Below, one piece after another: positions 1-64,000 of a DNA stretch of 64,000 bases (positions within the stretch are counted from its first letter, which is position 1; every line of letters starts with the position of its first letter). This stretch comes from Eubacteriales bacterium. GTDB taxonomy: Bacteria; Bacillota; Clostridia; Oscillospirales; CAG-382. The notes under the pieces are model-generated. The model had not been told where the DNA came from and did not search any database. It was given only the letters and a program-made list of their open reading frames with translations. The translations under genes were made by a program, and so were the position numbers. The stretch spans positions 1 through 64,000 of the forward strand of contig JAQWDK010000001.1 in the NCBI GenBank assembly GCA_028705495.1. The letters run 5' to 3'.

Positions 1-661
1 TAGCCGATTGCAGCTCACCTTCGGACACATTAGGTTTTGTCGAAGCTATTTGTGAAACCTTGCTTATAGTTATTAGTTTACCCGGAGATGACTTTTCAAA
101 TTCGACAATGCTGTCAAGTACAAGTTTATTGTATCTTTCTGAAATTTCCTCAGCAAATGGCAATTCTATACTCCATGATGCCGTCTCACGCAGCTGTCTT
201 GAAAAAGAATTTTTCACACCGTAAACGCCGACTTCTTTTGAATAAATATTCTTTAAAAAGGATACAACAGATGAAAAATGACCGTCTCCGGTAAGCAGTA
301 TGAACATATCAATATCAGAAGCAGCAAGTGCTTTTTGATAGATATGGTCGAGCACGATGAAATCGGTAAAATCCTTCTTTGAGTTGCCTGTAGCACTTCT
401 TGTGTCAACAATTTTATTTGAAAATAGTCTTATTCTTCTTATTTCATCGGCAAGACTTTGATGCGAAAAATCTGCAAAAAATATAGCTTCGGTAAGTATT
501 GCGCGTTTCTTTATATCGTCAAACCAAAGTCCGATATTTGGGCGTGTACCGTAATTTCTATAAAGCGAGATATACCAATGCTCATAATCAACGAAAGCAA
601 CAGCTTTCTTTTGACGGGTGGCGGACTGGGCTTTTTCTCTTTTGAAAAAATTAATACTCAC
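1..661 (-). CDS. NYN-domain (LabA/DUF88-like) protein, 3' end cut by window edge
   Basis: The minus strand is open from 661 to the window edge. The predicted protein has Asp25 in a VDYEHW motif, an acidic stretch KKDFTDF near residue 95 and TGDGHF near residue 124, the layout of NYN nucleases of the PIN-like fold, which bind metal and cut RNA. An RNase-type role is inferred from the family. The start is uncertain: GTG at 661 is only 2 nt from a strong AAGGAGG, and the better-spaced codon is an ATT at 655. The C-terminal part is outside the window. Confidence 0.75.
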   Translation of the reverse strand, partial: MSINFFKREKAQSATRQKKAVAFVDYEHWYISLYRNYGTRPNIGLWFDDIKKRAILTEAIFFADFSHQSLADEIRRIRLFSNKIVDTRSATGNSKKDFTDFIVLDHIYQKALAASDIDMFILLTGDGHFSSVVSFLKNIYSKEVGVYGVKNSFSRQLRETASWSIELPFAEEISERYNKLVLDSIVEFEKSSPGKLITISKVSQIASTKPNVSEGELQSA

Positions 662-748
662 TTCCTCCTTTCTGAAAAATGTGTTGATTCAATAAAAAAA
701 CCTCATTCCGGGTATCGCCGAAGACACCCGGAATCAGGAATTTAGCCT

Positions 749-1588
749 TTATACGTTAATCCACTCGAGGGGCTTTGCAAGAGCTTTTGCGCCGGATTCT
801 ATAATGCCCATTATTGCAATAGTTTCTTTAGGATCCGCCTTAACATCACCGGTCTTAAAGAAGTCGCACATTTGGACGATAAAGTTGTCGAAGTAGGAAT
901 TCATAGAAGAAACAGATCCAAAGGTACCGTCTGCATAAGCGATATTCATTGCGAAGTTCACATCCCAAGAATTGAAGAGACTCAGAAGTGCACGGCGGCC
1001 GCCTTCAAATTCGATAAGAAGTGCGGGAGCTTCCTTTGTACCGACGGACATAACACGCTTTGCATCGCTGCCCATTAGCATTACAATCGGTTCAAGTTGG
1101 TGGATTGTGTAAATTTCGAAAACACCAGGTCCGCGTGAGTTGATGAAGCTGATTTCACCCTTCTTAATCTGGTCCATCTCTGACGCAAATCTGAGTGCGG
1201 AGGTTGAGAAAAAGGGAGTATTATTCTTTTCAGCAATGGAAACAAGCTCCTCAGCGATCGCTTTAGTCGGAGCAAAGGTCTTGTCGACATAGGTGCGTTT
1301 ACCACTTGCAAGAGGGAGCTGACAAAGGTCAAGGTGACGCTCGGGGTTGTCGGGCGAGAGGACGATAAGGCAGTCGCTCTTCTCAACAACTTCTTCGATG
1401 GAGTTCAGTCTCTGAACACCATACTTTTCGCACCACTGGTCTGTGGTCAGTCCACCCTTAGGTGAATCAATTTCAGCGTAGGCATAAGCGACAACGAGCT
1501 CGTCGCCTGCGACTTTTTTGATAAACTCAGGGTAATTATTAGCGTGCCATTCGTCAAGATAATAGTCGATAAATCCTATTTTTTTCAT
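749..1588 (-). CDS. Gfo/Idh/MocA-like oxidoreductase, divergent and short
   Basis: This 279-residue protein resembles NAD(P)-dependent sugar dehydrogenases of the Gfo/Idh/MocA family: a Rossmann-like N-terminal half, a DCLIVLSPDNPERH segment near residues 72-85 and a VDKTFAPT motif near 100 where the family usually has EKP. The classic GxGxxG dinucleotide loop is absent and the protein is shorter than the usual 330-390 residues, so catalysis is uncertain. It sits 43 bp downstream of a sugar isomerase-like gene on the same strand, so the two probably act on one carbohydrate or polyol. The substrate cannot be told from sequence. Confidence 0.75.
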   Translation of the reverse strand: MKKIGFIDYYLDEWHANNYPEFIKKVAGDELVVAYAYAEIDSPKGGLTTDQWCEKYGVQRLNSIEEVVEKSDCLIVLSPDNPERHLDLCQLPLASGKRTYVDKTFAPTKAIAEELVSIAEKNNTPFFSTSALRFASEMDQIKKGEISFINSRGPGVFEIYTIHQLEPIVMLMGSDAKRVMSVGTKEAPALLIEFEGGRRALLSLFNSWDVNFAMNIAYADGTFGSVSSMNSYFDNFIVQMCDFFKTGDVKADPKETIAIMGIIESGAKALAKPLEWINV

Positions 1589-1631
1589 CAGAATGAATCC
1601 TTCTTTCGATTAAGTACCGTATTTTCGGTTC

Positions 1632-2486
1632 TTATATTTTAGTTTTAAGAAAGTCAACTGCAAGTTTAATGTCAGCGTAAGGGTCGTCGCCGCATTCTCT
1701 TTCGATTGTGAGGAATCCATTAAATCCAGATTTCTCGAGTGCGTCAAGGTAAGCGTCAAAATCAACATCACCTTGTCCTAAGGGAAGCTCAATGAAGTAA
1801 TCGCTCATACGGAGATCTTCAATTCCGCCTTCAGCAAAGAAATTGTAGATTACTTTAGGGTCGGTTTTCTTGAGAAGTCTACCGTCTTTTGCATGTGTGT
1901 GTACGATGTAATCCTTGAGTGTTTCAACAGCCTTGACAGGGTCGTCGTCTGTTACCATAACAAGATTAGCCGGGTCTAAGTTGACACCGATGCTCTTACT
2001 ACCGACATCCTTAATAAAGGAGGCGAGAGTTTCAGCCTTTTCAGGACCTGTCTCAATTGCAAATGTGACACCGAGTTTTTCAGCATGGGAACCGATTTCG
2101 ACACAAGCGGCTTTCATGTTCTTGTAAGCTTCGCTGTTTTTGTCTTCGGGAACAACGCCGATATGTGTGGTTACAACATTACTGCCGAGCTTTACTGCGA
2201 GTTCAGCGACAGCTTTGCTGGCGGGAACCTTCCATGCGTTTTCGTCGGTGCGTTCAAATCCATGACCGCCGAAGTCACCACAGAGTGCGGATATAACAAG
2301 TCCGCGATTTTTCAGTTCCTCGTTAACCTTTTTGATTTTTGCGTCGTCGAAAGTATCGTATTTCATCTCTCCGTCGACAACATAAAGCTGAATACCTTCA
2401 GCTCCGATCTCTTTAGCTTTGTCAAGTCCTTCAAAGAAAGGAAGCTTGAACGAATCGACCATAACGCCAATTTTGAATCTGCTCAT
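1632..2486 (-). CDS. sugar phosphate isomerase/epimerase (AP endonuclease 2-like TIM barrel)
   Basis: The 284-residue protein has the pattern of xylose-isomerase-like TIM barrels: an N-terminal strand GVMVDSF, then THIGVVPE near 106-113, AIETGPE near 142-148, VNLDPANL near 168-175, HTHAKDG near 195-201 and ITIERECG-type residues near the end, supplying the conserved His/Glu/Asp metal ligands. Such enzymes interconvert keto sugars or inositol derivatives. It is the first gene of a two-gene minus-strand operon with the Gfo/Idh/MocA-like gene and has its own promoter at 2538-2566. Confidence 0.85.
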   Translation of the reverse strand: MSRFKIGVMVDSFKLPFFEGLDKAKEIGAEGIQLYVVDGEMKYDTFDDAKIKKVNEELKNRGLVISALCGDFGGHGFERTDENAWKVPASKAVAELAVKLGSNVVTTHIGVVPEDKNSEAYKNMKAACVEIGSHAEKLGVTFAIETGPEKAETLASFIKDVGSKSIGVNLDPANLVMVTDDDPVKAVETLKDYIVHTHAKDGRLLKKTDPKVIYNFFAEGGIEDLRMSDYFIELPLGQGDVDFDAYLDALEKSGFNGFLTIERECGDDPYADIKLAVDFLKTKI

Positions 2487-2537
2487 TTTCTTAATCCTTT
2501 CATATTAAAATTATAGAAAATAACTTATGATGCTTTA

Positions 2538-2566
2538 ATTATACAATACCTGAAACATCAAGTCAA
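2538..2566 (-). promoter_or_regulatory. sigma-A type promoter for the isomerase/oxidoreductase operon
   Basis: Read on the minus strand, TTGACT at 2566-2561 is followed by a 17-nt spacer and TATAAT at 2543-2538. It faces away from the rimM promoter, giving a compact divergent promoter region. Confidence 0.75.
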
Positions 2567-2579
2567 TAGATAAAAACTA

Positions 2580-2608
2580 TTGATTTACAACCCAGACCGT
2601 GATATAAT
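2580..2608 (+). promoter_or_regulatory. sigma-A type promoter for rimM-trmD
   Basis: TTGATT at 2580-2585, a 17-nt spacer and TATAAT at 2603-2608 lie about 40 bp upstream of rimM. Confidence 0.75.
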
Positions 2609-2638
2609 TTCATAAATATAACTATGCGTAAAGGACTT

Positions 2639-2653
2639 ATGAGCCGGAAATGA
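2639..2653 (+). other. four-codon mini-ORF overlapping the rimM start
   Basis: AAAGGA at 2630-2635 sits at short spacing before ATG 2639. This begins a four-codon frame (ATG AGC CGG AAA TGA) whose stop overlaps the rimM ATG at 2650 as ATGA. rimM itself lacks a well-placed Shine-Dalgarno sequence, so translational coupling from the mini-ORF is possible. This is inference only. Confidence 0.35.
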
Positions 2654-3153
2654 AAAAATATCTTGAAGCGGGAAGGCTCACCTCACCAAGGGGTCTGAAG
2701 GGCGAGCTAAAATTTGAATGCTGGTGCGACTCACCGTCGTTTTTAATCGGCGTGCCAAAATTCTTCCTCGACAATGAGGGGACGAAACAACTGACTGTCA
2801 AGCTATACCGTCCATCCGTACCGTCGATTTCTTTCGATGGTTACGATTCACGCGAGTCGGTTGCAACACTTGTAACAAAAACAATTTACTTTGACCGCGA
2901 CGATATAACTTTGCCGGATGGAGTCTATTTTAACGACGATTTAATTGGGCTTGAGGTTTTCGATGATGAAAGCGGAGAGAAAATCGGCGAACTCATCGAA
3001 GTCAACGATAACGCCACATCGCCTTTTTACACAATTAAAAGCGAAGAGAAAACCTATCTTGTTCCAGCGATAAAAGAGTTTGTAAAGTCAATTTCTCTTG
3101 AGGACGGTATCAGGGTAAAACTGATTGAAGGACTGGACGGACTTGTAAAATGA
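2650..3153 (+). CDS. rimM: ribosome maturation factor RimM
   Basis: RimM helps assemble the head of the 30S subunit around ribosomal protein S19. The 167-residue protein has the N-terminal [14 protein letters not shown] motif (residues 8-21) and a C-terminal PRC-barrel with [11 protein letters not shown] and a [11 protein letters not shown] segment, at normal family length. The stop overlaps the trmD start by 4 nt, the usual rimM-trmD coupling. Confidence 0.95.
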
Positions 3154-3854
3154 CATTCCATATAATGACCTTATTCCCGGAGATGCTGGAAGCTTTTTTT
3201 AACGAAAGCATCATAGGACGAGCTCAAAAGTCCGGTGCAGTCAAAGTCAAGCTTTATAATATACGAGATTATACAATAGATAAGCATAGAAAAGTAGACG
3301 ATACACCTTACGGCGGAGGCTGCGGTATGGTTATGACATGTCAACCCATTGTCGACTGTCACAAAGCGATAATATCAGAAATTAGCGGAAGCGTAAAAAC
3401 AATATATATGTCTCCTCAAGGCAGGGTTTTTAACCAAGGGATTGCCGAAGAATTTAAAGAATACGACAATTTAATTCTCCTTTGTGGTCATTACGAAGGT
3501 GTTGACGAGAGGGCTATTGAAATTGTCGCAGATGAGGAGCTTTCCGTCGGTGATTATGTGCTTACAGGTGGTGAACTTCCGGCAGCGATTGTTTGCGATT
3601 CAGTCGCAAGGCTTTGTGACGGAGTTCTGCCTTCATCAGAGTGCTATGAAGAAGAAAGTCACCAAGACGGGCTTCTTGAATACCCTCACTACACAAAGCC
3701 TTACGAATATTCCGGAAAGACAGTTCCCGATGTACTCATAAGCGGTCACCACGCAAATATTACAAAATGGCGCAGAGAACAGGCGATTTTGAGAACAAAG
3801 GAAAAAAGGCCGGACCTATACGAAAAATACACAAAAAGGGATGCTGATTTTTGA
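3150..3854 (+). CDS. trmD: tRNA (guanine-N1)-methyltransferase TrmD
   Basis: TrmD methylates G37 of tRNAs next to the anticodon, preventing +1 frameshifting. The 234-residue SPOUT protein shows the knot motifs [13 protein letters not shown] and [14 protein letters not shown] (near residues 110-145), an early YGGGCGMVM loop and a C-terminal [12 protein letters not shown] helix. It overlaps rimM by 4 nt and the next gene by 4 nt (TTGA), so the three are probably translated from one message. Confidence 0.96.
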
Positions 3855-5059
3855 ACTATTACAGAAAAATACCCCTTAAAGCATTCGGAGAACATTCGAT
3901 TATAAAGATAACAAAAACCGAATCCATAAGGCATAACTACCGCCTTTTTAGTGATATGCTTGCAAAGACGAACACGATCTGCGCCTGCGTTATGAAGTCG
4001 AGCATTCACGGCACAGACATCAGGGCATCCGCTCCTGTTCTCTATGACGAGGGCTGCCGTCATTATTTTGTCGAGGACCTCAGCGAGGGAATTATTTTAA
4101 GGAAACTGCTGCCTTATTCCGATGCAATTATTTACGAAACGGGCGGATTTCTTCGCGGTGAAGAAAATTACTTTAACGATTATAACATAACACCTTGCTT
4201 AAACTGCATTGAAGAAATTAAGAGATGGAACAATTACTGCAAAGAAAACGGTAGAAGAAACGCAGTTATCCATTTCGATACCGGTATGAATAGGATGGGG
4301 CTACCGGAATATGAAGCCTTGCAACTAAAAGAAAATTTCGAAGAATTAACAAGCTCATTTGAGATCGAATTCTACATGAGTCATTTCTATGATATAAAGA
4401 GTGACGACCTTTCGAGCTGCTTTAAACAAGCTCGGCGGCTCGAAAAGTTTCTTGAAGGACTGCCAAAAAGACCGATATCATTCCATGCGACAGACAGCGC
4501 TGTTATGCTTAGAGATAAAGGGCTCAACTACGATATGGCGAGAATTGGGATAGGTTTAGTGGGCGGTGGTCCGAGCATCAACCACATAATCGATCCCACC
4601 TCCGAGATGTCGGTTGAATATTACGCAAAGCTCTCTCAGGTTAAAAAGGTTAAAAAGGGCGACACAATCGGATACGCCGGAGCATATACAGCAAAGCGTG
4701 ATATGAAGATTGCGCTCGCTCATGTAGGATACAATGACGGATATCTTCGTTATCTGAGTGAGATGGATAAAAAACCTATTGGCGCATATATGGCTGTTTG
4801 TGGCATTAAGACTCCAGTTGTCGGTAAGATTTCTTTGGGAGTTACAACAATTGATGTGACAGATGTGCCTGACGAACTGTTAAAAGACGCTGTTTGCGTG
4901 GAGGTCATCGGACCAAATGTTGATGCGAGAGTTCTCGCTGAAATTTCTGGTTGTTATGAAGTTTTTGGTTCTCTTGGACGACCTAATGTAAAAACCGCAG
5001 AGTATACGGAAATTGAAATAGAAAAGTTATCAGAAAACGAAAATTGCATGCACCATTAA
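3851..5059 (+). CDS. alanine racemase-like PLP protein with altered catalytic motif
   Basis: The 402-residue protein has the two-domain alanine racemase layout. The PLP lysine is in VMKSSIHG (near residue 48), an [10 protein letters not shown] strand follows near residue 135, and the catalytic tyrosine loop is GYNDGY near residue 293. The motif usually reading (C/S)MDQ is [14 protein letters not shown], so the conserved Met and Asp are missing. The substrate may therefore not be alanine, or the protein may be a racemase-fold relative. It starts with TTG inside the trmD stop and ends a rimM-trmD operon, an unusual place for alr. Fold confidence is high; function is uncertain. Confidence 0.75.
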
Positions 5060-5096
5060 CGAATAGCAGCCTTTCTACTTTGAGCGCCAATCCTTA

Positions 5097-5116
5097 CCGT
5101 GTTGCAAGCAACACGG
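5097..5116. repeat. perfect inverted repeat between the racemase-like gene and the ligase-like gene
   Basis: CCGTGTTG and CAACACGG enclose a CAAG loop, giving a short GC-rich hairpin. No T run follows, so it is not a clear intrinsic terminator. Confidence 0.5.
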
Positions 5117-5176
5117 AGCTCCTTTCAAAAATTAATACGGTTCTGGCTTTCACATCAGCTATTAAAAGTAAAAATA

Positions 5177-5185
5177 TGCTATAAT
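5177..5185 (+). promoter_or_regulatory. extended -10 promoter
   Basis: TGCTATAAT lies about 35 bp upstream of the TTG start at 5221. No good -35 box is visible, which fits an extended -10 promoter. Confidence 0.5.
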
Positions 5186-5220
5186 ATAAAGTAATAATTT
5201 CATCGAAGGGAGGGCATGGC

Positions 5221-7173
5221 TTGAAACGCAAAAAGAATTTGGCGGAGAGAAACCGCACACCTCTTGTAAGTCAAAGCTTTATTGTCACCTTCTTCAGAAA
5301 CCTCACCGACGCTGTTTATAAAGCGTTTGCGAGCAGTATGATAGGCAGTTTTTTTACTGGTTCCGACGAGACTGAAGCGCTTATTGAAGACAGTGTTACT
5401 GCTACCTCTGTGAATAAATCTGCATCAAGATTCTCAGCTTCAAACTTTAGATACAATCTTTCTTCCGCTGTGGAAAACAGTGGTATAGCACGACTTTATA
5501 CAGCATTTATAAGGATGCTATTGTCAAAATCCCTTCGTGTTTATGGCGTGTTCTTTATGTCATTCGGCGGATACGGAATTATATCTTACCTTATAAAAAA
5601 ATACGCTATAAAAACAGAAGAAGACCTTTTAAAAAATATTATAATTTTCGGATTCATGCTTTTTGGAGGTTTTTTACTACTATTTTCCGATAAAAAGCTG
5701 TCGGAAGCGGTTAAGGAAGGGAAACTGTCCGGACTTATATTGTTTAAGCTGTTTGGTCTTCGTGAAGTTGCAGTTTATAACGAGGGAGAAACTGACAGAC
5801 GAGCCATGGGAGCATTTACGCTTGGTATGGTCTGCGGACTCCTTACACTTATCACTGAACCTGAAAACATTCTTCTGCCGCTTGTCGGGCTTATTTTTCT
5901 CTTCCTTGTGCTTTACTCGCCGGAAAGCGGACTTCTTGCAGCTGTAATTGGCCTACCGTTTTTGTCGACAATGGTTCTCGTTGCAACCATTATAGCTGTA
6001 ACAGTAAGCTATTTTTTAAAGCTAATTCGAGGGAAGAGGAATTTTACACTCAAAGCATCGGGAGTTACCGCTTTGCTGTTCTTGCTTTCACTATTTTTCA
6101 GCGGAATAACAAGCACAGGCGGCAGTGCTGGATTTGAGACAATGGTTGTTTCACTTTGCTTTGCTTGGGGTTTTTTTCTGTCTTCAAATCTTATTCGCTC
6201 ACGCAATCTTGTAAGAAGCGCATTCCGCTGTTTTATGATTTCGGGTAGTGTTGTAGCATTTATAGGGGTAATTGAATATCTACTTGGATATGCTCCAAAA
6301 AAGTGGCTTGACCCAGTGATGTTCTCTGACATAACGGGCAGAGTTGTTTCAACCTTTGAAAACCCAAATGTTCTCGGTGAATTCCTTATAACGCTTTTGC
6401 CTCTTTTTATTCTTCTTCCGGTCCTGTCAAGGAAGGTGTGGAAGAAGAACGGCTCCTTCCTTCTACTCGCTGTAGCTTTTGCTTGTCTCTATTTTACTTG
6501 GTCGAGAGGAGCATGGATATGCGCTGTTTTTTCGATTGTGCTTTTTGCAATGTTAAGTTCAAAAAAGTCATTCTCAGCAATGGTTTGGCTCTTGCTTCTC
6601 ACTCCAATCGGTGTTTCGTTAATAAGCAGTACGGAATTCTGGCATAGGCTGACAAGCATCGGCAATCTCGCCGACAGTTCCACCTCGTACCGCGTCTTTA
6701 TCTGGAGAGCGGTATTTAACATGATCAGCGACTTCTTCGGAAGCGGTATAGGTATTGGCGGGGAAGCCTTCTCAAAGGTCTATATCGGATATTCCTTTGC
6801 GGGAATAGAGACAGCGCCGCATTCGCATTCGCTCTACCTTCAACTGCTTGTTGAAGGAGGAATACTGCATCTCTTATTCTTCTGCGCAACAGTGTTCTTT
6901 GTGTTACAAGAATGTATATCCAAAGCATCTAAAAGTGCAAACAAGAGAGCGAGATATCTTGTATTCGCCTCTGCTTGCGGTATTGTTGCGTTTCTTGTAA
7001 TGGGACTTTTTGATTACACCTTTTATAATTTCCGCATACAGTTATTTTTCTGGATTTTCTGCGGATTTTCAATTGCTGCAGCAAGAAATACTCCCCAAAC
7101 CCAGGTAGAAACAGGTGTCTCGCAACAGTCGGTTTACTATGGTTCAGCAGGGCGTTTCGAAGAACTGATTTAA
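5221..7173 (+). CDS. O-antigen ligase/polymerase-like membrane protein (Wzy_C family)
   Basis: A 650-residue integral membrane protein with a hydrophilic N-terminus of about 95 residues followed by roughly a dozen hydrophobic segments. The conserved Wzy_C core shows TFENPNVLGEFL, FTWSRGAW, STSYRVFIWRA, GSGIGIGGEAF and a loop with PHSHSLYLQLLVEGG near residues 537-551, as in O-antigen ligases and polysaccharide polymerases. These transfer or polymerise undecaprenyl-linked glycans outside the membrane. TTG at 5221 follows GGAGGG by 5 nt; the nearby ATG at 5215 is closed by TGA. Two DUF4330 genes follow, suggesting an envelope-glycan unit. Confidence 0.8.
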   Translation: MKRKKNLAERNRTPLVSQSFIVTFFRNLTDAVYKAFASSMIGSFFTGSDETEALIEDSVTATSVNKSASRFSASNFRYNLSSAVENSGIARLYTAFIRMLLSKSLRVYGVFFMSFGGYGIISYLIKKYAIKTEEDLLKNIIIFGFMLFGGFLLLFSDKKLSEAVKEGKLSGLILFKLFGLREVAVYNEGETDRRAMGAFTLGMVCGLLTLITEPENILLPLVGLIFLFLVLYSPESGLLAAVIGLPFLSTMVLVATIIAVTVSYFLKLIRGKRNFTLKASGVTALLFLLSLFFSGITSTGGSAGFETMVVSLCFAWGFFLSSNLIRSRNLVRSAFRCFMISGSVVAFIGVIEYLLGYAPKKWLDPVMFSDITGRVVSTFENPNVLGEFLITLLPLFILLPVLSRKVWKKNGSFLLLAVAFACLYFTWSRGAWICAVFSIVLFAMLSSKKSFSAMVWLLLLTPIGVSLISSTEFWHRLTSIGNLADSSTSYRVFIWRAVFNMISDFFGSGIGIGGEAFSKVYIGYSFAGIETAPHSHSLYLQLLVEGGILHLLFFCATVFFVLQECISKASKSANKRARYLVFASACGIVAFLVMGLFDYTFYNFRIQLFFWIFCGFSIAAARNTPQTQVETGVSQQSVYYGSAGRFEELI

Positions 7174-7202
7174 CATTTACCACAAAAAAAGAAAGTGAGG
7201 TT

Positions 7203-7230
7203 GGCGAAACGCGACTAAATCGCGAAAGCC
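7203..7230 (+). other. two-step hairpin between Shine-Dalgarno-like sequence and gene start
   Basis: GGC/GCC forms an outer stem and CGCGA/TCGCG an inner stem, separated by A-rich internal loops. The hairpin lies between GTGAGG (7195-7200) and the start of the first DUF4330 gene. Folding would bring the two together. Confidence 0.45.
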
Positions 7231-7240
7231 GTTGTCGCTT

Positions 7241-7741
7241 ATGAATGGTTCGGTAATAAAACAAAAAAAGATAAGGCGATTTAATCTCATAGACCTTCTT
7301 GTTATTCTTCTTGTGATTGCACTGTTGGCAGGCGGAGTCTATTATTTTACCTCCTCGGAGCGCGGTGGCAGCGATTATATAGATCTTGAGTTCACAATAC
7401 TCGTAAAAAGCGTGAAATCCACTCATAGCGATAAAGTCGCTGTCGGTGATAAGCTTGTTGAGACAAGGGAGCTTTGCGAGCTTGGATTTGTAACCAGTGT
7501 CAGCGTCTCACCTGCAACGCTGGCAACGGTTGACCGAGAGACCGGCAGAATAATGAACACCGCAGTTCCAGGTATGAGTTCAATGGAAGTAACGGTCACG
7601 GCAAAAGCTTTAAAATCCGGCGACTCCTATATTGTCAACGGCGTTCCGATAAGAGTCGGAGAGCAGATTTTCTTTAGAGTACCGAATTTGAGCGCGGTGG
7701 GTTTTGTAGAATCGATGACGGCGACGGGAGAAGAATCCTGA
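7241..7741 (+). CDS. DUF4330 family membrane-anchored protein
   Basis: A 166-residue protein with a basic N-terminus, one membrane segment (FNLIDLLVILLVIALLAGG, near residues 13-31) and an extracellular part rich in beta strands, the DUF4330 layout. The biochemical role is unknown. It follows the Wzy_C-type protein and precedes a paralogue, so a part in exported glycan assembly is plausible. An upstream TTG at 7232 is an alternative start; neither codon has a well-spaced Shine-Dalgarno sequence. Confidence 0.75.
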   Translation: MNGSVIKQKKIRRFNLIDLLVILLVIALLAGGVYYFTSSERGGSDYIDLEFTILVKSVKSTHSDKVAVGDKLVETRELCELGFVTSVSVSPATLATVDRETGRIMNTAVPGMSSMEVTVTAKALKSGDSYIVNGVPIRVGEQIFFRVPNLSAVGFVESMTATGEES

Positions 7742-7772
7742 ATGAACCAGAAAGGCATGGTCATAATAAATA

Positions 7773-8279
7773 ATGAACAGCTTTGAGATTAATAAACGCA
7801 AGGCAAAATTCAATATCGTCGATATGGTGATAATTGTCGCCGTAATCGGTATTATTGCCGCTTCGTTTATACGCGGTGATATAGTCAGAAGGTTTACGGA
7901 AACAGACAATGCTACGGTTGTCTACACATTCGAAGCGAGGAATTTAAAGTCAACTTCAGCGCTTTATATTGAAGAGGGCGACAAATTATATGTAAAAGAC
8001 AGCGGAAAGTACATCGGTACGATAACCGGATTCACAGTAAAGAACGCCTTGACTGTCGTTGAAACAGCTGATGGCAAGCTAATTGAGGGAACACTCCCGG
8101 ACAGGATTGACCTTATAGTAACCGCTGAAACGTCGGGCAGAAAAACTGATGCTGGAGTGTTTATAAACGGAGGGCTTTTTATATCCGCCGGTAAAGAATT
8201 TGAGATTACAACTGATAAGCTGACATACCCGATGTCGATTGAAAATGTGTATATAAGCGAGACGGATACGAGCAGTTAA
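7773..8279 (+). CDS. DUF4330 family protein, second copy
   Basis: This 168-residue paralogue repeats the same plan: NIVDMVIIVAVIGIIAASF as the membrane segment near residues 13-31, then a soluble domain with the same closing pattern (a GG loop, a K/G-E-F/I strand, then NV or VG near the end). The tandem copies may form a hetero-oligomer. Function is unknown. Confidence 0.75.
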   Translation: MNSFEINKRKAKFNIVDMVIIVAVIGIIAASFIRGDIVRRFTETDNATVVYTFEARNLKSTSALYIEEGDKLYVKDSGKYIGTITGFTVKNALTVVETADGKLIEGTLPDRIDLIVTAETSGRKTDAGVFINGGLFISAGKEFEITTDKLTYPMSIENVYISETDTSS

Positions 8280-8320
8280 ACGGAAACTATTCAACATTTT
8301 GGCATATAATATTAAGAAGT

Positions 8321-8343
8321 GGTTAAAATAGCTATATTTAACC
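8321..8343. repeat. inverted repeat in the spacer before the HPr gene
   Basis: GGTTAAA and TTTAACC are separated by 9 nt. The 174-bp spacer also holds AT-rich -10-like boxes, so this may be an operator or a weak terminator. No further feature was identified in the spacer. Confidence 0.35.
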
Positions 8344-8453
8344 TATCGAAAAACATATAATTTTGTCATATTAGACACTCGCCGACACTTGTAATTTTTC
8401 ATTTATTCTGTTAATATTATTATTGAACCGATTCCGAAGGGAGCATAAGAAAT

Positions 8454-8717
8454 ATGATTACCAAAACCATTACAATTCAGAATACGGTAGGTCTACACGC
8501 ACGGCCTGCGACTTTCTTTATACAGAAAGCTAATTCTTACAAAAGCTCAATCTGGATCGAAAACAGCGACAGAAGAGCTAATGCCAAGAGTTTACTTGGT
8601 GTTCTTTCCCTCGGCATATCAAAGGGCGACACAATAACACTCCTTGCTGACGGCGAGGATGAACAGGATGCGGTTGACGGGCTTGTAAACCTTGTGCTGA
8701 CCGGCTTCAACGAATAA
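8454..8717 (+). CDS. HPr family phosphocarrier protein
   Basis: The 87-residue protein keeps His15 in GLHARPAT, the residue phosphorylated by PTS enzyme I, and Ser46 in AKSLLG, the HPr-kinase site of Bacillota HPr. The segment after His15 (FFIQKANSYKS) is slightly unusual but normal in length. It acts in the cytoplasm in sugar phosphotransfer or as a catabolite-control cofactor. It is monocistronic-looking, with GAAGGGAG before its ATG and a hairpin after it, so ptsH and a Crh-like role cannot be separated. Confidence 0.88.
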   Translation: MITKTITIQNTVGLHARPATFFIQKANSYKSSIWIENSDRRANAKSLLGVLSLGISKGDTITLLADGEDEQDAVDGLVNLVLTGFNE

Positions 8718-8738
8718 CCATAACCGGAAAAATAGGCA

Positions 8739-8761
8739 GGCAGGGCTTTTATCGCCCTGCC
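8739..8761 (+). terminator. hairpin after the HPr gene
   Basis: GGCAGGGC (8739-8746) pairs with GCCCTGCC (8754-8761). The T run (GAATTTTTTT) starts only about 20 nt later, so it is a moderate terminator candidate. Confidence 0.5.
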
Positions 8762-8801
8762 ATGTTTGCATTATTGAGAATTTTTTTAATGAAAAGATAA
8801 A

Positions 8802-10655
8802 ATGAATAACAATGTAAGTGTAAGAGAAAAATTATATGAAAAGGCTAAACTTCTACCACTGTGTCCGGGTGTCTATATCATGCGGAACGCTTCTGGTAGG
8901 GTTATTTATGTTGGAAAATCGAAGCTGCTGAAAAACAGAGTTTCTTCATATTTCGCCCCATATGCGAAACTGTCGGTAAAAACAGATAAGCTTGTATCGA
9001 ATGTTCGCGATTTTGAATGTTTTTATACACCGACTGAACTTGATGCGCTTGTGCTTGAAAGCAAATTTATCAAACAGCATATGCCGAAGTATAATATCAA
9101 GCTCAAGGATGCAAAGGACTATCCCTATATCCGTGTCAGCGGCGGTGATTATCCCGATATGACTGTAGTGCACCGTAAAACAGATAATGACAGTACCTAT
9201 TTTGGACCGTTTTCATCGTCAAGCTTTGCTTGGAGCGTTGTCAGCACAGTTCGAAAGATATTTATGCTTCACTCCTGCAAGAGGAGTTTCCCGAAAGATA
9301 TAGGCACAAGACCCTGCCTTTATTACCATATAAACCAGTGCGTTGCACCATGCACCGGGAAAGTCAATCCGAAGCAGTATAAAGAGATATTTGAACGCGC
9401 ATCACGTTTTTTGAAGGGCGACTACAGACATTTAGCGGACGAGCTTGAAAAGCTGATGGAAGAAGCCTCCGACGATATGAGGTTCGAGGCTGCGGCGAAG
9501 TACAGAGACTGTATCGCATCAGTCAAAAAGATGAGTGAAAAACAAATTGTTGTTTCTGACGAGGACGCAGACGAGGATATTGTCGGTATCTACGCAGACG
9601 AGCTCGGTTCTGCAATTGCTGTGCTTTTCGTCAGAAGGGGAATCATCTACGACAGAGACTTTTTCTTTTTCGGTGCGGATGAAATTCTTGACAGCAGTGC
9701 TATCGCTGGACTTTTGCAGAGGTTTTACGAAATCAGACAGTATATCCCCAAAAAGGTTCTTGTTTCATCGATCCTCGAGAGAGAGGATGCCGATGTATTA
9801 GCACAACAGCTTAGTGAAGCAGCGGGCAGGAAGATAATTGTCAATGTACCGCAGCGTGGAGCGAAAGCGTCTCTTGCTGCTACGGCAGCTGACAATGCTA
9901 AGGAACTGCTGAGCCTTGAGAGGGAAAAGCAGGTGAGGGACAACAAACTGCTTATATCACTTGCCGAACACTTGCATCTTGAGTCGATTCCGGAGCGCAT
10001 TGAAGCTTATGATATATCAAACAGCGGCGGAGAGCATACGACTGCGGGTATGGTAGTTGTGGAAAACGGTCGATTCGCAAAGAAGAAATATAGGACATTC
10101 AATATAAAAACCACAAGTTCCGACGATTATGGCGCGATGCGTGAAGCGCTCAGCAGAAGGCTCGAAAGGCGGGAAGAGGACGGCTGGGAACTGCCCGATT
10201 TGATACTCCTTGACGGCGGTGTAGGCCATGTGTCTACTGTAAGAGAGGTTTTACATGAGATAGGAATAGACTTACCTGTTATCGGTATGGTCAAAGATGA
10301 ATTCCATAAAACAAGAACTTTAACCGACGGCGATAACGAGGTTTCTATTGCAAAACGAAACGACATTTACACCTTTATATATAAGATACAAGAAGAGGTT
10401 CACCGCTTTTCGCTGTCAAATATGGACAGAGCGAGAAGAAAAACGGTAAGACGCTCTTTGCTGGAGAATATTAAGGGCATAGGGACGGAAAAGGCGAAGA
10501 AGCTCAATGCAGCATTCGGTGGTTTGAGAGGGCTAAAAGCCGCAAGCGTGGAAGATATTGCTGCTGTAAAAGGTATATCCAAAAACGATGCCGAAGCGGT
10601 TGTAGCTTATTTTGCGGAGCAGGAAAAGAAAAAGTCCAATAGTAAGAAAAGCTAA
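8802..10655 (+). CDS. uvrC: excinuclease ABC subunit C
   Basis: UvrC makes both incisions in nucleotide excision repair. The 617-residue protein has a GIY-YIG domain at the N-terminus (GVYIMRNASGRVIYVGKSK, near residues 24-42), a Cys-containing zone CLYYHINQCVAPCTG, a UVR helix pair with MRFEAAAKYRDCI, the RNase H-like second nuclease (EAYDISNSGGEHTTAGMVV, then LILLDGGVGHV) and two helix-hairpin-helix motifs at the C-terminus. Length is normal. Confidence 0.97.
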   Translation: MNNNVSVREKLYEKAKLLPLCPGVYIMRNASGRVIYVGKSKLLKNRVSSYFAPYAKLSVKTDKLVSNVRDFECFYTPTELDALVLESKFIKQHMPKYNIKLKDAKDYPYIRVSGGDYPDMTVVHRKTDNDSTYFGPFSSSSFAWSVVSTVRKIFMLHSCKRSFPKDIGTRPCLYYHINQCVAPCTGKVNPKQYKEIFERASRFLKGDYRHLADELEKLMEEASDDMRFEAAAKYRDCIASVKKMSEKQIVVSDEDADEDIVGIYADELGSAIAVLFVRRGIIYDRDFFFFGADEILDSSAIAGLLQRFYEIRQYIPKKVLVSSILEREDADVLAQQLSEAAGRKIIVNVPQRGAKASLAATAADNAKELLSLEREKQVRDNKLLISLAEHLHLESIPERIEAYDISNSGGEHTTAGMVVVENGRFAKKKYRTFNIKTTSSDDYGAMREALSRRLERREEDGWELPDLILLDGGVGHVSTVREVLHEIGIDLPVIGMVKDEFHKTRTLTDGDNEVSIAKRNDIYTFIYKIQEEVHRFSLSNMDRARRKTVRRSLLENIKGIGTEKAKKLNAAFGGLRGLKAASVEDIAAVKGISKNDAEAVVAYFAEQEKKKSNSKKS

Positions 10656-10677
10656 TTATTGAAAGGAAAATAACCGG

Positions 10678-11223
10678 ATGAGGATTATAACCGGAAGCGC
10701 AAGAGGTGTCAAACTTGAAAGTCTTGAGGGAGAAGCCACAAGACCCACTGCCGACCGTGTAAAAGAGGGACTATTTAGCGCTTTGCAGTTCAGGCTCGAA
10801 GGCAGGAAGGTGCTTGACTTATTTTGCGGAAGCGGACAGCTTGCTTTAGAAGCACTCAGTAGAGGTGCGTCCTTTGCTGTAATGGTGGATACCGAGAGAA
10901 AAGCAGCCGATATCACAAAAGCGAATGCAACGAAAGCAAAACTTATGAAGCAGGCGAGGATTGTCACCAATGATTACAAAGATTTTATAAACGGATGCAA
11001 GGAAAAATTCAACCTTGTGTTTCTTGACCCGCCTTATTCACCCGGTATATTGGATGATGTCTTAGGGCGGCTACTTGATAAGGGACTGCTTGAGGACGGC
11101 GCTCTTGTGGTTTGCGAAAGTGCTGAAGATGGCAGACCATCGGATAACGGATTTGCTGAATCGAAGGTTTACAAATACGGTAAAACACTTGTAACGATCT
11201 TAGAATTCGCAGAAATACAGTGA
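10678..11223 (+). CDS. rsmD: 16S rRNA (guanine966-N2)-methyltransferase RsmD
   Basis: The 181-residue class I methyltransferase shows RPTADRVKEGLFSAL near residue 22, the SAM loop LDLFCGSGQLALEALSRGA near residue 46 and the catalytic DPPYSPG near residue 118. It methylates G966 of 16S rRNA on the assembled 30S subunit. GAAAGG stands before its ATG, and it lies just upstream of coaD, a very common pair. Confidence 0.93.
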   Translation: MRIITGSARGVKLESLEGEATRPTADRVKEGLFSALQFRLEGRKVLDLFCGSGQLALEALSRGASFAVMVDTERKAADITKANATKAKLMKQARIVTNDYKDFINGCKEKFNLVFLDPPYSPGILDDVLGRLLDKGLLEDGALVVCESAEDGRPSDNGFAESKVYKYGKTLVTILEFAEIQ

Positions 11224-11236
11224 GTGTGTTTTTAAC

Positions 11237-11344
11237 GGAGGTTAGCGTGAAATTTAAATAAGATAAAGTTCAACTACGAAGCGTTCACGCCCCGAAATTC
11301 AATTAATTGAATTTCATGATTTTTTTGATAGGCCGCTTCGCGGC
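11237..11344 (+). other. structured leader with mini-ORF before coaD
   Basis: GGAGG at 11237-11241 is followed, at 5-nt spacing, by a four-codon frame (GTG AAA TTT AAA TAA, 11247-11261). GCGTGAA (11245-11251) can pair with TTCACGC (11284-11290). A perfect 22-bp palindrome occupies 11294-11315 and a T run follows at 11320-11326. GCCGC-TTC-GCGGC forms a hairpin at 11332-11344. coaD then starts with no Shine-Dalgarno sequence of its own. Confidence 0.5.
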
Positions 11345-11359
11345 AGAATGGACATTATT

Positions 11360-11806
11360 ATGGCAAACGCAATGTTTACCGGCAGTTTTGATCCCATAAC
11401 AATCGGGCATTATGATATCATAAAACGCGCTGCTGCGGTTTTCACTAAGGTTTTTGTTGCAGTGACAGTCAACAGCGAAAAAAATTATATGTTCGATGAT
11501 AAAAACAGATTTGAGATGGTAAAAAAAGCTTGTGATAATTTAGAAAATGTCGAAGTGATTTTCTGTGAAGGGCTTGTAGCCGATCTTGCAAGAGAAAAGA
11601 AAGCGGTTTTTGTCAAAGGAGTAAGAAACTCCGTTGATTTCGCTTATGAATATGAAATGGCAAGCATAAGCAAAGAAATATCGGGTGTCGACACCTTTCT
11701 AATCCCAGCTGACCCAGATCTTGCTTATGTAAGCTCAACCTTTGTTCGTGAAATGATAAAATACGGAAATGACCCTGAACGATATATCGGCAGGGGGAAA
11801 AGTTGA
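11360..11806 (+). CDS. coaD: pantetheine-phosphate adenylyltransferase
   Basis: CoaD makes dephospho-CoA from phosphopantetheine and ATP. The protein shows the nucleotidyltransferase motif GSFDPITIGH near residue 7, FVKGVRN near residue 84 and the STFVRE motif near residue 124 at normal length. ATG at 11360 gives the usual N-terminus; an in-frame ATG at 11348 would add four residues. Neither has a visible ribosome binding site. Confidence 0.94.
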   Translation: MANAMFTGSFDPITIGHYDIIKRAAAVFTKVFVAVTVNSEKNYMFDDKNRFEMVKKACDNLENVEVIFCEGLVADLAREKKAVFVKGVRNSVDFAYEYEMASISKEISGVDTFLIPADPDLAYVSSTFVREMIKYGNDPERYIGRGKS

Positions 11807-11809
11807 TAA

Positions 11810-12835
11810 ATGGAATTTATTTTTACCTGCAGTGAAGCACATTTTAAGCTTATTGCTTATGAGTTCGAATTGTACGACGACAGCTTCAAATTTAAGAAAG
11901 TGCTATTTACGGGAAACGATGGAAGCTTTACAGCCCTTGCTGAAAGTGCTCTCACAGTGGCTGAACTTGCACATCTTATAAAGGTGTCGCCAATTATTTT
12001 TGTCAGACATATTCATGCAGTAGATGAGGTTTTTGAGGTTGTCGACAATTTTTGCGACCTTGTCTGTGTAGCGGCAGAAAAAAGACTTGAGCGCTTTTTG
12101 AGTTTTGGCGTTCAGCTTAGAACTGATGGCAAGCTCGGCGGTGCTGCTGCAAAAGAAATTTCTCAAAAGCTCACAAATCTGGGCTTTGAGCAAGATATGA
12201 AAAACTGTCAGCAGGTTGTATCTTTGACTGTGTCAGGGAACAAGGTATTTTTCGGCGTGGGCAAGGTTTCGGACAATTTGAGCAAATGGAAGGGCGGGAT
12301 GCCTTTCTATTCGACTGGTTCGGAATTCGGATTTGTTTCAAGAGCTGAGTATAAGCTCAAAGAAGCCTTGGAGTGCTTCGATATTGATCTGAGCGGTAGA
12401 AAAGATGCAATTGATTTAGGAGCAGCTCCCGGTGGCTGGACAAAGGTTCTTGCTGAAGCGGGAATAAACACCATTGCTGTTGACCCTCATCTGATCGACA
12501 AAGACATAATGAAAAACCCGCTGGTAAATTACCGCAGAACTACAGCAGAGCAGTACCTCGCTGATGACGATGGGAAGAGTTTTGATGTAATTACAAACGA
12601 CATGAAGATGGACACAACGGACAGCGTCGCATTAACAGTGGTATACCGTAGAAGATTGACTTCTGGTGCTGTAGGTGTTATGACACTCAAACTTGCAGAT
12701 GGATTTTCGTACAAGGAGATACAAAAAGCGATTGGTAACCTAACTGATGGTGGATATAAAATTTTAGGCGCAAGACAGCTCTATCATAATAGATCGGAAA
12801 TTACCATAGCTTTTAGCAGTAAAAATGAAAAATAA
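11810..12835 (+). CDS. FtsJ/RlmM-like 2'-O-ribose methyltransferase
   Basis: The C-terminal half (from about residue 165) is an FtsJ-type Rossmann methyltransferase: SRAEYKLKEALE supplies the first lysine, DLGAAPGGW the SAM loop, VITNDMKMD the catalytic Asp, TLKLADG the second Lys and RSEITIAF the Glu, completing the K-D-K-E set. The N-terminal half resembles the THUMP-like region of RlmM, which methylates C2498 of 23S rRNA. The exact RNA target is inferred. It starts 4 nt after coaD and overlaps miaA by 11 nt. Confidence 0.8.
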   Translation: MEFIFTCSEAHFKLIAYEFELYDDSFKFKKVLFTGNDGSFTALAESALTVAELAHLIKVSPIIFVRHIHAVDEVFEVVDNFCDLVCVAAEKRLERFLSFGVQLRTDGKLGGAAAKEISQKLTNLGFEQDMKNCQQVVSLTVSGNKVFFGVGKVSDNLSKWKGGMPFYSTGSEFGFVSRAEYKLKEALECFDIDLSGRKDAIDLGAAPGGWTKVLAEAGINTIAVDPHLIDKDIMKNPLVNYRRTTAEQYLADDDGKSFDVITNDMKMDTTDSVALTVVYRRRLTSGAVGVMTLKLADGFSYKEIQKAIGNLTDGGYKILGARQLYHNRSEITIAFSSKNEK

Positions 12836-13781
12836 AAAAGTACCGATTGTTGTAATCGCCGGAGCAACTGCGACAGGCAAAAGTGAAATCGCACTTGAAC
12901 TTGCGCATAGGCTTGGCGGTGAGATAATTTCAGGCGATTCAATGCAGCTATACCGGGGAATGGATATCGGAACGGCAAAGCCGCCAGTCGAGGACAGAAA
13001 CCGAGTACGGCATCATCTGATTGATATTAGAGATATAAGCGAACCATTTTCCGTCAAAGAATTCATAACACTTGCACAGGATGCGGCGTTTGATATTTAT
13101 TCGAGGGGCAAATTGCCTGTGCTTGTTGGTGGAACCGGGCTCTATATTAAGATGACTCTCGAAGGCACTATATTGCCTGACACCGAACCGACAGATAGTT
13201 TGAGGGCAGCGTATACAAGCCTTGCGGAAGCAGCAGGAAACAACCTTGTTCACGATATACTAAAAAGCATCGACAGGGAGTCGGCTGAACGTATTCACCC
13301 GAACAACCTAAAGAGAGTGATTAGAGCTCTTGAGCTTTTCCATACAACGGGTAAAACTATCGGTGAGCATAACAGCAGTTCAAAACCTGAAGACACACCT
13401 TTTGAATCGTTTACAGTTTACCTAAGAGGCAGTCGCGAATGGCTTTACGATAGGATAAATAGGCGTGTGGATTTGTTTTTTGAACAGGGGCTTGAAGAAG
13501 AGGTAAGGAAACTTTACGAAAACTCACTTGCACAGACTCCGAGTGCATCTCAAGCGATAGGATATAAAGAATTTTTCCCCTACTTCGAAGGTAGAGAAAC
13601 ACTTGATGAAGTCAGAGAACAGATAAAGAAATCAACAAGAAATTACGCAAAAAGACAGGAAACCTTTTTTGGCGGTATGTGCTTCAACCATATAATGGAC
13701 GCAGAGAAAGATAGATGTGAAATAAAAGTAAATAATATAGAAAAGCTCTTAAAAAATTCGGCTCTGTGTGATATAATTTAA
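12825..13781 (+). CDS. miaA: tRNA dimethylallyltransferase
   Basis: MiaA transfers a dimethylallyl group to A37 of tRNAs reading codons that begin with U. The 318-residue protein has the P-loop GATATGKSE (residues 12-20), DSMQLYRGMDIGTAKP, a VGGTGLYIK motif near residue 102 and a C-terminal RNYAKRQETFF RNA-binding motif. It overlaps the preceding methyltransferase by 11 nt. Confidence 0.95.
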   Translation: MKNKKVPIVVIAGATATGKSEIALELAHRLGGEIISGDSMQLYRGMDIGTAKPPVEDRNRVRHHLIDIRDISEPFSVKEFITLAQDAAFDIYSRGKLPVLVGGTGLYIKMTLEGTILPDTEPTDSLRAAYTSLAEAAGNNLVHDILKSIDRESAERIHPNNLKRVIRALELFHTTGKTIGEHNSSSKPEDTPFESFTVYLRGSREWLYDRINRRVDLFFEQGLEEEVRKLYENSLAQTPSASQAIGYKEFFPYFEGRETLDEVREQIKKSTRNYAKRQETFFGGMCFNHIMDAEKDRCEIKVNNIEKLLKNSALCDII

Positions 13782-13815
13782 ATATTGACCGTGTGCAATT
13801 CGAGGAGTTTTGATT

Positions 13816-15066
13816 ATGCAGCAAAAAAATGTGCAGCAAAAGAACTTTTTACATCAGCTGCTGATTGGTGCGATTGCAATTCTTGTTATCGCATACATGG
13901 TGCTGCAGTTAAAGCTCTCGGTAGGTGACCTTTTGACGGTACAGACAGTCGAGCTTGCTACATATGAAGAAACATATGAAGCGACCGGATATATCATAAG
14001 AAATGAAAAAATTATCAGCTCTACGACTACCGGTGAAATAAGTTATCTCGTTCGTGACAACCAAAAAGTTTCTTCTAACACAAATTTACTTGCAATATAT
14101 TCAAACCCGTCCGATGCTGAACTCCAGAATCAGGTCAATGTACTGAAAAATAAAATTGCGGTGCTGGAAAAATCAGCATCATCAATGTCAAACAATATTG
14201 TTGCGATCGACGATTCGATAAATTCACTAATGCTTCAGTCAATAAGAAAAATTGAATCTAATAGTATCACAGGCGCTCTCTTTGGAGCGGACGACCTTCT
14301 GATAACGATGAACCGCAAAGCCGCACTAAAGGGCACAATTGACTTTAAGACACTCAAACAGACTTTAGAGCACGAGGTCACTTATTTAGAAAACTCAATG
14401 AGCGGCCAAAAGACAGTGGTTAGGGCAGACAGAGCGGGCTATTTCTATTCTACGGTAGATGGCTATGAGTCTGTTTTTCTACCGAGTGCATTGGATAAAA
14501 TGTCGCTTGAAAACTATGAAACGCTTGTTTCATCTAAACCGAACCTTATTGCATCTAATACAGCTGTAGGAAAGATCGTTTATGATAGCAAGTGGTATAT
14601 AATCTGTAAAATAAACAAAAAAGTCACAGGTGAGCTCAGAGCCGGCAGAACCTATGATTTCGAATATCTTCATACAAACAACCTGCGCATTCCGATGACT
14701 TTTGAGCGTTCAATCAGCAGAACTGACAGCGATGATGTAATCGCTATATTCCATTCACAAGAGATGCCCGACGATTTTTCTTTTAAGAGAGAACAGCCCT
14801 TGAAAATTGTTATGAAATCTTATGAGGGACTTGAAGTACCTACGGGTGCTATCAGAAGAAGAAACGGCGAAAGCGGTGTGTATATTGTCAAGGGCAACAT
14901 CGTGCTGTTTAGGAAAGTCGAAATACTTTATGAACGCAGGGGCTCTTTTATTTGTAAATTACCGGATGATAAAGACAAAGCTGCTGTGTCGAAAACTGAT
15001 CTTTCGCTCTACGATATGATTATCATAGGCGGAAAAAACATATATGACGGAAAGGTTCTGAAGTGA
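13816..15066 (+). CDS. HlyD-like membrane-anchored adaptor protein
   Basis: The 416-residue protein has a short basic N-terminus, one membrane helix (LLIGAIAILVIAYMVLQ, near residues 14-30), a split barrel/lipoyl-like segment (TGYIIRNEKIISSTTTGE), a coiled-coil region near residues 100-190 and a C-terminal beta-rich domain with GAIRRRNGESGVYIV. This is the plan of HlyD/membrane-fusion proteins, and such a gene often sits beside sepF in Clostridia. CGAGGAG is well spaced for ATG 13816 but too close to the TTG at 13810. No partner transporter is present. Confidence 0.75.
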   Translation: MQQKNVQQKNFLHQLLIGAIAILVIAYMVLQLKLSVGDLLTVQTVELATYEETYEATGYIIRNEKIISSTTTGEISYLVRDNQKVSSNTNLLAIYSNPSDAELQNQVNVLKNKIAVLEKSASSMSNNIVAIDDSINSLMLQSIRKIESNSITGALFGADDLLITMNRKAALKGTIDFKTLKQTLEHEVTYLENSMSGQKTVVRADRAGYFYSTVDGYESVFLPSALDKMSLENYETLVSSKPNLIASNTAVGKIVYDSKWYIICKINKKVTGELRAGRTYDFEYLHTNNLRIPMTFERSISRTDSDDVIAIFHSQEMPDDFSFKREQPLKIVMKSYEGLEVPTGAIRRRNGESGVYIVKGNIVLFRKVEILYERRGSFICKLPDDKDKAAVSKTDLSLYDMIIIGGKNIYDGKVLK

Positions 15067-15072
15067 TGAGAG

Positions 15073-15768
15073 ATGTCTGAAAAAGACAAAAGGACAATTT
15101 CGTCCAATATCGAAAAAATAAAGAATGATATTATAAAATACAGCCCCAATCCGGAGAAGGTAAAACTTCTTGCAGCAACTAAAACTGTTGACCCGGAGCG
15201 CATTAAATACGCTCTTGAATGCGGATGTGATCTTATAGGTGAAAACCGAGTAAACGAACTGCGTGAAAAGTACGATGAAGTTGCAGCTCCGATTGAAAAG
15301 GTTCATTTTATCGGAAGACTTCAGAAAAATAAAGTAAAATACCTTATCGGCAAGGTTTCGCTGATTCATTCGGTGGACAGCATCTCTCTTGCGGAGGAGA
15401 TAAGCAGGCAATCTGAAAAGAATTCGGTTGTAACAGATATACTGGTCCAAGTCAATATAGGCGGCGAGGAATCGAAGGGCGGAGTCGAACCCGGAGATGC
15501 ATCAGAGATTGTAAGCAAAATTTCAACCTTACCTTCTATTCGTGTTCGCGGATTGATGACAATTCCGCCAATTTCCGACGATAATGCAAAATTATCTGCT
15601 TTTTTCGACGAAATACAGAAAATATTTGTTGACATAAGGCTCCAAAATGGAGATAATACTAATATAGACTTTTTATCGATGGGAATGTCCTCTGATTATA
15701 TCGAAGCCCTAAAACATGGCGCAAACATATTAAGAATCGGCAGTGCGATTTTTGGGAGCAGAGGATAA
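15073..15768 (+). CDS. YggS family PLP homeostasis protein
   Basis: A 231-residue single-domain PLP-binding barrel. The cofactor lysine is in LLAATKTV (near residue 36). HFIGRLQKNK and the closing GMSSDYIEALKHGANILRIGSAIFG-type segment bind the phosphate. Family members buffer pyridoxal phosphate and are not racemases. It stands at the head of the sepF cluster, as ylmE does in Bacillus. Confidence 0.93.
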   Translation: MSEKDKRTISSNIEKIKNDIIKYSPNPEKVKLLAATKTVDPERIKYALECGCDLIGENRVNELREKYDEVAAPIEKVHFIGRLQKNKVKYLIGKVSLIHSVDSISLAEEISRQSEKNSVVTDILVQVNIGGEESKGGVEPGDASEIVSKISTLPSIRVRGLMTIPPISDDNAKLSAFFDEIQKIFVDIRLQNGDNTNIDFLSMGMSSDYIEALKHGANILRIGSAIFGSRG

Positions 15769-15830
15769 AATAATCTTAAGTACAATAAAAGACGCTGGTT
15801 GGTAGACGGCGTATCGAAAGGATAAACGAA

Positions 15831-16295
15831 ATGAGCTTTATCGACAAATTTAAGGATATCTTCAGCGGCGGTGCAAGCGAAGACGAGTACCTCGACGATT
15901 ATGATAACGGTGAGGAAGCAGAAGAGGAAGCAGTCAGCATACCGTCGCGCAACACAGTAAAGGAGCCGCAGCGTGATATGAGAACTTCCGGTGGTGTTTC
16001 AATGAGCGGGCTTTCTCTCGAAATGAAGGTTGTAAAGCCCGATAAATTCGAAGCTGTAACCCAAATCGGCGAGCACCTTCTCGCAAGAAGGACCGTTGTA
16101 CTTAACCTTGAGGAAACAAACAAAGAAACCATCAGGCGCATCATTGACTTTTTGAGCGGTGTTGCTTTTGCAATCGATGGCTCTATTAAACGTGTTGCAA
16201 ATTCGACTTATGTAATAACACCCAAAAATGTCGAAGTATCGGGCGATCAACCTCAATCAAACGATGACAGAGCGGGACAGAAAGAACTTTTCTAA
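15831..16295 (+). CDS. sepF: cell division protein SepF
   Basis: SepF anchors and bundles FtsZ at the septum. The 154-residue protein has an N-terminal amphipathic helix (SFIDKFKDIFSG), an acidic linker and the SepF core with VVLNLEETNKETIRRIIDFL, then GVAFAIDGSIKRVANSTYVI. The order sepF-yggT-divIVA matches the classical Bacillota division cluster. Confidence 0.95.
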   Translation: MSFIDKFKDIFSGGASEDEYLDDYDNGEEAEEEAVSIPSRNTVKEPQRDMRTSGGVSMSGLSLEMKVVKPDKFEAVTQIGEHLLARRTVVLNLEETNKETIRRIIDFLSGVAFAIDGSIKRVANSTYVITPKNVEVSGDQPQSNDDRAGQKELF

Positions 16296-16344
16296 ATAAC
16301 AAAGAGATTATTTCCTATTTTTCTGACCTAACAGCAAGAAAGAG

Positions 16345-16623
16345 ATGGTCACACTAATGATTTATGCAATCCTATTGGCACAAACAGTTGACATAATCAT
16401 ATCAATACTTGTTATGATGCTGTTCTTAAGGATTATGATTGGGCTCTTTGCCTCAGAGGGCTCTTTAGTTGAGCAGTTTTTAGGTATATTCACAGAACCC
16501 GTTGTTTATCCGGTCAGAAAACTTCTCGCTAAATCGGAGTTTTTCTCTTCCATTCCGATCGACTATTCTATGCAGATAGCGCTTCTTGCACTTGTAATTA
16601 TCAGCTTTTTCTTGATATTGTAA
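16345..16623 (+). CDS. YggT/YlmG family membrane protein
   Basis: A 92-residue protein with two hydrophobic helices (near residues 5-30 and 70-92) and the conserved EPVVYPVRKLL loop between them. It is linked to division and osmotic functions in relatives; its mechanism is not known. An alternative ATG at 16357 has better spacing to the AAAGAG upstream. The S4-type ylmH gene that normally follows is absent here. Confidence 0.85.
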   Translation: MVTLMIYAILLAQTVDIIISILVMMLFLRIMIGLFASEGSLVEQFLGIFTEPVVYPVRKLLAKSEFFSSIPIDYSMQIALLALVIISFFLIL

Positions 16624-16656
16624 TAAAACCAAATTTGCGAAAGGACGGATCTTAAA

Positions 16657-17448
16657 ATGCTTGCGCCGCATGAGTTGAAAAACAAAACCTTCACTAAGGC
16701 AGTCAGGGGCTACAACCCAGCAGAGGTCAATGAGTATATCGAGTTCCTTATCGAGAAATACACAGAGATTTACCGTGCGAACAACGAGCTTGAGAGAAAA
16801 CTCAAAGTTGTAGCGACAAAGCTCGAGGAGATAAAAGAAGACGAGGAATCTATCCGCAGCACGCTGCTCAAAGCTCAGAAAATGGGTGAGCAGATTATAT
16901 CAGATGCTTCGGCGAGAGCTGATGGCATAACAGCCTCCATCAAGGATAGATGCGATGTCATTATCGCCGACTTCAAAGATCAAGCGAAAACCGAAAAGGA
17001 TGAGCTTTGGAAGATACGCACCTTCGTACTTGACTTCAAGAAGCGTTTGTTTGACTCATACCGCGAACATATCCAGAGCCTGCAGTCGATTTCTGTTAAC
17101 GATATAGAAGAGATTGTTCTTCCGGATGAAGATGTACTCGCAGAGGGTATTCTCAATGATGTCAATAAAGCCGTCCGTGATGAGATAAATAACAAAACCG
17201 CACAGAAAACGACAGTTCCTAAAAAGGAAGCTCCCGTAACTGCTGAAACGAAGAAACCTTCCGAAGCCGAGAAGCCCAAACAAGCAAAGATAGAAAAAGT
17301 GGTTCCCGATTTATCTGCCTTCAATAAAGAAGAGAAACCCTTAGACGAATCGAATAAAAAAGAAGAAGCGAAAAAAGATAATAAAGACGCCTCTTCAAAA
17401 GACGAGGACCCGTTTATTAAAGCTCTCGAACAGACAGCTTCGAAGTGA
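16657..17448 (+). CDS. divIVA: DivIVA domain protein
   Basis: The N-terminus (HELKNKTFTKAVRGYNPAEV, then NEYIEFLIEKY) is the membrane-curvature-binding DivIVA domain. A coiled coil follows to about residue 140, then a Lys/Glu/Pro-rich tail with no clear domain. At 263 residues it is longer than Bacillus DivIVA because of this tail. It marks poles or septa and recruits division and wall-synthesis proteins. GAAAGGA stands at good spacing before ATG. Confidence 0.9.
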   Translation: MLAPHELKNKTFTKAVRGYNPAEVNEYIEFLIEKYTEIYRANNELERKLKVVATKLEEIKEDEESIRSTLLKAQKMGEQIISDASARADGITASIKDRCDVIIADFKDQAKTEKDELWKIRTFVLDFKKRLFDSYREHIQSLQSISVNDIEEIVLPDEDVLAEGILNDVNKAVRDEINNKTAQKTTVPKKEAPVTAETKKPSEAEKPKQAKIEKVVPDLSAFNKEEKPLDESNKKEEAKKDNKDASSKDEDPFIKALEQTASK

Positions 17449-17490
17449 TATAAAGCTTTAACAGTGAGTAGCTATTACGGATACGAAATA

Positions 17491-17560
17491 CGCCGGCGGT
17501 ATCAGGACCATAAGCGGATGCGGACTTCGATCCGTCATCCCGGTTTCTGACCGACCGGCG
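17491..17560 (+). other. long structured leader upstream of ileS
   Basis: Three nested stems are visible: CGCCGG (17491-17496) with CCGGCG (17555-17560), ATCAG (17501-17505) with CTGA (17547-17550), and GGATGCGGA (17516-17524) with TCCG-T-CATCC (17531-17540). The conserved T-box sequence is absent, although T-box control would be usual for ileS. A seven-codon frame (17588-17611) ends just before the gene. Confidence 0.5.
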
Positions 17561-17615
17561 ATATGTGTTATATTGATAATATCAGAAATGACTACAAAAT
17601 CCGACACCTGAAAGA

Positions 17616-20471
17616 ATGGAAATGAATATGGACTTAGATGGAAAAAAAGAATTTGATTATGCACAAACGCTGAACCTTCCGAAAACCGAATTCCCGATGC
17701 GTGCAAATCTGCCGCAGAGAGAACCGGAATTCCAAAAGGAATGGGAAGAAACAAAGCTGTATGAAAATATACTCAAACACAATGAGGGAAAACCTCTCTT
17801 TGTGTTTCATGACGGACCTCCTTATGCCAATGGCAATATACACATAGGACACGCGCTCAATAAGATTCTTAAGGATTTTATCGTCAAGAGCAAGAATATG
17901 TCCGGTTATAAAGCGCCATACATCCACGGCTGGGACACTCATGGACTTCCAATTGAAAACCAGATGCTCAAAAAGCATAAAATAAAACCAGGTGACATCA
18001 GCACAGTAGAATTTAGAAAGCTATGCGAAGCTTTTGCAATGGAAAATGTCACAACTCAAAAAGCTCAGATGAAGCGTCTTGGCGCGATAGGCGACTGGGA
18101 AAACCCTTATCTGACTCTTTACCCTGCTTTTGAAGCGAAACAGATCAAGGTCTTTGGCGATATGGCAAAGAAAGGCTATATCTACAAAGGTATGAAGCCT
18201 GTTTACTGGTGCCCGAGCGATGTTACAGCACTTGCGGAAGCAGAAATTGAATACTCCGAGGATCCATGTGATTCCATCTATGTCAAATTTAGAGTTACGG
18301 ACGACAAGGGTCTGTTCACCCCTTATACAGGTGGACTTGACAATGTTTATTTCGTGATATGGACTACAACCACATGGACACTGCCCGGTAACCTTGCGAT
18401 AAGCTTAAATCCTGAGTTTGAGTACTCACTTTATAAAAACGGCGAGGAATACTATGTTCTCGCAACTGAGCTTTCGGAATCTGTTGCCGCAGCAGCGAAA
18501 ATAGAACAGCTCGAAAAAGTCGCTTCGTTTAAAGGTTCGGAACTTGAATATATAAATACAGCTCATCCTTTTTATGATAGGGGAAGCCTTGTTATTGTCG
18601 GCGACCATGTCACGCTTGAGAGCGGTACGGGATGTGTTCATACAGCACCTGGACACGGTGTAGAGGATTTCGAGGTTTGCCGCCGCTATCCCGAAATCGG
18701 CATAATTGTACCTGTGGACGACAAGGGAAGAATGACTGAGGAATCAGGCAAATACAGCGGATTGACGACCGACGAAGCTAACAAAGCGATACTTGCTGAC
18801 CTTAGCGAAAGTGGCGCACTTCTTGCTACCGAAAAAATCATACACCAATATCCTCACTGCTGGAGATGCAAGCATCCGATCATATACCGTGCAACGGATC
18901 AGTGGTTCTGCTCCGTCGGTGGTTTCAAAGAGCAAGCACTGACGGCTATAAAGGATGTAAAATGGTATCCCTCGTGGGGCGAAACAAGAATAACAAATAT
19001 GGTTGCGGACCGCAGTGACTGGTGTATTTCACGCCAGCGCACATGGGGCGTGCCAATTCCGATATTCTACTGCGAGGACTGCGGTGAAGCGCTTCTCAAC
19101 GAAAAGACAATAGATAAAATCTCTGCTATCTTTGAAAAAGAAGGCTCTAATGCTTGGTATTCTCGTACACCGGAGGAAATACTCGGCGAGGACTGCGTTT
19201 GCTCAAAATGCGGTTCTAAGAAGATGAAAGCAGAACAGGATATAATGGACGTTTGGTTCGATTCAGGCTCATCCTATGCTTATGTCCTTGACGATAAAAA
19301 AGACCACCATTTTCCCGCTGACCTTTATCTCGAAGGTAACGACCAGTACAGAGGCTGGTTCCAGTCATCACTGCTCACATCCGTTGCGACAAGGGGTATA
19401 GCGCCTTATAAGGGATGTGTAACCCACGGTATGGTAGTTGACGGCGAAGGCAGGAAGATGTCTAAATCCATGGGCAATGGCGTTGACCCGCAGGATGTAA
19501 TCAAAACTTATGGTGCCGACGTCCTCCGTCTTTGGGTTTCTTCAGTTGAGTTTACGGGAGATGTTAGGATTTCTCAAGATATACTAAAACAGCTCTCTGA
19601 AATATACCGAAAGATACGCAACACTCAGCGCATACTGCTTGCCAATCTTGGCGATGGCGGTGACTTTGATCCCAACAAAAATATGGTGACTCCCGATAAG
19701 CTTCTGCCTATCGACAAATGGGCGCTCTCAAGGCTCAACAACCTTGTTAAGCGAGTGCGCAGTGCATACGATGGTTATCAATTCCACAATATATATCATG
19801 ATATCCATAACTTCTGCTCAATCGATATGTCAAAGCTTTATATTGATATATCAAAAGACAGACTCTATGCTGAAAAGAAGGACTCTTTCGGTCGCCGCAG
19901 TGCACAGACAGTTATGTATATAGTTCTCAACTCCCTTGTTAGGGTATTGGCTTCAATTTTATCCTTCACAAGCGAGGAGACATGGAAGTTTATGGCTCAT
20001 GTTGAAGAAGACAATGCTGACAGTGTGTTCTTCAATGAGATGCCCTCTTATAGGGATGACTACAACTTCCCTGCGGAAGAAGAGCATTTTAACAGCCTAT
20101 TCGACGTTCGAGACGGTGTTATGAAAGCGCTTGAAATGGCGAGAGCTAACAAGCTAATCGGTAAATCTCTTGAAGCTAAAGTTGTTGTTTACGGTTCAAA
20201 GGAAAACAAGGCGATGCAGCTCTTCGAGCGTGATAAAGATATACTCGAGACTGTGTTTATTGTTTCACAGCTTGAGCTTTCAAACGACGAACCCAACGGA
20301 GAATTCTTCGATGACGAGGAAAACGGAATTAAAGTTAAGGTGCTTACGGCTGATGGTGAAAAATGCGTCAGATGCTGGATTCATACAACTGAACCGACAA
20401 CCGACAGTTATGGACAGACACTCTGCCCGAGATGTGCAAGAGTCGTCGATGAGATAAACAAGGAAAAATAA
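17616..20471 (+). CDS. ileS: isoleucine--tRNA ligase
   Basis: The 951-residue class I synthetase has the HIGH motif in [12 protein letters not shown] near residue 72, the editing domain with [11 protein letters not shown] near residue 250, KMSKSMGNG near residue 614 and a C-terminal zinc site CVRCWIH...CPRC. This is the bacterial type I form. It charges tRNA-Ile and edits misactivated valine. ATGs at 17616, 17622 and 17628 all precede the conserved region; the ribosome binding site is weak. Confidence 0.97.
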
Positions 20472-21019
20472 TGCTGATAACGCTAATTATTATAGCCATT
20501 ATCGCCCTCGACCAATTCACAAAGTATCTTGTGGTAAACAGTATGGCCGAACACCAAACGATCGGTTTTATCGAAGGTTTTATGAACCTGAACTATAAGA
20601 AAAATACGGGAGTGGCATTCGGTCTGCTGTCTGAACACAGATGGCTCTTCATGTCTTTCACTACAATAATGTTGATAGTAATGGTTGCTTTTCTGATAAA
20701 GTATAGAAAGAGCAATATTGTGCTGAGAATTGCAGTCGCATTCCTTACCGGCGGCGGAATCGGCAATATGGTTGACAGGCTGTTTCGTGTGGATGTTGAC
20801 GGCTCAAAATTTGTCGTAGACTTTTTCGAGTTCGCCTTCGTAGACTTTGCAATCTTCAATGTCGCAGACTGCTTTGTCACTTTTGGTGCGATACTTTTGG
20901 TTATCTATGTTATATTTTTAGATCACAAGAACCCAATCTTCGTTTCAAATAAAACAGTGCCTGCTGTCGGTGAAGAGAATCCGGAGGAAGATGATGGCGG
21001 AGAGTCCGATGACGATTGA
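20471..21019 (+). CDS. lspA: signal peptidase II
   Basis: LspA removes signal peptides from lipoproteins. It has four membrane helices and conserved DQFTKYLV near the start, NYKKNTGVAFG, GNMVDRL (first catalytic Asp) and NVADCFVT (second catalytic Asp). The tail after the last helix is very acidic and makes the protein slightly long (182 residues). The start overlaps the ileS stop by one base. Confidence 0.95.
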   Translation: MLITLIIIAIIALDQFTKYLVVNSMAEHQTIGFIEGFMNLNYKKNTGVAFGLLSEHRWLFMSFTTIMLIVMVAFLIKYRKSNIVLRIAVAFLTGGGIGNMVDRLFRVDVDGSKFVVDFFEFAFVDFAIFNVADCFVTFGAILLVIYVIFLDHKNPIFVSNKTVPAVGEENPEEDDGGESDDD

Positions 21020-21929
21020 ATCGTCGGAACAAAGAACCATTCGTGCCGAGGTCTCCAACACAGGAGAACGTCTCGATGTGTTCCTGTCGCAAAAACTCGA
21101 TATAAGCCGCAGCGCAGCGCAGAAACTTGAGGTTGTCTCAGGTGGAAAAGCGCTTTCAAAGAATTATAAGCTTCAAGGAACAGAAGAGTTTTGTGTGACA
21201 ATTCCTGCACCGGAACCAACTACCGCTCAGGCGCAGAACATACCGCTAAGCATCGTTTATGAGGATGATGATCTTTTGGTAGTAAACAAACCTCAGGGAA
21301 TGGTGGTTCACCCTGCAGCAGGCAACCGTGACGGCACTCTTGTTAACGCACTCCTCTATCTTTGCGGAGACGAGCTGTCATCGGTGAACGGTATGGTAAG
21401 ACCGGGGATAGTACACAGACTAGACAAGGACACTGCCGGACTTTTAATAGTTGCAAAAAATGACTTTTCCCACCGTATTTTAGCTAAGCAAATCGAAGCT
21501 CATACCTTTACAAGGTGTTACCGCGCTGTTATTTGGGGAAGACTAAAAGAAGATAGCGGCACAGTTGACGCACCTATCGGTAGGCATAAGACGGACAGAA
21601 AAAGAATGGCAGTTACATTCGAAAACTCAAGAAGAGCGCTCACCCATTTCAAAGTACTTGAGCGGTACCGTGGATTTACTCATGTTCAGCTAGCTTTAGA
21701 GACCGGTAGAACCCATCAAATCAGAGTGCACATGGCGCATCTCGGACATCCTGTTGTAGGAGATAGGGTTTATGCCAAAGGCAGGGACGTGTACGGGCTT
21801 GACGGACAGTGTCTGTTTGCGGAACATATTGGTTTTAAACACCCGACAACGGGTGAATTTATAGAGTTTAATGCACCGCTTCCGGATTTTTTCACAAATC
21901 TATTTAAAAAGCTCGGACAGCCGGAATAA
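20994..21929 (+). CDS. RluD-family pseudouridine synthase
   Basis: An N-terminal S4 RNA-binding domain (GERLDVFLSQKL, SRSAAQKL) is followed by the pseudouridine synthase domain with the catalytic Asp in HRLDKDTAGLL and the ETGRTHQIRVHMAHLGHPV motif. Members of this family modify the 23S rRNA stem-loop around position 1911 or other sites; the target is inferred. CCGGAGGA at 20981-20988 best fits ATG 20994, so the gene overlaps the end of lspA by about 26 bp. Confidence 0.92.
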   Translation: MAESPMTIESSEQRTIRAEVSNTGERLDVFLSQKLDISRSAAQKLEVVSGGKALSKNYKLQGTEEFCVTIPAPEPTTAQAQNIPLSIVYEDDDLLVVNKPQGMVVHPAAGNRDGTLVNALLYLCGDELSSVNGMVRPGIVHRLDKDTAGLLIVAKNDFSHRILAKQIEAHTFTRCYRAVIWGRLKEDSGTVDAPIGRHKTDRKRMAVTFENSRRALTHFKVLERYRGFTHVQLALETGRTHQIRVHMAHLGHPVVGDRVYAKGRDVYGLDGQCLFAEHIGFKHPTTGEFIEFNAPLPDFFTNLFKKLGQPE

Positions 21930-21950
21930 ATAATCAAGGATGGTCATCAG

Positions 21951-22775
21951 ATGGAGAAATCCGTTAAATTAGATCTGGAAAAGCGTGCCAATGAAATAAG
22001 ATTGCTTTCACTCGAAGCCGTCTTTTCAGCACAGTCGGGACATCCCGGCGGCTCGCTATCCATTGCCGAAATAATGAGTTATCTTTACTTTTATAAGATG
22101 AATGTAGACCCGTCCGACCCGAAAAAGCCGGATCGTGACAGGTTTGTGCTATCAAAGGGACATGCAAGCCCCGGACTGTATTCCGCACTTGCACTCAAAG
22201 GATTTTTCCCGACCTCTGAAATGAAGAATTTCAGACACAAAGACAGCTTCCTTCAAGGTCATCCGACTTTGGACAAGGTTCCCGGAGTTGACATGACAAC
22301 AGGCTCCCTCGGCCAGGGCTTTTCAGCCTCATGTGGTATGGCTATCGCTTTAAGACAGCAAAAAAATGATGCGAAAGTCTACGTTATGTTAGGTGATGGC
22401 GAGCTTGAAGAGGGTCAAGTATGGGAAGCGGCGATGTTTGCAGCGCATTATAAGCTCAGAAACCTCACCGCATTTGTAGATTTTAACGGACTGCAGATCG
22501 ATGGCGATATAACCGAAGTTATGAATCCTACACCGATAGATGAAAAGTTCGCAGCTTTCGGATGGCATGTCCAGATGATTGACGGACACAACTTTGACGA
22601 GATAGATAAAGCAGTTACCGAAGCAGAAAAGGACGAACGCCCAAGTGTAATCGTCTGTAAAACAGCCAAAGGCAAGGGTGTTTCGTTTATGGAAAACAAC
22701 TACAAATGGCATGGCTCGGCACCTAATAAAGAGCTTTACGAAAAAGCCGTCGCAGAGTTAGGAGGTAGTCTTTAA
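21951..22775 (+). CDS. transketolase, N-terminal (TPP-binding) subunit
   Basis: The 274-residue subunit holds SGHPGGSLSIAE, KGHASPGLY and the TPP/Mg motif GDGELEEGQVWEAAMFAAHY near residues 148-167. Split transketolases of this kind work as a heteromer with the next gene in the non-oxidative pentose phosphate pathway. It overlaps the following gene by one base. Confidence 0.95.
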   Translation: MEKSVKLDLEKRANEIRLLSLEAVFSAQSGHPGGSLSIAEIMSYLYFYKMNVDPSDPKKPDRDRFVLSKGHASPGLYSALALKGFFPTSEMKNFRHKDSFLQGHPTLDKVPGVDMTTGSLGQGFSASCGMAIALRQQKNDAKVYVMLGDGELEEGQVWEAAMFAAHYKLRNLTAFVDFNGLQIDGDITEVMNPTPIDEKFAAFGWHVQMIDGHNFDEIDKAVTEAEKDERPSVIVCKTAKGKGVSFMENNYKWHGSAPNKELYEKAVAELGGSL

Positions 22776-23713
22776 TGCAGAATGAAAAGAAGGCAACCCG
22801 ACTCGGTTACGGGCAAGCGCTTGCCGACCTTGGAGGAAAATACAATTTCTGCGTACTTGACGCAGACCTCTCTAAGTCCACGATGACCGACCTTTTCAGA
22901 CAGCAATATCCCGACAGGTTCTATAACTGCGGTATTGCAGAACAGAATATGATGTCAACCGCCGCAGGTATCGCTACGACAGGCATTCCTGTGTTTGCTT
23001 CAACCTTCGCGATGTTCGCCGCTGGTAGAGCTTATGAACAGGTACGCAACTCGATTGCTTATCCTGAGCTTAATGTAAAAATCGGCGCATCTCACGCTGG
23101 TATAACCGTTGGCGAAGACGGTGCTACGCATCAATGCTGTGAAGATATCGCACTCATGCGTACACTCCCCGGTATGAATATAATCTGTCCGGCTGACTTT
23201 ACAGAAGCATATTTGGCGACTGAAGCAGCTCTCAAGATTGATGGCCCCGTCTATTTAAGACTCGGTAGACTTAATGTTCCAGTTATTTTTGATATTACAA
23301 CCCATAAATTCGAATTCGGCAAAGCAGCTGTAATTGCAGACGGTGCTGACGTTGCTATATTTGCAACAGGTGTTATGGTTGCGGCAGCAATTGAGGCAAG
23401 AGCAGCGCTCTCAGCTGAAGGAATTGATGCTGCAGTGGTAAACTTTTCGACGATAAAGCCGCTTGATGAAAAGGCTATCATCCACTTTGCTTCAAAATGC
23501 GGAAAAATAGTTACAGCAGAGGAACATTCGATAATAGGCGGACTTGGAAGTGCGGTTGCTGAAGTTATTGCAGAGAAACAGCCTGCAAAGCTTTCACGCC
23601 TTGGAATGAATGACGAATTTGGAAGAAGTGGCAAGGCTGCAGAACTGCTGGATGTGTTCGGACTCAATGCTGAAGGCATCGTTAAAAAAGTGCGGGGTAT
23701 TGTCGGAAAATAA
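22775..23713 (+). CDS. transketolase, C-terminal subunit
   Basis: The 312-residue partner contains the pyrimidine-binding domain with the catalytic Glu in CGIAEQNMMSTAAGIA near residue 56, GEDGATHQCCEDIA near residue 114, and the transketolase C-terminal domain (AEEHSIIGGLGSAV). The TAATG overlap with the first subunit indicates coupled translation of equal amounts. Confidence 0.95.
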   Translation: MQNEKKATRLGYGQALADLGGKYNFCVLDADLSKSTMTDLFRQQYPDRFYNCGIAEQNMMSTAAGIATTGIPVFASTFAMFAAGRAYEQVRNSIAYPELNVKIGASHAGITVGEDGATHQCCEDIALMRTLPGMNIICPADFTEAYLATEAALKIDGPVYLRLGRLNVPVIFDITTHKFEFGKAAVIADGADVAIFATGVMVAAAIEARAALSAEGIDAAVVNFSTIKPLDEKAIIHFASKCGKIVTAEEHSIIGGLGSAVAEVIAEKQPAKLSRLGMNDEFGRSGKAAELLDVFGLNAEGIVKKVRGIVGK

Positions 23714-23782
23714 ATTTACCTTTTCGGGTTTCCATTTATAAACGATACTGCATATACTAAATTATGCGAGTAATAAATCTAC

Positions 23783-23805
23783 AGGCTTCCTGAAAACGGA
23801 AGCCT
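23783..23805 (+). terminator. hairpin after the transketolase genes
   Basis: AGGCTTCC (23783-23790) pairs with GGAAGCCT (23798-23805). The following T tract is weak (CATTTC), so termination may be partial. Confidence 0.5.
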
Positions 23806-23846
23806 CATTTCAACTCAATTGAACTCACGGAAAGGTTTGTGTAAAA

Positions 23847-24929
23847 TTGAAAAACTTGCTTGTGTTATTTGGCGGAAAATCAAATGAGCATGAGATATCA
23901 CTCCTTAGCGCTTCTAATGTCTGTTCTTCTGCCGATGCCGATAAATATAACATTATAAAAATAGGCATAACAAAGGACGGGTCGTGGTGGCTCTACACCG
24001 GTGACAATTCAAAAATAGCCGATGGTAGCTGGGAGAGCGATAAAGCTAATCTTACACCAGCGATTATCTCGCCCTGCACCGCCCACCACGGTATAGTCCT
24101 CTTTAATAAATCTTCACACACTTACGAAATAAAGCATATCGATGCTGCGTTTCCCGTGCTGCACGGCAGCAATGGCGAGGACGGAACGATGCAGGGACTT
24201 CTCACAGTCGCCGGTATCCCCTTTGTAGGCTGCGATACATATTCATCAGCGGTTTGTATGAATAAAACTGCTGCGAAGATTTTGTCTGCTACAAGGGATG
24301 TAGCAAGTACGCCTTTCGTCACAGTTAAAAACTACGAAAAAGATTCAGCGCTTGACTCAGTCCGAAAAACCCTTTCCTATCCGGTATTTGTTAAACCACA
24401 AAGCAGCGGCTCATCCGTCGGTATAACAAAAGTAAAGAGCGAATCAGAGCTTTTAGCAGCTCTTGAAATAGCTTTTGCATCTGATATAGATGCGACGGCA
24501 CTTGTCGAACAGGCAGTTGTAGGCAAAGAGATTGAAGTTGCAATAATCGGCAGAAGCGACAACCTGTTTACTTCGGTCTGCGGTGAGATTGAACCGGGCA
24601 GAGAATTTTATGACTACGAAAACAAATATAAAGAAGATACCGCAAAATACTATGCTCCTGCGAGAATAGATGAAGCGACATCCGACAAGGTAAGAGCCGC
24701 CGCCGCTGATGTATTTAAGGCATGCGGTTGTCTCGGGCTTGCAAGATGCGACTTTTTCGTTACCGAATCTGGTGAAGTACTGTTTAACGAAATCAACACA
24801 ATTCCTGGATTTACGCAGATTAGTATGTATTCAAAGCTCCTTATCCTCTCCGGTATGACAATGAGCGGAATAATTGATGAACTCGTAGAGCTTGCGCTGA
24901 CAAGATACAAAGTCGTGCATCCACTATAA
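23847..24929 (+). CDS. ddl: D-alanine--D-alanine ligase
   Basis: Ddl supplies the D-Ala-D-Ala end of the peptidoglycan stem. The 360-residue ATP-grasp enzyme has FGGKSNEHEISLLSA at the N-terminus, HGSNGEDGTMQGLL near residue 109, FVKPQSSGSSVGITKV near residue 181 and the metal ligands in FNEINTIPGFT near residue 313. TTG 23847 follows GGAAAGG. murI follows, giving a wall-precursor pair. Confidence 0.95.
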   Translation: MKNLLVLFGGKSNEHEISLLSASNVCSSADADKYNIIKIGITKDGSWWLYTGDNSKIADGSWESDKANLTPAIISPCTAHHGIVLFNKSSHTYEIKHIDAAFPVLHGSNGEDGTMQGLLTVAGIPFVGCDTYSSAVCMNKTAAKILSATRDVASTPFVTVKNYEKDSALDSVRKTLSYPVFVKPQSSGSSVGITKVKSESELLAALEIAFASDIDATALVEQAVVGKEIEVAIIGRSDNLFTSVCGEIEPGREFYDYENKYKEDTAKYYAPARIDEATSDKVRAAAADVFKACGCLGLARCDFFVTESGEVLFNEINTIPGFTQISMYSKLLILSGMTMSGIIDELVELALTRYKVVHPL

Positions 24930-24955
24930 CCTAATCAATTACCGCCAATCGGCAC

Positions 24956-24986
24956 GACCATCAAAATCTTCGATTTTGTGAAGGTC
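24956..24986 (+). other. two-step hairpin in the ddl-murI spacer
   Basis: GACC/GGTC form an outer stem and CAAAATC/GATTTTG an inner stem with a TTC loop. A nine-codon frame (25011-25040) then runs to the murI start, its TGA directly overlapping the GTG at 25037. Confidence 0.4.
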
Positions 24987-25036
24987 AGGTTTATGATATG
25001 GCATAATAACATGAAAGGCAGGCGCCCACGCGCTGT

Positions 25037-25873
25037 GTGAGTGGAATGAAAAGCTTATCGGATAGAGCAGTGGGAGTCTTTGACTCCGGGCTTGGAGGGC
25101 TTACAGCCGCTTCAAAGCTTAGAGAATTCCTACCCCATGAGAATATCGTCTATTTTGGCGACACCGCAAGATTGCCTTACGGTACCCGCTCAAGGCAGAC
25201 GATTGTAAAGTACGCCAAAAGCGACCTTGCGTTTCTAAAGTCAAAAGATGTGAAGGCGGTACTTGTCGCTTGCGGCACGGTTTCGTCTAACGCAATAAAT
25301 GAACTCAGGGAGACAGAACCAGATCTGCCGATAGTGGGTGTGCTCGAAGCATCTGCTGATACCGCATGTGAAATTGCTCAGGCGGGAAACGGGAAGGTTC
25401 TACTGATTGGAACCTCGGCTACTGTCGGAAGTGGTAAATACGAAGAATACATCAACTCAAAATATAAGGGGATAACAATTCTTAGTCGTGCTTGTCCGCT
25501 GTTTGTTTCTCTCGTGGAGAATAAACTGCGTTGCGGTTATTCAGTCAAGCGGATGGTTGCTGCTGAATATCTTCTTGATTTGTCACAAGAAAAACCCGCT
25601 GCTGTTATTCTTGGCTGCACTCATTACATACTCCTTGCCGATGTTCTTCATGAGCTTTTCCCAGACAGCGTTCTCGTCGATAGCGGAGAAGAATCTGCAA
25701 AAAGGCTTGCCGCGACACTTAGCAAGAAAGACATGTTAAATAAAAGCGAAGATATAGGGAAGTCAGAGTTTTATGTAAGCGATGCAAGCGATGAATTTCT
25801 AAACAAAGCATCGGTTTTCGTAAGCGACAAAATAAAAAGTGTGGGACTAATCGATATCGATCAGTATTCGTAA
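25037..25873 (+). CDS. murI: glutamate racemase
   Basis: MurI provides D-glutamate for peptidoglycan. The protein shows FDSGLGGLTA, YFGDTARLPYG, the first catalytic Cys in VACGTVSSNA and the second in LGCTHYIL near residue 195. The first motif normally reads ACNTA/S; here the Asn is Gly. The start is uncertain: GTG 25037 overlaps the stop of an upstream mini-ORF, and ATG 25046 is in frame. No clear Shine-Dalgarno sequence is present. Confidence 0.92.
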   Translation: MSGMKSLSDRAVGVFDSGLGGLTAASKLREFLPHENIVYFGDTARLPYGTRSRQTIVKYAKSDLAFLKSKDVKAVLVACGTVSSNAINELRETEPDLPIVGVLEASADTACEIAQAGNGKVLLIGTSATVGSGKYEEYINSKYKGITILSRACPLFVSLVENKLRCGYSVKRMVAAEYLLDLSQEKPAAVILGCTHYILLADVLHELFPDSVLVDSGEESAKRLAATLSKKDMLNKSEDIGKSEFYVSDASDEFLNKASVFVSDKIKSVGLIDIDQYS

Positions 25874-25893
25874 AAAGAAGTAAAGCTGAAAGA

Positions 25894-26340
25894 ATGGACA
25901 TTAAAATGAAAATACCAGTTGATATAAAAATGAAAACAGAAAGCTTGCCACTCATCGGTTCAGATGACGGAGATGCAGAGGTTTCGGAGCTTCTTCTGAA
26001 AGGTGAGCTTCGAAGTATTGAAGGCGGTTATATGCTTAGCTATAGAAGCAATATGACCGACAACACCGTCGCGGTCTTCGATAAGCTTGTAACGGTGAAC
26101 CGTTCTGGTTCAATCAGCTCACAGCTGGTTTTTGAGGAAGGCAGGAGCTATTTTGGCACCTTCAGCGATAACCGTCATACACTGCAGATGAATACGGTTA
26201 CTCGGAAAGTCGAAGCGAATATGGGGGATCAAGGAGGCTGTTTTCTCATAGATTACAGTATCTCATACGGCGGTTCGATGTTTGAGCGCAACAGGATTAC
26301 TTACACAGTCGTTCCGGAGGACGGGATTGTAGCTTCGTGA
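25894..26340 (+). CDS. DUF1934 (YwiB-like) protein
   Basis: A 148-residue beta-rich protein with LLLKGELRSIEGGYMLSY, FEEGRSYFGTFSDN and a closing YSISYGGSMFERNRITYTV, the pattern of the DUF1934 barrel family found widely in Bacillota. Function is unknown. The first dozen residues hold two extra in-frame ATGs, so the exact start is open. Confidence 0.8.
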   Translation: MDIKMKIPVDIKMKTESLPLIGSDDGDAEVSELLLKGELRSIEGGYMLSYRSNMTDNTVAVFDKLVTVNRSGSISSQLVFEEGRSYFGTFSDNRHTLQMNTVTRKVEANMGDQGGCFLIDYSISYGGSMFERNRITYTVVPEDGIVAS

Positions 26341-26381
26341 AAGATTCCTTTGCAAAATAATAAAAAGCGGGAGTTTTGGGG

Positions 26382-27329
26382 ATGCTGGTTGAAAATATAG
26401 AAGAAAAAACCTTTAAAAGTGCTATAGATGAGGTAATCTTACTGCCGCGAAGAGCTCTCGGCTATATCGGCTCCGCAAGTGCGGACGAGCTTAGGGTTCT
26501 GATATACATTTGTGCTTGTTCAGGAACAATCGATGTTAAAAAAGCAGCAGATGAGCTTAAGATGGCAAAAGAAGTGGTAGAAACCGCAATCGGATATTGG
26601 CGAGGGACAAAAATAATCACATTACCGGATGATAATAGCAACCCAAACTCAGAAGCTGAAAAAAAGGCTTCATCAAAGGTAAACACACTGCAAATCTATG
26701 AACCACAGCTTCTTGCAGAGAAGGTCGGCGAGGATAACAGGTTCAAAATGCTTGTGGAGCATGTTGCACAGCGATTTGAAAAAGGAACGCTGAACAAAAA
26801 TGATTTAAACTCGCTTTATTATCTATATGATTATATAAATATTCCTTCGGAACTTTTATGCGGCATAGTTGAATACTGCGCTGAGAACGACAAGAAGTCG
26901 ATGAACTACCTTGTTAGAACAGCGATAAACCTTTATGAAGAGCAGGAAATAAACACCTATGAAAAGCTTGAGGGTTACTTAAACGCCAGAAGAGCATACA
27001 ATGACGGCATCTCGAAGTTCAGAAGGCTTGCGGGAATCGCTGATCGCGGACTCACAGCTAAGGAAAAAGCAACATTTGCAGTATGGTTTGAGGAGAGGGT
27101 TTACCCCTTTGAGATGATTGAGTACGCCTACGAAATCACAGTGGACAAGCTTCAGAAGTACAACCTCAACTATGTGAATGCAATCCTTGAGAGATGGTTT
27201 ACGGAAGGGATTACAACCTTTGCAGGAGCAAAGGAAAATGTTGAATCCTATAAAGAAAAACATAAAAAATTCGATAACGATACATACGACTTTGACGATT
27301 TCTTCAATGCAGCTTTAAATAGAAAATAG
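26382..27329 (+). CDS. DnaD domain replication protein
   Basis: A 315-residue protein with an N-terminal winged-helix-like region (LRVLIYICACSGTIDVKKAADEL) and two DnaD/phage-type helical domains, one near residues 118-185 (LYYLYDYINIPSELL) and one near 205-285, with YVNAILERWFTEGI as the conserved end. DnaD remodels origin DNA and helps load the replicative helicase. AAGCGGGAG is well spaced for ATG 26382, not for the TTG at 26376. The helicase loader gene follows. Confidence 0.85.
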   Translation: MLVENIEEKTFKSAIDEVILLPRRALGYIGSASADELRVLIYICACSGTIDVKKAADELKMAKEVVETAIGYWRGTKIITLPDDNSNPNSEAEKKASSKVNTLQIYEPQLLAEKVGEDNRFKMLVEHVAQRFEKGTLNKNDLNSLYYLYDYINIPSELLCGIVEYCAENDKKSMNYLVRTAINLYEEQEINTYEKLEGYLNARRAYNDGISKFRRLAGIADRGLTAKEKATFAVWFEERVYPFEMIEYAYEITVDKLQKYNLNYVNAILERWFTEGITTFAGAKENVESYKEKHKKFDNDTYDFDDFFNAALNRK

Positions 27330-27350
27330 TACAATAACGGAGGAATAAGC

Positions 27351-28322
27351 ATGCGCCACGAAAATTTTGCATCTGTCAACGAACGCTTCGCTAAAAGACG
27401 CGAAGCAGCGGAGCTTGCTTCAGAGGAACGTCGCGCTTTTCTCCATTCGAGAATACCCGAGATAAAAGAAATCGATACAGAGCTTGCTGGAACGGGGCTG
27501 AGAATTATGGAAGCGGCTTTAACCGGTGGTGATGTGATGGCGGCGGTCAACAAACTCAAAGACCGCAGTTTGGCTTTACAAAAGAAAAGACGTGAACTGC
27601 TTGCCAAAAATGGCTATTCGCCCGACTTTTCAGATGTAAAACGCGAGTGCAAAAAATGCTCCGACAGCGGTTATGTCGGGCTTGATATGTGCGATTGTTT
27701 CAGGCGGGAGCTAAACAAAGAAAGCTATTTAACCGCAGGGCTCGGCAAAGCTTTTGAAAATAAAACCTTTGATACTATCAACTTAAATTATGCAAGTGGA
27801 AAAAGCGAAAGCGGTATAACACCGAGACAAAACCTCGAAAATGTAGTTGAATACTGCAAAAAATACGCTTCCGATGTTTGCCGCGGCACCTCTCACCTGA
27901 TGTTAATAGGTGGTACTGGGCTTGGGAAAACACACCTGTCGTCAGCGATTGCAATAGCCGCAATTGAAGGCGGATGCGATGTCTACTATGACAGTGTCAT
28001 AAATATACTTGACAGGTTACAGAAAAATGAAGACCGTCAAGCTGACAGGGTATTCGAAAGTGGACTTCTTATATGCGATGATTTCGGAACGGAATATCTA
28101 AACGAATATCGTGCATCGATGGTCTATAATATATTAAATACAAGGCTTGCTAACGGTAAATCGATTTTAATAAACACAAATCTGAGCGGTGAAGAACTGA
28201 AGCGAAAATACGACTGCCGCATCTGCTCAAGATTGTTTGGCGAGTTCCATATCAAATATCTTTTCGGGCATGATGTCCGCAGGCTCAAGTTGCTTGAATC
28301 CGAGAAATTAGAAAAGGCATAG
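27351..28322 (+). CDS. DnaC/DnaI-type helicase loader ATPase
   Basis: The 323-residue protein has an N-terminal coiled region, a zinc-type cluster CKKC...CDC near residues 98-116 and an AAA+ domain with Walker A GGTGLGKTHL near residue 185, Walker B LLICDDFGTE near residue 240 and an arginine-finger region CRICSRLFGEF. It loads DnaB onto DNA. ACGGAGGAATAAGC precedes ATG. It forms a replication unit with the upstream DnaD gene. Confidence 0.9.
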   Translation: MRHENFASVNERFAKRREAAELASEERRAFLHSRIPEIKEIDTELAGTGLRIMEAALTGGDVMAAVNKLKDRSLALQKKRRELLAKNGYSPDFSDVKRECKKCSDSGYVGLDMCDCFRRELNKESYLTAGLGKAFENKTFDTINLNYASGKSESGITPRQNLENVVEYCKKYASDVCRGTSHLMLIGGTGLGKTHLSSAIAIAAIEGGCDVYYDSVINILDRLQKNEDRQADRVFESGLLICDDFGTEYLNEYRASMVYNILNTRLANGKSILINTNLSGEELKRKYDCRICSRLFGEFHIKYLFGHDVRRLKLLESEKLEKA

Positions 28323-28331
28323 GGCTAAATT

Positions 28332-28772
28332 TTGAAGGTAGTACAATTATACACAGACGGAGCTTGCAAGGGCAACCCGGGACCTGGTGGCTACGGAGCG
28401 ATTCTCCGTTTCGGTAGTAGAGAAAAAGAGCTTTCAGGCGGCGAGATTTCAACCACAAACAATAGGATGGAGCTTATGGCTGCGATTGTCGGACTTGAAG
28501 CGCTTACAGAACCTTGTGAGGTCACACTATACAGCGATTCGAAGTACCTTGTCGACTCAGTGACAAAAAGATGGGTTTATTCCTGGAGAAAGAACGGATG
28601 GAAGAAAGCGGACAAGAAACCCGCGCTTAATGTTGACCTCTGGGAAAGACTTCTTATAATGCTCAAAAAACATCGTGTGGCATTCGTCTGGATACGAGGA
28701 CACGACGGCCATGAGTTCAACGAAAGATGCGACCAGCTTGCTGTTGCGGAAGCCGAAAAGCTGATGAAATAA
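28332..28772 (+). CDS. rnhA: ribonuclease HI
   Basis: The enzyme degrades RNA in RNA:DNA hybrids. The 146-residue protein keeps the D-E-D-D metal ligands: [38 protein letters not shown] and the last Asp in NERCDQLA, with the handle region [16 protein letters not shown] at 28332 is the only sensible start. Confidence 0.95.
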
Positions 28773-28799
28773 CCACAATTTGCGGAGCGGAGTTTTGAA

Positions 28800-29306
28800 T
28801 TGAAAAAACATAGTCTCATTCCTGATTTGATGCTTGACAATATCTACGAAATAACCCCCGAATTCCTTAAAGAAAAAGAGATACGGGGGATCGTCTTCGA
28901 TATTGATAACACTCTTGTTCCGTACGGTGTCGCTAAAGCGGACGAGGTGTTAAGTTCATATCTAAAAAAAATATCCGACAGCGTATTAGCTGTCGGACTT
29001 GTATCAAACAATAATGAAAACCGTGTAAAGCTGTTTAATGATAACTTTAGTTTTTTTGCAGTCCACAAAGCTGGAAAGCCTTCGCCGAAAAGCATTAAAG
29101 CATTTATGGAGAAGAATAAACTGAGTAAAGATCAGGTTCTTCTTGTGGGGGATCAGCTTTTTACAGACTGCTTAGCGGCTCGTTTTGCAGGGGTTAAATG
29201 TATCATTGTAAAACCGTTGGAAGCAGAAAATGGCTGGTTCTTCAAGTTCAAAAGGTCTTTGGAAAAGCCTTTTATAAGAGCATATAAAAGAACAAAGCGA
29301 AACTAA
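28800..29306 (+). CDS. YqeG family HAD-IIIA phosphatase
   Basis: The 168-residue HAD protein has the nucleophile motif FDIDNTLVPYG near residue 34, a SNNNENRV motif and the final LLVGDQLFTDCLAARFAG. Relatives dephosphorylate phosphatidylglycerophosphate or act in ribosome-linked operons; here the substrate is unknown. It starts with TTG behind GGAG and overlaps the converging glycosyltransferase gene by 4 bp. Confidence 0.9.
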   Translation: MKKHSLIPDLMLDNIYEITPEFLKEKEIRGIVFDIDNTLVPYGVAKADEVLSSYLKKISDSVLAVGLVSNNNENRVKLFNDNFSFFAVHKAGKPSPKSIKAFMEKNKLSKDQVLLVGDQLFTDCLAARFAGVKCIIVKPLEAENGWFFKFKRSLEKPFIRAYKRTKRN

Positions 29307-30424
29307 ACAAGATTTTTTACTTTTGTATTTTTTATAAGAGTTAATAACGCGTCGCATATATCATGATCATCTTTTTTGCATATAATTGAGTTTTCGTAAT
29401 GTTCGAGCTGTTCGGCAGCGGACAGATAATCACATGCAACAATGGGTTTATTAAGTACCTTTGCTTCTTCTACAGTAAGAGGCATTCCTTCAAAACGAGA
29501 GGGTTGGAAATAGATATCGCACTGCTTCATATAGGGGTAGGGGTTGCTTTTTTCACCTAAAAGAACAATTCTTTCTTCAAGTGAATTATATGATATAAAT
29601 TTTCTAAGATTTTCTCCTTCTTCGCCCACGCCGATTATATACCAGCGCACATCAGCGCATTTTGACAGTTTACCGATTGCTTGGGCTGCACCGAACAGCC
29701 CTTTTTGGGAGCAAAGTCTTGCGATGGTTAGTATTCTGCTTCCTCTGAAGTTGTCATCAAAACCAATATCAGCTTCGGCAAGTTCTTGTATTTTCTCAGC
29801 GAAAATTTCATTTGGCACAAATGCCGCTTTATTGGCGATATCAGGAAATAGTGTGCAGAATTCATCATTTATGGAAGATGCGACATGCTCAACGCAGTCA
29901 CATTTTTTATACGCTTCGTAATATAGTGGTTCGGAATACTTTGTGTGGGTATATGAAAAATGTTGTCTTACAACTTTTTTCCCCGCATTTACCTTTTCGA
30001 GCATGTAGAACATTGTTTTTTCGCCCCAATAGGCTATCGCTTCATCATAATAGCCGTCAAGAGGCGGCATGAGCTTCATAAATTCGCACCATAGCTCCAT
30101 TGTGTCGGCTTTTCCGATTTGTTTTTTCTTTGTATGCTGAGCGAGAAGTTTTGCAGAAGTGGAAGGATGGCGCAGTGCCACTGTCTTAAGCAAGGTTGAC
30201 TTGGCGCTGTTCTTATCAATAAGAAAAATCTTTCCGTAAGGGCGGGGCATCTCAACCACATTGATATATTTTGGAAGTTCCGAAAGTAAAAGCCCTTTTT
30301 TTTCTGCGAGCAGAAGTGTTATATCGTAGCAGTCTGGGTCATATCTTTTTAGGTAAGTCAGAAGGCTTTTTTCAGTTCCGGCAAGTCTCATATCGATACC
30401 GATAATGAGAAGCTTTTTTTTCAA
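29303..30424 (-). CDS. GT4-family glycosyltransferase
   Basis: The 373-residue protein has the GT-B fold: an N-terminal glycine-poor IGIDMRLAGTEKSLL acceptor domain and a C-terminal donor domain with ILTIARLCSQKGLFGAAQAI near residue 230, GVGEEGENL, then FQPSRFEGMPLTVEEAK near residue 315, where the Glu pair contacts the nucleotide sugar. It could build a surface glycan. It starts with TTG after GTAGGAGG and is the only minus-strand gene in this stretch. Confidence 0.85.
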   Translation of the reverse strand: MKKKLLIIGIDMRLAGTEKSLLTYLKRYDPDCYDITLLLAEKKGLLLSELPKYINVVEMPRPYGKIFLIDKNSAKSTLLKTVALRHPSTSAKLLAQHTKKKQIGKADTMELWCEFMKLMPPLDGYYDEAIAYWGEKTMFYMLEKVNAGKKVVRQHFSYTHTKYSEPLYYEAYKKCDCVEHVASSINDEFCTLFPDIANKAAFVPNEIFAEKIQELAEADIGFDDNFRGSRILTIARLCSQKGLFGAAQAIGKLSKCADVRWYIIGVGEEGENLRKFISYNSLEERIVLLGEKSNPYPYMKQCDIYFQPSRFEGMPLTVEEAKVLNKPIVACDYLSAAEQLEHYENSIICKKDDHDICDALLTLIKNTKVKNLV

Positions 30425-30497
30425 TACGTCACCTCCTACTCAGATTTATTAAGGGCTAATGGTTGCCATTCCGAATGACCGGGGAGTTTATATTTGT

Positions 30498-30526
30498 ATA
30501 CTACCATATAATGAAAATTTATGCAA
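30498..30526 (-). promoter_or_regulatory. promoter candidate for the glycosyltransferase gene
   Basis: On the minus strand, TTGCAT (30526-30521), a 17-nt spacer and TAGTAT (30503-30498). A plus-strand TATAAT at 30507-30512 in the same region may serve ligA, but it has no clear -35 box. Confidence 0.45.
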
Positions 30527-30562
30527 GTTAAAATATAAAAAATAACATAAATTAACAAATAA

Positions 30563-32587
<2,025 letters not shown>

Positions 32588-32593
32588 AATTAT

Positions 32594-32636
32594 TTGGAGA
32601 TTATGCAAATTTTTTAGCATAGTCTCCAATATTTTT
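32594..32636 (+). terminator. intrinsic terminator after ligA
   Basis: A 13-bp stem (32594-32606 with 32617-32629, one G-U pair) is followed by a T-rich tract at 32630-32636. Confidence 0.8.
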
Positions 32637-32655
32637 AGTAAAATCGTAAAATGTA

Positions 32656-32684
32656 TTGACAGCAAGCGTAAAGAGTGATAAACT
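32656..32684 (+). promoter_or_regulatory. promoter for nrdDG
   Basis: TTGACA at 32656-32661, a 17-nt spacer and TAAACT at 32679-32684. The -10 box is overlapped by the first NrdR-like box. Confidence 0.65.
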
Positions 32685-32726
32685 ACATTTAGTTCTCAAA
32701 CAACAATACACAACTACATATTGCGG
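32680..32726 (+). promoter_or_regulatory. tandem NrdR-box-like sites
   Basis: Two 16-bp sites, at 32680-32695 (AAACTACATTTAGTTC) and 32711-32726 (CAACTACATATTGCGG), both fit the NrdR box core CwAtATaTwG with one shared change. Their starts are exactly 31 bp apart, the three-helical-turn spacing known for NrdR box pairs. They lie on and just after the -10 box, as expected for repression of nrd genes when dATP is high. Confidence 0.7.
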
Positions 32727-32760
32727 TTTATCTTAATATAGACATCGGAGGGAAAGTAAA

Positions 32761-34851
32761 ATGGCAATCAGACAAATCGTAAAGAGGGACAGAACGACAG
32801 TACCTTTTAAGAAGGAAAAAATAGTGCTCGCTATTTTCAAAGCAGCAGTGGCTGTCGGAGGTAGCGACTTTGCGACTGCAGAAAAACTTAGCGACGAAGT
32901 CGTGGCTCTTGCTGAAAAGAGATATCCGGGTGGGATTGCCGATGTTGAGGGTATACAAGACATTGTTGAGAAAGTGCTTATCGAAAACGGTCATGCAAAA
33001 ACAGCAAAAGCCTATATCCTGTACCGTGAAAAAAGGCGTTCGGCTCGTGAATCCAACGCTTTAATCGGTGCAACAATAGATATGTTCGGCGAATATTTAA
33101 ACGATCGCGACTGGCAAATAAACGAAAACGCAAACACACAGAAATCAATCAACGGACTCAACAACTATGTGCGCGAAGCGTTTACAAAAAACTACTGGCT
33201 CCATGAGATATACACTGATGAAATTAGAGAAGCTCACTTGTCGGGGGATATCCATCTCCACGACCTTGGCTTTTTCGGTCCATACTGTGCTGGATGGGAC
33301 TTAAGGATGCTGTTGACTGACGGATTCGGTGGCATTCCGGGCAAGGTTGACTCAAAGCCGCCCAAACACTTGCGCTCATTCCTCGGTCAAATCGTCAATT
33401 CAACTTTCACAACACAAGGCGAGAGTGCCGGTGCACAAGCTTGGTCGTCCTTTGACACTTACTGCGCTCCTTTTATCAGATACGATAAAATGGACTTTAA
33501 ATCAGTAAAACAAGCGCTTCAGGAATTTATATTCAACTTGAATGTACCGACAAGAGTTGGATTTCAATGTCCGTTCTCTAATCTGACATTCGACATAACA
33601 CCCCCCTCAACCTTGAAAGACCAAAATGTAATCATCGGCGGAAAACTGATGGAAGAGACTTATGGTGATTTTCAAGAAGAGATGAATATGTTCAATATTG
33701 CATACTGTGATGTAATGATGGAGGGAGACGCAAAAGGTAGAGTTTTCACTTTCCCGATTCCTACGATCAATGTAACAAAGGAATTCGCATGGGATAGCCC
33801 TGTCGTCGAAAAGTTCATGGAAATTACCTGTAAATACGGTGTTCCATATTTCTCGAACTATATCAACTCCGACTTGTCGCCTGAAGATGCCTTGTCGATG
33901 TGCTGCAGACTGAGGATTGACACTTCCGAGCTTCGCAAGAGGGGCGGCGGTCTGTTCGGCTCCAACCCGCTAACTGGCTCAATAGGTGTTGTCACCATAA
34001 ACCTGCCGCGTATTGCTTATCTATCAAAGACCGAATCTGAGTTTTTCCTTCGTCTCTGGCAGCAGATGAATATAGCCAAAAACAGCCTTGAAATTAAGCG
34101 CAAGGTCGTTGAGGACCAAACAGAAAAAGGACTTTACCCCTATTCGGCGCGCTTCTTGAATGATGTCAAAAACAAGACGGGCAGCTATTGGTACAACCAT
34201 TTCAACACAATCGGACTCATTGGTCTTAACGAAGCCTGCATAAATCTGTTCGGAGAAGACAACGATATAACAACACCTGCCGGTCAGACTTTTTCAATAA
34301 AAACTCTCAACTATATGAGAGATATGATTAAAGAAATTCAGGACGAAACAGGACATTATTACAACCTCGAAGCAACTCCGGCAGAGGGAACAAGCTATCG
34401 CCTTGCGAAAAAGGATGTTGAGAGATACCCCGGTATTATAACAGCAGGGGAGGATGTTCCTTATTACACCAACTCTTCACAGCTGCCTGTTGGATTTACC
34501 GATGATATCTTCGAAACTTTAGAACTACAGGATGAGCTTCAGTCGCTGTACACAGGCGGAACTGTGCTGCATCTCTATCTCGGTGAAGAAATTAAAGACA
34601 CAGAGATTGCGAAAAAGCTCTTGAAAAATATATTTACACGCTTTAAACTACCATATATCTCATTTACTCCCACCTTCTCGATTTGCAACGACCATGGTTA
34701 TATAAGCGGCGAGCATTTCTCCTGCCCTGATTGTGGCGCGGAGACTGAGGTCTGGAGCCGTGTTGTGGGATATCTGCGTCCGGTTAAAAACTACAACACA
34801 GGTAAAAAGGAAGAGTACAAACTTAGAAAGAAGTATGTTATCAAGAATTAG
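32761..34851 (+). CDS. nrdD: anaerobic ribonucleoside-triphosphate reductase
   Basis: NrdD reduces ribonucleotides with a glycyl radical in the absence of oxygen. The 696-residue protein has an N-terminal ATP cone (VKRDRTTVPFKKEKI), a catalytic barrel, a zinc-type SICNDHG...CPDCG site and the glycyl radical motif RVVGYLRP near residue 671. GGAGGG precedes ATG. nrdG follows 21 bp downstream. Confidence 0.96.
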   Translation: MAIRQIVKRDRTTVPFKKEKIVLAIFKAAVAVGGSDFATAEKLSDEVVALAEKRYPGGIADVEGIQDIVEKVLIENGHAKTAKAYILYREKRRSARESNALIGATIDMFGEYLNDRDWQINENANTQKSINGLNNYVREAFTKNYWLHEIYTDEIREAHLSGDIHLHDLGFFGPYCAGWDLRMLLTDGFGGIPGKVDSKPPKHLRSFLGQIVNSTFTTQGESAGAQAWSSFDTYCAPFIRYDKMDFKSVKQALQEFIFNLNVPTRVGFQCPFSNLTFDITPPSTLKDQNVIIGGKLMEETYGDFQEEMNMFNIAYCDVMMEGDAKGRVFTFPIPTINVTKEFAWDSPVVEKFMEITCKYGVPYFSNYINSDLSPEDALSMCCRLRIDTSELRKRGGGLFGSNPLTGSIGVVTINLPRIAYLSKTESEFFLRLWQQMNIAKNSLEIKRKVVEDQTEKGLYPYSARFLNDVKNKTGSYWYNHFNTIGLIGLNEACINLFGEDNDITTPAGQTFSIKTLNYMRDMIKEIQDETGHYYNLEATPAEGTSYRLAKKDVERYPGIITAGEDVPYYTNSSQLPVGFTDDIFETLELQDELQSLYTGGTVLHLYLGEEIKDTEIAKKLLKNIFTRFKLPYISFTPTFSICNDHGYISGEHFSCPDCGAETEVWSRVVGYLRPVKNYNTGKKEEYKLRKKYVIKN

Positions 34852-34872
34852 ATAATAGAAGGACTTATCAAA

Positions 34873-35556
34873 ATGGATATAGCGGGGCTTGTAAAAAATT
34901 CATTTGTTGACTATCCCGGAAAGATCGCTTGTGTTATCTTTTTACCCAGCTGCAACTACGACTGCTTCTATTGCCACAACAGACAGCTACTTCAAGGCGG
35001 CTATGAACCCTTGTCAATGACAAGCCTAAACGCATTCCTTAGAAAAAGGAAGGTCGACATCGAAGGCGTTGTTGTGAGTGGAGGAGAACCTACAATTCAC
35101 AATGCACTAAGCGAGCTTTTAACAAACATCAAGAACTTCGGTTATTCGGTAAAGCTTGACACTAACGGCTCAAATCCTGAAAAAGTAAAAGAATTAGCCG
35201 AAAAAGCACTAGTTGATTATGTCGCGGTCGATTACAAAGCACCTCTTGCAAGGTATAGCGAATTTGCAGGTAGCAAAATCAAAGGTGAAAATGCACTTGC
35301 GACAATAGGTTATCTGCTTTCGTCTGGACTGCCTTTTGAAGTCAGGACAACGGTCGCTCCCGGACTTGGCGAGAGGGAAATGATGGAGATGGCGAAAGAA
35401 CTGCCAAAACTACCGAGGTATGTGCTTAACAGGTACCGAAAACCAGAGATTTATCCCGATAAGTACGAGAACCAAGTCCAATCTCCGGCGCTAACAGAAA
35501 GTGAAATAATAGCTCTAAAACCAAAGCTAAAGCAATTTCAACCAAATATAGTGTAA
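34873..35556 (+). CDS. nrdG: anaerobic NTP reductase activating radical-SAM protein
   Basis: The 227-residue radical SAM enzyme binds a 4Fe-4S cluster through CNYDCFYC near residues 27-34 and has the SAM-binding VVSGGEPT near residue 72. It generates the glycyl radical on NrdD. The sequence is the longer NrdG2-like type rather than the roughly 155-residue E. coli type. It shares the NrdR-controlled transcript with nrdD. Confidence 0.92.
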   Translation: MDIAGLVKNSFVDYPGKIACVIFLPSCNYDCFYCHNRQLLQGGYEPLSMTSLNAFLRKRKVDIEGVVVSGGEPTIHNALSELLTNIKNFGYSVKLDTNGSNPEKVKELAEKALVDYVAVDYKAPLARYSEFAGSKIKGENALATIGYLLSSGLPFEVRTTVAPGLGEREMMEMAKELPKLPRYVLNRYRKPEIYPDKYENQVQSPALTESEIIALKPKLKQFQPNIV

Positions 35557-35564
35557 AGCAAACA

Positions 35565-35590
35565 ACCGCGGGCATCTGTCCGCGGTCCTT
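35565..35590 (+). terminator. terminator after nrdG (copy 1 of a repeated hairpin)
   Basis: ACCGCGG (35565-35571) pairs with CCGCGGT (35580-35586), then CCTTT. Loop and stem are almost identical to the hairpin at 38603-38630 on the other side of the MutS-like pair. Confidence 0.7.
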
Positions 35591-35617
35591 TAATGTGCAA
35601 ATGTTGGTTGCTTTCTA

Positions 35618-35646
35618 TTGAACAAATATTTTCCAAATGTTATAAT
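35618..35646 (+). promoter_or_regulatory. promoter for the MutS-like pair
   Basis: TTGAAC at 35618-35623, a 17-nt spacer and a perfect TATAAT at 35641-35646. It places the transcript start downstream of any longer N-terminal extension and so supports the ATG at 35683. Confidence 0.75.
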
Positions 35647-35682
35647 ACTGATGTACAAAAAATGGGCATGACGGAGACTATT

Positions 35683-37143
35683 ATGAAATCACTGCTGTTT
35701 TTGAACCCGACAAAAGATAGGTACAACGAAATCAAAGCGAATTTGTCCGCTCAGAACGATCTTAACATCAATAAAATCACTGACCGCATTGTAATGAAGT
35801 ATTTATCTTTGCGCTGCACTACTGATGAAATACGAGCAAGGCAGCAAATATTCAGAGCATTAGAAACCGACTCATTCAAGAACGGTATGCATATGGTTAA
35901 AGAAAAGATAAACCTTTTGTCGGCGGCAAGCATAGCATATACGAATTCGTCCAATGAGGTTGAAAGAATATTTAACGCAAAACGGCTCTGCCTTGCGTAT
36001 ATTGATGCATCGCGTACGATTTTGAAAATAGAAAAAGGATTCTTGTTGACGGATCGTCTTGTTTCAGATATAGAAAACAAAAGTGCAAATATTAAAGCAA
36101 TTGAAAAAGCGGAAGCGGATTCGAGAGCTGCGTTTAAAACTGTCACGGATTTTCGATTGACATTCGATTACGAAACAAAAGTAACAAAAAACAATATACA
36201 TATAGAAAGCATGGCTGTTCGACTGCGTAAAAGTGCTTATGAACTGGATTTTGGCGATGGAACAGCGAAGCGTGAGATGTCGCTGGGTGTGAGCGAGCAG
36301 CTATCCGCTGCTTTACTCAGACTGTACCCTGATGAGATGCGAGAACTATCAGTTTTTAAAGATAAATTGGTTGCGCTTGTCGATGCAGAACTTCTCATTT
36401 TTGAAGAGGAATTAAACTTTTACTTTGGTATTCTCGAGCTTTGCGAAAGGGCAAAAGAACACGGCATAAATATCACCATTCCTGAGTTGACTGACGAAAA
36501 ACAGTTTATCGCCGAAAGCGCGTATGATGCGACACTTATCTATAAAAACGAGTATAACATTGTACCGAATGGATTGTTTTTTTACCCCGATAAAGGAGTT
36601 TATTTTCTAACCGGAGCAAACGGTGGCGGAAAAACGACATACCTTAGATCAGCGGCAGTCAACTTGATATTCGCTCTGACGGGTTGTCCGGTATTCGGAA
36701 AAGGGATAAAATTTTGGGCTTTTGACGGAGTTTTTGCTCATTTCCCTTCTGATGAGCGCTTTACAGACAGTGGAAGGCTATTAGAAGAAAAAAAGAGAGT
36801 CGATGAAATCCTTGCGAAAACAACTAGTAGAAGCTTTGTGTTCTTGAATGAGACTTTTAGCGGGACGGATGGAGTGAAGGGCACCGCTCTCGCGATTGAA
36901 ACGGCGAAGACATTAGCAGAAAAAGGTGCTTTTCTACTTTATATCACGCATTTCCACGAGGTTGCCGATTCGGAACTACCAATGCTTCACACGGAGATTG
37001 ACGCTGGGTGTGCAAACAAAAGAACATACAAGATTGTTCCCGGTGATGGAAGCCGCCGCTCATACGCAGCGGATATATTAAAAAAATATAATCTCACAAA
37101 ACAAAAGCTAATTGAAAGGTTCGGTGACAGGAGTGAAGCATGA
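35683..37143 (+). CDS. short MutS-like ATPase, first of tandem pair
   Basis: The 486-residue protein has a MutS-type helical lever region and a C-terminal MutS ATPase domain: Walker A GANGGGKTTYLRS near residue 311, FVFLNETFSGTD as Walker B near residue 385 and ITHFHEVAD near residue 421. It has no mismatch-recognition domain and no Smr nuclease domain, so it is neither MutS nor MutS2. The usual Walker B D-E is N-E here. Start: GGAG at 35673 and the promoter at 35618-35646 favour ATG 35683. Its stop overlaps the start region of a paralogue, suggesting a heterodimer. The biological role is unknown. Confidence 0.8.
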   Translation: MKSLLFLNPTKDRYNEIKANLSAQNDLNINKITDRIVMKYLSLRCTTDEIRARQQIFRALETDSFKNGMHMVKEKINLLSAASIAYTNSSNEVERIFNAKRLCLAYIDASRTILKIEKGFLLTDRLVSDIENKSANIKAIEKAEADSRAAFKTVTDFRLTFDYETKVTKNNIHIESMAVRLRKSAYELDFGDGTAKREMSLGVSEQLSAALLRLYPDEMRELSVFKDKLVALVDAELLIFEEELNFYFGILELCERAKEHGINITIPELTDEKQFIAESAYDATLIYKNEYNIVPNGLFFYPDKGVYFLTGANGGGKTTYLRSAAVNLIFALTGCPVFGKGIKFWAFDGVFAHFPSDERFTDSGRLLEEKKRVDEILAKTTSRSFVFLNETFSGTDGVKGTALAIETAKTLAEKGAFLLYITHFHEVADSELPMLHTEIDAGCANKRTYKIVPGDGSRRSYAADILKKYNLTKQKLIERFGDRSEA

Positions 37144-38572
37144 TCTCTTATTTATACTGCCGGAGAATGAAGCTTATATCGATTCCGAACTTTATCAAAA
37201 CTTAAATCTTGATAAGACCTTCAGCCTTTTCGCGATTAATAAAAAACAATTAGAAATCTTTCTTGATGTCTTGTGTAAACCCGTTTTGATTGAAGAAAAT
37301 ATTTATTACAGACGAGAGATTCTCGAGGATTTTCTTGCTAATCCTGAAATGCTCTCCGCGTTCGAAAAATACTTTAGTGAAGTTGAAAAGCAAAAAAACG
37401 ATAAACAACTCCAATTCGGTTTAGGCGCAAAATTTAGTGCATCGAGCGCCACTGATGCGGCCTTCCAATCTTATGTGACTTTGGTGAGAGACAAATCACA
37501 ATCGCTTGCGGTTATACTCGGGGCGTTAAAAAATGCCGCGTTTAATTCGGAGAAGAAAAATCTGAAATCAAAAGGATTAAAAACGCTCGTCGACAGAATA
37601 AAACAAATAATTACCAGTGATGCTTTTTTAGATTTGCAAGATGCATGTGAAAGTTTGTCCACTCTAAGTCCGGAATATCGTTATGAGTTGGACGCGGTGC
37701 TCGGGGAAGCGGCGAGGGTTATTGAAATCGGTCTTGTCAGAGCTGATTATCCCTCGGAGATAACAGTTAAAAAACCACGTTTCATAAGATCTAATCCGGA
37801 TGAATCCGTTGTTCGCGGAAATACAACATCTCTTCGCAACGAATATGTTTCGAACTCATTGAAAGAGATTGCTGACCTCATCACGAAAATTGAGAACAAT
37901 ATTTACAACGAATTTAAGCTTGTTCCAAAACATCTCGCGTTTTACAGAACAGCAGTGAATTATATTGTTTTTATAAAAGAAAAAGGATTTCCCCTCGATT
38001 ATCCGACAATGACAACCGACGGAGAAATTATAATAAATCAACTTTACGATCTAGGTCTATGCACACAAATTGAAAACGTTATTCCGAATGAAGTAGACAT
38101 AAAAACCGGAATGAAGGGATTGCTTCTCAGGGGAGAAAACAACTCAGGAAAAACAGTTTTTATACGCTCGATAGGAACAGCGCAGTTGCTTTTCCAGTCG
38201 GGTTTACCTGTGACAGCAAAAAAAGCGTCAATTACACTGGTGACGGGGGTATATACACAATTCGCAGCATCGGAGAGGGAATTTCAAGAAGAGAACAACG
38301 CCGGGCGTTTTGAGCAAGAGGTTATGGTTCTGTCTCGTTTTCTGGATAACATCACACCGGGTTCTCTACTAATTCTAAACGAAACTTTTCAGACGACAGC
38401 ATATGAGGAGGGAGCAGAAGGACTGTTTGATATCCTCCAAGCACTCGAAAGAATAGGTATCCGATGGATGCTTGCGACACATTTGCATTCGATATTCGAT
38501 AAATTTACTAAGGATGATGTACTAAAGTCGGAAGTTTCATCCGACGGCTCGCACAAGGTATATAAGATATGA
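37133..38572 (+). CDS. short MutS-like ATPase, second of tandem pair
   Basis: A 479-residue paralogue with the same plan: an N-terminal KHDLLFILPENEAY segment that aligns with the start of gene one, a helical core, Walker A GENNSGKTVFIRS near residue 333, LLILNETFQTTAYEEG near residue 411 and LATHLHSIFDK near residue 446. The start is uncertain: GTG 37133 overlaps the upstream stop and an AGGAG sequence; GTG 37124 is the alternative. Translation is probably coupled to the first gene. Residues near the ATP site differ between copies (GGGKT against NSGKT), which suggests division of labour. Confidence 0.78.
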   Translation: MKHDLLFILPENEAYIDSELYQNLNLDKTFSLFAINKKQLEIFLDVLCKPVLIEENIYYRREILEDFLANPEMLSAFEKYFSEVEKQKNDKQLQFGLGAKFSASSATDAAFQSYVTLVRDKSQSLAVILGALKNAAFNSEKKNLKSKGLKTLVDRIKQIITSDAFLDLQDACESLSTLSPEYRYELDAVLGEAARVIEIGLVRADYPSEITVKKPRFIRSNPDESVVRGNTTSLRNEYVSNSLKEIADLITKIENNIYNEFKLVPKHLAFYRTAVNYIVFIKEKGFPLDYPTMTTDGEIIINQLYDLGLCTQIENVIPNEVDIKTGMKGLLLRGENNSGKTVFIRSIGTAQLLFQSGLPVTAKKASITLVTGVYTQFAASEREFQEENNAGRFEQEVMVLSRFLDNITPGSLLILNETFQTTAYEEGAEGLFDILQALERIGIRWMLATHLHSIFDKFTKDDVLKSEVSSDGSHKVYKI

Positions 38573-38602
38573 CTATGAAAACGCAGGTCTTGTAAAAAAG
38601 CA

Positions 38603-38632
38603 ACAACCGTGGGCATCTGCCCGCGGTTGTTT
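38603..38632 (+). terminator. terminator after the MutS-like pair (copy 2 of the repeated hairpin)
   Basis: An 11-bp stem (38603-38613 with 38620-38630, one G-U pair) around a CATCTG loop, followed by a short T stretch. The loop matches the hairpin at 35565-35586. Confidence 0.75.
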
Positions 38633-38644
38633 ACTTGCATTGTA

Positions 38645-38674
38645 TTGACTTTATGCAAACTAAAATGTTATAAT
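38645..38674 (+). promoter_or_regulatory. promoter for iorA-iorB-paaK
   Basis: TTGACT at 38645-38650, an 18-nt spacer and TATAAT at 38669-38674. The bases before the -10 box (AAATGT) are shared with the promoter at 35618-35646. Confidence 0.7.
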
Positions 38675-38713
38675 TTTGAGAGATAATTTCAGCAGAAAGG
38701 CTTTTAAATATAT

Positions 38714-40510
38714 ATGATAAAAAAACTACTAATGGGGAACGAAGCGATCGCTTTCGGAGCAATGCGAGCTGGTGTCAGCGTTGTTACAGGGTATCCCGGA
38801 ACGCCTTCGACAGAGATTTTAGAAACCATCGCAAAACATAATGACGGCAATATATATGTTGAATGGTCTGTGAATGAAAAGGTTGCTCTCGAGGTTGCAG
38901 CAGGTGCCGCATACGCAGGCGCAAGAACAATGGTTACAATGAAGCAGGTCGGGCTGAATGTTGCATCCGACCCGCTTATGAGCCTAAATTATATCGGTGT
39001 AAAAGGCGGTATGGTTATCGTTGTAGCAGATGATCCGGGTCCGATATCATCACAAACCGAGCAGGACACAAGGCATTTCGGTAAATTTGCGAAAATTGCG
39101 GTTTTTGACCCTTCAACTCCCGAAGAAGCATACACAATGGTGGCGGATGCTTTCGATTATTCCGAAAAATACGGTCGTCCGGTTATATTCAGACCTACAA
39201 CAAGAGTTTGTCATAGCTGCGCTACCGTTGAAATCAAAGAAAATATAGAGAGAATAGCTCCCGAAGGCTTTGAAAAGAGCAATAGATGGGTTATATTTCC
39301 CAAGCTGTCATACGAGAATCATATAAAGATAGAACAAACTCTAAAAACGATGAGCGATGATTTTTCTGAATATAGCAGGAACTTTATCACCGGAAGTGGA
39401 AAGAAGGGAATAGCTTCAAGCGGAGTAAGTTATTCTTATGTCAAAGATGCTCTTCAAAACTCATCAGCCGAATGTAAACTCCTGAAGGTATCAACGACAC
39501 CTTTACCGAAAAAGCTTGCGCTTGAATTTTTGCAAGAGCTTGACGAAGTGCTTGTTGTAGAAGAACTTGACCCTGTTGTAGAAAACGAGCTCATCCACCT
39601 CTGCGGTTTACATAATATAAAGGTTAATATCAAAGGAAAACTTACGGGGGATATCAAAAACGCAGGCGAAAATACAGTTGACAGCGTTGCTATGGCTGTA
39701 AGGAAGTTTTTCGTCGGAAATTCGGATGCGGCTTCAGTTAATACAGTGGATCCTCCTGAGTTACCAGTTCGTCCTCCTGTTCTATGCGCCGGCTGCCCTC
39801 ACAGAGCGTCATTCTTTGCTGTTAAAGAGGCAACAAAAGGCCTAAACGCTGTTTATTCGGGCGATATAGGCTGTTACACCTTAGGCAATGCAGCGCCCCT
39901 CAATATGGTTGACACATGTCTATGCATGGGAGCGGGAATTACCGTTGCTCAAGGACTTCACCGTGTAGAACCTGATAGAATTAACTTTGCCTTTATCGGC
40001 GACTCAACCTTTTTTCACACAGGAATTCCGGGAATTATAAACGCTGTTTATAACCAAACCGAAATAATAGTCGTAATCCTCGATAATTCTACAACCGCAA
40101 TGACGGGACAACAACCCCATCCGGGACTGGGTAAAACAATGATGGGCAATATTTCGGATGTCATAAGCATCTATGATGTCGTCTCATCGCTTAAGGTGTC
40201 GAAAATTGTAAGAGCAAATCCTTTTGACCAAGATTCTGCTAAACAAGCAGTCAAAGAGGTGCTTGGAATAAAGGGTGTAAGAGTTATTTTATACGAAGCC
40301 CCTTGCATTTTTGTATCAAAGGGTAAAGAAAAGTATGTTTTCAACACAGAGAAATGCACCGGATGCAAAGTATGTATAAGCAAACTCGGATGCCCTGCGA
40401 TTGAGTTGGATGGCGGTAAAGCTAAAATCAATACTGCACTCTGTACCGGATGCGGTATCTGCGCGCCTGTCTGCAAATTCGGAGCAATTGGAAAAAAGAT
40501 TGAAAGATAA
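38714..40510 (+). CDS. iorA: indolepyruvate ferredoxin oxidoreductase, alpha subunit
   Basis: IorA oxidatively decarboxylates aryl pyruvates to aryl-acetyl-CoA and passes electrons to ferredoxin. The 598-residue protein has the pyruvate:ferredoxin oxidoreductase-type N-terminal domain (GYPGTPSTEILE), a TPP domain (CAGCPHRASFFA, then GDIGCYTLG and GDSTFFHTGIPGI) and two C-terminal 4Fe-4S motifs (CTGCKVCISKLGCP and CTGCGICAPVC). With iorB and a phenylacetate-CoA ligase-like gene next to it, the operon handles products of Trp, Phe or Tyr breakdown. Confidence 0.95.
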   Translation: MIKKLLMGNEAIAFGAMRAGVSVVTGYPGTPSTEILETIAKHNDGNIYVEWSVNEKVALEVAAGAAYAGARTMVTMKQVGLNVASDPLMSLNYIGVKGGMVIVVADDPGPISSQTEQDTRHFGKFAKIAVFDPSTPEEAYTMVADAFDYSEKYGRPVIFRPTTRVCHSCATVEIKENIERIAPEGFEKSNRWVIFPKLSYENHIKIEQTLKTMSDDFSEYSRNFITGSGKKGIASSGVSYSYVKDALQNSSAECKLLKVSTTPLPKKLALEFLQELDEVLVVEELDPVVENELIHLCGLHNIKVNIKGKLTGDIKNAGENTVDSVAMAVRKFFVGNSDAASVNTVDPPELPVRPPVLCAGCPHRASFFAVKEATKGLNAVYSGDIGCYTLGNAAPLNMVDTCLCMGAGITVAQGLHRVEPDRINFAFIGDSTFFHTGIPGIINAVYNQTEIIVVILDNSTTAMTGQQPHPGLGKTMMGNISDVISIYDVVSSLKVSKIVRANPFDQDSAKQAVKEVLGIKGVRVILYEAPCIFVSKGKEKYVFNTEKCTGCKVCISKLGCPAIELDGGKAKINTALCTGCGICAPVCKFGAIGKKIER

Positions 40511-40548
40511 ATCTTTCAATCTTGTGCAAGAAAGGAATGGTCATTTGA

Positions 40549-41148
40549 ATGACTAATATAATGATATCCGGTGTTGGTGGACAGGGAACGGTGCTTGCTT
40601 CAAAGCTGATTGCTGCAGCTGCAATGAACAATGATCATGATGTGCGTACCACAGAAACGATTGGTATGGCGCAAAGAGGCGGATGCGTAGCCAGTCATGT
40701 ACGAATAGGAAGCAGTATACAATCTCCACTAATTCCGCTTAAAAGCGCTGATGCGATAATCGGATTTGAACCGGCGGAGGCTGTTAGAATGCTTCCATAT
40801 CTGTCCGAGGACGGGTTGGTTATCGTTTGCGATACCGCAATTAAACCTGTTACAAGCTCACTTAAAGGCGGAAGTTATCGGGCAGACGATATGATAAGCT
40901 TCCTGAAAACAAATATAAAAAAATTAATAATCATAGACGGCGAAAAGCTTATAAAAGAATGCGGCAGTGAAAAAACGCTGAATGTTGCACTTTTAGGTAC
41001 AGCTTTGGAAAGCGGAGTATTTCCTTTTAATGTTGATGATATGGCAAAAGCCTTACATGAAACACTGCCCGAGCGTTTTTGGGATATAAATATAAAATCT
41101 TTAGACATTGGAAGGAGATATTACAATGAATCCCGAAATGCTCAGTAA
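40549..41148 (+). CDS. iorB: indolepyruvate oxidoreductase, beta subunit
   Basis: The 199-residue gamma-type oxidoreductase domain has ISGVGGQGTVLASKLIA at the N-terminus and TIGMAQRGGCVASHVRIG near residue 42, as in IorB. It pairs with IorA. AAAGGA lies about 13 nt before ATG with a three-codon frame (40538-40549) in between. Confidence 0.93.
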   Translation: MTNIMISGVGGQGTVLASKLIAAAAMNNDHDVRTTETIGMAQRGGCVASHVRIGSSIQSPLIPLKSADAIIGFEPAEAVRMLPYLSEDGLVIVCDTAIKPVTSSLKGGSYRADDMISFLKTNIKKLIIIDGEKLIKECGSEKTLNVALLGTALESGVFPFNVDDMAKALHETLPERFWDINIKSLDIGRRYYNESRNAQ

Positions 41149-42355
41149 ACTTAAAACAGCAATTAGCAGCGCTGTTAAAGGTGATTTCTATAAGCGTTGC
41201 TTTCACGGCATAAACATTAACAGTATAAATTCAAAAGAAGATTTTGAAAAGCTTCCCTTCACTGACAAAAATGACCTGCGGGAGGCATATCCTCTTGGAC
41301 TGCAAGCAGTTCCCGACGAGGAGATTGTTCGAATTCATTCCTCTTCAGGCACAACTGGAACACCAGTCATTATTCCATACACCAAAAAGGACGTTGACGA
41401 CTGGGCGATTATGTTTAAGCGCTGCTATGAAACAGCGGAAATAACAAATCTTGACCGCATACATATAACACCGGGTTATGGACTTTGGACGGCAGGTATT
41501 GGATTTCAAGCAGGTGCGGAACTTTTGGGAGCGATGGCTATTCCCATGGGACCGGGCAACACAGAAAAGCAGATTAAAATGATGATAGACATGAAGTCGA
41601 CTGTGCTTTGTGCTACTTCATCTTATGCGCTTTTACTCGCTGAGGAAATTGCGAAACGTCAATGTGGGGATGAAATTCATCTTAAAAAGGGAATTATAGG
41701 TTCGGAGCGTTGGGGCGAAAAAATGCGCCACAGAATAGCAGACGAACTCGGTGTTAAGCTGTTTGACATATACGGGTTGACTGAAATTTATGGTCCAGGA
41801 ATCGGAATGAGCTGCAAGTACGAGTGCGGAATGCATATGTGGACCGATTATCTGTATTTTGAGATAATTGACCCAAAGACAGGCGAGCTTGTTCCCGAAG
41901 GCGAAATCGGGGAGCTTGTTATCACAACCCTTTGCAAAGAAGGCGCACCGCTTATTAGGTATCGCACTCATGACTTGACAAGACTCTTACCGGGCAAGTG
42001 CGAATGCGGACTTGACTATCCTCGAATTGACACAATTTTAGGCAGATCAGATGATATGATCAAAGTCAAAGGTACGATTATTTACCCGAGTAATGTTGAT
42101 GCACTACTCTCGAAAATTGATGGAGTCAGCAGCGAATATCAGATAATGATAGACCATCTCTATGGCAAAGACATTCTAACGCTGTTTTTTGAAACATCGC
42201 TTGAAATCGGCGATGATTCCGCTGAGGTGGAGAAAATCGTTGAGCAGGAATTCAAAAATAAAATTGGTATCACACCTATAGCAAAAGCAGTCAGGATGTT
42301 TGAACTACCACGTAGCGAGAAAAAGTCCAACAGGGTTTTTGACAACCGCTACTAA
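41126..42355 (+). CDS. phenylacetate--CoA ligase family protein
   Basis: The 409-residue adenylate-forming enzyme has the phosphate loop SSSGTTGTPVIIPYT near residue 72, YGLTEIYGPG near residue 216, RYRTHDLTRLLPG near residue 280 and GRSDDMIKVKGTIIYPSNV near residue 310. It converts an aryl acetate such as phenylacetate or indoleacetate to its CoA ester, or the reverse to gain ATP from the IorAB product. GGAAGGAG at 41110-41117 fixes ATG 41126; the gene overlaps iorB by 23 bp. Confidence 0.92.
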   Translation: MNPEMLSKLKTAISSAVKGDFYKRCFHGININSINSKEDFEKLPFTDKNDLREAYPLGLQAVPDEEIVRIHSSSGTTGTPVIIPYTKKDVDDWAIMFKRCYETAEITNLDRIHITPGYGLWTAGIGFQAGAELLGAMAIPMGPGNTEKQIKMMIDMKSTVLCATSSYALLLAEEIAKRQCGDEIHLKKGIIGSERWGEKMRHRIADELGVKLFDIYGLTEIYGPGIGMSCKYECGMHMWTDYLYFEIIDPKTGELVPEGEIGELVITTLCKEGAPLIRYRTHDLTRLLPGKCECGLDYPRIDTILGRSDDMIKVKGTIIYPSNVDALLSKIDGVSSEYQIMIDHLYGKDILTLFFETSLEIGDDSAEVEKIVEQEFKNKIGITPIAKAVRMFELPRSEKKSNRVFDNRY

Positions 42356-42374
42356 TATCAAACTAAATAAACGA

Positions 42375-42419
42375 AAATCTCAAAGTATGACCGCTACAGA
42401 GCTTACTTTGAGATTTTTT
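42375..42419 (+). terminator. terminator after the phenylacetate-CoA ligase gene
   Basis: A 12-bp stem (42375-42386 with 42404-42415), followed by TTTTTT. Confidence 0.8.
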
Positions 42420-42434
42420 GAGAATTCAAAACTA

Positions 42435-42463
42435 TTGACAATTAAAGCGCCTTGTGGTATTAT
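42435..42463 (+). promoter_or_regulatory. strong promoter upstream of the tRNA-Ser region
   Basis: TTGACA at 42435-42440, a 17-nt spacer and TATTAT at 42458-42463. No protein gene follows, so it probably drives the tRNA unit. Confidence 0.65.
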
Positions 42464-42565
42464 AATTAGCGTCGCTAAAGGCGAAATAAGAGGGTGTCAT
42501 ATTCATATATAGTGACGTCTTCTCAATAAAAAAGCTTCAATCTGGTTTTCCAGTTGAACATATAC

Positions 42566-42610
42566 GGAGAGGTATCGAAGAGGTCATAACGGGGCTGACT
42601 CGAAATGCGG
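42566..42610 (+). pseudogene. truncated tRNA-Ser-like sequence (5' half)
   Basis: This segment matches the 5' half of the intact tRNA-Ser at 42757 almost base for base through the D arm and anticodon loop (CTCGAAA), then diverges. The 146 bp from 42611 to 42756 hold no gene but several hairpins, such as GGAAG/CTTCC at 42621-42635, GTTTGC/GCAAAC at 42647-42680 and TCTCGGA/TCCGAGA at 42707-42722. Confidence 0.6.
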
Positions 42611-42756
42611 TACGCTTCGTGGAAGTCATCCTTCCGAAAAGCCTTTGTTTGCTGGGTTTTTCGTAGGCTCGAAAGCAAACATTCTGCGAGTTCTCTCCCC
42701 AAGTTCTCTCGGATTTCCGAGAAAAATCTTGGTCGGAGTTCTCATAAATTGAATAC

Positions 42757-42845
42757 GGAGGGTTATCGAAGTGGTCATAACGGGGCTGATTCGAAATCAG
42801 TTTGGGGGCAACCCCACGTGGGTTCGAATCCCACACCCTCCGCCA
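42757..42845 (+). tRNA. tRNA-Ser(CGA)
   Basis: An 89-nt cloverleaf: acceptor GGAGGGT/ACCCTCC, an anticodon loop TTCGAAA giving anticodon CGA (reads UCG), a long variable arm (TTTGGGGGCAACCCCACG), T arm GTGGG-TTCGAAT-CCCAC and an encoded CCA. The long variable arm is typical of tRNA-Ser. An integrase gene points at its 3' end. Confidence 0.95.
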
Positions 42846-42854
42846 ATTTTCCGG

Positions 42855-42894
42855 CTGCGGCTCGCCTAAAACGAAGGTGAGCCGCAGTTTTTTT
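42855..42894. terminator. strong terminator between tRNA-Ser and the integrase gene
   Basis: A 12-bp stem, CTGCGGCTCGCC (42855-42866) with GGTGAGCCGCAG (42876-42887), is followed by seven T on the plus strand. It ends the tRNA transcript and may also stop the converging integrase transcript. Confidence 0.85.
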
Positions 42895-42908
42895 ATTGTT
42901 AGGCAATC

Positions 42909-44078
42909 CTACATCACCCCGGAAAGCGCCGCCGAAAGGCCAAGCTCCATCGCCTGAGCTGAATCGATCTTGGAGTTGTAATCCAAGTGCGCGTAGATGT
43001 TCGCCGTGGTAGAAAAATCGCTGTGACCAAGCCATTCTTGAATTTGTTTCATGGGAACTCCGTTTGCGAGCAGCAGCGAGGCGCAACTGTGACGCAGGTC
43101 GTGAAAACGGATGCGGCGTAAATTGTTCTTTGCCAGCAATTCCGGGAATGTCTGCGTGATATAATTCGGCGTGATAAGCCCACCCATCGGGTTGACGCAG
43201 ATATATCCGATATATTGCTTGTCGTAGCTCTTTCCGCATAGGTCGATATAGACCTTTTGCTGTTCCTTCACCGCTATGAGTTTCCCTCGAATCGCCGGAA
43301 CAAGCGGCAGCGTCCGCATACTGGATTTCGTTTTGGTAGTGTCCTGCGCGATGGTATGGCGTTTGCCGTCCAACGTGTAAGATGTGACCGTGTGGCTGAT
43401 GGTCAGGGTGTTTCTTTTGAAATCAATCGCTTCCCATCGCAAACCGACCACCTCGCTGCGGCGAAGTCCATAAAATGCGCCAAGCAATATGGGGATTTCA
43501 AGGTATGTCCCACGGCTGGCTTCAAATAGTTGCTCCATTTCCGTACTGTCGTAGAAGCTTGCCTTAAACGGCTCTTTACGCGGTCGTTCCACTTTGTCAG
43601 CGGGATTCGCTACCAACACATCAATCTTCACAGCATACTTCAAAGCCCTGTGGATAACGGCGTGGTAGTGAATGACCGACGATGCTTTCACCCGTTTAAG
43701 CTGTTCGGTATAGAATGCTTGAATATCCTGCGGTTTAATCCCCGTGAGCGTAATATTTCGCTCCTCGAAATACGGAACAATCACCCCTTTTGTCATTTGG
43801 CGGTATGAAGCGTAGGTTGTTTGCGCTATGGTCGGTTTGGCGATTTCAAGCCAGTCAATCAGATAATCCGAAAAGAGCGTTTCGCTTTCTCTCGGCTCGG
43901 TTGTCGGCGGCACAAAATTGACTCTTGCATCGGCGAGCATCGCTTCCGCCTTTTTCTTGTTGCCTTTGATGGGCAAGCCCGTGGGCAACCATTTTTGTCT
44001 GCGTTTGCCCTTTTCATCCTGAAAATCAAGGACGATGTAATAGAGATTTTTCTTTTCCTGTAAGTGCCCAGCTACCAT
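42909..44078 (-). CDS. tyrosine recombinase/integrase
   Basis: The 389-residue protein has an N-terminal DNA-binding region (GHLQEKKNLYYIVLDFQD), a core-binding SAM-like domain and the catalytic domain with Arg in RRSEVVGLRW near residue 221, HDLRHSCAS near residue 327, LGHSDFSTTANIYAH with the nucleophile Tyr near residue 363. It catalyses integration at, and excision from, the adjacent tRNA-Ser site (inferred). Start: AAAGGAGG lies 8 nt before ATG 44078; longer in-frame starts lack such a site. Confidence 0.95.
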   Translation of the reverse strand: MVAGHLQEKKNLYYIVLDFQDEKGKRRQKWLPTGLPIKGNKKKAEAMLADARVNFVPPTTEPRESETLFSDYLIDWLEIAKPTIAQTTYASYRQMTKGVIVPYFEERNITLTGIKPQDIQAFYTEQLKRVKASSVIHYHAVIHRALKYAVKIDVLVANPADKVERPRKEPFKASFYDSTEMEQLFEASRGTYLEIPILLGAFYGLRRSEVVGLRWEAIDFKRNTLTISHTVTSYTLDGKRHTIAQDTTKTKSSMRTLPLVPAIRGKLIAVKEQQKVYIDLCGKSYDKQYIGYICVNPMGGLITPNYITQTFPELLAKNNLRRIRFHDLRHSCASLLLANGVPMKQIQEWLGHSDFSTTANIYAHLDYNSKIDSAQAMELGLSAALSGVM

Positions 44079-44114
44079 ATAAGAAGCCTCCTTTTGTTTG
44101 AATTTTTTTGTAAA

Positions 44115-44181
44115 TGCACCGAACACCTGCAATCACTACCCCTATATTGTATAAGGCAAGATCGCAGGTGTCGAATGTGCA
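44115..44181. repeat. long imperfect inverted repeat between integrase and excisionase genes
   Basis: Arms at 44115-44130 and 44164-44181 share ACACCTGC/GCAGGTGT as a perfect core and TGCAC/GTGCA at their outer ends. It may be a regulatory hairpin or a recombinase/excisionase binding site in the gap between the two genes. Confidence 0.45.
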
Positions 44182-44199
44182 AATTATTATTTTGTAGAT

Positions 44200-44403
44200 T
44201 TATGCTGGCAACAAACCAAGATACTCCAATAGGTTCAACTTTGGAATGCGGAAAAATCGTCCCACTTTGATATGTTTTATCTTTTGGTCCTTCAGCAAAA
44301 CATAGCACGTCTTTGTGCTGATACCCAGCGCCGCACTAAGTTCTTCTACCGTGAGCAAATCCGGCAAATCCCTCATGACCGTTTTATATATTTCACTTTG
44401 CAC
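44200..44403 (-). CDS. excisionase-like helix-turn-helix protein
   Basis: A 67-residue protein of the HTH_17/excisionase type: LLTVEELSAALGISTKTCYVL near residues 14-34, followed by the wing KIKHIKVGRFFRIPKL. Such proteins bend attachment-site DNA and favour excision. GTG 44403 is preceded by GGGAGGG at 7-nt spacing. It overlaps the preceding gene by 11 bp and lies just upstream of the integrase. Confidence 0.85.
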   Translation of the reverse strand: MQSEIYKTVMRDLPDLLTVEELSAALGISTKTCYVLLKDQKIKHIKVGRFFRIPKLNLLEYLGLLPA

Positions 44404-44800
44404 GTTGTTCCCTCCCGCTAACTGATTTTTGTCCGCCGCCACGATTTAAACTGTTTAGCCATGTCCGCGTATCAAGTTGTACTTGTGCGTCAAGAGAAGT
44501 CTTCGCGCTGTCTTGTGCCGCTACTGCCGACCAGATAGTGACCTTGCGCCCGGTTTTATCACAGATTTTCTTGCCGACCATTTCAATTAATCCTGCTTTC
44601 GCAAGCTCAGTCAAGCGTGGGGCGGCAAAGTTGCGCTCATCTGTGGGAGTGATTTCGTCCAAAAGCAGGACTGTTGCGACTTCTTGGGCGGTTAAATCGC
44701 CCCAGTCTCGTAAAATTTGCAGGACGATTTCCTGCCGCTTGGTTAGGGTTTTGCGGACGATATTGTAGCTCTCGCGGCGGTTTTCTTCGGTAATACTCAT
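44393..44800 (-). CDS. winged-helix regulatory protein
   Basis: A 135-residue protein whose centre (KRQEIVLQILRDWGDLTAQE, then LTELAKAGLIEMVG) looks like a winged helix that controls element genes. The conserved C-terminus is rich in Ser/Gln/Arg. ATG 44800 is preceded by GGAGGG; an upstream start at 44851 lacks this. The exact family is not recognised. Confidence 0.7.
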   Translation of the reverse strand: MSITEENRRESYNIVRKTLTKRQEIVLQILRDWGDLTAQEVATVLLLDEITPTDERNFAAPRLTELAKAGLIEMVGKKICDKTGRKVTIWSAVAAQDSAKTSLDAQVQLDTRTWLNSLNRGGGQKSVSGREQRAK

Positions 44801-44991
44801 TTCGTTGCCCTCCTTTGAATTTTGTAATCCCAGCCCAAACGGCAATTGCAATAACAGCAGGTTTCTTTGAATTTCTGATTAGGGTTGGCTCTTCTGACGG
44901 TATGCTCATCGGAGTTATAAAACTGCGCAGCGCAATGGGCGCACAATGTCAACAGCATAATGTCGCTATTTTTGTTCTTGCGGTTCTTCAT
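44797..44991 (-). CDS. small zinc-ribbon protein of the element
   Basis: A 64-residue protein with two Cys pairs, CAHC near residue 17 and CCYC near residue 45, typical of a small zinc ribbon. It overlaps the end of mazF by 26 bp and the next gene by 4 bp. An internal ATG (MLLTLCAHC) could be the true start. Role unknown. Confidence 0.6.
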   Translation of the reverse strand: MKNRKNKNSDIMLLTLCAHCAAQFYNSDEHTVRRANPNQKFKETCCYCNCRLGWDYKIQRRATK

Positions 44992-45337
44992 GGTTTATTC
45001 CCATACTGACCGCCAGTGCGCGGTCAATTCCTCTCATCGTGATTTCGTCCAGCGTGCCGATGTAACTCCGCAGACGGCTTTTATCTATGGTGCGAAGCTG
45101 TTCAAGCAGCACCTCGGATGGGATACTCAGCCCCCGCATGGCAGGCAGCATATAGTGGGTTGGCAGCTTTTTTTCTTTGGGTTTTCCAGTAATGGCAGCA
45201 ACCACAATCGTGGGGCTGTAAAGGTTCCCCTTGTCGTTTTGCACGACCAATACAGGGCGAACCCCGTCTTGTTCACTTCCGACTGATGGCGATAAGTTGG
45301 CAAAGTACATCTCGCCGCGTTTAACGTATAAAGGCAT
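44966..45337 (-). CDS. MazF/PemK family toxin
   Basis: The 123-residue protein has the MazF beta-barrel signature: VKRGEMYFANLSPSVGSEQDGVRPVLVVQN with the RNA-cleaving Arg in GVRP, then TIVVAAITGK and the C-terminal TIDKSRLRSYIGTLDE. MazF enzymes cut mRNA at short sites. AAAGGAGG precedes ATG at 8 nt. No MazE-type antitoxin is present; only the small frame at 45355-45558 lies next to it. Confidence 0.9.
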   Translation of the reverse strand: MPLYVKRGEMYFANLSPSVGSEQDGVRPVLVVQNDKGNLYSPTIVVAAITGKPKEKKLPTHYMLPAMRGLSIPSEVLLEQLRTIDKSRLRSYIGTLDEITMRGIDRALAVSMGINHEEPQEQK

Positions 45338-45354
45338 ATTTGCGCCTCCTTTGT

Positions 45355-45558
45355 TTAATTTTGTATGTATCCGCCGTGCGGCGGGGCATAGGCGGATAAA
45401 TCCGCCGGAGATGTGGGAAGCCCTAAACGCTTCATTTCTCTGTCGCTCCGCCGCTGTACGGCTTCTATCATCAAAGCGCGATATTTATCCTCAATCTCCC
45501 TCGCACTTACGGGAATCGTCAAACAGCAGCTGGTTAAGCCGCTCCACGGGAGTTCCAC
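45355..45558 (-). CDS. small unknown protein upstream of mazF, possibly frame-disrupted
   Basis: A 67-codon frame from GTG 45558. The C-terminal part (EIEDKYRALMIEAVQRRSD, then GLPTSPADLSAY) looks coding. The N-terminal part is better in another frame, which reads RGGTPVERLNQLLFDDSRK upstream and stops near 45493. Position suggests an antitoxin partner for MazF, but there is no recognisable MazE fold. This could be a frameshifted gene or a short real protein starting at an internal codon. Confidence 0.45.
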   Translation of the reverse strand: MELPWSGLTSCCLTIPVSAREIEDKYRALMIEAVQRRSDREMKRLGLPTSPADLSAYAPPHGGYIQN

Positions 45559-45559
45559 C

Positions 45560-45868
45560 CCTCCGCATTCTGATGCCGAGCGACCCCCATTGCCTGCGAC
45601 GGCTCACGGATGGAAAATCCGCTTCAACGCTCGGACTGTGGCTGGGCCGGAGTTTGGTTCTTCTTCCCAGTCTTCGCCTCCGTGGGATACCGTCCCACGT
45701 TTCCGGCTGTGATGTGATACCTCAACCCGGTGGGCTTTCAGGAGAGAAGAATTTGTTTGACGATTGATTTATTCGGTTGTGAGAACGGCGGCTCTTTCGA
45801 GCCACTCGCTCCCAAGAGGTTTCCAAGCCTCTCACCTAATGCACTTCCAAACCCGTTTTGGTAAGTGC
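45560..45868 (-). other. gene-free segment with several stable stems (candidate structured RNA)
   Basis: No convincing gene lies here. Paired elements include CCGAGCG/CGCTCGG (45577-45583 with 45628-45634), enclosing GGAT/ATCC; GTGGGA/TCCCAC (45682-45698); GGCTC/GAGCC (45789-45802); AGAGG/CCTCT near 45815-45832; and GCACTT...AAGTGC with an inner CCAAA/TTTTGG stem (45841-45868). The last stem has TTTTT on its plus-strand side. It sits between the sigma-factor gene and the mazF unit. Confidence 0.45.
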
Positions 45869-45871
45869 TTT

Positions 45872-46372
45872 TTAGCCGTTCGCCAAAACTTTTTTGATTT
45901 TTTTCTCTGCCTGCTCCAAGCTGTACACAACGGCGACATGGGAAACGCCCTCTTTTTCGGCGATGTCCCGCGTTGTCAAGCCATTTATGGTATGAAGTAA
46001 ATACCGCCGTCGTTGGACTTCGGTCAGTGTTGCTAATGCTCTCGCTGCGATTTCGCGCCGCAGTTTTCGATATTCCGACTGTTCTTCCGCCGCAAGCAAA
46101 GCATCCTCCGGCGACGCAACACAGCACAGATCTGTTTCCTCTAAACCGTGAATAGACACATTCTTTTTGGTTTGCGCGTTTTCAACGCGCGCCTGTTCGA
46201 GCCATATTTCATCCGACAAGGCTTTAAGTTCAGCAAAATCCGATTCGGTTTTGTCAGGATTTTCTTTCAAATAGTCCGCAATCGTGATTTCCACGGTTGT
46301 GTCGGTAAAACGGTACACAATACCGTCCGCAAATTTATTGACAGCGTAATCGCTGCTTTGATAGTTCTTCAT
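45872..46372 (-). CDS. sigma-70 family sigma factor-like protein of the element
   Basis: The 166-residue protein ends in a sigma region 4-like helix-turn-helix: LTEVQRRRYLLHTINGLTTR, then DIAEKEGVSHVAVVYSLEQAEKKIKK. The N-terminal half (NKFADGIVYRF, TIADYLKENPDK) is found in sigma-like regulators of Clostridia integrative elements. ATG 46372 has GGAGGT at proper spacing; the longer frame from 46420 does not. It probably directs transcription of element genes. Confidence 0.85.
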   Translation of the reverse strand: MKNYQSSDYAVNKFADGIVYRFTDTTVEITIADYLKENPDKTESDFAELKALSDEIWLEQARVENAQTKKNVSIHGLEETDLCCVASPEDALLAAEEQSEYRKLRREIAARALATLTEVQRRRYLLHTINGLTTRDIAEKEGVSHVAVVYSLEQAEKKIKKVLANG

Positions 46373-46460
46373 GTTGACCTCCATTTTTTTGATTTCAGGG
46401 TGATAAAAGGTTGAAATCATAACTCGGAGGTGCGCGGGCGTTGTATAGGCGCATGAAAAA

Positions 46461-46537
46461 GTCCTTTCCGCTGTTCAGCTTTGGAAAGGACACAAAAAAG
46501 AGCCTTACTCATAGCTAAAAAGCTACTTGTAAGGCTC
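46461..46537 (-). terminator. two tandem terminators upstream of the sigma-factor gene
   Basis: On the minus strand, GAGCCTTAC/GTAAGGCTC (46537-46500) is followed by a run of T, then GTCCTTTCC/GGAAAGGAC (46491-46461) is followed by TTTTT. Both are good intrinsic terminators reading leftward. The 118 bp from 46538 to 46655 show nothing else. Confidence 0.75.
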
Positions 46538-46655
46538 CGACTGCATCACGCTTTTTCAGGCGTGGAGTGGTGCGCTTGACGAAGTTGATAAGCTCGTTTT
46601 ACTGACAGTCTCTGCAGCGCAAAGACTGGTACCACGGAATCGGGTCGAGCAGATA

Positions 46656-46850
46656 TTATTTTTTGGCGGTTATACCTATCTGGTTTTTACAGACATTGCA
46701 TTTGATATACCAACGGGCTTTTCTGCGACTGTTCGGCAAGACCAATTGCAACGGAGGGTCATCGGTATCCTTTTCCTCCATGATAATCTTGCCCCTGCCG
46801 CAAATAGGACACAGTACAATTTTTTTCTCGGCGGTGTGTTGCTGTATCAT
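46656..46850 (-). CDS. small zinc-ribbon protein
   Basis: A 64-residue protein with CPICGRGK near residue 14 and CNVCKNQ near residue 51, a two-pair zinc ribbon with basic residues (NSRRKARW). GGAGGT is well placed for ATG 46850. Such proteins recur in element regulatory modules. Function unknown. Confidence 0.65.
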   Translation of the reverse strand: MIQQHTAEKKIVLCPICGRGKIIMEEKDTDDPPLQLVLPNSRRKARWYIKCNVCKNQIGITAKK

Positions 46851-46882
46851 ATCGTTAACCTCCAATCGCATTGTTATGTACA

Positions 46883-46895
46883 GTTCAAACTGAAC
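46883..46895. promoter_or_regulatory. palindromic operator candidate
   Basis: GTTCAAACTGAAC is palindromic around a 3-bp centre and lies upstream of the zinc-ribbon gene. The same core followed by ACTA recurs at 47993-48005 upstream of the XRE repressor gene. Confidence 0.5.
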
Positions 46896-46926
46896 ACTAC
46901 GGGCAAAAAAATGCGCTGCTTGTCCG

Positions 46927-47535
46927 TTACGGGAGCAAGCGCATTTCTACAAGGCGAATCTCCATCGCCTGACGGGACACACCAAAAAGTAGGGCAAGGG
47001 TGTCAACGATGTTTCGGTCGTTGCGGTTTCGGTAGAAGGCCATTTTAACGACGCCTTTGGGCATCAGAAAATAACTGCCCAAACGGTCGGCTTGCCATTC
47101 GATGGCTTTATCGGATTCGGAGCTTTTTACCGCTTTGGTCATGGCGGCAGTTTCGCCCGACTGCGTGTAAAAGCCTTTGTGAATAACCCAATGGGCAAGT
47201 TCATGGGCGCAGGTGTAGCGGAAACGACCGTCGCCGCGATTGTTGATAAGGCTTGCGTCAATAATTACCGTTCCAGCCGTAACTGGAATCAATTTGTAAC
47301 CTTCCTCATTCTCACGCTCATAAATCGGCACAACCATATCCTCAAAAACGGTTTCACCCAATATTCGTCCGTTGTTGCGGATAAACTGAAAATCTATTTT
47401 CAATCCATAAACCAGTTCCATAATGGTTTCCACAGGAATGGATGCAGGCGTTCTGAGCAAGGAACCATCGTACTTGGAAATGACGTGCCGTGCAATGGTT
47501 TCCAATGTTTCTTTTTGATAATATTGTGGGGTCAT
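46927..47535 (-). CDS. ImmA/IrrE family metallo-endopeptidase
   Basis: The 202-residue protein carries the zinc protease motif in CAHELAHWVIH near residue 110, and a third ligand region IEWQADRLGSYFLMP near residue 145. ImmA enzymes cleave the cognate XRE-type repressor in response to cell signals, switching integrative elements on. It overlaps the repressor-like gene by 4 bp, so the two are co-translated. Confidence 0.9.
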   Translation of the reverse strand: MTPQYYQKETLETIARHVISKYDGSLLRTPASIPVETIMELVYGLKIDFQFIRNNGRILGETVFEDMVVPIYERENEEGYKLIPVTAGTVIIDASLINNRGDGRFRYTCAHELAHWVIHKGFYTQSGETAAMTKAVKSSESDKAIEWQADRLGSYFLMPKGVVKMAFYRNRNDRNIVDTLALLFGVSRQAMEIRLVEMRLLP

Positions 47536-47933
47536 TTCTTCGGTTCCTCCATTTCACTTCGTTTTTTGAGCTTTTCTATAAACTCCATCCATTCCGTATC
47601 GGTGGCATCTACATCCTTCGCCACACGCAGGGCGACACGCGCCAGCTCGTTGGCCGAGATGTATTCAGGCAAGTCTCCGGGGACGGCGATATAGGTCTTG
47701 GATTTTGCCGCCAACTCAAAAAGCTGTTCCCGCTCCTGTTTATCCAGTTTCAAGAGCTGCGCTATATGCTCTAAAATATCGTCTTTGGGAGCTGGGTTGC
47801 GGTCGTTTTCGATATTGCTCATATACACCGGGGAGATGTTAAGTAGCTCCGCCAGCTTACGTAGCGATATATACGGTTCGGATTCTAATCTTTTAGCTCG
47901 TATAAAAGAGCCAAAAGTAAGTTTTGAACTCAT
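47532..47933 (-). CDS. XRE-family repressor (ImmR-type)
   Basis: The 133-residue protein has an N-terminal Cro/CI helix-turn-helix (SLRKLAELLNISPVYMSNIENDRN, in two parts near residues 22-46) and a C-terminal region of unknown fold that is a plausible ImmA cleavage target. ATG 47933 is chosen over GTG 47945, which touches the AAAGGG sequence. Together with the ImmA-like gene it forms a lysogeny-style switch. Confidence 0.85.
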   Translation of the reverse strand: MSSKLTFGSFIRAKRLESEPYISLRKLAELLNISPVYMSNIENDRNPAPKDDILEHIAQLLKLDKQEREQLFELAAKSKTYIAVPGDLPEYISANELARVALRVAKDVDATDTEWMEFIEKLKKRSEMEEPKK

Positions 47934-47992
47934 TTTGGTAATCACCCTTTCTGTGGTGTTCTGTCCTGACTGAACGCCGTGAAGATAGTATA

Positions 47993-48005
47993 ACTCAAAC
48001 TGAAC
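47993..48005. promoter_or_regulatory. second operator candidate
   Basis: ACTCAAACTGAAC shares its core with the palindrome at 46883-46895. A further GTTC...GAAC dyad lies at 47958-47975. Both are upstream of the repressor gene, consistent with autoregulation. Confidence 0.4.
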
Positions 48006-48036
48006 ACTATTACAATGGGTTTTTCGTAAAATAAAA

Positions 48037-48064
48037 CGAGGTGGTCGTTATTTTGACCACCTCG
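48037..48064 (-). terminator. intrinsic terminator after the cysteine-rich gene
   Basis: A 10-bp stem, CGAGGTGGTC with GACCACCTCG, followed on the minus strand by TTTTATTTTA. Confidence 0.8.
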
Positions 48065-48189
48065 CGGATTTATGATTTTGAAATCGTTGATTTATGGGGA
48101 GTTGTGAGATTGAGCCGATAGCGGTGCAACGGATGTCTTGTTTGTCCGACAAACTGGAATTTTATGGGTTGATCTATGTAGAAAATGCT

Positions 48190-48702
48190 TTATATTGTAA
48201 TATTTGTGGATTCATATTCTTTTTTAAGTAACACAAGTAAACTTTCCCAATCGTTATTTATTAAATTTGAAAAGTAGAAACAACAACCGACGCATTTTTT
48301 ATATGATTTATCTTGGAACGAAAATGCAGGACCGCCTTTACAAAAATTAGGGCTACATGAATGACAATCAAATGCGGTCGTAATTATATTTTTAATAGTG
48401 TCACTACACGTATCCAAATAATCACAATATGCATTAAGATTCCACAAGCACGCTTTAATTTCTAATTTTTCAGCCGTGCAAGTAATAGTATAAAATACTC
48501 GTGAAGGCTTTGTTCTGGAATATACACATTTCCACGTTTTTTGTAGACTTGTTGCGTTAACTTTGCTTTTGCAATTTAATTGTGTTCCTAATTCCACGAA
48601 TTTTTTCGCTAACGGAATTTGATTAACAGGTAAAATTTCAATCATTTCGATAGGTGTTTTTTTAGGAACGGGTGTTTTCATAGTAATTTTTTGTTGATCC
48701 AT
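48190..48702 (-). CDS. cysteine-rich protein of unknown function
   Basis: A 170-residue protein with about a dozen Cys residues, many in the C-terminal third (CHSCSPNFCKGG near residue 118, KKCVGCCFYF near residue 143), which suggests metal binding. No domain is recognised. GGAG at 8 nt supports ATG 48702. It follows the WYL regulator by 63 bp and probably belongs to its operon. Confidence 0.6.
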   Translation of the reverse strand: MDQQKITMKTPVPKKTPIEMIEILPVNQIPLAKKFVELGTQLNCKSKVNATSLQKTWKCVYSRTKPSRVFYTITCTAEKLEIKACLWNLNAYCDYLDTCSDTIKNIITTAFDCHSCSPNFCKGGPAFSFQDKSYKKCVGCCFYFSNLINNDWESLLVLLKKEYESTNITI

Positions 48703-48765
48703 TTTGTTTACTCCATATCCGATAATATAGATTTCATCACCTTGCAGCACTATACAAATTCTAAT

Positions 48766-49740
48766 TTAGCTATCTTTTCCGTCAATAATCCCGCGCAAAA
48801 ATGCCGTATATCTTTCCTTTACATCCTCCGGCGCGGCAATGTGCATCTTGCCGCCAAATCCAACCACCCAGCCGAAGAAGGTAGGACTGACCGAAACCTC
48901 CACATCGGCGGTAAATTGCTTCTCGTCCACAACTTTGGTTTTGACCTTTGACCCGAAACGGTCAACGATAGATTTCATCAGACTGTTTTCACATTTGAGC
49001 GTAACCGTGCGGGTTTCTTCATCATACATGGAAAATACCGATTTTGCGTATTCCTCCACCCGAAAGCCTTTGGGCTTGGGAACAGTGGGAGCATCCGTAA
49101 ACTTTGGGGTTGCCATCCTATCCACACGGAATTTAACGACCTTTCCGTGGCTTTCGGAAAAACCGAGAACATAGTAGCTGTCATTGTTCCACAGTAGCGC
49201 ATACGGGCTGAATTTATATATCTGACCACCGTGTTTCAACACTTTTTTCTTGGTTGCTGTATACTCGAAATATTGAAAAGCGATCTGTTTATTATCGCGG
49301 ATAGCCGAATGTAACAGGTCTACGGTATATAGCACTTTCTCATTGACCGACTTGACCTGTTTTTCCACATAAAGCTGTCGGTTAAGGCTGTCCGCCTGAT
49401 GAATACTGACAAGCGAAGACAATTTAGAAATCAAGTTTCTACTCTGCTTGGCAGAAATGAACCGCGCTGCCTGCACTGCGTCTACCAGCAACATGAGTTC
49501 AGGCAATTCAAAATTGCGATCGCCGATGAAGTATTGGTTTTGGCGACTTTTGTTACACACCACATCAATTCCATGCGCCATGAGCGTATTCAAATCTCCC
49601 GCTACCGTATGACGGTTTGCGGTGAATCTTTCGGCATTCAACCGCTCAATAATGTCCAAGATAGTAATCGGGTGTTCTTCATCCGTTTCGCGGTTGAGCA
49701 GTTCCAACAGGAACAGCAAGCGGGATTTTTGTGGGGTCAT
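48766..49740 (-). CDS. HTH and WYL domain transcriptional regulator
   Basis: The 324-residue protein has an N-terminal winged helix (LDIIERLNAERFTANRHTVA, then GDLNTLMAHGIDV) and a WYL domain with FSPYALLWNNDSYYVLGF near residue 178, followed by the WCX extension. WYL domains sense small ligands or nucleic acids and are common in defence and mobile-element loci. GGAGAGG precedes ATG. Confidence 0.9.
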   Translation of the reverse strand: MTPQKSRLLFLLELLNRETDEEHPITILDIIERLNAERFTANRHTVAGDLNTLMAHGIDVVCNKSRQNQYFIGDRNFELPELMLLVDAVQAARFISAKQSRNLISKLSSLVSIHQADSLNRQLYVEKQVKSVNEKVLYTVDLLHSAIRDNKQIAFQYFEYTATKKKVLKHGGQIYKFSPYALLWNNDSYYVLGFSESHGKVVKFRVDRMATPKFTDAPTVPKPKGFRVEEYAKSVFSMYDEETRTVTLKCENSLMKSIVDRFGSKVKTKVVDEKQFTADVEVSVSPTFFGWVVGFGGKMHIAAPEDVKERYTAFLRGIIDGKDS

Positions 49741-49807
49741 GGTAAGCCTCTCCGTTTCAAACTTCTATTGCTTCTTAACTGGGATTCAAACATCCTCAAC
49801 ATGCTTA

Positions 49808-52800
49808 CTATTTTTCAGTGGTCAAATCTCCCGCTTTTTTGTCCACAGAGAACATATAACCGAAACGGTAATTCCCTTCATGCGGGCGGCCGTCCGTATA
49901 TACTTCTGCGTGCCAATAGGCGTGCGGGTATGGGATTCCTACGCCATCTGCCAGTATTTTATCTCGTGTAGTGTAATATGCCGAACCGAGCGCGCCGTCG
50001 TATCCATCGGTGGTATATATTGCATACGCTGCGCTCTCTGTCGGAACATCATAATAATCATATCCCTCCGGCACAAGCGTATCCGCTTTGAAAAAGCGTC
50101 CGGCAAGGAAGTGGTTTTCGGAATCGACATCATTTCCGTTATGGTGCATCATCGAACAAGGTTCGGCGATGTCCGTTCCTTGTTCAACTGCCAACGCTTC
50201 CAATGCGGGCATATATTCGTCGCTTCGCGCCCATAAACTGTCCCATCCTTCATTTGTGCGTGAAGCGTTGATACCGATAAACCGCACTTTGCCTAATTTG
50301 ATGTATTTAAAACTATTACATACCAGTTTTTCTTTTGCCATACCTTCTGTCAGAATCCGCACGATTTCATCTGTAACTTTGGCGAACTCACGGATTTTCT
50401 GCACGATTTTTCCGCGCTTTTCCTTGTCTTGCAACACGCCCAGTGTTACATTGAAACCGCCTCCGAGAGCTTCCAAGTCCGTGCCGTTGTCGTTATTCCA
50501 CATAGCGCCGATGCGCTTGTAAAGGCGGCTGATTTCTTCCAAAAAGGTCATATCGGGATTGAGTTCCCGCGCTTTATCCAAAAATCCATAACAGCAGCTT
50601 CCATTGGTGGCGAGAACGCAAATAAAATTATTATACATTCCCCAACCGTCAAATTCTTCCGGTTTCATGCCGTCAAAATATCCGTTTTCGATATTAGCTG
50701 CCCACGCGCGGAAGGCCTCTGCTCCGAAATAATGGCCGTCTGTTTGAGTGGTTAATATTTTTGGCAGGTTTGCAACAGCATTGCGATAAATTTGTTTTAG
50801 ATTCTTTTGCTCTTTCTTTTCGCCTACAAAAAGCCAACCTTCGTTGTTCCCTTTATTAAGTATAGCTTTTTCGAGGCTTATTCGCTGTGGCTCGTTGTTG
50901 TCCCCGGAGATATATAATAAGGTCTGTCCGTTTTCTTCATAACCAACAAAAACACCGACTAAATTTTGGAACCAGGCGATTACCGGTATGTTCTTGTCTA
51001 TATAGCCTATCAAGGATTGCAGATACATTTCCTTGTTTTTACGCAAATCTTTACTCAAAACAAAACTGCTTGTATAACCGCATTTTTCAAAAACATCCTC
51101 CGCAAAAGAAATGTCCACCTTATCAATATAATAACTGCTGCGGGCATCTCCGCTCCAGTTTCCGCTTTTCGGGTAATGCTGCGTAAACACATCCCCAGTC
51201 AGCCCGGCAAAAAACATATAGGTATAATCCGGCTCACCTAAACATTCCATCACATATTTGGCACAGCCGTTGAACCAGTAATTTTCGCCGTGTTCGCTTG
51301 TGACAAGCCGGTGAATCGTGGGGATGATGTTGTTACTTTGCTTGGTAATCATGACAAGTCCTTCTTTCTTTATTTTGTTTTTAGGCGCGTATGCAAGCTG
51401 TGAAACCCGAATTTTACGGAAATATTTCATTCCTTGCCCGTTTGATCCGATAATGACAGGCGCGGCTTCTTCCCGGTTCATATCAAGCTCCATATACGGA
51501 AAATTTACGCCGCAATAGCGCAGTTCATCGTTTATGAATACAGCTAAATGCTTCGCGCCGATTATCCATGTCAAGTGGTTATATCCGTCAATTTCGATTG
51601 CTCCACGCCCCGGAAAGTTATAATAATCATGAAATATTGGTTGGTGGAATTGCAAAGCTTCTCCGGGAGAAATCGTCCAGTTGTTCATATTGATACCGAA
51701 CCTGTAACTCAATTCGTTGCCGTGGTATAAAATGATACTGCCCTCCGTGGCACCAAATCCGTAACGCGCTTTTTCGTCGATCCGAAACTCCACATCAACC
51801 CGAAATGGCAGTTTGACGCTTACATTCGTGTTCAAAACCCGTGTGCTAATCCAGCCCGTATATTCAATCTCACCGTTATCCAAAACCTTATAATGAGGGC
51901 TGTTAATGGGCGTTAGCTTGTCCAGAGGCACATCAATTTCTCGCAATATCGGGTTCGCAGCTTCGATTTCTTCAAGGGCGATTCCCGTTATCTCCTCTGG
52001 AGGGTCGAACAGAGCAGGGTCTGCCATGCGCTTTTTTACCGGAACGAGCAGGGAAACAAGCTCTCTTTTATCGTCCGGGGATATTAGGTTTTCAAGTAAT
52101 GTGGGGTGGCGCAACTCGCCGTCGTTTTGATAATCAATCTGATAATATTTGTTATCGTCAAAACTCTTTACAATGGAGCGGAATCGTTCGCCCAAATCCT
52201 CATCCAGATAAACATTTATCGACGCGAACAGCCCGCCGTCAAAAACAAAATCAAGGTATTCGCTGCCATTTTCAAAATCGTCCGGAACGCGTTGTATCAT
52301 TACATCTCTGGCTTCGGTTTGATATTCAAATCGCTCATGCCGTCCGGGGGCGGCTGTTCCAATGTTTTGCTGCTGCAACCAACGCCAAAATTTGTCCGTA
52401 TCCGAATTGTTCGGTTTCTCTTTCAAAAAAGAAGATACTACATGCATGGCGGGCAGGGATATGATTGCGGGGTCGGAGGATTTTGTAAGCCGCTCGCTTA
52501 TATCAGTTAATTCGTGATACGTAACCGGCTCTCGTTCCTCAATTAGCTCAATTTGCTTGTCCATTTCCTCATACAGCAGCGGCAGAGCGGATATTTTGGT
52601 TACACCGTTTTTCTGCATGGTCTGCAAAAACTCGCTTGTAATGCGTTTTAGCTCGGCAAGCGCGCCGATTTCGTCATCTATTGCGTGAATACGGTTGACG
52701 AAAGTTTCAACTACCACGCTCATGCTCTCGCTTTCGTAAATCCGCAGGATATCCTTGACAGGAATTTGCATTTTACGCAGCACCATGATTTGTTTTAAGC

Positions 52801-52960
52801 GTTCGATGTTCTCCATGTCATAAAAACGGTACTTCTCAAACGCAGGGCGAACGCTCTCAATCAACCCCACTTGCTCGTAATAACGCAGGCTTCTGGACGA
52901 CAATCCAAGCAGCGTTGTCAGGTCGGTAATTTTTGTGAGTGCATTGTCTATGCTATCCAT
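49808..52960 (-). CDS. giant MerR-family regulator fused to BtrH-like and GyrI-like domains
   Basis: At 1050 residues this is several times longer than usual MerR proteins. Residues 1-75 form the MerR helix-turn-helix (GLSSRSLRYYEQVGLIESVR), then a coiled coil, then a beta-rich region to about 530 with LamG-like repeats. From Met537 the sequence resembles a BtrH-N-like cysteine domain (NGCAKYVMECLGEP), and the last 180 residues form a GyrI-like ligand-binding domain (GKVRFIGINASRTNEGW). A sequence like a ribosome binding site, AAGAAGGAC, precedes Met537, so the gene looks like two neighbours fused by loss of a stop. It could sense, or inactivate, a small molecule. Confidence 0.75.
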   Translation of the reverse strand: MDSIDNALTKITDLTTLLGLSSRSLRYYEQVGLIESVRPAFEKYRFYDMENIERLKQIMVLRKMQIPVKDILRIYESESMSVVVETFVNRIHAIDDEIGALAELKRITSEFLQTMQKNGVTKISALPLLYEEMDKQIELIEEREPVTYHELTDISERLTKSSDPAIISLPAMHVVSSFLKEKPNNSDTDKFWRWLQQQNIGTAAPGRHERFEYQTEARDVMIQRVPDDFENGSEYLDFVFDGGLFASINVYLDEDLGERFRSIVKSFDDNKYYQIDYQNDGELRHPTLLENLISPDDKRELVSLLVPVKKRMADPALFDPPEEITGIALEEIEAANPILREIDVPLDKLTPINSPHYKVLDNGEIEYTGWISTRVLNTNVSVKLPFRVDVEFRIDEKARYGFGATEGSIILYHGNELSYRFGINMNNWTISPGEALQFHQPIFHDYYNFPGRGAIEIDGYNHLTWIIGAKHLAVFINDELRYCGVNFPYMELDMNREEAAPVIIGSNGQGMKYFRKIRVSQLAYAPKNKIKKEGLVMITKQSNNIIPTIHRLVTSEHGENYWFNGCAKYVMECLGEPDYTYMFFAGLTGDVFTQHYPKSGNWSGDARSSYYIDKVDISFAEDVFEKCGYTSSFVLSKDLRKNKEMYLQSLIGYIDKNIPVIAWFQNLVGVFVGYEENGQTLLYISGDNNEPQRISLEKAILNKGNNEGWLFVGEKKEQKNLKQIYRNAVANLPKILTTQTDGHYFGAEAFRAWAANIENGYFDGMKPEEFDGWGMYNNFICVLATNGSCCYGFLDKARELNPDMTFLEEISRLYKRIGAMWNNDNGTDLEALGGGFNVTLGVLQDKEKRGKIVQKIREFAKVTDEIVRILTEGMAKEKLVCNSFKYIKLGKVRFIGINASRTNEGWDSLWARSDEYMPALEALAVEQGTDIAEPCSMMHHNGNDVDSENHFLAGRFFKADTLVPEGYDYYDVPTESAAYAIYTTDGYDGALGSAYYTTRDKILADGVGIPYPHAYWHAEVYTDGRPHEGNYRFGYMFSVDKKAGDLTTEK

Positions 52961-52990
52961 AACGGCATAACCTCCTTCCGATATATTTCA

Positions 52991-53021
52991 AGTCTACCAC
53001 TTGACCGTGCGTCAATGTCAA
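52991..53021 (-). promoter_or_regulatory. MerR-type promoter/operator with 19-bp spacer
   Basis: On the minus strand, TTGACA (53021-53016), a 19-nt spacer and TAGACT (52996-52991). The spacer holds one arm of a dyad, CTTGAC/GTCAAG. The over-long spacer with a dyad in it is the hallmark of promoters untwisted by MerR-family activators, so the regulator at 49808-52960 probably controls its own transcription. Confidence 0.7.
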
Positions 53022-53030
53022 GGGGGTGTT

Positions 53031-54098
53031 TCAATTACTTTTCTGCTTTTCCACAGGCACATACAAATAGCGAAACTCGTGCGCGTTCTTTTCGGGTTTG
53101 TAGAAGCCGTAATACTCAAAAACCGGCAGACGGTCATTGCCGTACTGATACCCGAATTGCGGAGCAAGTTGTTCTCCAACCCACTCATAGGGCGGAATAC
53201 CGCCGTTAAACGGCTGTGAAGCGAGGGCTTTCGCGCTGTCATCGTTGATGGCAAGGCGCAGATACTGTCCGGCAGGGAGCTTGTACACATCAAAGCCCTG
53301 CGGTTGGTTTTCCGTGCCGACCAAGTCGGCAAACATCACTCCGTTCGGGCGTTCTTTCGAGAAGTAATTGACGCTCATACACACATCCCAATCCGGCTCA
53401 ATCCGCTCATTCATAGTGGGAATAGGGAGCGCCATAAAGCCATTCAAAATGGGGTCGACATTAGGCTCGTCCGTGTTGTTTTCCGCATATCCAATCTTGC
53501 CGCTCCAAATGGTAGCATCCCACTCGACTACCTCGACAGGAATGCCATTGTAGTTGAATGTTTCTACAATCCGCTCCTGCGGGTGTCTTGTACCCGCCGC
53601 GAATCTCGGTTTTATCGGCATCAGCAAATCAACTTGATTGGCGGCTTTGCCGTCATAAGTATTGTTCCAATCCCAATAATTCAGGTGTTCTTCTATCCAA
53701 CCGCACACGCCGTCAATGGTACTCCAGCGGCCTACATAGCGGTCGTTGTTTTCGTCAACCCAATTATATAGCGGCATCCATCCCTCATCCCATGCACCCA
53801 TCGGAATCACATGAGCGGCGTACATCCCACCCTCCAAGTGCTTTTTCACAAGCGGCGCGGGTACCTCCATGTCGTCCGGGATTGAAATCCATCGCTCAAA
53901 GCCGTGGGCAGGGTCATTGTCATCGATACCGTCAGGGTTATTGAACCCGAAGCTACGAGCAGCGGGATATACAAATTTAAGGTTTGCCTTCTCGATAAAA
54001 TCGTCCAATATCATAGCGGTGGTGTATTCCGCATGTTCTCCGTTTGCGTCTTGTCCGACGATATGTATGGACGCCACCGTCATTGGTGGCAGATACAC
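53031..54098 (-). CDS. protein of two GyrI-like small-molecule-binding domains, possibly 5'-truncated
   Basis: Residues 1-175 and 190-355 each resemble the GyrI-like (AraC effector-binding) fold; the start LPPMTVASIHIVGQ and the ends with PI/YVPV strands are typical. Such domains usually follow a MerR or AraC DNA-binding domain, which is missing here. The frame is closed by TAA just upstream of the GTG at 54098 and the IS begins 71 bp away, so an N-terminal domain may have been lost. Some GyrI-like proteins hydrolyse cyclopropanoid toxins; a similar role here is speculation. Confidence 0.65.
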   Translation of the reverse strand: MYLPPMTVASIHIVGQDANGEHAEYTTAMILDDFIEKANLKFVYPAARSFGFNNPDGIDDNDPAHGFERWISIPDDMEVPAPLVKKHLEGGMYAAHVIPMGAWDEGWMPLYNWVDENNDRYVGRWSTIDGVCGWIEEHLNYWDWNNTYDGKAANQVDLLMPIKPRFAAGTRHPQERIVETFNYNGIPVEVVEWDATIWSGKIGYAENNTDEPNVDPILNGFMALPIPTMNERIEPDWDVCMSVNYFSKERPNGVMFADLVGTENQPQGFDVYKLPAGQYLRLAINDDSAKALASQPFNGGIPPYEWVGEQLAPQFGYQYGNDRLPVFEYYGFYKPEKNAHEFRYLYVPVEKQKSN

Positions 54099-54177
54099 AT
54101 AACCCCATACTTCTTATGGGTGATATAAAAGTCAGGAAAGTCAATGTTATTTTTATAAAATGGCTTAACTGTCCTGG

Positions 54178-55104
54178 TCAAGCGTAATTGTAACACTCTG
54201 ACCTAATATTTTTCGATATAAATCGGGCTTCGAAAGGTGTAAGATCGTTGTTGTAGGAATGCGGTCTGAGGTGGTTGTACCATAAAAATACATACTCCTC
54301 AGTCGCAGAATCAAGCTCCGTATCACTCCGAAAATTATGCTGGTATATTAACTCGCTCTTAAAGGTGTTAAAGTACCTTTCCATCGGAGCATTGTCATAC
54401 GGGCATCCAGCTTTACTCATGCTCTGAGTAACATTAACAGATTCACAAAACTCAGTAAAGGCTTTCGAGGTGTATTGAGAGCCTTGATCACTGTGTAAAA
54501 TCAAACCACCCTTTGGGATAGTCTGTGAGGAAAGAGCCTTTTTGAGTGTATTTATTGCTAAGTCAGCAGTCATTACTTTACTATTCAAGCTTGCAATCAC
54601 AGATCGGTCATAAAGGTCAATAATCGAGCAGTTGTAGCGTTTCTGACCATCTTCCAAAAACAGATATGTAAAATCCGTGCACCACTTTTGGTTAACCTTC
54701 TCTGCTTTGAAGTTTTGATTTAAGAGATCGGGGAAAACCTTATGAATATTTCCTTTAACATAACCAGGCTTCCTTCTCTTCAGTAGTGAAAATAGTTCAA
54801 GTTCTCTATTCATGTACTTATGCACTGTTGTTTTACTAAGGTGTATGTCTTTTCTGGATAGAAAAACCCTCATTTTTCGATGACCGAGCCGACCTTTGGT
54901 ATTATGGTAAATATCTTTGATCTGCTCAAGTATTACTTGCTTTCTGGCTTCAAAAACTGTTTTTCTTCTTTTAAGATAATTATAATATGCATTTGGACTG
55001 ATGCAAAGCCTTCTTAAAAGCCATCTAACACCGAAATATGTATGATTTTTCTCAATAAACCGATAAACCGCTAATCGATTTCCTTTGCAAAGAATGCCGC
55101 CGCT
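54178..55104 (-). CDS. IS3-family transposase, OrfB frame (expressed by -1 frameshift)
   Basis: The rve integrase domain has the DDE residues in CTDFTYL, LHSDQGSQYTS and NAPMERYFNTFKSELI. The frame is open without a stop from about 55104, where a run of seven A (minus strand, 55110-55104) in orfA can cause -1 slippage, as is standard for IS3 elements. The N-terminal part reads NHTYFGVRWLLRRLCISPNA and RLGHRKMRVFLSRKDIHLS. An internal ATG at 54873 is not the natural start. The protein appears intact. Confidence 0.88.
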   Translation of the reverse strand, partial: SGGILCKGNRLAVYRFIEKNHTYFGVRWLLRRLCISPNAYYNYLKRRKTVFEARKQVILEQIKDIYHNTKGRLGHRKMRVFLSRKDIHLSKTTVHKYMNRELELFSLLKRRKPGYVKGNIHKVFPDLLNQNFKAEKVNQKWCTDFTYLFLEDGQKRYNCSIIDLYDRSVIASLNSKVMTADLAINTLKKALSSQTIPKGGLILHSDQGSQYTSKAFTEFCESVNVTQSMSKAGCPYDNAPMERYFNTFKSELIYQHNFRSDTELDSATEEYVFLWYNHLRPHSYNNDLTPFEARFISKNIRSECYNYA

Positions 55105-55367
55105 TTTTTTAAGAACTCGTTCTCCTTTTTAGCTTCTTCGAGTTGCTTTCTAAGCTTTCGATTCTCCGACATTAAATCATATTCGTCTTTGCTCTGCGGG
55201 TTTACTTGGCATTCTTCACGGTATGTCTTTATCCAATTAGATACGCTGCCGTGGCTTATATTATATTCCTCAGCAAGGCTCTTGAGGGTTCGTCCTTCTT
55301 CAAGATGAAGGCAAACTATCCTCTTTTTGAACTCGTCTTCGTAATGTTTCTTTTTGTTTTGTTCCAT
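55071..55367 (-). CDS. IS3-family transposase, OrfA
   Basis: A 98-residue protein with an HTH (KSLAEEYNISHGSVSNWIKTY near residues 29-49) and a leucine-zipper-like coiled coil (LMSENRKLRKQLEEAKKENE). It ends in TAG at 55071-55073 shortly after the A7 slippery run. It binds the inverted repeats. Confidence 0.9.
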   Translation of the reverse strand: MEQNKKKHYEDEFKKRIVCLHLEEGRTLKSLAEEYNISHGSVSNWIKTYREECQVNPQSKDEYDLMSENRKLRKQLEEAKKENEFLKKAAAFFAKEID

Positions 55368-55484
55368 TGTATTTCTCCCTTATAGTTATTATACTATATT
55401 AGGGTAAGCTGTTACAACTCTATTATACCATGACAATATACTATGATACCACATTTTTCTTATCAGTCAAGTAAAATCGTAAAA

Positions 55485-55524
55485 AATAGGGCTATAGCAT
55501 TTATGCTATAGCCCTATTTTTTTT
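55485..55524. terminator. bidirectional terminator
   Basis: A perfect 16-bp stem (55485-55500 with 55503-55518) around a 2-nt loop. T8 follows on the plus strand and T6 on the minus strand. It separates the IS from the phage-like genes and ends the latter. Confidence 0.85.
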
Positions 55525-55615
55525 ACTTAGATATTTTTCAAGTGTTTAACTCTTTCCTACACACGAATTACATCTTGAAATACCTTGTTAATTGTTTGAT
55601 TATTTGATGTAATAA

Positions 55616-56560
55616 TTAGTTTTTTGTTATATAAGCCTCTAAGCCATCCGCCGAGACGTTGAACTCATAAGAGGAGTATGCTTCAACGGCAGAGGGAATT
55701 ATTACCTGCACCCCTTTGTATTTTTTCCCTGCAGGAAGAGTTACCGCCCCGCTACCAAGAGTAGAGTCTCCCATAATGACCAAAGTTCTATTGCAGCCCG
55801 AAGGTAGGGCGGTTATCCTAATGTCATAAGTCCCATTATAAAAAAACTTTCTTTTTATAAAGGCATGCGAACTTGTTAGGTCTACATAACAAATGGCTTG
55901 CCCGCCGTCCAAAGCTGTATAATCGGTAAATGTTACTTCTTGTTTAAGCGAAAGCATAAGCGTCCAGTCGGGGGAATCGTGAGGTGCGACATGGGCGTTG
56001 TCTACGTCTGCGACATACAGTGAGTTTTGCCAAGTAACCACATCTTTTGCGGCGTATGACACTTCGAGATTCCAAACGCCTCTATAAACAAGATTAAGCC
56101 CAGGGTCGCCTTTATCACCCTTGTCGCCTTTAATTGATATTGGTCTGAAATGAGCTGCATTTGTAGGAAGTGTACCGACGGGGGTTGTGTCGTTAAACGC
56201 CAAGTAGGTTAGCCCATTGTAGCTTACCATATCCCATCTTTTATACTGAATCGAAGAAACCCATACACCTCTGTTTTCAAAGATGTTTTTTAGATTATCC
56301 TCCACTTCTTCAAAATAAAATCTTTGAACTGCGACAATAGCATCTTTGATTTTATTGAGGTTGCCCGCACTCACTATCATCCTTTTTAAAATAGGATTCG
56401 CGTTAAGTATATTTGCCGCTGCCGATAAATCGCCACTTCCAACTGCTTCTTCGTACTGAGATAGCAAGGGCAGCGTACTTACATCAGGATCAATAAAATC
56501 CTCGAAATTATCAAGTTCTTTTGGGAACTTACTGTCTAGGTCTATATAAGGGATTGCCAT
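55616..56560 (-). CDS. phage tail fibre/baseplate-like protein with collagen-like patch
   Basis: The 314-residue protein has an N-terminal region of baseplate/appendage type (KFPKELDNFEDFIDPDVS), a repeat of the form WDMVSYNGLTYLAFND and WQNSLYVA, which resembles chitin-binding-type modules in tail fibres, a short collagen-like GDKGDKGDPG near residue 146 and a beta-rich end. GAAAGGTGG supports ATG 56560. It is likely a prophage remnant or tail-like particle; no lysis or capsid genes are present. Confidence 0.65.
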   Translation of the reverse strand: MAIPYIDLDSKFPKELDNFEDFIDPDVSTLPLLSQYEEAVGSGDLSAAANILNANPILKRMIVSAGNLNKIKDAIVAVQRFYFEEVEDNLKNIFENRGVWVSSIQYKRWDMVSYNGLTYLAFNDTTPVGTLPTNAAHFRPISIKGDKGDKGDPGLNLVYRGVWNLEVSYAAKDVVTWQNSLYVADVDNAHVAPHDSPDWTLMLSLKQEVTFTDYTALDGGQAICYVDLTSSHAFIKRKFFYNGTYDIRITALPSGCNRTLVIMGDSTLGSGAVTLPAGKKYKGVQVIIPSAVEAYSSYEFNVSADGLEAYITKN

Positions 56561-56573
56561 ATGCACCCACCTT

Positions 56574-57011
56574 TCATGTAAATGGATAGTCTGGATAGTA
56601 TGTTGTTAACGACACAGTGCAATCTCCCGAAGCGAAGGAAGTCGTTATGTTTTTGATTAAGTACTGTTTCTTTTCACCAGAACTGTTTGAAGTATATTCA
56701 ATTTTACGATTAACATCCAGCCAAGGAATGTATGCAAACGTCAAGGTAAGGCCATCGGTAAGTCTCGCGCTTTTATACAACTCGTGCCTACCTCGCTGCA
56801 TTGCCAAGTCCTCCGATGTTATGTTCTCGTAAACGCCACCATATAGCGGTTTTCTTATCTCACCAATTTTTTCTATGGTGTAAGGACTCTGTGGGTTTAC
56901 TTGATAATATATCGAAGAACACCCGTTCTCAATCTTGTCCAACTCCTTTTGTAAGGGATTTGGCTCTTGAGAGACAAGTTTAATTATTGAGTGTATTTGA
57001 TACATCCCCAT
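56574..57011 (-). CDS. phage tail protein fragment (DUF5048-like)
   Basis: A 145-residue frame ending in ARLTDGLTLTFAYIPWLDVNRK and SGDCTVSLTTYYPDYP, typical of the C-terminal part of a larger tail or baseplate protein. It has no good ribosome binding site and begins without the rest of that protein, so it is probably a 5'-truncated remnant. It lies 14 bp upstream of the tail-fibre-like gene, with the same orientation. Confidence 0.5.
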   Translation of the reverse strand: MGMYQIHSIIKLVSQEPNPLQKELDKIENGCSSIYYQVNPQSPYTIEKIGEIRKPLYGGVYENITSEDLAMQRGRHELYKSARLTDGLTLTFAYIPWLDVNRKIEYTSNSSGEKKQYLIKNITTSFASGDCTVSLTTYYPDYPFT

Positions 57012-57128
57012 ATAATAAAACTTACTGTTTTGAGATTTTAAAAGTCAAGTCCAAATTTGTTTCTAATTACGGGCAGTTGATTTTTCAATCGGCTGCAGTT
57101 TAATATTTTTTATATTTTGTTTTTCCTA

Positions 57129-57157
57129 TTGACAATTGTTTATAAGTACATTATAAT
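57129..57157 (+). promoter_or_regulatory. consensus sigma-A promoter, copy 1
   Basis: TTGACA at 57129-57134, a 17-nt spacer and TATAAT at 57152-57157, an exact match to consensus at both boxes. Confidence 0.85.
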
Positions 57158-57226
57158 GAAAATATACTTAGTTAATTCATTTAAGAAATTATTTTCAATT
57201 ATATTTTTTATATTTTGTTTTTCCTA

Positions 57227-57255
57227 TTGACAATTGTTTATAAGTACATTATAAT
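57227..57255 (+). promoter_or_regulatory. consensus sigma-A promoter, copy 2
   Basis: TTGACA at 57227-57232, a 17-nt spacer and TATAAT at 57250-57255. It is the downstream copy, about 100 bp from the hexosaminidase start. Confidence 0.85.
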
Positions 57256-57356
57256 GAAAATATACTTAGTTAATTCATTTAAGAAATTATTTTCAATTAT
57301 ATTTTTTACTCATTTAGTTAAGTCAATTAACAAATTAATTCTAAAGAGGAATGACC

Positions 57357-60266
57357 ATGAATATTAAAGACATTAATTTGAGTGTTTTACAAAATGTTGA
57401 GCCGAAATTTTCTAAAAATAACAAAAAATTAGTGATGCCGGAATGTCCTTTTCAAGGATTCAAAATTGAGATACATGGATCTGACAATACCCAAACTGTT
57501 GATTTGTGCGGCAACATTTACAGACCATTAACCGATACAGTAGTTAATATAATATACAAAGCGGTTAGTCTTAATGATAGTGCTATTTTTGTAAAAGCGG
57601 AATACAACACTCCTGTATTAATTAAAGGTGAGTATGAAAAAGAAGACGGAGACAATCTAAAGCCTGATGTTTTACCTTCGCTAAGAGAATGGAAAGGTGG
57701 CAACAGCTTATTTGTGTTGCCAGATCCAGCAGTTATTGTGATAAATGACAAAAATCTAAAAGAAACAGCCAATATGATAGCGGACTTTTTTGGAGATCTT
57801 TTGAAACTTAAAGTTGTTGTTGAAGAAAGTGATTCTGAGAGTGGAGCTATATTTCTAAATTTAACAGATAAAAACTCTGAGCTTGGCGATGAAGGGTATT
57901 ATCTAACAATAACAGATAGGGTTTTTATCAATTCAACCAGCATTAAAGGAATATTATATGGAGGGATATCTGCTTTACAAATAGCTTATCAAAGTAAAGA
58001 TAAACGCACAATACCCCAAGGGACTGCTCGCGATTACCCAAAATATCGTGTGCGATCGATAATGTTGGATGTCGCTAGAGCTTGGATACCCTTGAATTAC
58101 CTTATTGAAATGACAAAATACATGTCATATTTTAAAATCAACGATTTGCATCTTCACATAAATGACTGGGGAGCAAATGACTATGAGGCATTCAGGCTTG
58201 AAAGCACTTATGAGGGTTTAGCAGCTGATGATGGATTTTATACAAAAGATGAATACAGAGCTTATCAAAAGCTCGCATTAAAGTATGGGATAGAAATTTC
58301 TACCGAAATTGATACCCCGGGACACAGTAGATGTTTCAGGAAGGTTCAACCACCAATTCCAATGATTTCAGACACACTTCTTGATATCAAGCAACCTGAA
58401 GTTATTACATTTGTGAAAAAACTTATTGACGAATACATAACAGGGGATGACCCTGTATTTGCTACTCGGCTTATAGATATTGGTACTGACGAGTTCCCCC
58501 GTGAATATTCGAAAGAAATGCGAGTCTACTGTGATAAATTGATACGCCATATCAACGAAAGAGGAGCAAGAGCACAGTTATGGGCATCATTTGGTGGACC
58601 CGACGGATATAACGGCGAGACATCAGTATGCGGAAAAGCTAGAGCAAGTTACGCTGCACCTGGCATGCAAGATTATAATACGCTATTAGAATATGGTTTT
58701 GATGTTATAAACGCAATAATGTTTCCACTATACATTGTTCCCGGCGGAAATTGGAATTTTGCTGATTATTTAGATTATGAAAGCTTGTATGATACATGGG
58801 AAGCAAACTGGTTTGATACCTCAAATAAAGGATGTGCTTTACTTGGCGAACCAAAATTTTTAGGAGCGAAAGTTTGTCTGTGGAATGATCTTTATACTAC
58901 CAATAGCGGTTTCTCGATATTCGATATATTTGATAGATTAAAAAGCGGCATCGTGATATTATCAGAAAAAACTTGGAGTGGCGAAAAAGGAAAGAGTCAA
59001 TCGTCGAAAGATTTTGGTAACAAGGTAAGAAAATTGTGGAATCATGTACCTGGGGTAAACCCAGGACGATGGGTTTACTCTAAATCTGAAGTTATATGTT
59101 CTTATGATTTTACTTTAACTAAAGATAATAAGGCTATCGACAATTCTGGTAACAGATATGATGCAAATCTTGTTAACTGTAATGTATCAAGCAACTTGAT
59201 TAAGTTTGATAAAGTAGGATACATGTCACTACCTTTCAAAAGCATAGGATTTCCTTACACTGTTTCAATTGATTTGAAGTTAGATAAATATCAATTTGAA
59301 AATGTATCACTTTTCAAAGGAGAGGATGGAGAGTTTTTTATAAATATTGATGGTACTGGGAAATGTGGATTTATAAGAGAAAAATATAAATTTATTTTTA
59401 ATTGTCAGCTTCCAATCAATAAGCTTTTCAATTTGAAACTAAGCTGCAGTCATCGTGAAACACAGTTAATAATTGATAACACCTTTGTATATGATGCCAT
59501 AAATCAATTAACTCATACAAAAAAAGATTCATCGACTTTCGTCCTACCAGTAGAAAAAATAGGCCTTGGTATATGTGGCGAATTAGTTAAGTTAGTGATT
59601 GTCGATGAATGTACAGATTTTCATCATCTATTGGCAAATCGAAATTATGCCCTCAATTGTAAAGCATCAGCTTCTAGCTATCTTGTAGAGGATGGCAGAT
59701 TTACAGCAGATATGGCAGTTGATGGAGTTGTAAACCGTTCTTGTCAACTCCAATTCGCTCAAGGCCATGAGCAATGGCTTGAGTTAGACCTCGGAGAAGC
59801 AAGGGATATCAACAAATTTGTAATTACTTTTTCGGAGCATATACCTGAATACAAAATATACACTTCGATGACAGGCAAAGATAATGACTGGACAGAAGTT
59901 TATCACCTTACTGATGGAGAAGAAGGTATAGAAACTACTGATTTTATTGATATACCATTAACTAAGGCAAGATATGTAAAATACATACAGCTGAAAATGT
60001 GGTATGTTGAATCGCTTAATACATTCTACAGTGGCGGTATTGAAGAAGTCGAAGTATATGGTTTTAACAACGATTATTATAACAACCTTTTAAAGAAAGC
60101 TGATAACATCCTTCAAGATTCTCACGAAAATAATGAAGCAAATAAAAAACTAAGATTTGCTAAAGAAAAACTCAAAAAGTATCTAACGAACAAAAGGATC
60201 TATCAGGCAAACCTTGATCAATTAGCAGATGAATTAGGCAATATCATTAATTATAAAAGGTGGTGA
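57357..60266 (+). CDS. GH20 beta-N-acetylhexosaminidase-like protein with LamG-like and F5/8C domains
   Basis: The 969-residue protein has an N-terminal GH20b-like domain (residues about 100-220), a GH20 barrel with LDVARAWIPLNYLIEMTKYM, DLHLHINDWG and the catalytic pair Asp378-Glu379 in DIGTDEFP, a LamG-like sandwich (about 575-745) and an F5/8C (CBM32-type) module (about 755-905). Such enzymes remove terminal GlcNAc or GalNAc from host or microbial glycans. No signal peptide is visible, so it may act inside the cell on imported sugars. AAAGAGGA is well spaced for ATG 57357, not 57351. Confidence 0.85.
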   Translation: MNIKDINLSVLQNVEPKFSKNNKKLVMPECPFQGFKIEIHGSDNTQTVDLCGNIYRPLTDTVVNIIYKAVSLNDSAIFVKAEYNTPVLIKGEYEKEDGDNLKPDVLPSLREWKGGNSLFVLPDPAVIVINDKNLKETANMIADFFGDLLKLKVVVEESDSESGAIFLNLTDKNSELGDEGYYLTITDRVFINSTSIKGILYGGISALQIAYQSKDKRTIPQGTARDYPKYRVRSIMLDVARAWIPLNYLIEMTKYMSYFKINDLHLHINDWGANDYEAFRLESTYEGLAADDGFYTKDEYRAYQKLALKYGIEISTEIDTPGHSRCFRKVQPPIPMISDTLLDIKQPEVITFVKKLIDEYITGDDPVFATRLIDIGTDEFPREYSKEMRVYCDKLIRHINERGARAQLWASFGGPDGYNGETSVCGKARASYAAPGMQDYNTLLEYGFDVINAIMFPLYIVPGGNWNFADYLDYESLYDTWEANWFDTSNKGCALLGEPKFLGAKVCLWNDLYTTNSGFSIFDIFDRLKSGIVILSEKTWSGEKGKSQSSKDFGNKVRKLWNHVPGVNPGRWVYSKSEVICSYDFTLTKDNKAIDNSGNRYDANLVNCNVSSNLIKFDKVGYMSLPFKSIGFPYTVSIDLKLDKYQFENVSLFKGEDGEFFINIDGTGKCGFIREKYKFIFNCQLPINKLFNLKLSCSHRETQLIIDNTFVYDAINQLTHTKKDSSTFVLPVEKIGLGICGELVKLVIVDECTDFHHLLANRNYALNCKASASSYLVEDGRFTADMAVDGVVNRSCQLQFAQGHEQWLELDLGEARDINKFVITFSEHIPEYKIYTSMTGKDNDWTEVYHLTDGEEGIETTDFIDIPLTKARYVKYIQLKMWYVESLNTFYSGGIEEVEVYGFNNDYYNNLLKKADNILQDSHENNEANKKLRFAKEKLKKYLTNKRIYQANLDQLADELGNIINYKRW

Positions 60267-60271
60267 AATAT

Positions 60272-61690
60272 TTGTTTTTAAAAAATAAGCTGATGAAAAC
60301 ATTGACTTCCCTGCTGTTAGCAGTAACAGCATTGTTGGGTTTTGTCTCTTGTTCTAAAGACATAGATAAAATTATAGATTCTTCATCTTATTTAGAATCT
60401 GATTCGGATAATAACAACGTTCAGACGCCTGAAGGGGATTATCCGTTTGTAACAGGAACTTTCATTCAACCATTTGCTTTGGCTAATTTGAGTAAAGAAC
60501 GCACAACAACGCACCTACAAACATTGTTTGAAGTTGGCATTGACACTGTTATTTTACAATGGTCAGCTGTTACACCATATGGGTCCTTCCAAGAAGCGTA
60601 CTATCCATCAAAAAACGCAAAAGTAAGCCATACAGAAAATTTTAATGAAAATAGTACTGAATTGATCGAAAATCTGTTAAGTGCTGCAGAGGAACTTGGC
60701 ATAAAAGTTTTTATAGGATTAAACAACGCTGATGAATGGTGGAGTTTTGGACCAAGTGATGCTGAATGGAATGAAAAGCAAGCTCAGACTGGTATAATCA
60801 TTGCACAAGAAATTTATGACCTTTATAAATCAAAATACCCTGCTGCACTACATGGGTGGTATTACGTTTGGGAAATGTCAAACGGTAGTATTATAAAATG
60901 GCCAAAGGAGAATGGTAAGTTACTTAATTTATATCTTGATAACTTAGCAGAGATTGACAGCACAATGCCAATTATGCTCTCTCCTTTTATTTGCGAAGTT
61001 GATGGAAGTGCTGAGTTAACAGGCAATAAACTAAAAGAAATGTTAGAAATAGCGAACTTTAGAGAGGGAGATATATATTGTTGTCAAGATTCGGTCGGAG
61101 CTGGTTTTATGAGTTTGCAAAAGCTTGATGAATATTTTTCATCGATAAAAGATGCTGTAAAAACTAAACCAGGTCTCGAATTTTGGGCTAATTGTGAGAA
61201 CTTCGTACACGGTGAAAAATTTGCTTCTGCCCCAATTGACAGATTTATATCTCAAATGAAAATTGCTTCAGAGTATGTTACAGGTTTGGTAACGTTTTCA
61301 TATTCACATTATTACTCACCGGATTTAGGTTCAAGCGAAGTTTATCATGAAGTTTATAAGCAGTATTATAAAACGGGAACAATCCCTGCTTCAGATAAAC
61401 CTGGGACACCGATAATAGTAACTAACAAAATCGATGGTCGCGATGCAGTGTCTGTTTCATTAGAAATAATGCAAAGTACGTACGGAGTTTCTTCTGTCAA
61501 CCTTTATATTAATGATGAACTAATAAATACCTTAACAAATAAAAGTATTAAGAGCAATAAAACGATGAAGTCAAGCATATATGTCGATTTAAGCAAATAT
61601 GAAGAAGGAGAAACGGTGGTAATTACAGCAATTGCTTATGATTTAAACAACAATTGCTCCCTAACAGGAACGTCCGAATACAAGAAATAA
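60272..61690 (+). CDS. DUF4434-like lipoprotein, first copy
   Basis: The protein starts with a lipoprotein signal (FLKNKLMKTLTSLLLAVTAL, then LGFVSC with the lipid-bearing Cys). A TIM-barrel-like DUF4434 domain follows: GIDTVILQWSAVTPYGSFQEAYYPS, IKVFIGLNNADEWW, GWYYVWEMSNGSI and WANCENF. The last 90 residues form an Ig-like beta domain. DUF4434 proteins are thought to be glycan-active but lack proven activity. TTG 60272 has AGGTGG upstream; ATG 60293 is an alternative. It follows the hexosaminidase directly. Confidence 0.8.
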   Translation: MFLKNKLMKTLTSLLLAVTALLGFVSCSKDIDKIIDSSSYLESDSDNNNVQTPEGDYPFVTGTFIQPFALANLSKERTTTHLQTLFEVGIDTVILQWSAVTPYGSFQEAYYPSKNAKVSHTENFNENSTELIENLLSAAEELGIKVFIGLNNADEWWSFGPSDAEWNEKQAQTGIIIAQEIYDLYKSKYPAALHGWYYVWEMSNGSIIKWPKENGKLLNLYLDNLAEIDSTMPIMLSPFICEVDGSAELTGNKLKEMLEIANFREGDIYCCQDSVGAGFMSLQKLDEYFSSIKDAVKTKPGLEFWANCENFVHGEKFASAPIDRFISQMKIASEYVTGLVTFSYSHYYSPDLGSSEVYHEVYKQYYKTGTIPASDKPGTPIIVTNKIDGRDAVSVSLEIMQSTYGVSSVNLYINDELINTLTNKSIKSNKTMKSSIYVDLSKYEEGETVVITAIAYDLNNNCSLTGTSEYKK

Positions 61691-61707
61691 TGAGGTGTGC
61701 AATTATA

Positions 61708-63108
61708 ATGAAACCTCAACGATTAATTTATCGAAGTAAAGCAGTCTCTCTCTTATTATTTATTCTACTTTTAATATCTATATTGCCTTTTTGCAGCTGC
61801 GAAAAAACATATAACTGTGATTATTCGGATAAAAACCCCGAAAGTAAATCTTTAAACGATGGATATTCGCGCGTTCATGCAACAACATTAAGCTTTGACA
61901 ATATTGTTACCTTTTCCAAAGCCACTTGGGAAAAGTATATGCAAGATTTAATCGATGTAGGAATAGATACAATAATACTTACTGAAACAGCTTTTACACC
62001 TTATGGTAGCTTTAGCAAAGTTTTTTACCCTTCTGAAATTGCTGAATCAAACAAAAGAGAGTCTTATGAAAAAAAAGAGACAATGGTTGAGAATTTACTT
62101 AAAAATGCTGAAATATTTAACATAAAAGTATTTATTGGGTTAAACAATGCCGATGAGTGGTCGATCATAAACGCATCGAACAGTATATGGAATCATACGC
62201 AATCAGAAATTGCTAAAGGAATTGCAAGAGAACTCAAAGAATTATATAAAGAGAAATATCACGTTTCATTTCATGGCTGGTATATTCCCTGGGTCATGTC
62301 AAACTCTTATATAATCTATCAACCTGAAAAAAGCAGTGAGCTGTTGAATTTATATATAGAAGCATTAAATATAGTTGACTCTGAAATGCCAATACTTTTT
62401 GCTACAACACTTAACAACGATTTTACAGCTTCGAGAACAGCCAAAGCGATGAACAGCGTACTAAATAAGGTAAAATATAATGATAAAGACATCTACTGTT
62501 GTATCGATGCAATTGGAACTGGAACATTACGAATTGAAAGTCTTGATTACTATTTCCACGAAATGTATGCTGCGATATCAGCCAACCATACGATAAAATT
62601 TTGGGCTGGATGTGAGAATTTTAATTACACAACAGGTAAAGGTGCTGTGGTAGATTTCTACATAGATCAGCTAAATATAGCAACAAAATATACAGAAAAA
62701 ATTGTCGCATATAGTTATTCGAAATATTATGCTCCAACAATATGCAATATACCGTCGTTCAATCAAATTTACAAAGAATATTATAGTACAGGGTTTGTTG
62801 CAGAAACTATCGCACCTGACACTCCAACTATAACTGCAACTGAAATTGCTGGTCGTAATGCGATTTCAATATCTGTTACTGTGTTTCAACAAACATATTA
62901 TGTTGATAAAATTGAACTATATGCAAATGATGAGCTTATAAAAGTATTTAGTAACCAGACACGTTACTTGTCATTTTCTGAATACCAAGCAAGCTATTTT
63001 AAAAGTCTTGATAATATAAAATCAGGAAGTGAAATAGTGTATAAAGCAATAGCTTATGATATTGGGGGAAATGCATCAGAAAGCAGTTTATTTAAATATG
63101 TGAAATAA
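61708..63108 (+). CDS. DUF4434-like lipoprotein, second copy
   Basis: A 466-residue paralogue with the same order of motifs (GIDTIILTETAFTPYGSFSKVF, KVFIGLNNADEW, WAGCENF) and a similar C-terminal beta domain. The signal region ends in LPFCSC; FCSC is a weak lipobox, so lipidation is less sure than in the first copy. TGAGGTG lies 10 nt before ATG 61708. The duplicate next to copy one suggests substrate diversification. Confidence 0.78.
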   Translation: MKPQRLIYRSKAVSLLLFILLLISILPFCSCEKTYNCDYSDKNPESKSLNDGYSRVHATTLSFDNIVTFSKATWEKYMQDLIDVGIDTIILTETAFTPYGSFSKVFYPSEIAESNKRESYEKKETMVENLLKNAEIFNIKVFIGLNNADEWSIINASNSIWNHTQSEIAKGIARELKELYKEKYHVSFHGWYIPWVMSNSYIIYQPEKSSELLNLYIEALNIVDSEMPILFATTLNNDFTASRTAKAMNSVLNKVKYNDKDIYCCIDAIGTGTLRIESLDYYFHEMYAAISANHTIKFWAGCENFNYTTGKGAVVDFYIDQLNIATKYTEKIVAYSYSKYYAPTICNIPSFNQIYKEYYSTGFVAETIAPDTPTITATEIAGRNAISISVTVFQQTYYVDKIELYANDELIKVFSNQTRYLSFSEYQASYFKSLDNIKSGSEIVYKAIAYDIGGNASESSLFKYVK

Positions 63109-63140
63109 CGCTTAAAAAATTTAATTGGAGGCATAACAAA

Positions 63141-64000
63141 ATGAAAACAACAACACGTTTACTGTCGGGATTACTAATACTATTAATTTTAGCTATTCCG
63201 CTAACATCATGTGTACGCAGTGGAACAGATTCATCTAATGGCGGGCAAACATCAAACGAAGAAAGCTCAATAACAAGCACTGACCCTCTCTCATTTCTTC
63301 CCGACATTAACTACAATGGTGAAGAAATCGTTATCCTTTGTGAAAACGAAAGCACTGGTAAAGCAATTTATGCTGAGGAGCTTGACAGCACGCTCATCAA
63401 CGATGCAGTATTCGAAAGAAACAATATGGTTCAAAATAAGTTGGGTGTAAAAATAAAAACAGTTTATGGTGATTCATCCGTTTCATGCCTTGATTTATTA
63501 AGAAACAATGTTTCTGGAGGGAATGATTTATATGATGTAGTGATGCCATATATGCCTGCTGCGGCTACTATGGCAATTGAAAGGAATTTATATGATTTAA
63601 ATGAAGTACCCGAGTTAAATTTGTCTGCAGCTTACTGGGACAAAAATGCAAATGAGGGATTATCTATCGGAAATAAACTGTACTTTACAGTTGGTGCTAT
63701 GACTTATTCTGATAAAGCTCTGACACTTACTTACATCTTTAACAAGGATGTAGTTAGAGGAAATAATCTTGATGATCCGTTTACACTCGTTAAAAATGGC
63801 GACTGGACAATAGATAAAATGCTTGAGATGTCAAGGGTAATTACATATGACAGTACAGGCGACGGTACAATGAATTTCATGGATACCTGGGGTTTATACA
63901 TGAACAGCAGCTGTGCAAGCGTTTATTTTCTGGCAGCGGATGAAAAAATAACTTCAAAAGACCAATACGATTTACCGCTGCTTTCAATTTATACGACACG
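63141..64000 (+). CDS. ABC-type extracellular solute-binding lipoprotein, cut by window end
   Basis: The frame is open from ATG 63141 (TTGGAGG upstream) to the edge, 286 codons so far. It begins with a lipoprotein signal ending LTSC and continues as a family 1 solute-binding protein: INDAVFERNNMVQNKLGVKIK, NDLYDVVMPYMPAAATMA, then FNKDVVRGNNLDDPFTLVKNGDWTIDKMLEM in segments. It would capture sugars or oligosaccharides for an ABC importer encoded beyond the window. The three upstream genes are the likely source of its ligand. Confidence 0.85.
   Translation, partial: MKTTTRLLSGLLILLILAIPLTSCVRSGTDSSNGGQTSNEESSITSTDPLSFLPDINYNGEEIVILCENESTGKAIYAEELDSTLINDAVFERNNMVQNKLGVKIKTVYGDSSVSCLDLLRNNVSGGNDLYDVVMPYMPAAATMAIERNLYDLNEVPELNLSAAYWDKNANEGLSIGNKLYFTVGAMTYSDKALTLTYIFNKDVVRGNNLDDPFTLVKNGDWTIDKMLEMSRVITYDSTGDGTMNFMDTWGLYMNSSCASVYFLAADEKITSKDQYDLPLLSIYTT

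Follow-up and report, generated by a model that had tools for sequence, protein, structure and literature searches.

A perfect 98-bp tandem duplication copies a predicted promoter and a putative operator ahead of a hexosaminidase operon

A perfect 98-bp tandem duplication lies upstream of a beta-N-acetylhexosaminidase operon in the window, that is, the whole 64,000-nucleotide stretch of DNA that was analysed. Each copy carries a consensus promoter sequence and, directly after the predicted start site, a 25-bp motif which we read as a putative operator of the ROK repressor encoded in the same operon. On balance, we favour the view that the duplication was born by slippage, that it doubled a promoter-operator cassette under ROK control, and that it raised the induced output of the operon. 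The duplication itself is real but belongs to an ordinary mutation type, a known sort of event.

Two repeat searches, one of them with TRF, placed the duplication at 57103-57308 (2 x 98 + 10 bp; Table 1), in agreement with the earlier note on this DNA, which had claimed a perfect 98-bp tandem copy here. It is the sole TRF row in the window. On the 313-kb contig, to which the tandem-duplication statistics apply, three perfect tandem duplications were found (98, 39 and 20 bp), of which this one is the longest, and a perfect copy of this length is far beyond chance. The duplicated segment is intergenic, situated between the GH20 hexosaminidase ORF and, on its 5' side, a terminator-like hairpin that may shield the operon from upstream transcription. 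The earlier note had taken the identity of the copies to mean a recent event or strong selection. Applied to 0 differences in 98 bp, the rule of three bounds the divergence at about 3%, and close copies can be homogenised; the identity leans weakly in the proposed direction, and alone it does not prove either recency or selection.

Table 1. Features of the duplicated region and of the downstream operon (window positions unless marked as contig positions)
Feature	Position	Strand	Remarks
Terminator-like hairpin	57073..57096	+	just 5' of duplication; 1 found vs 0.1 expected
98-bp unit, copy 1	57103..57200	+	100% identical to copy 2
98-bp unit, copy 2	57201..57298	+	100% identical to copy 1
Copy junction			reads ...TTTTCAATT / ATATTTTTTATATTTTG...
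Partial third copy (10 bp)	57299..57308	+	ATATTTTTTA; same as 57103-57112 and 57201-57210
Predicted promoter P1	57129..57157	+	TTGACA-N17-TATAAT; orthologous single promoter in sister
Predicted promoter P2	57227..57255	+	TTGACA-N17-TATAAT
Putative operator O1	57168..57192	+	TTAGTTAATTCATTTAAGAAATTAT
Putative operator O2	57266..57290	+	identical to O1
Putative operator O3	57314..57338	+	TTAGTTAAGTCAATTAACAAATTAA; outside duplication, just before Shine-Dalgarno; 21/25 to O1/O2
Shine-Dalgarno	57343..57349	+	AAAGAGG, for ATG 57357
GH20 beta-N-acetylhexosaminidase with F5/8 type C domain	57357..60266	+	first gene; ORF opens 57351
DUF4434 protein	60260..61690	+	
DUF4434 protein, paralogue	61654..63108	+	
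Lipoprotein resembling sugar-ABC substrate-binding protein	63141..64000	+	runs past window to contig 64643
F5/8C protein	contig 64684-65430		
Second GH20	contig 65437-67968		
ROK repressor	contig 67955-69274		last operon gene; PF00480 E=2e-36, PF13412 E=3.9e-5

The claim that two identical promoters stand ahead of the hexosaminidase operon also holds. Both copies contain TTGACA and TATAAT within a spacing of 16-18, upstream of a gene, and P1 and P2 are predicted to be consensus sigma-A promoters. This promoter form is meaningful in this genome: TTGACA-N16-18-TATAAT has 103 matches in the 2.55 Mb, versus 2 for the reversed pattern.

The operon downstream encodes, in this order, a GH20 enzyme, two DUF4434 proteins, a lipoprotein, an F5/8C protein, a second GH20 enzyme and the ROK repressor. 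The last of these combines a ROK domain with an N-terminal winged helix-turn-helix (wHTH), and its PDB matches include the Mlc, NagC-like and Lmo0178 repressors. The part of the lipoprotein inside the window had no Pfam match. The DUF4434 proteins are likely glycoside-hydrolase-like partners of the hexosaminidases; the paralogue pair (60260-63108) lies between the two GH20 genes both here and in the sister species described below. The stretch that carries the operon is AT-rich (about 31-38% GC, versus 42-49% on most flanking sequence). It is bordered on the left by an IS3 transposase and phage-tail remnants and on the right by IS30-type and serine-recombinase genes, and because of this composition and these borders the operon was probably acquired horizontally. 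The IS3-type transposase pieces and phage-tail remnants (DUF5048, tail-fibre-like) adjoin the operon at 54178-57011 on the minus strand. Farther upstream, an ORF of 1050 amino acids (49808-52960, minus strand) fuses a MerR-type DNA-binding domain to a long uncharacterised C-terminal part, and a tRNA followed by a tyrosine integrase (42757-44132) makes up the kind of junction typical of integrated elements.

Clostridiales bacterium GWF2_38_85 (L039), the sister species, has all seven genes in unchanged order and with 51-75% protein identity, and the operon includes the ROK repressor with wHTH in both species. The sister GH20 protein begins at the residue equivalent to ATG 57357, which is the likely start of the first gene here, rather than ATG 57351. 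Upstream of its operon, the sister has a single sigma-A promoter, TTGACA-N17-TACAAT, whose 25/36 match to P2 was reached by 2 of 1000 shuffles; no second promoter copy and no direct repeat longer than 10 bp were found in this upstream region. Since the sister has a single promoter, the duplication is most simply explained as derived in the lineage of the window, probably from a single-copy ancestor, in a comparison of two genomes of the genus, one per species. By eye, a decayed IS30-like transposase fragment (L039 5520-5640) seems to part the sister promoter from its GH20 gene, and may have shifted or weakened expression of the sister operon. In the sister, too, phage-tail genes directly precede this operon, on the opposite strand (L039 2741-4104), but the phage-tail regions beside the operon in the two species yielded no proteins homologous to each other.

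A mode of formation is suggested by the ends of the duplicated unit, a detail that the earlier note had overlooked. The single-copy unit has the 10-bp sequence ATATTTTTTA at either end; this sequence starts at 57103, 57201 and 57299. Among random position pairs from the same island, a matching extension of at least 10 bases has a frequency of 2.5e-5, and we regard the extension as the mark that a duplication between short direct repeats leaves behind. High-identity head-to-tail copies, microhomology at the ends and a single copy in a relative, the features that define such events, are all found at this locus. The tandem duplication would have arisen spontaneously, by template slippage between a pair of 10-bp repeats spaced about 98 bp apart. 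Extra matching bases also accompany the 39-bp duplication (9 bases, at 106184) and the 20-bp duplication (4 bases, at 229256) of the contig. The former (106184-106270) amounts to 13 codons within an ORF, and the latter sits at the end of an ORF.

Reading the repeat as a mobile element or an att site was considered and is unsupported: for the tRNA/integrase junction at 42.7-44.1 kb, the contig contains no repeat of at least 16 bp. The 98-bp unit has no second place in the genome, gave only short AT-rich matches in 59 relatives, and was not found in IMG/VR or among plasmids. The segment 54100-57356 had no phage match.

Along with the promoter, the duplication copied the 25-bp motif, which begins 10 bp after the -10 hexamer in each unit (O1, O2). 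A third version (O3) agrees with O1 to a degree that 6 of 3000 shuffles reached. The sister likewise carries two versions of the motif, one after its promoter (site A, 39 bp after the -10 instead of 10 bp) and one before its Shine-Dalgarno sequence. O3 matches the sister site at the same place in 21 of 25 positions, which 0 of 1000 shuffles reached; the match of O1 alone to the sister does not exceed chance, as 96 of 1000 shuffles reached it. With at most one mismatch allowed, the genome has three occurrences of the 17-mer core of the motif, all at this locus. A position weight matrix scored the window sites at 26.4, 26.4 and 29.9, the sister sites at 26.5 and 28.6 and all others on the contigs at 15 or less, a ranking that is partly circular, as the matrix was built from the very sites ranked. 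Since the operon ends in a gene for a ROK repressor, we read O1-O3 as putative operators of this protein. At an E-value threshold of 1e-40, ROK orthologues among 394 genomes of the order were found in the sister only, and the operator reading draws on two species.

With both elements copied, the layout becomes P1-O1-P2-O2-O3-SD-GH20, and each promoter would have a putative ROK operator a few bases past its predicted start site, near 57164 for P1 and near 57262 for P2. In the absence of the inducing sugar, the ROK repressor would occupy the operators and block both promoters. Upon its release both would be active and would yield more mRNA than the one promoter of the ancestor, and repression would be preserved as the operators were copied along with the promoters. 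The earlier note had recognised the doubling of the promoter and missed the duplicated putative operator, which alters the predicted effect. The repeat is further predicted to delete, and occasionally to expand, at the raised rate that tandem repeats of about 100 bp typically show. In our analysis the duplication probably increases expression and should be readily lost; tuning of expression through copy-number change, as suggested in the earlier note, is plausible and would fit the known instability of repeats of this length.

The weak point of the operator assignment is palindromy. ROK operators are palindromic as a rule, and only 6 of 10 arm pairs are kept in O1 and O3 and 7 of 10 in the sister. 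The motif could instead be a conserved 5' untranslated or AT-rich stretch from an older duplication, with the ROK protein binding elsewhere. The region of O1-O3 is very AT-rich, and O3 and its sister counterpart do occupy equivalent leader positions just before the Shine-Dalgarno sequence, as this alternative would have it. Against it, the motif is repeated within both the window locus and the sister locus and is specific to the operon in the genome. The leader RNAs did not fold better than shuffled sequences and no Rfam match was found at the duplication, so an RNA role is not indicated. We consider this alternative possible but doubtful; it is compatible with our reading of the duplication and would alter only the content of the unit. 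Somewhat less probable, in our judgement, is a neutral, transient duplication produced by slippage, one that leaves expression essentially unchanged and was caught before its deletion, either because the gene-proximal P2 does the work or because transcription from P1 is blocked. If recent, the copies could be identical without any selection, and the 39-bp and 20-bp duplications on the contig are similar events without obvious purpose. It speaks faintly against neutrality that the only case of about 100 bp in 313 kb hit the promoter-operator region of a catabolic operon, and that a perfect promoter was retained in both copies.

It is improbable that the duplication is an assembly artefact, with one copy or another number in the real genome and a repeated overlap left by the assembler or scaffolder. 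The assembly is a draft of 63 contigs, and the 108-bp repeat run exceeds many k-mer sizes, so copy number could be misjudged. An unmerged overlap would, however, repeat exactly without extension, and the low chance frequency of the extra 10-bp match counts against a blunt join. The duplication is also well inside the 313-kb contig, and short-read graphs collapse tandem repeats more often than they create them, which is another argument against an artefact. Least probable of all is an evolved contingency locus, in which selection keeps the repeat and changes in copy number switch or grade expression in the population. Promoter-proximal tandem repeats do switch or grade expression in some bacteria, and repeats of about 100 bp are unstable in E. 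coli (PMC8378479), but there are only two copies here, and the single copy in the sister gives no sign of a maintained array. We hold it equally improbable that the cassette acts as a reversible expression dial, its copy number shifting by slippage and promoters and repressor sites being added together. If true, induced output would scale, with repression kept, in a naturally occurring glycan-foraging operon.

Slippage-born doubling of a ROK-controlled cassette, the reading that we prefer, would make the locus a clean natural case of regulatory evolution, in which a small tandem duplication copies a promoter and a putative operator as one module. The sister offers an ancestor-like single-copy locus for comparison. 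Output and repression upon doubling of a whole regulated promoter could thus be studied in a simple, testable case.

Among known systems, the closest parallel is the xyl operon of B. subtilis, where XylR, also a ROK protein, recognises the operator xylO, TTAGTTTGTT-N5-AACAAACTAA (PMC12034463). O3 shares 16 of 25 positions with the 25-bp xylO, and most of these belong to the outer arms. In both systems a ROK repressor is linked to a sugar-catabolic operon and more than one operator, putative in our case, belongs to one promoter; tandem overlapping xyl operators are named in the title of Dahl 1994 (cited in PMC9104551). Here, by contrast, the motif is weakly palindromic, the putative operators are separate rather than overlapping, the whole promoter-operator unit is duplicated, and the operon serves N-acetylhexosamine glycans instead of xylose. 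The NagR regulon of Bifidobacterium, in which a ROK protein controls the use of GlcNAc-containing glycans through palindromic operators overlapping promoters (PMC9599254), resembles our case in that a ROK repressor (here putative) presides over GlcNAc-glycan use. It differs in that we deal with one local operon, with operators that are predicted to lie just past the start site.

For the duplication itself, a 36-bp duplication in the pbp4 promoter region of S. aureus is among the mutations associated with raised expression (PMC9769611). It is likewise a short duplication upstream of a gene, but was selected in the laboratory and lies 290 bp upstream, whereas the present one comprises a whole promoter and a putative operator in a naturally occurring genome. 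In E. coli, tandem repeats of 101 bp are deleted at high frequency independently of RecA (PMC8378479). That repeat was engineered into tetA on a plasmid and ours is natural, yet the lengths are nearly equal; slippage predicts frequent loss, and since repeats of about 100 bp delete often in E. coli without RecA, loss of the duplication should be common.
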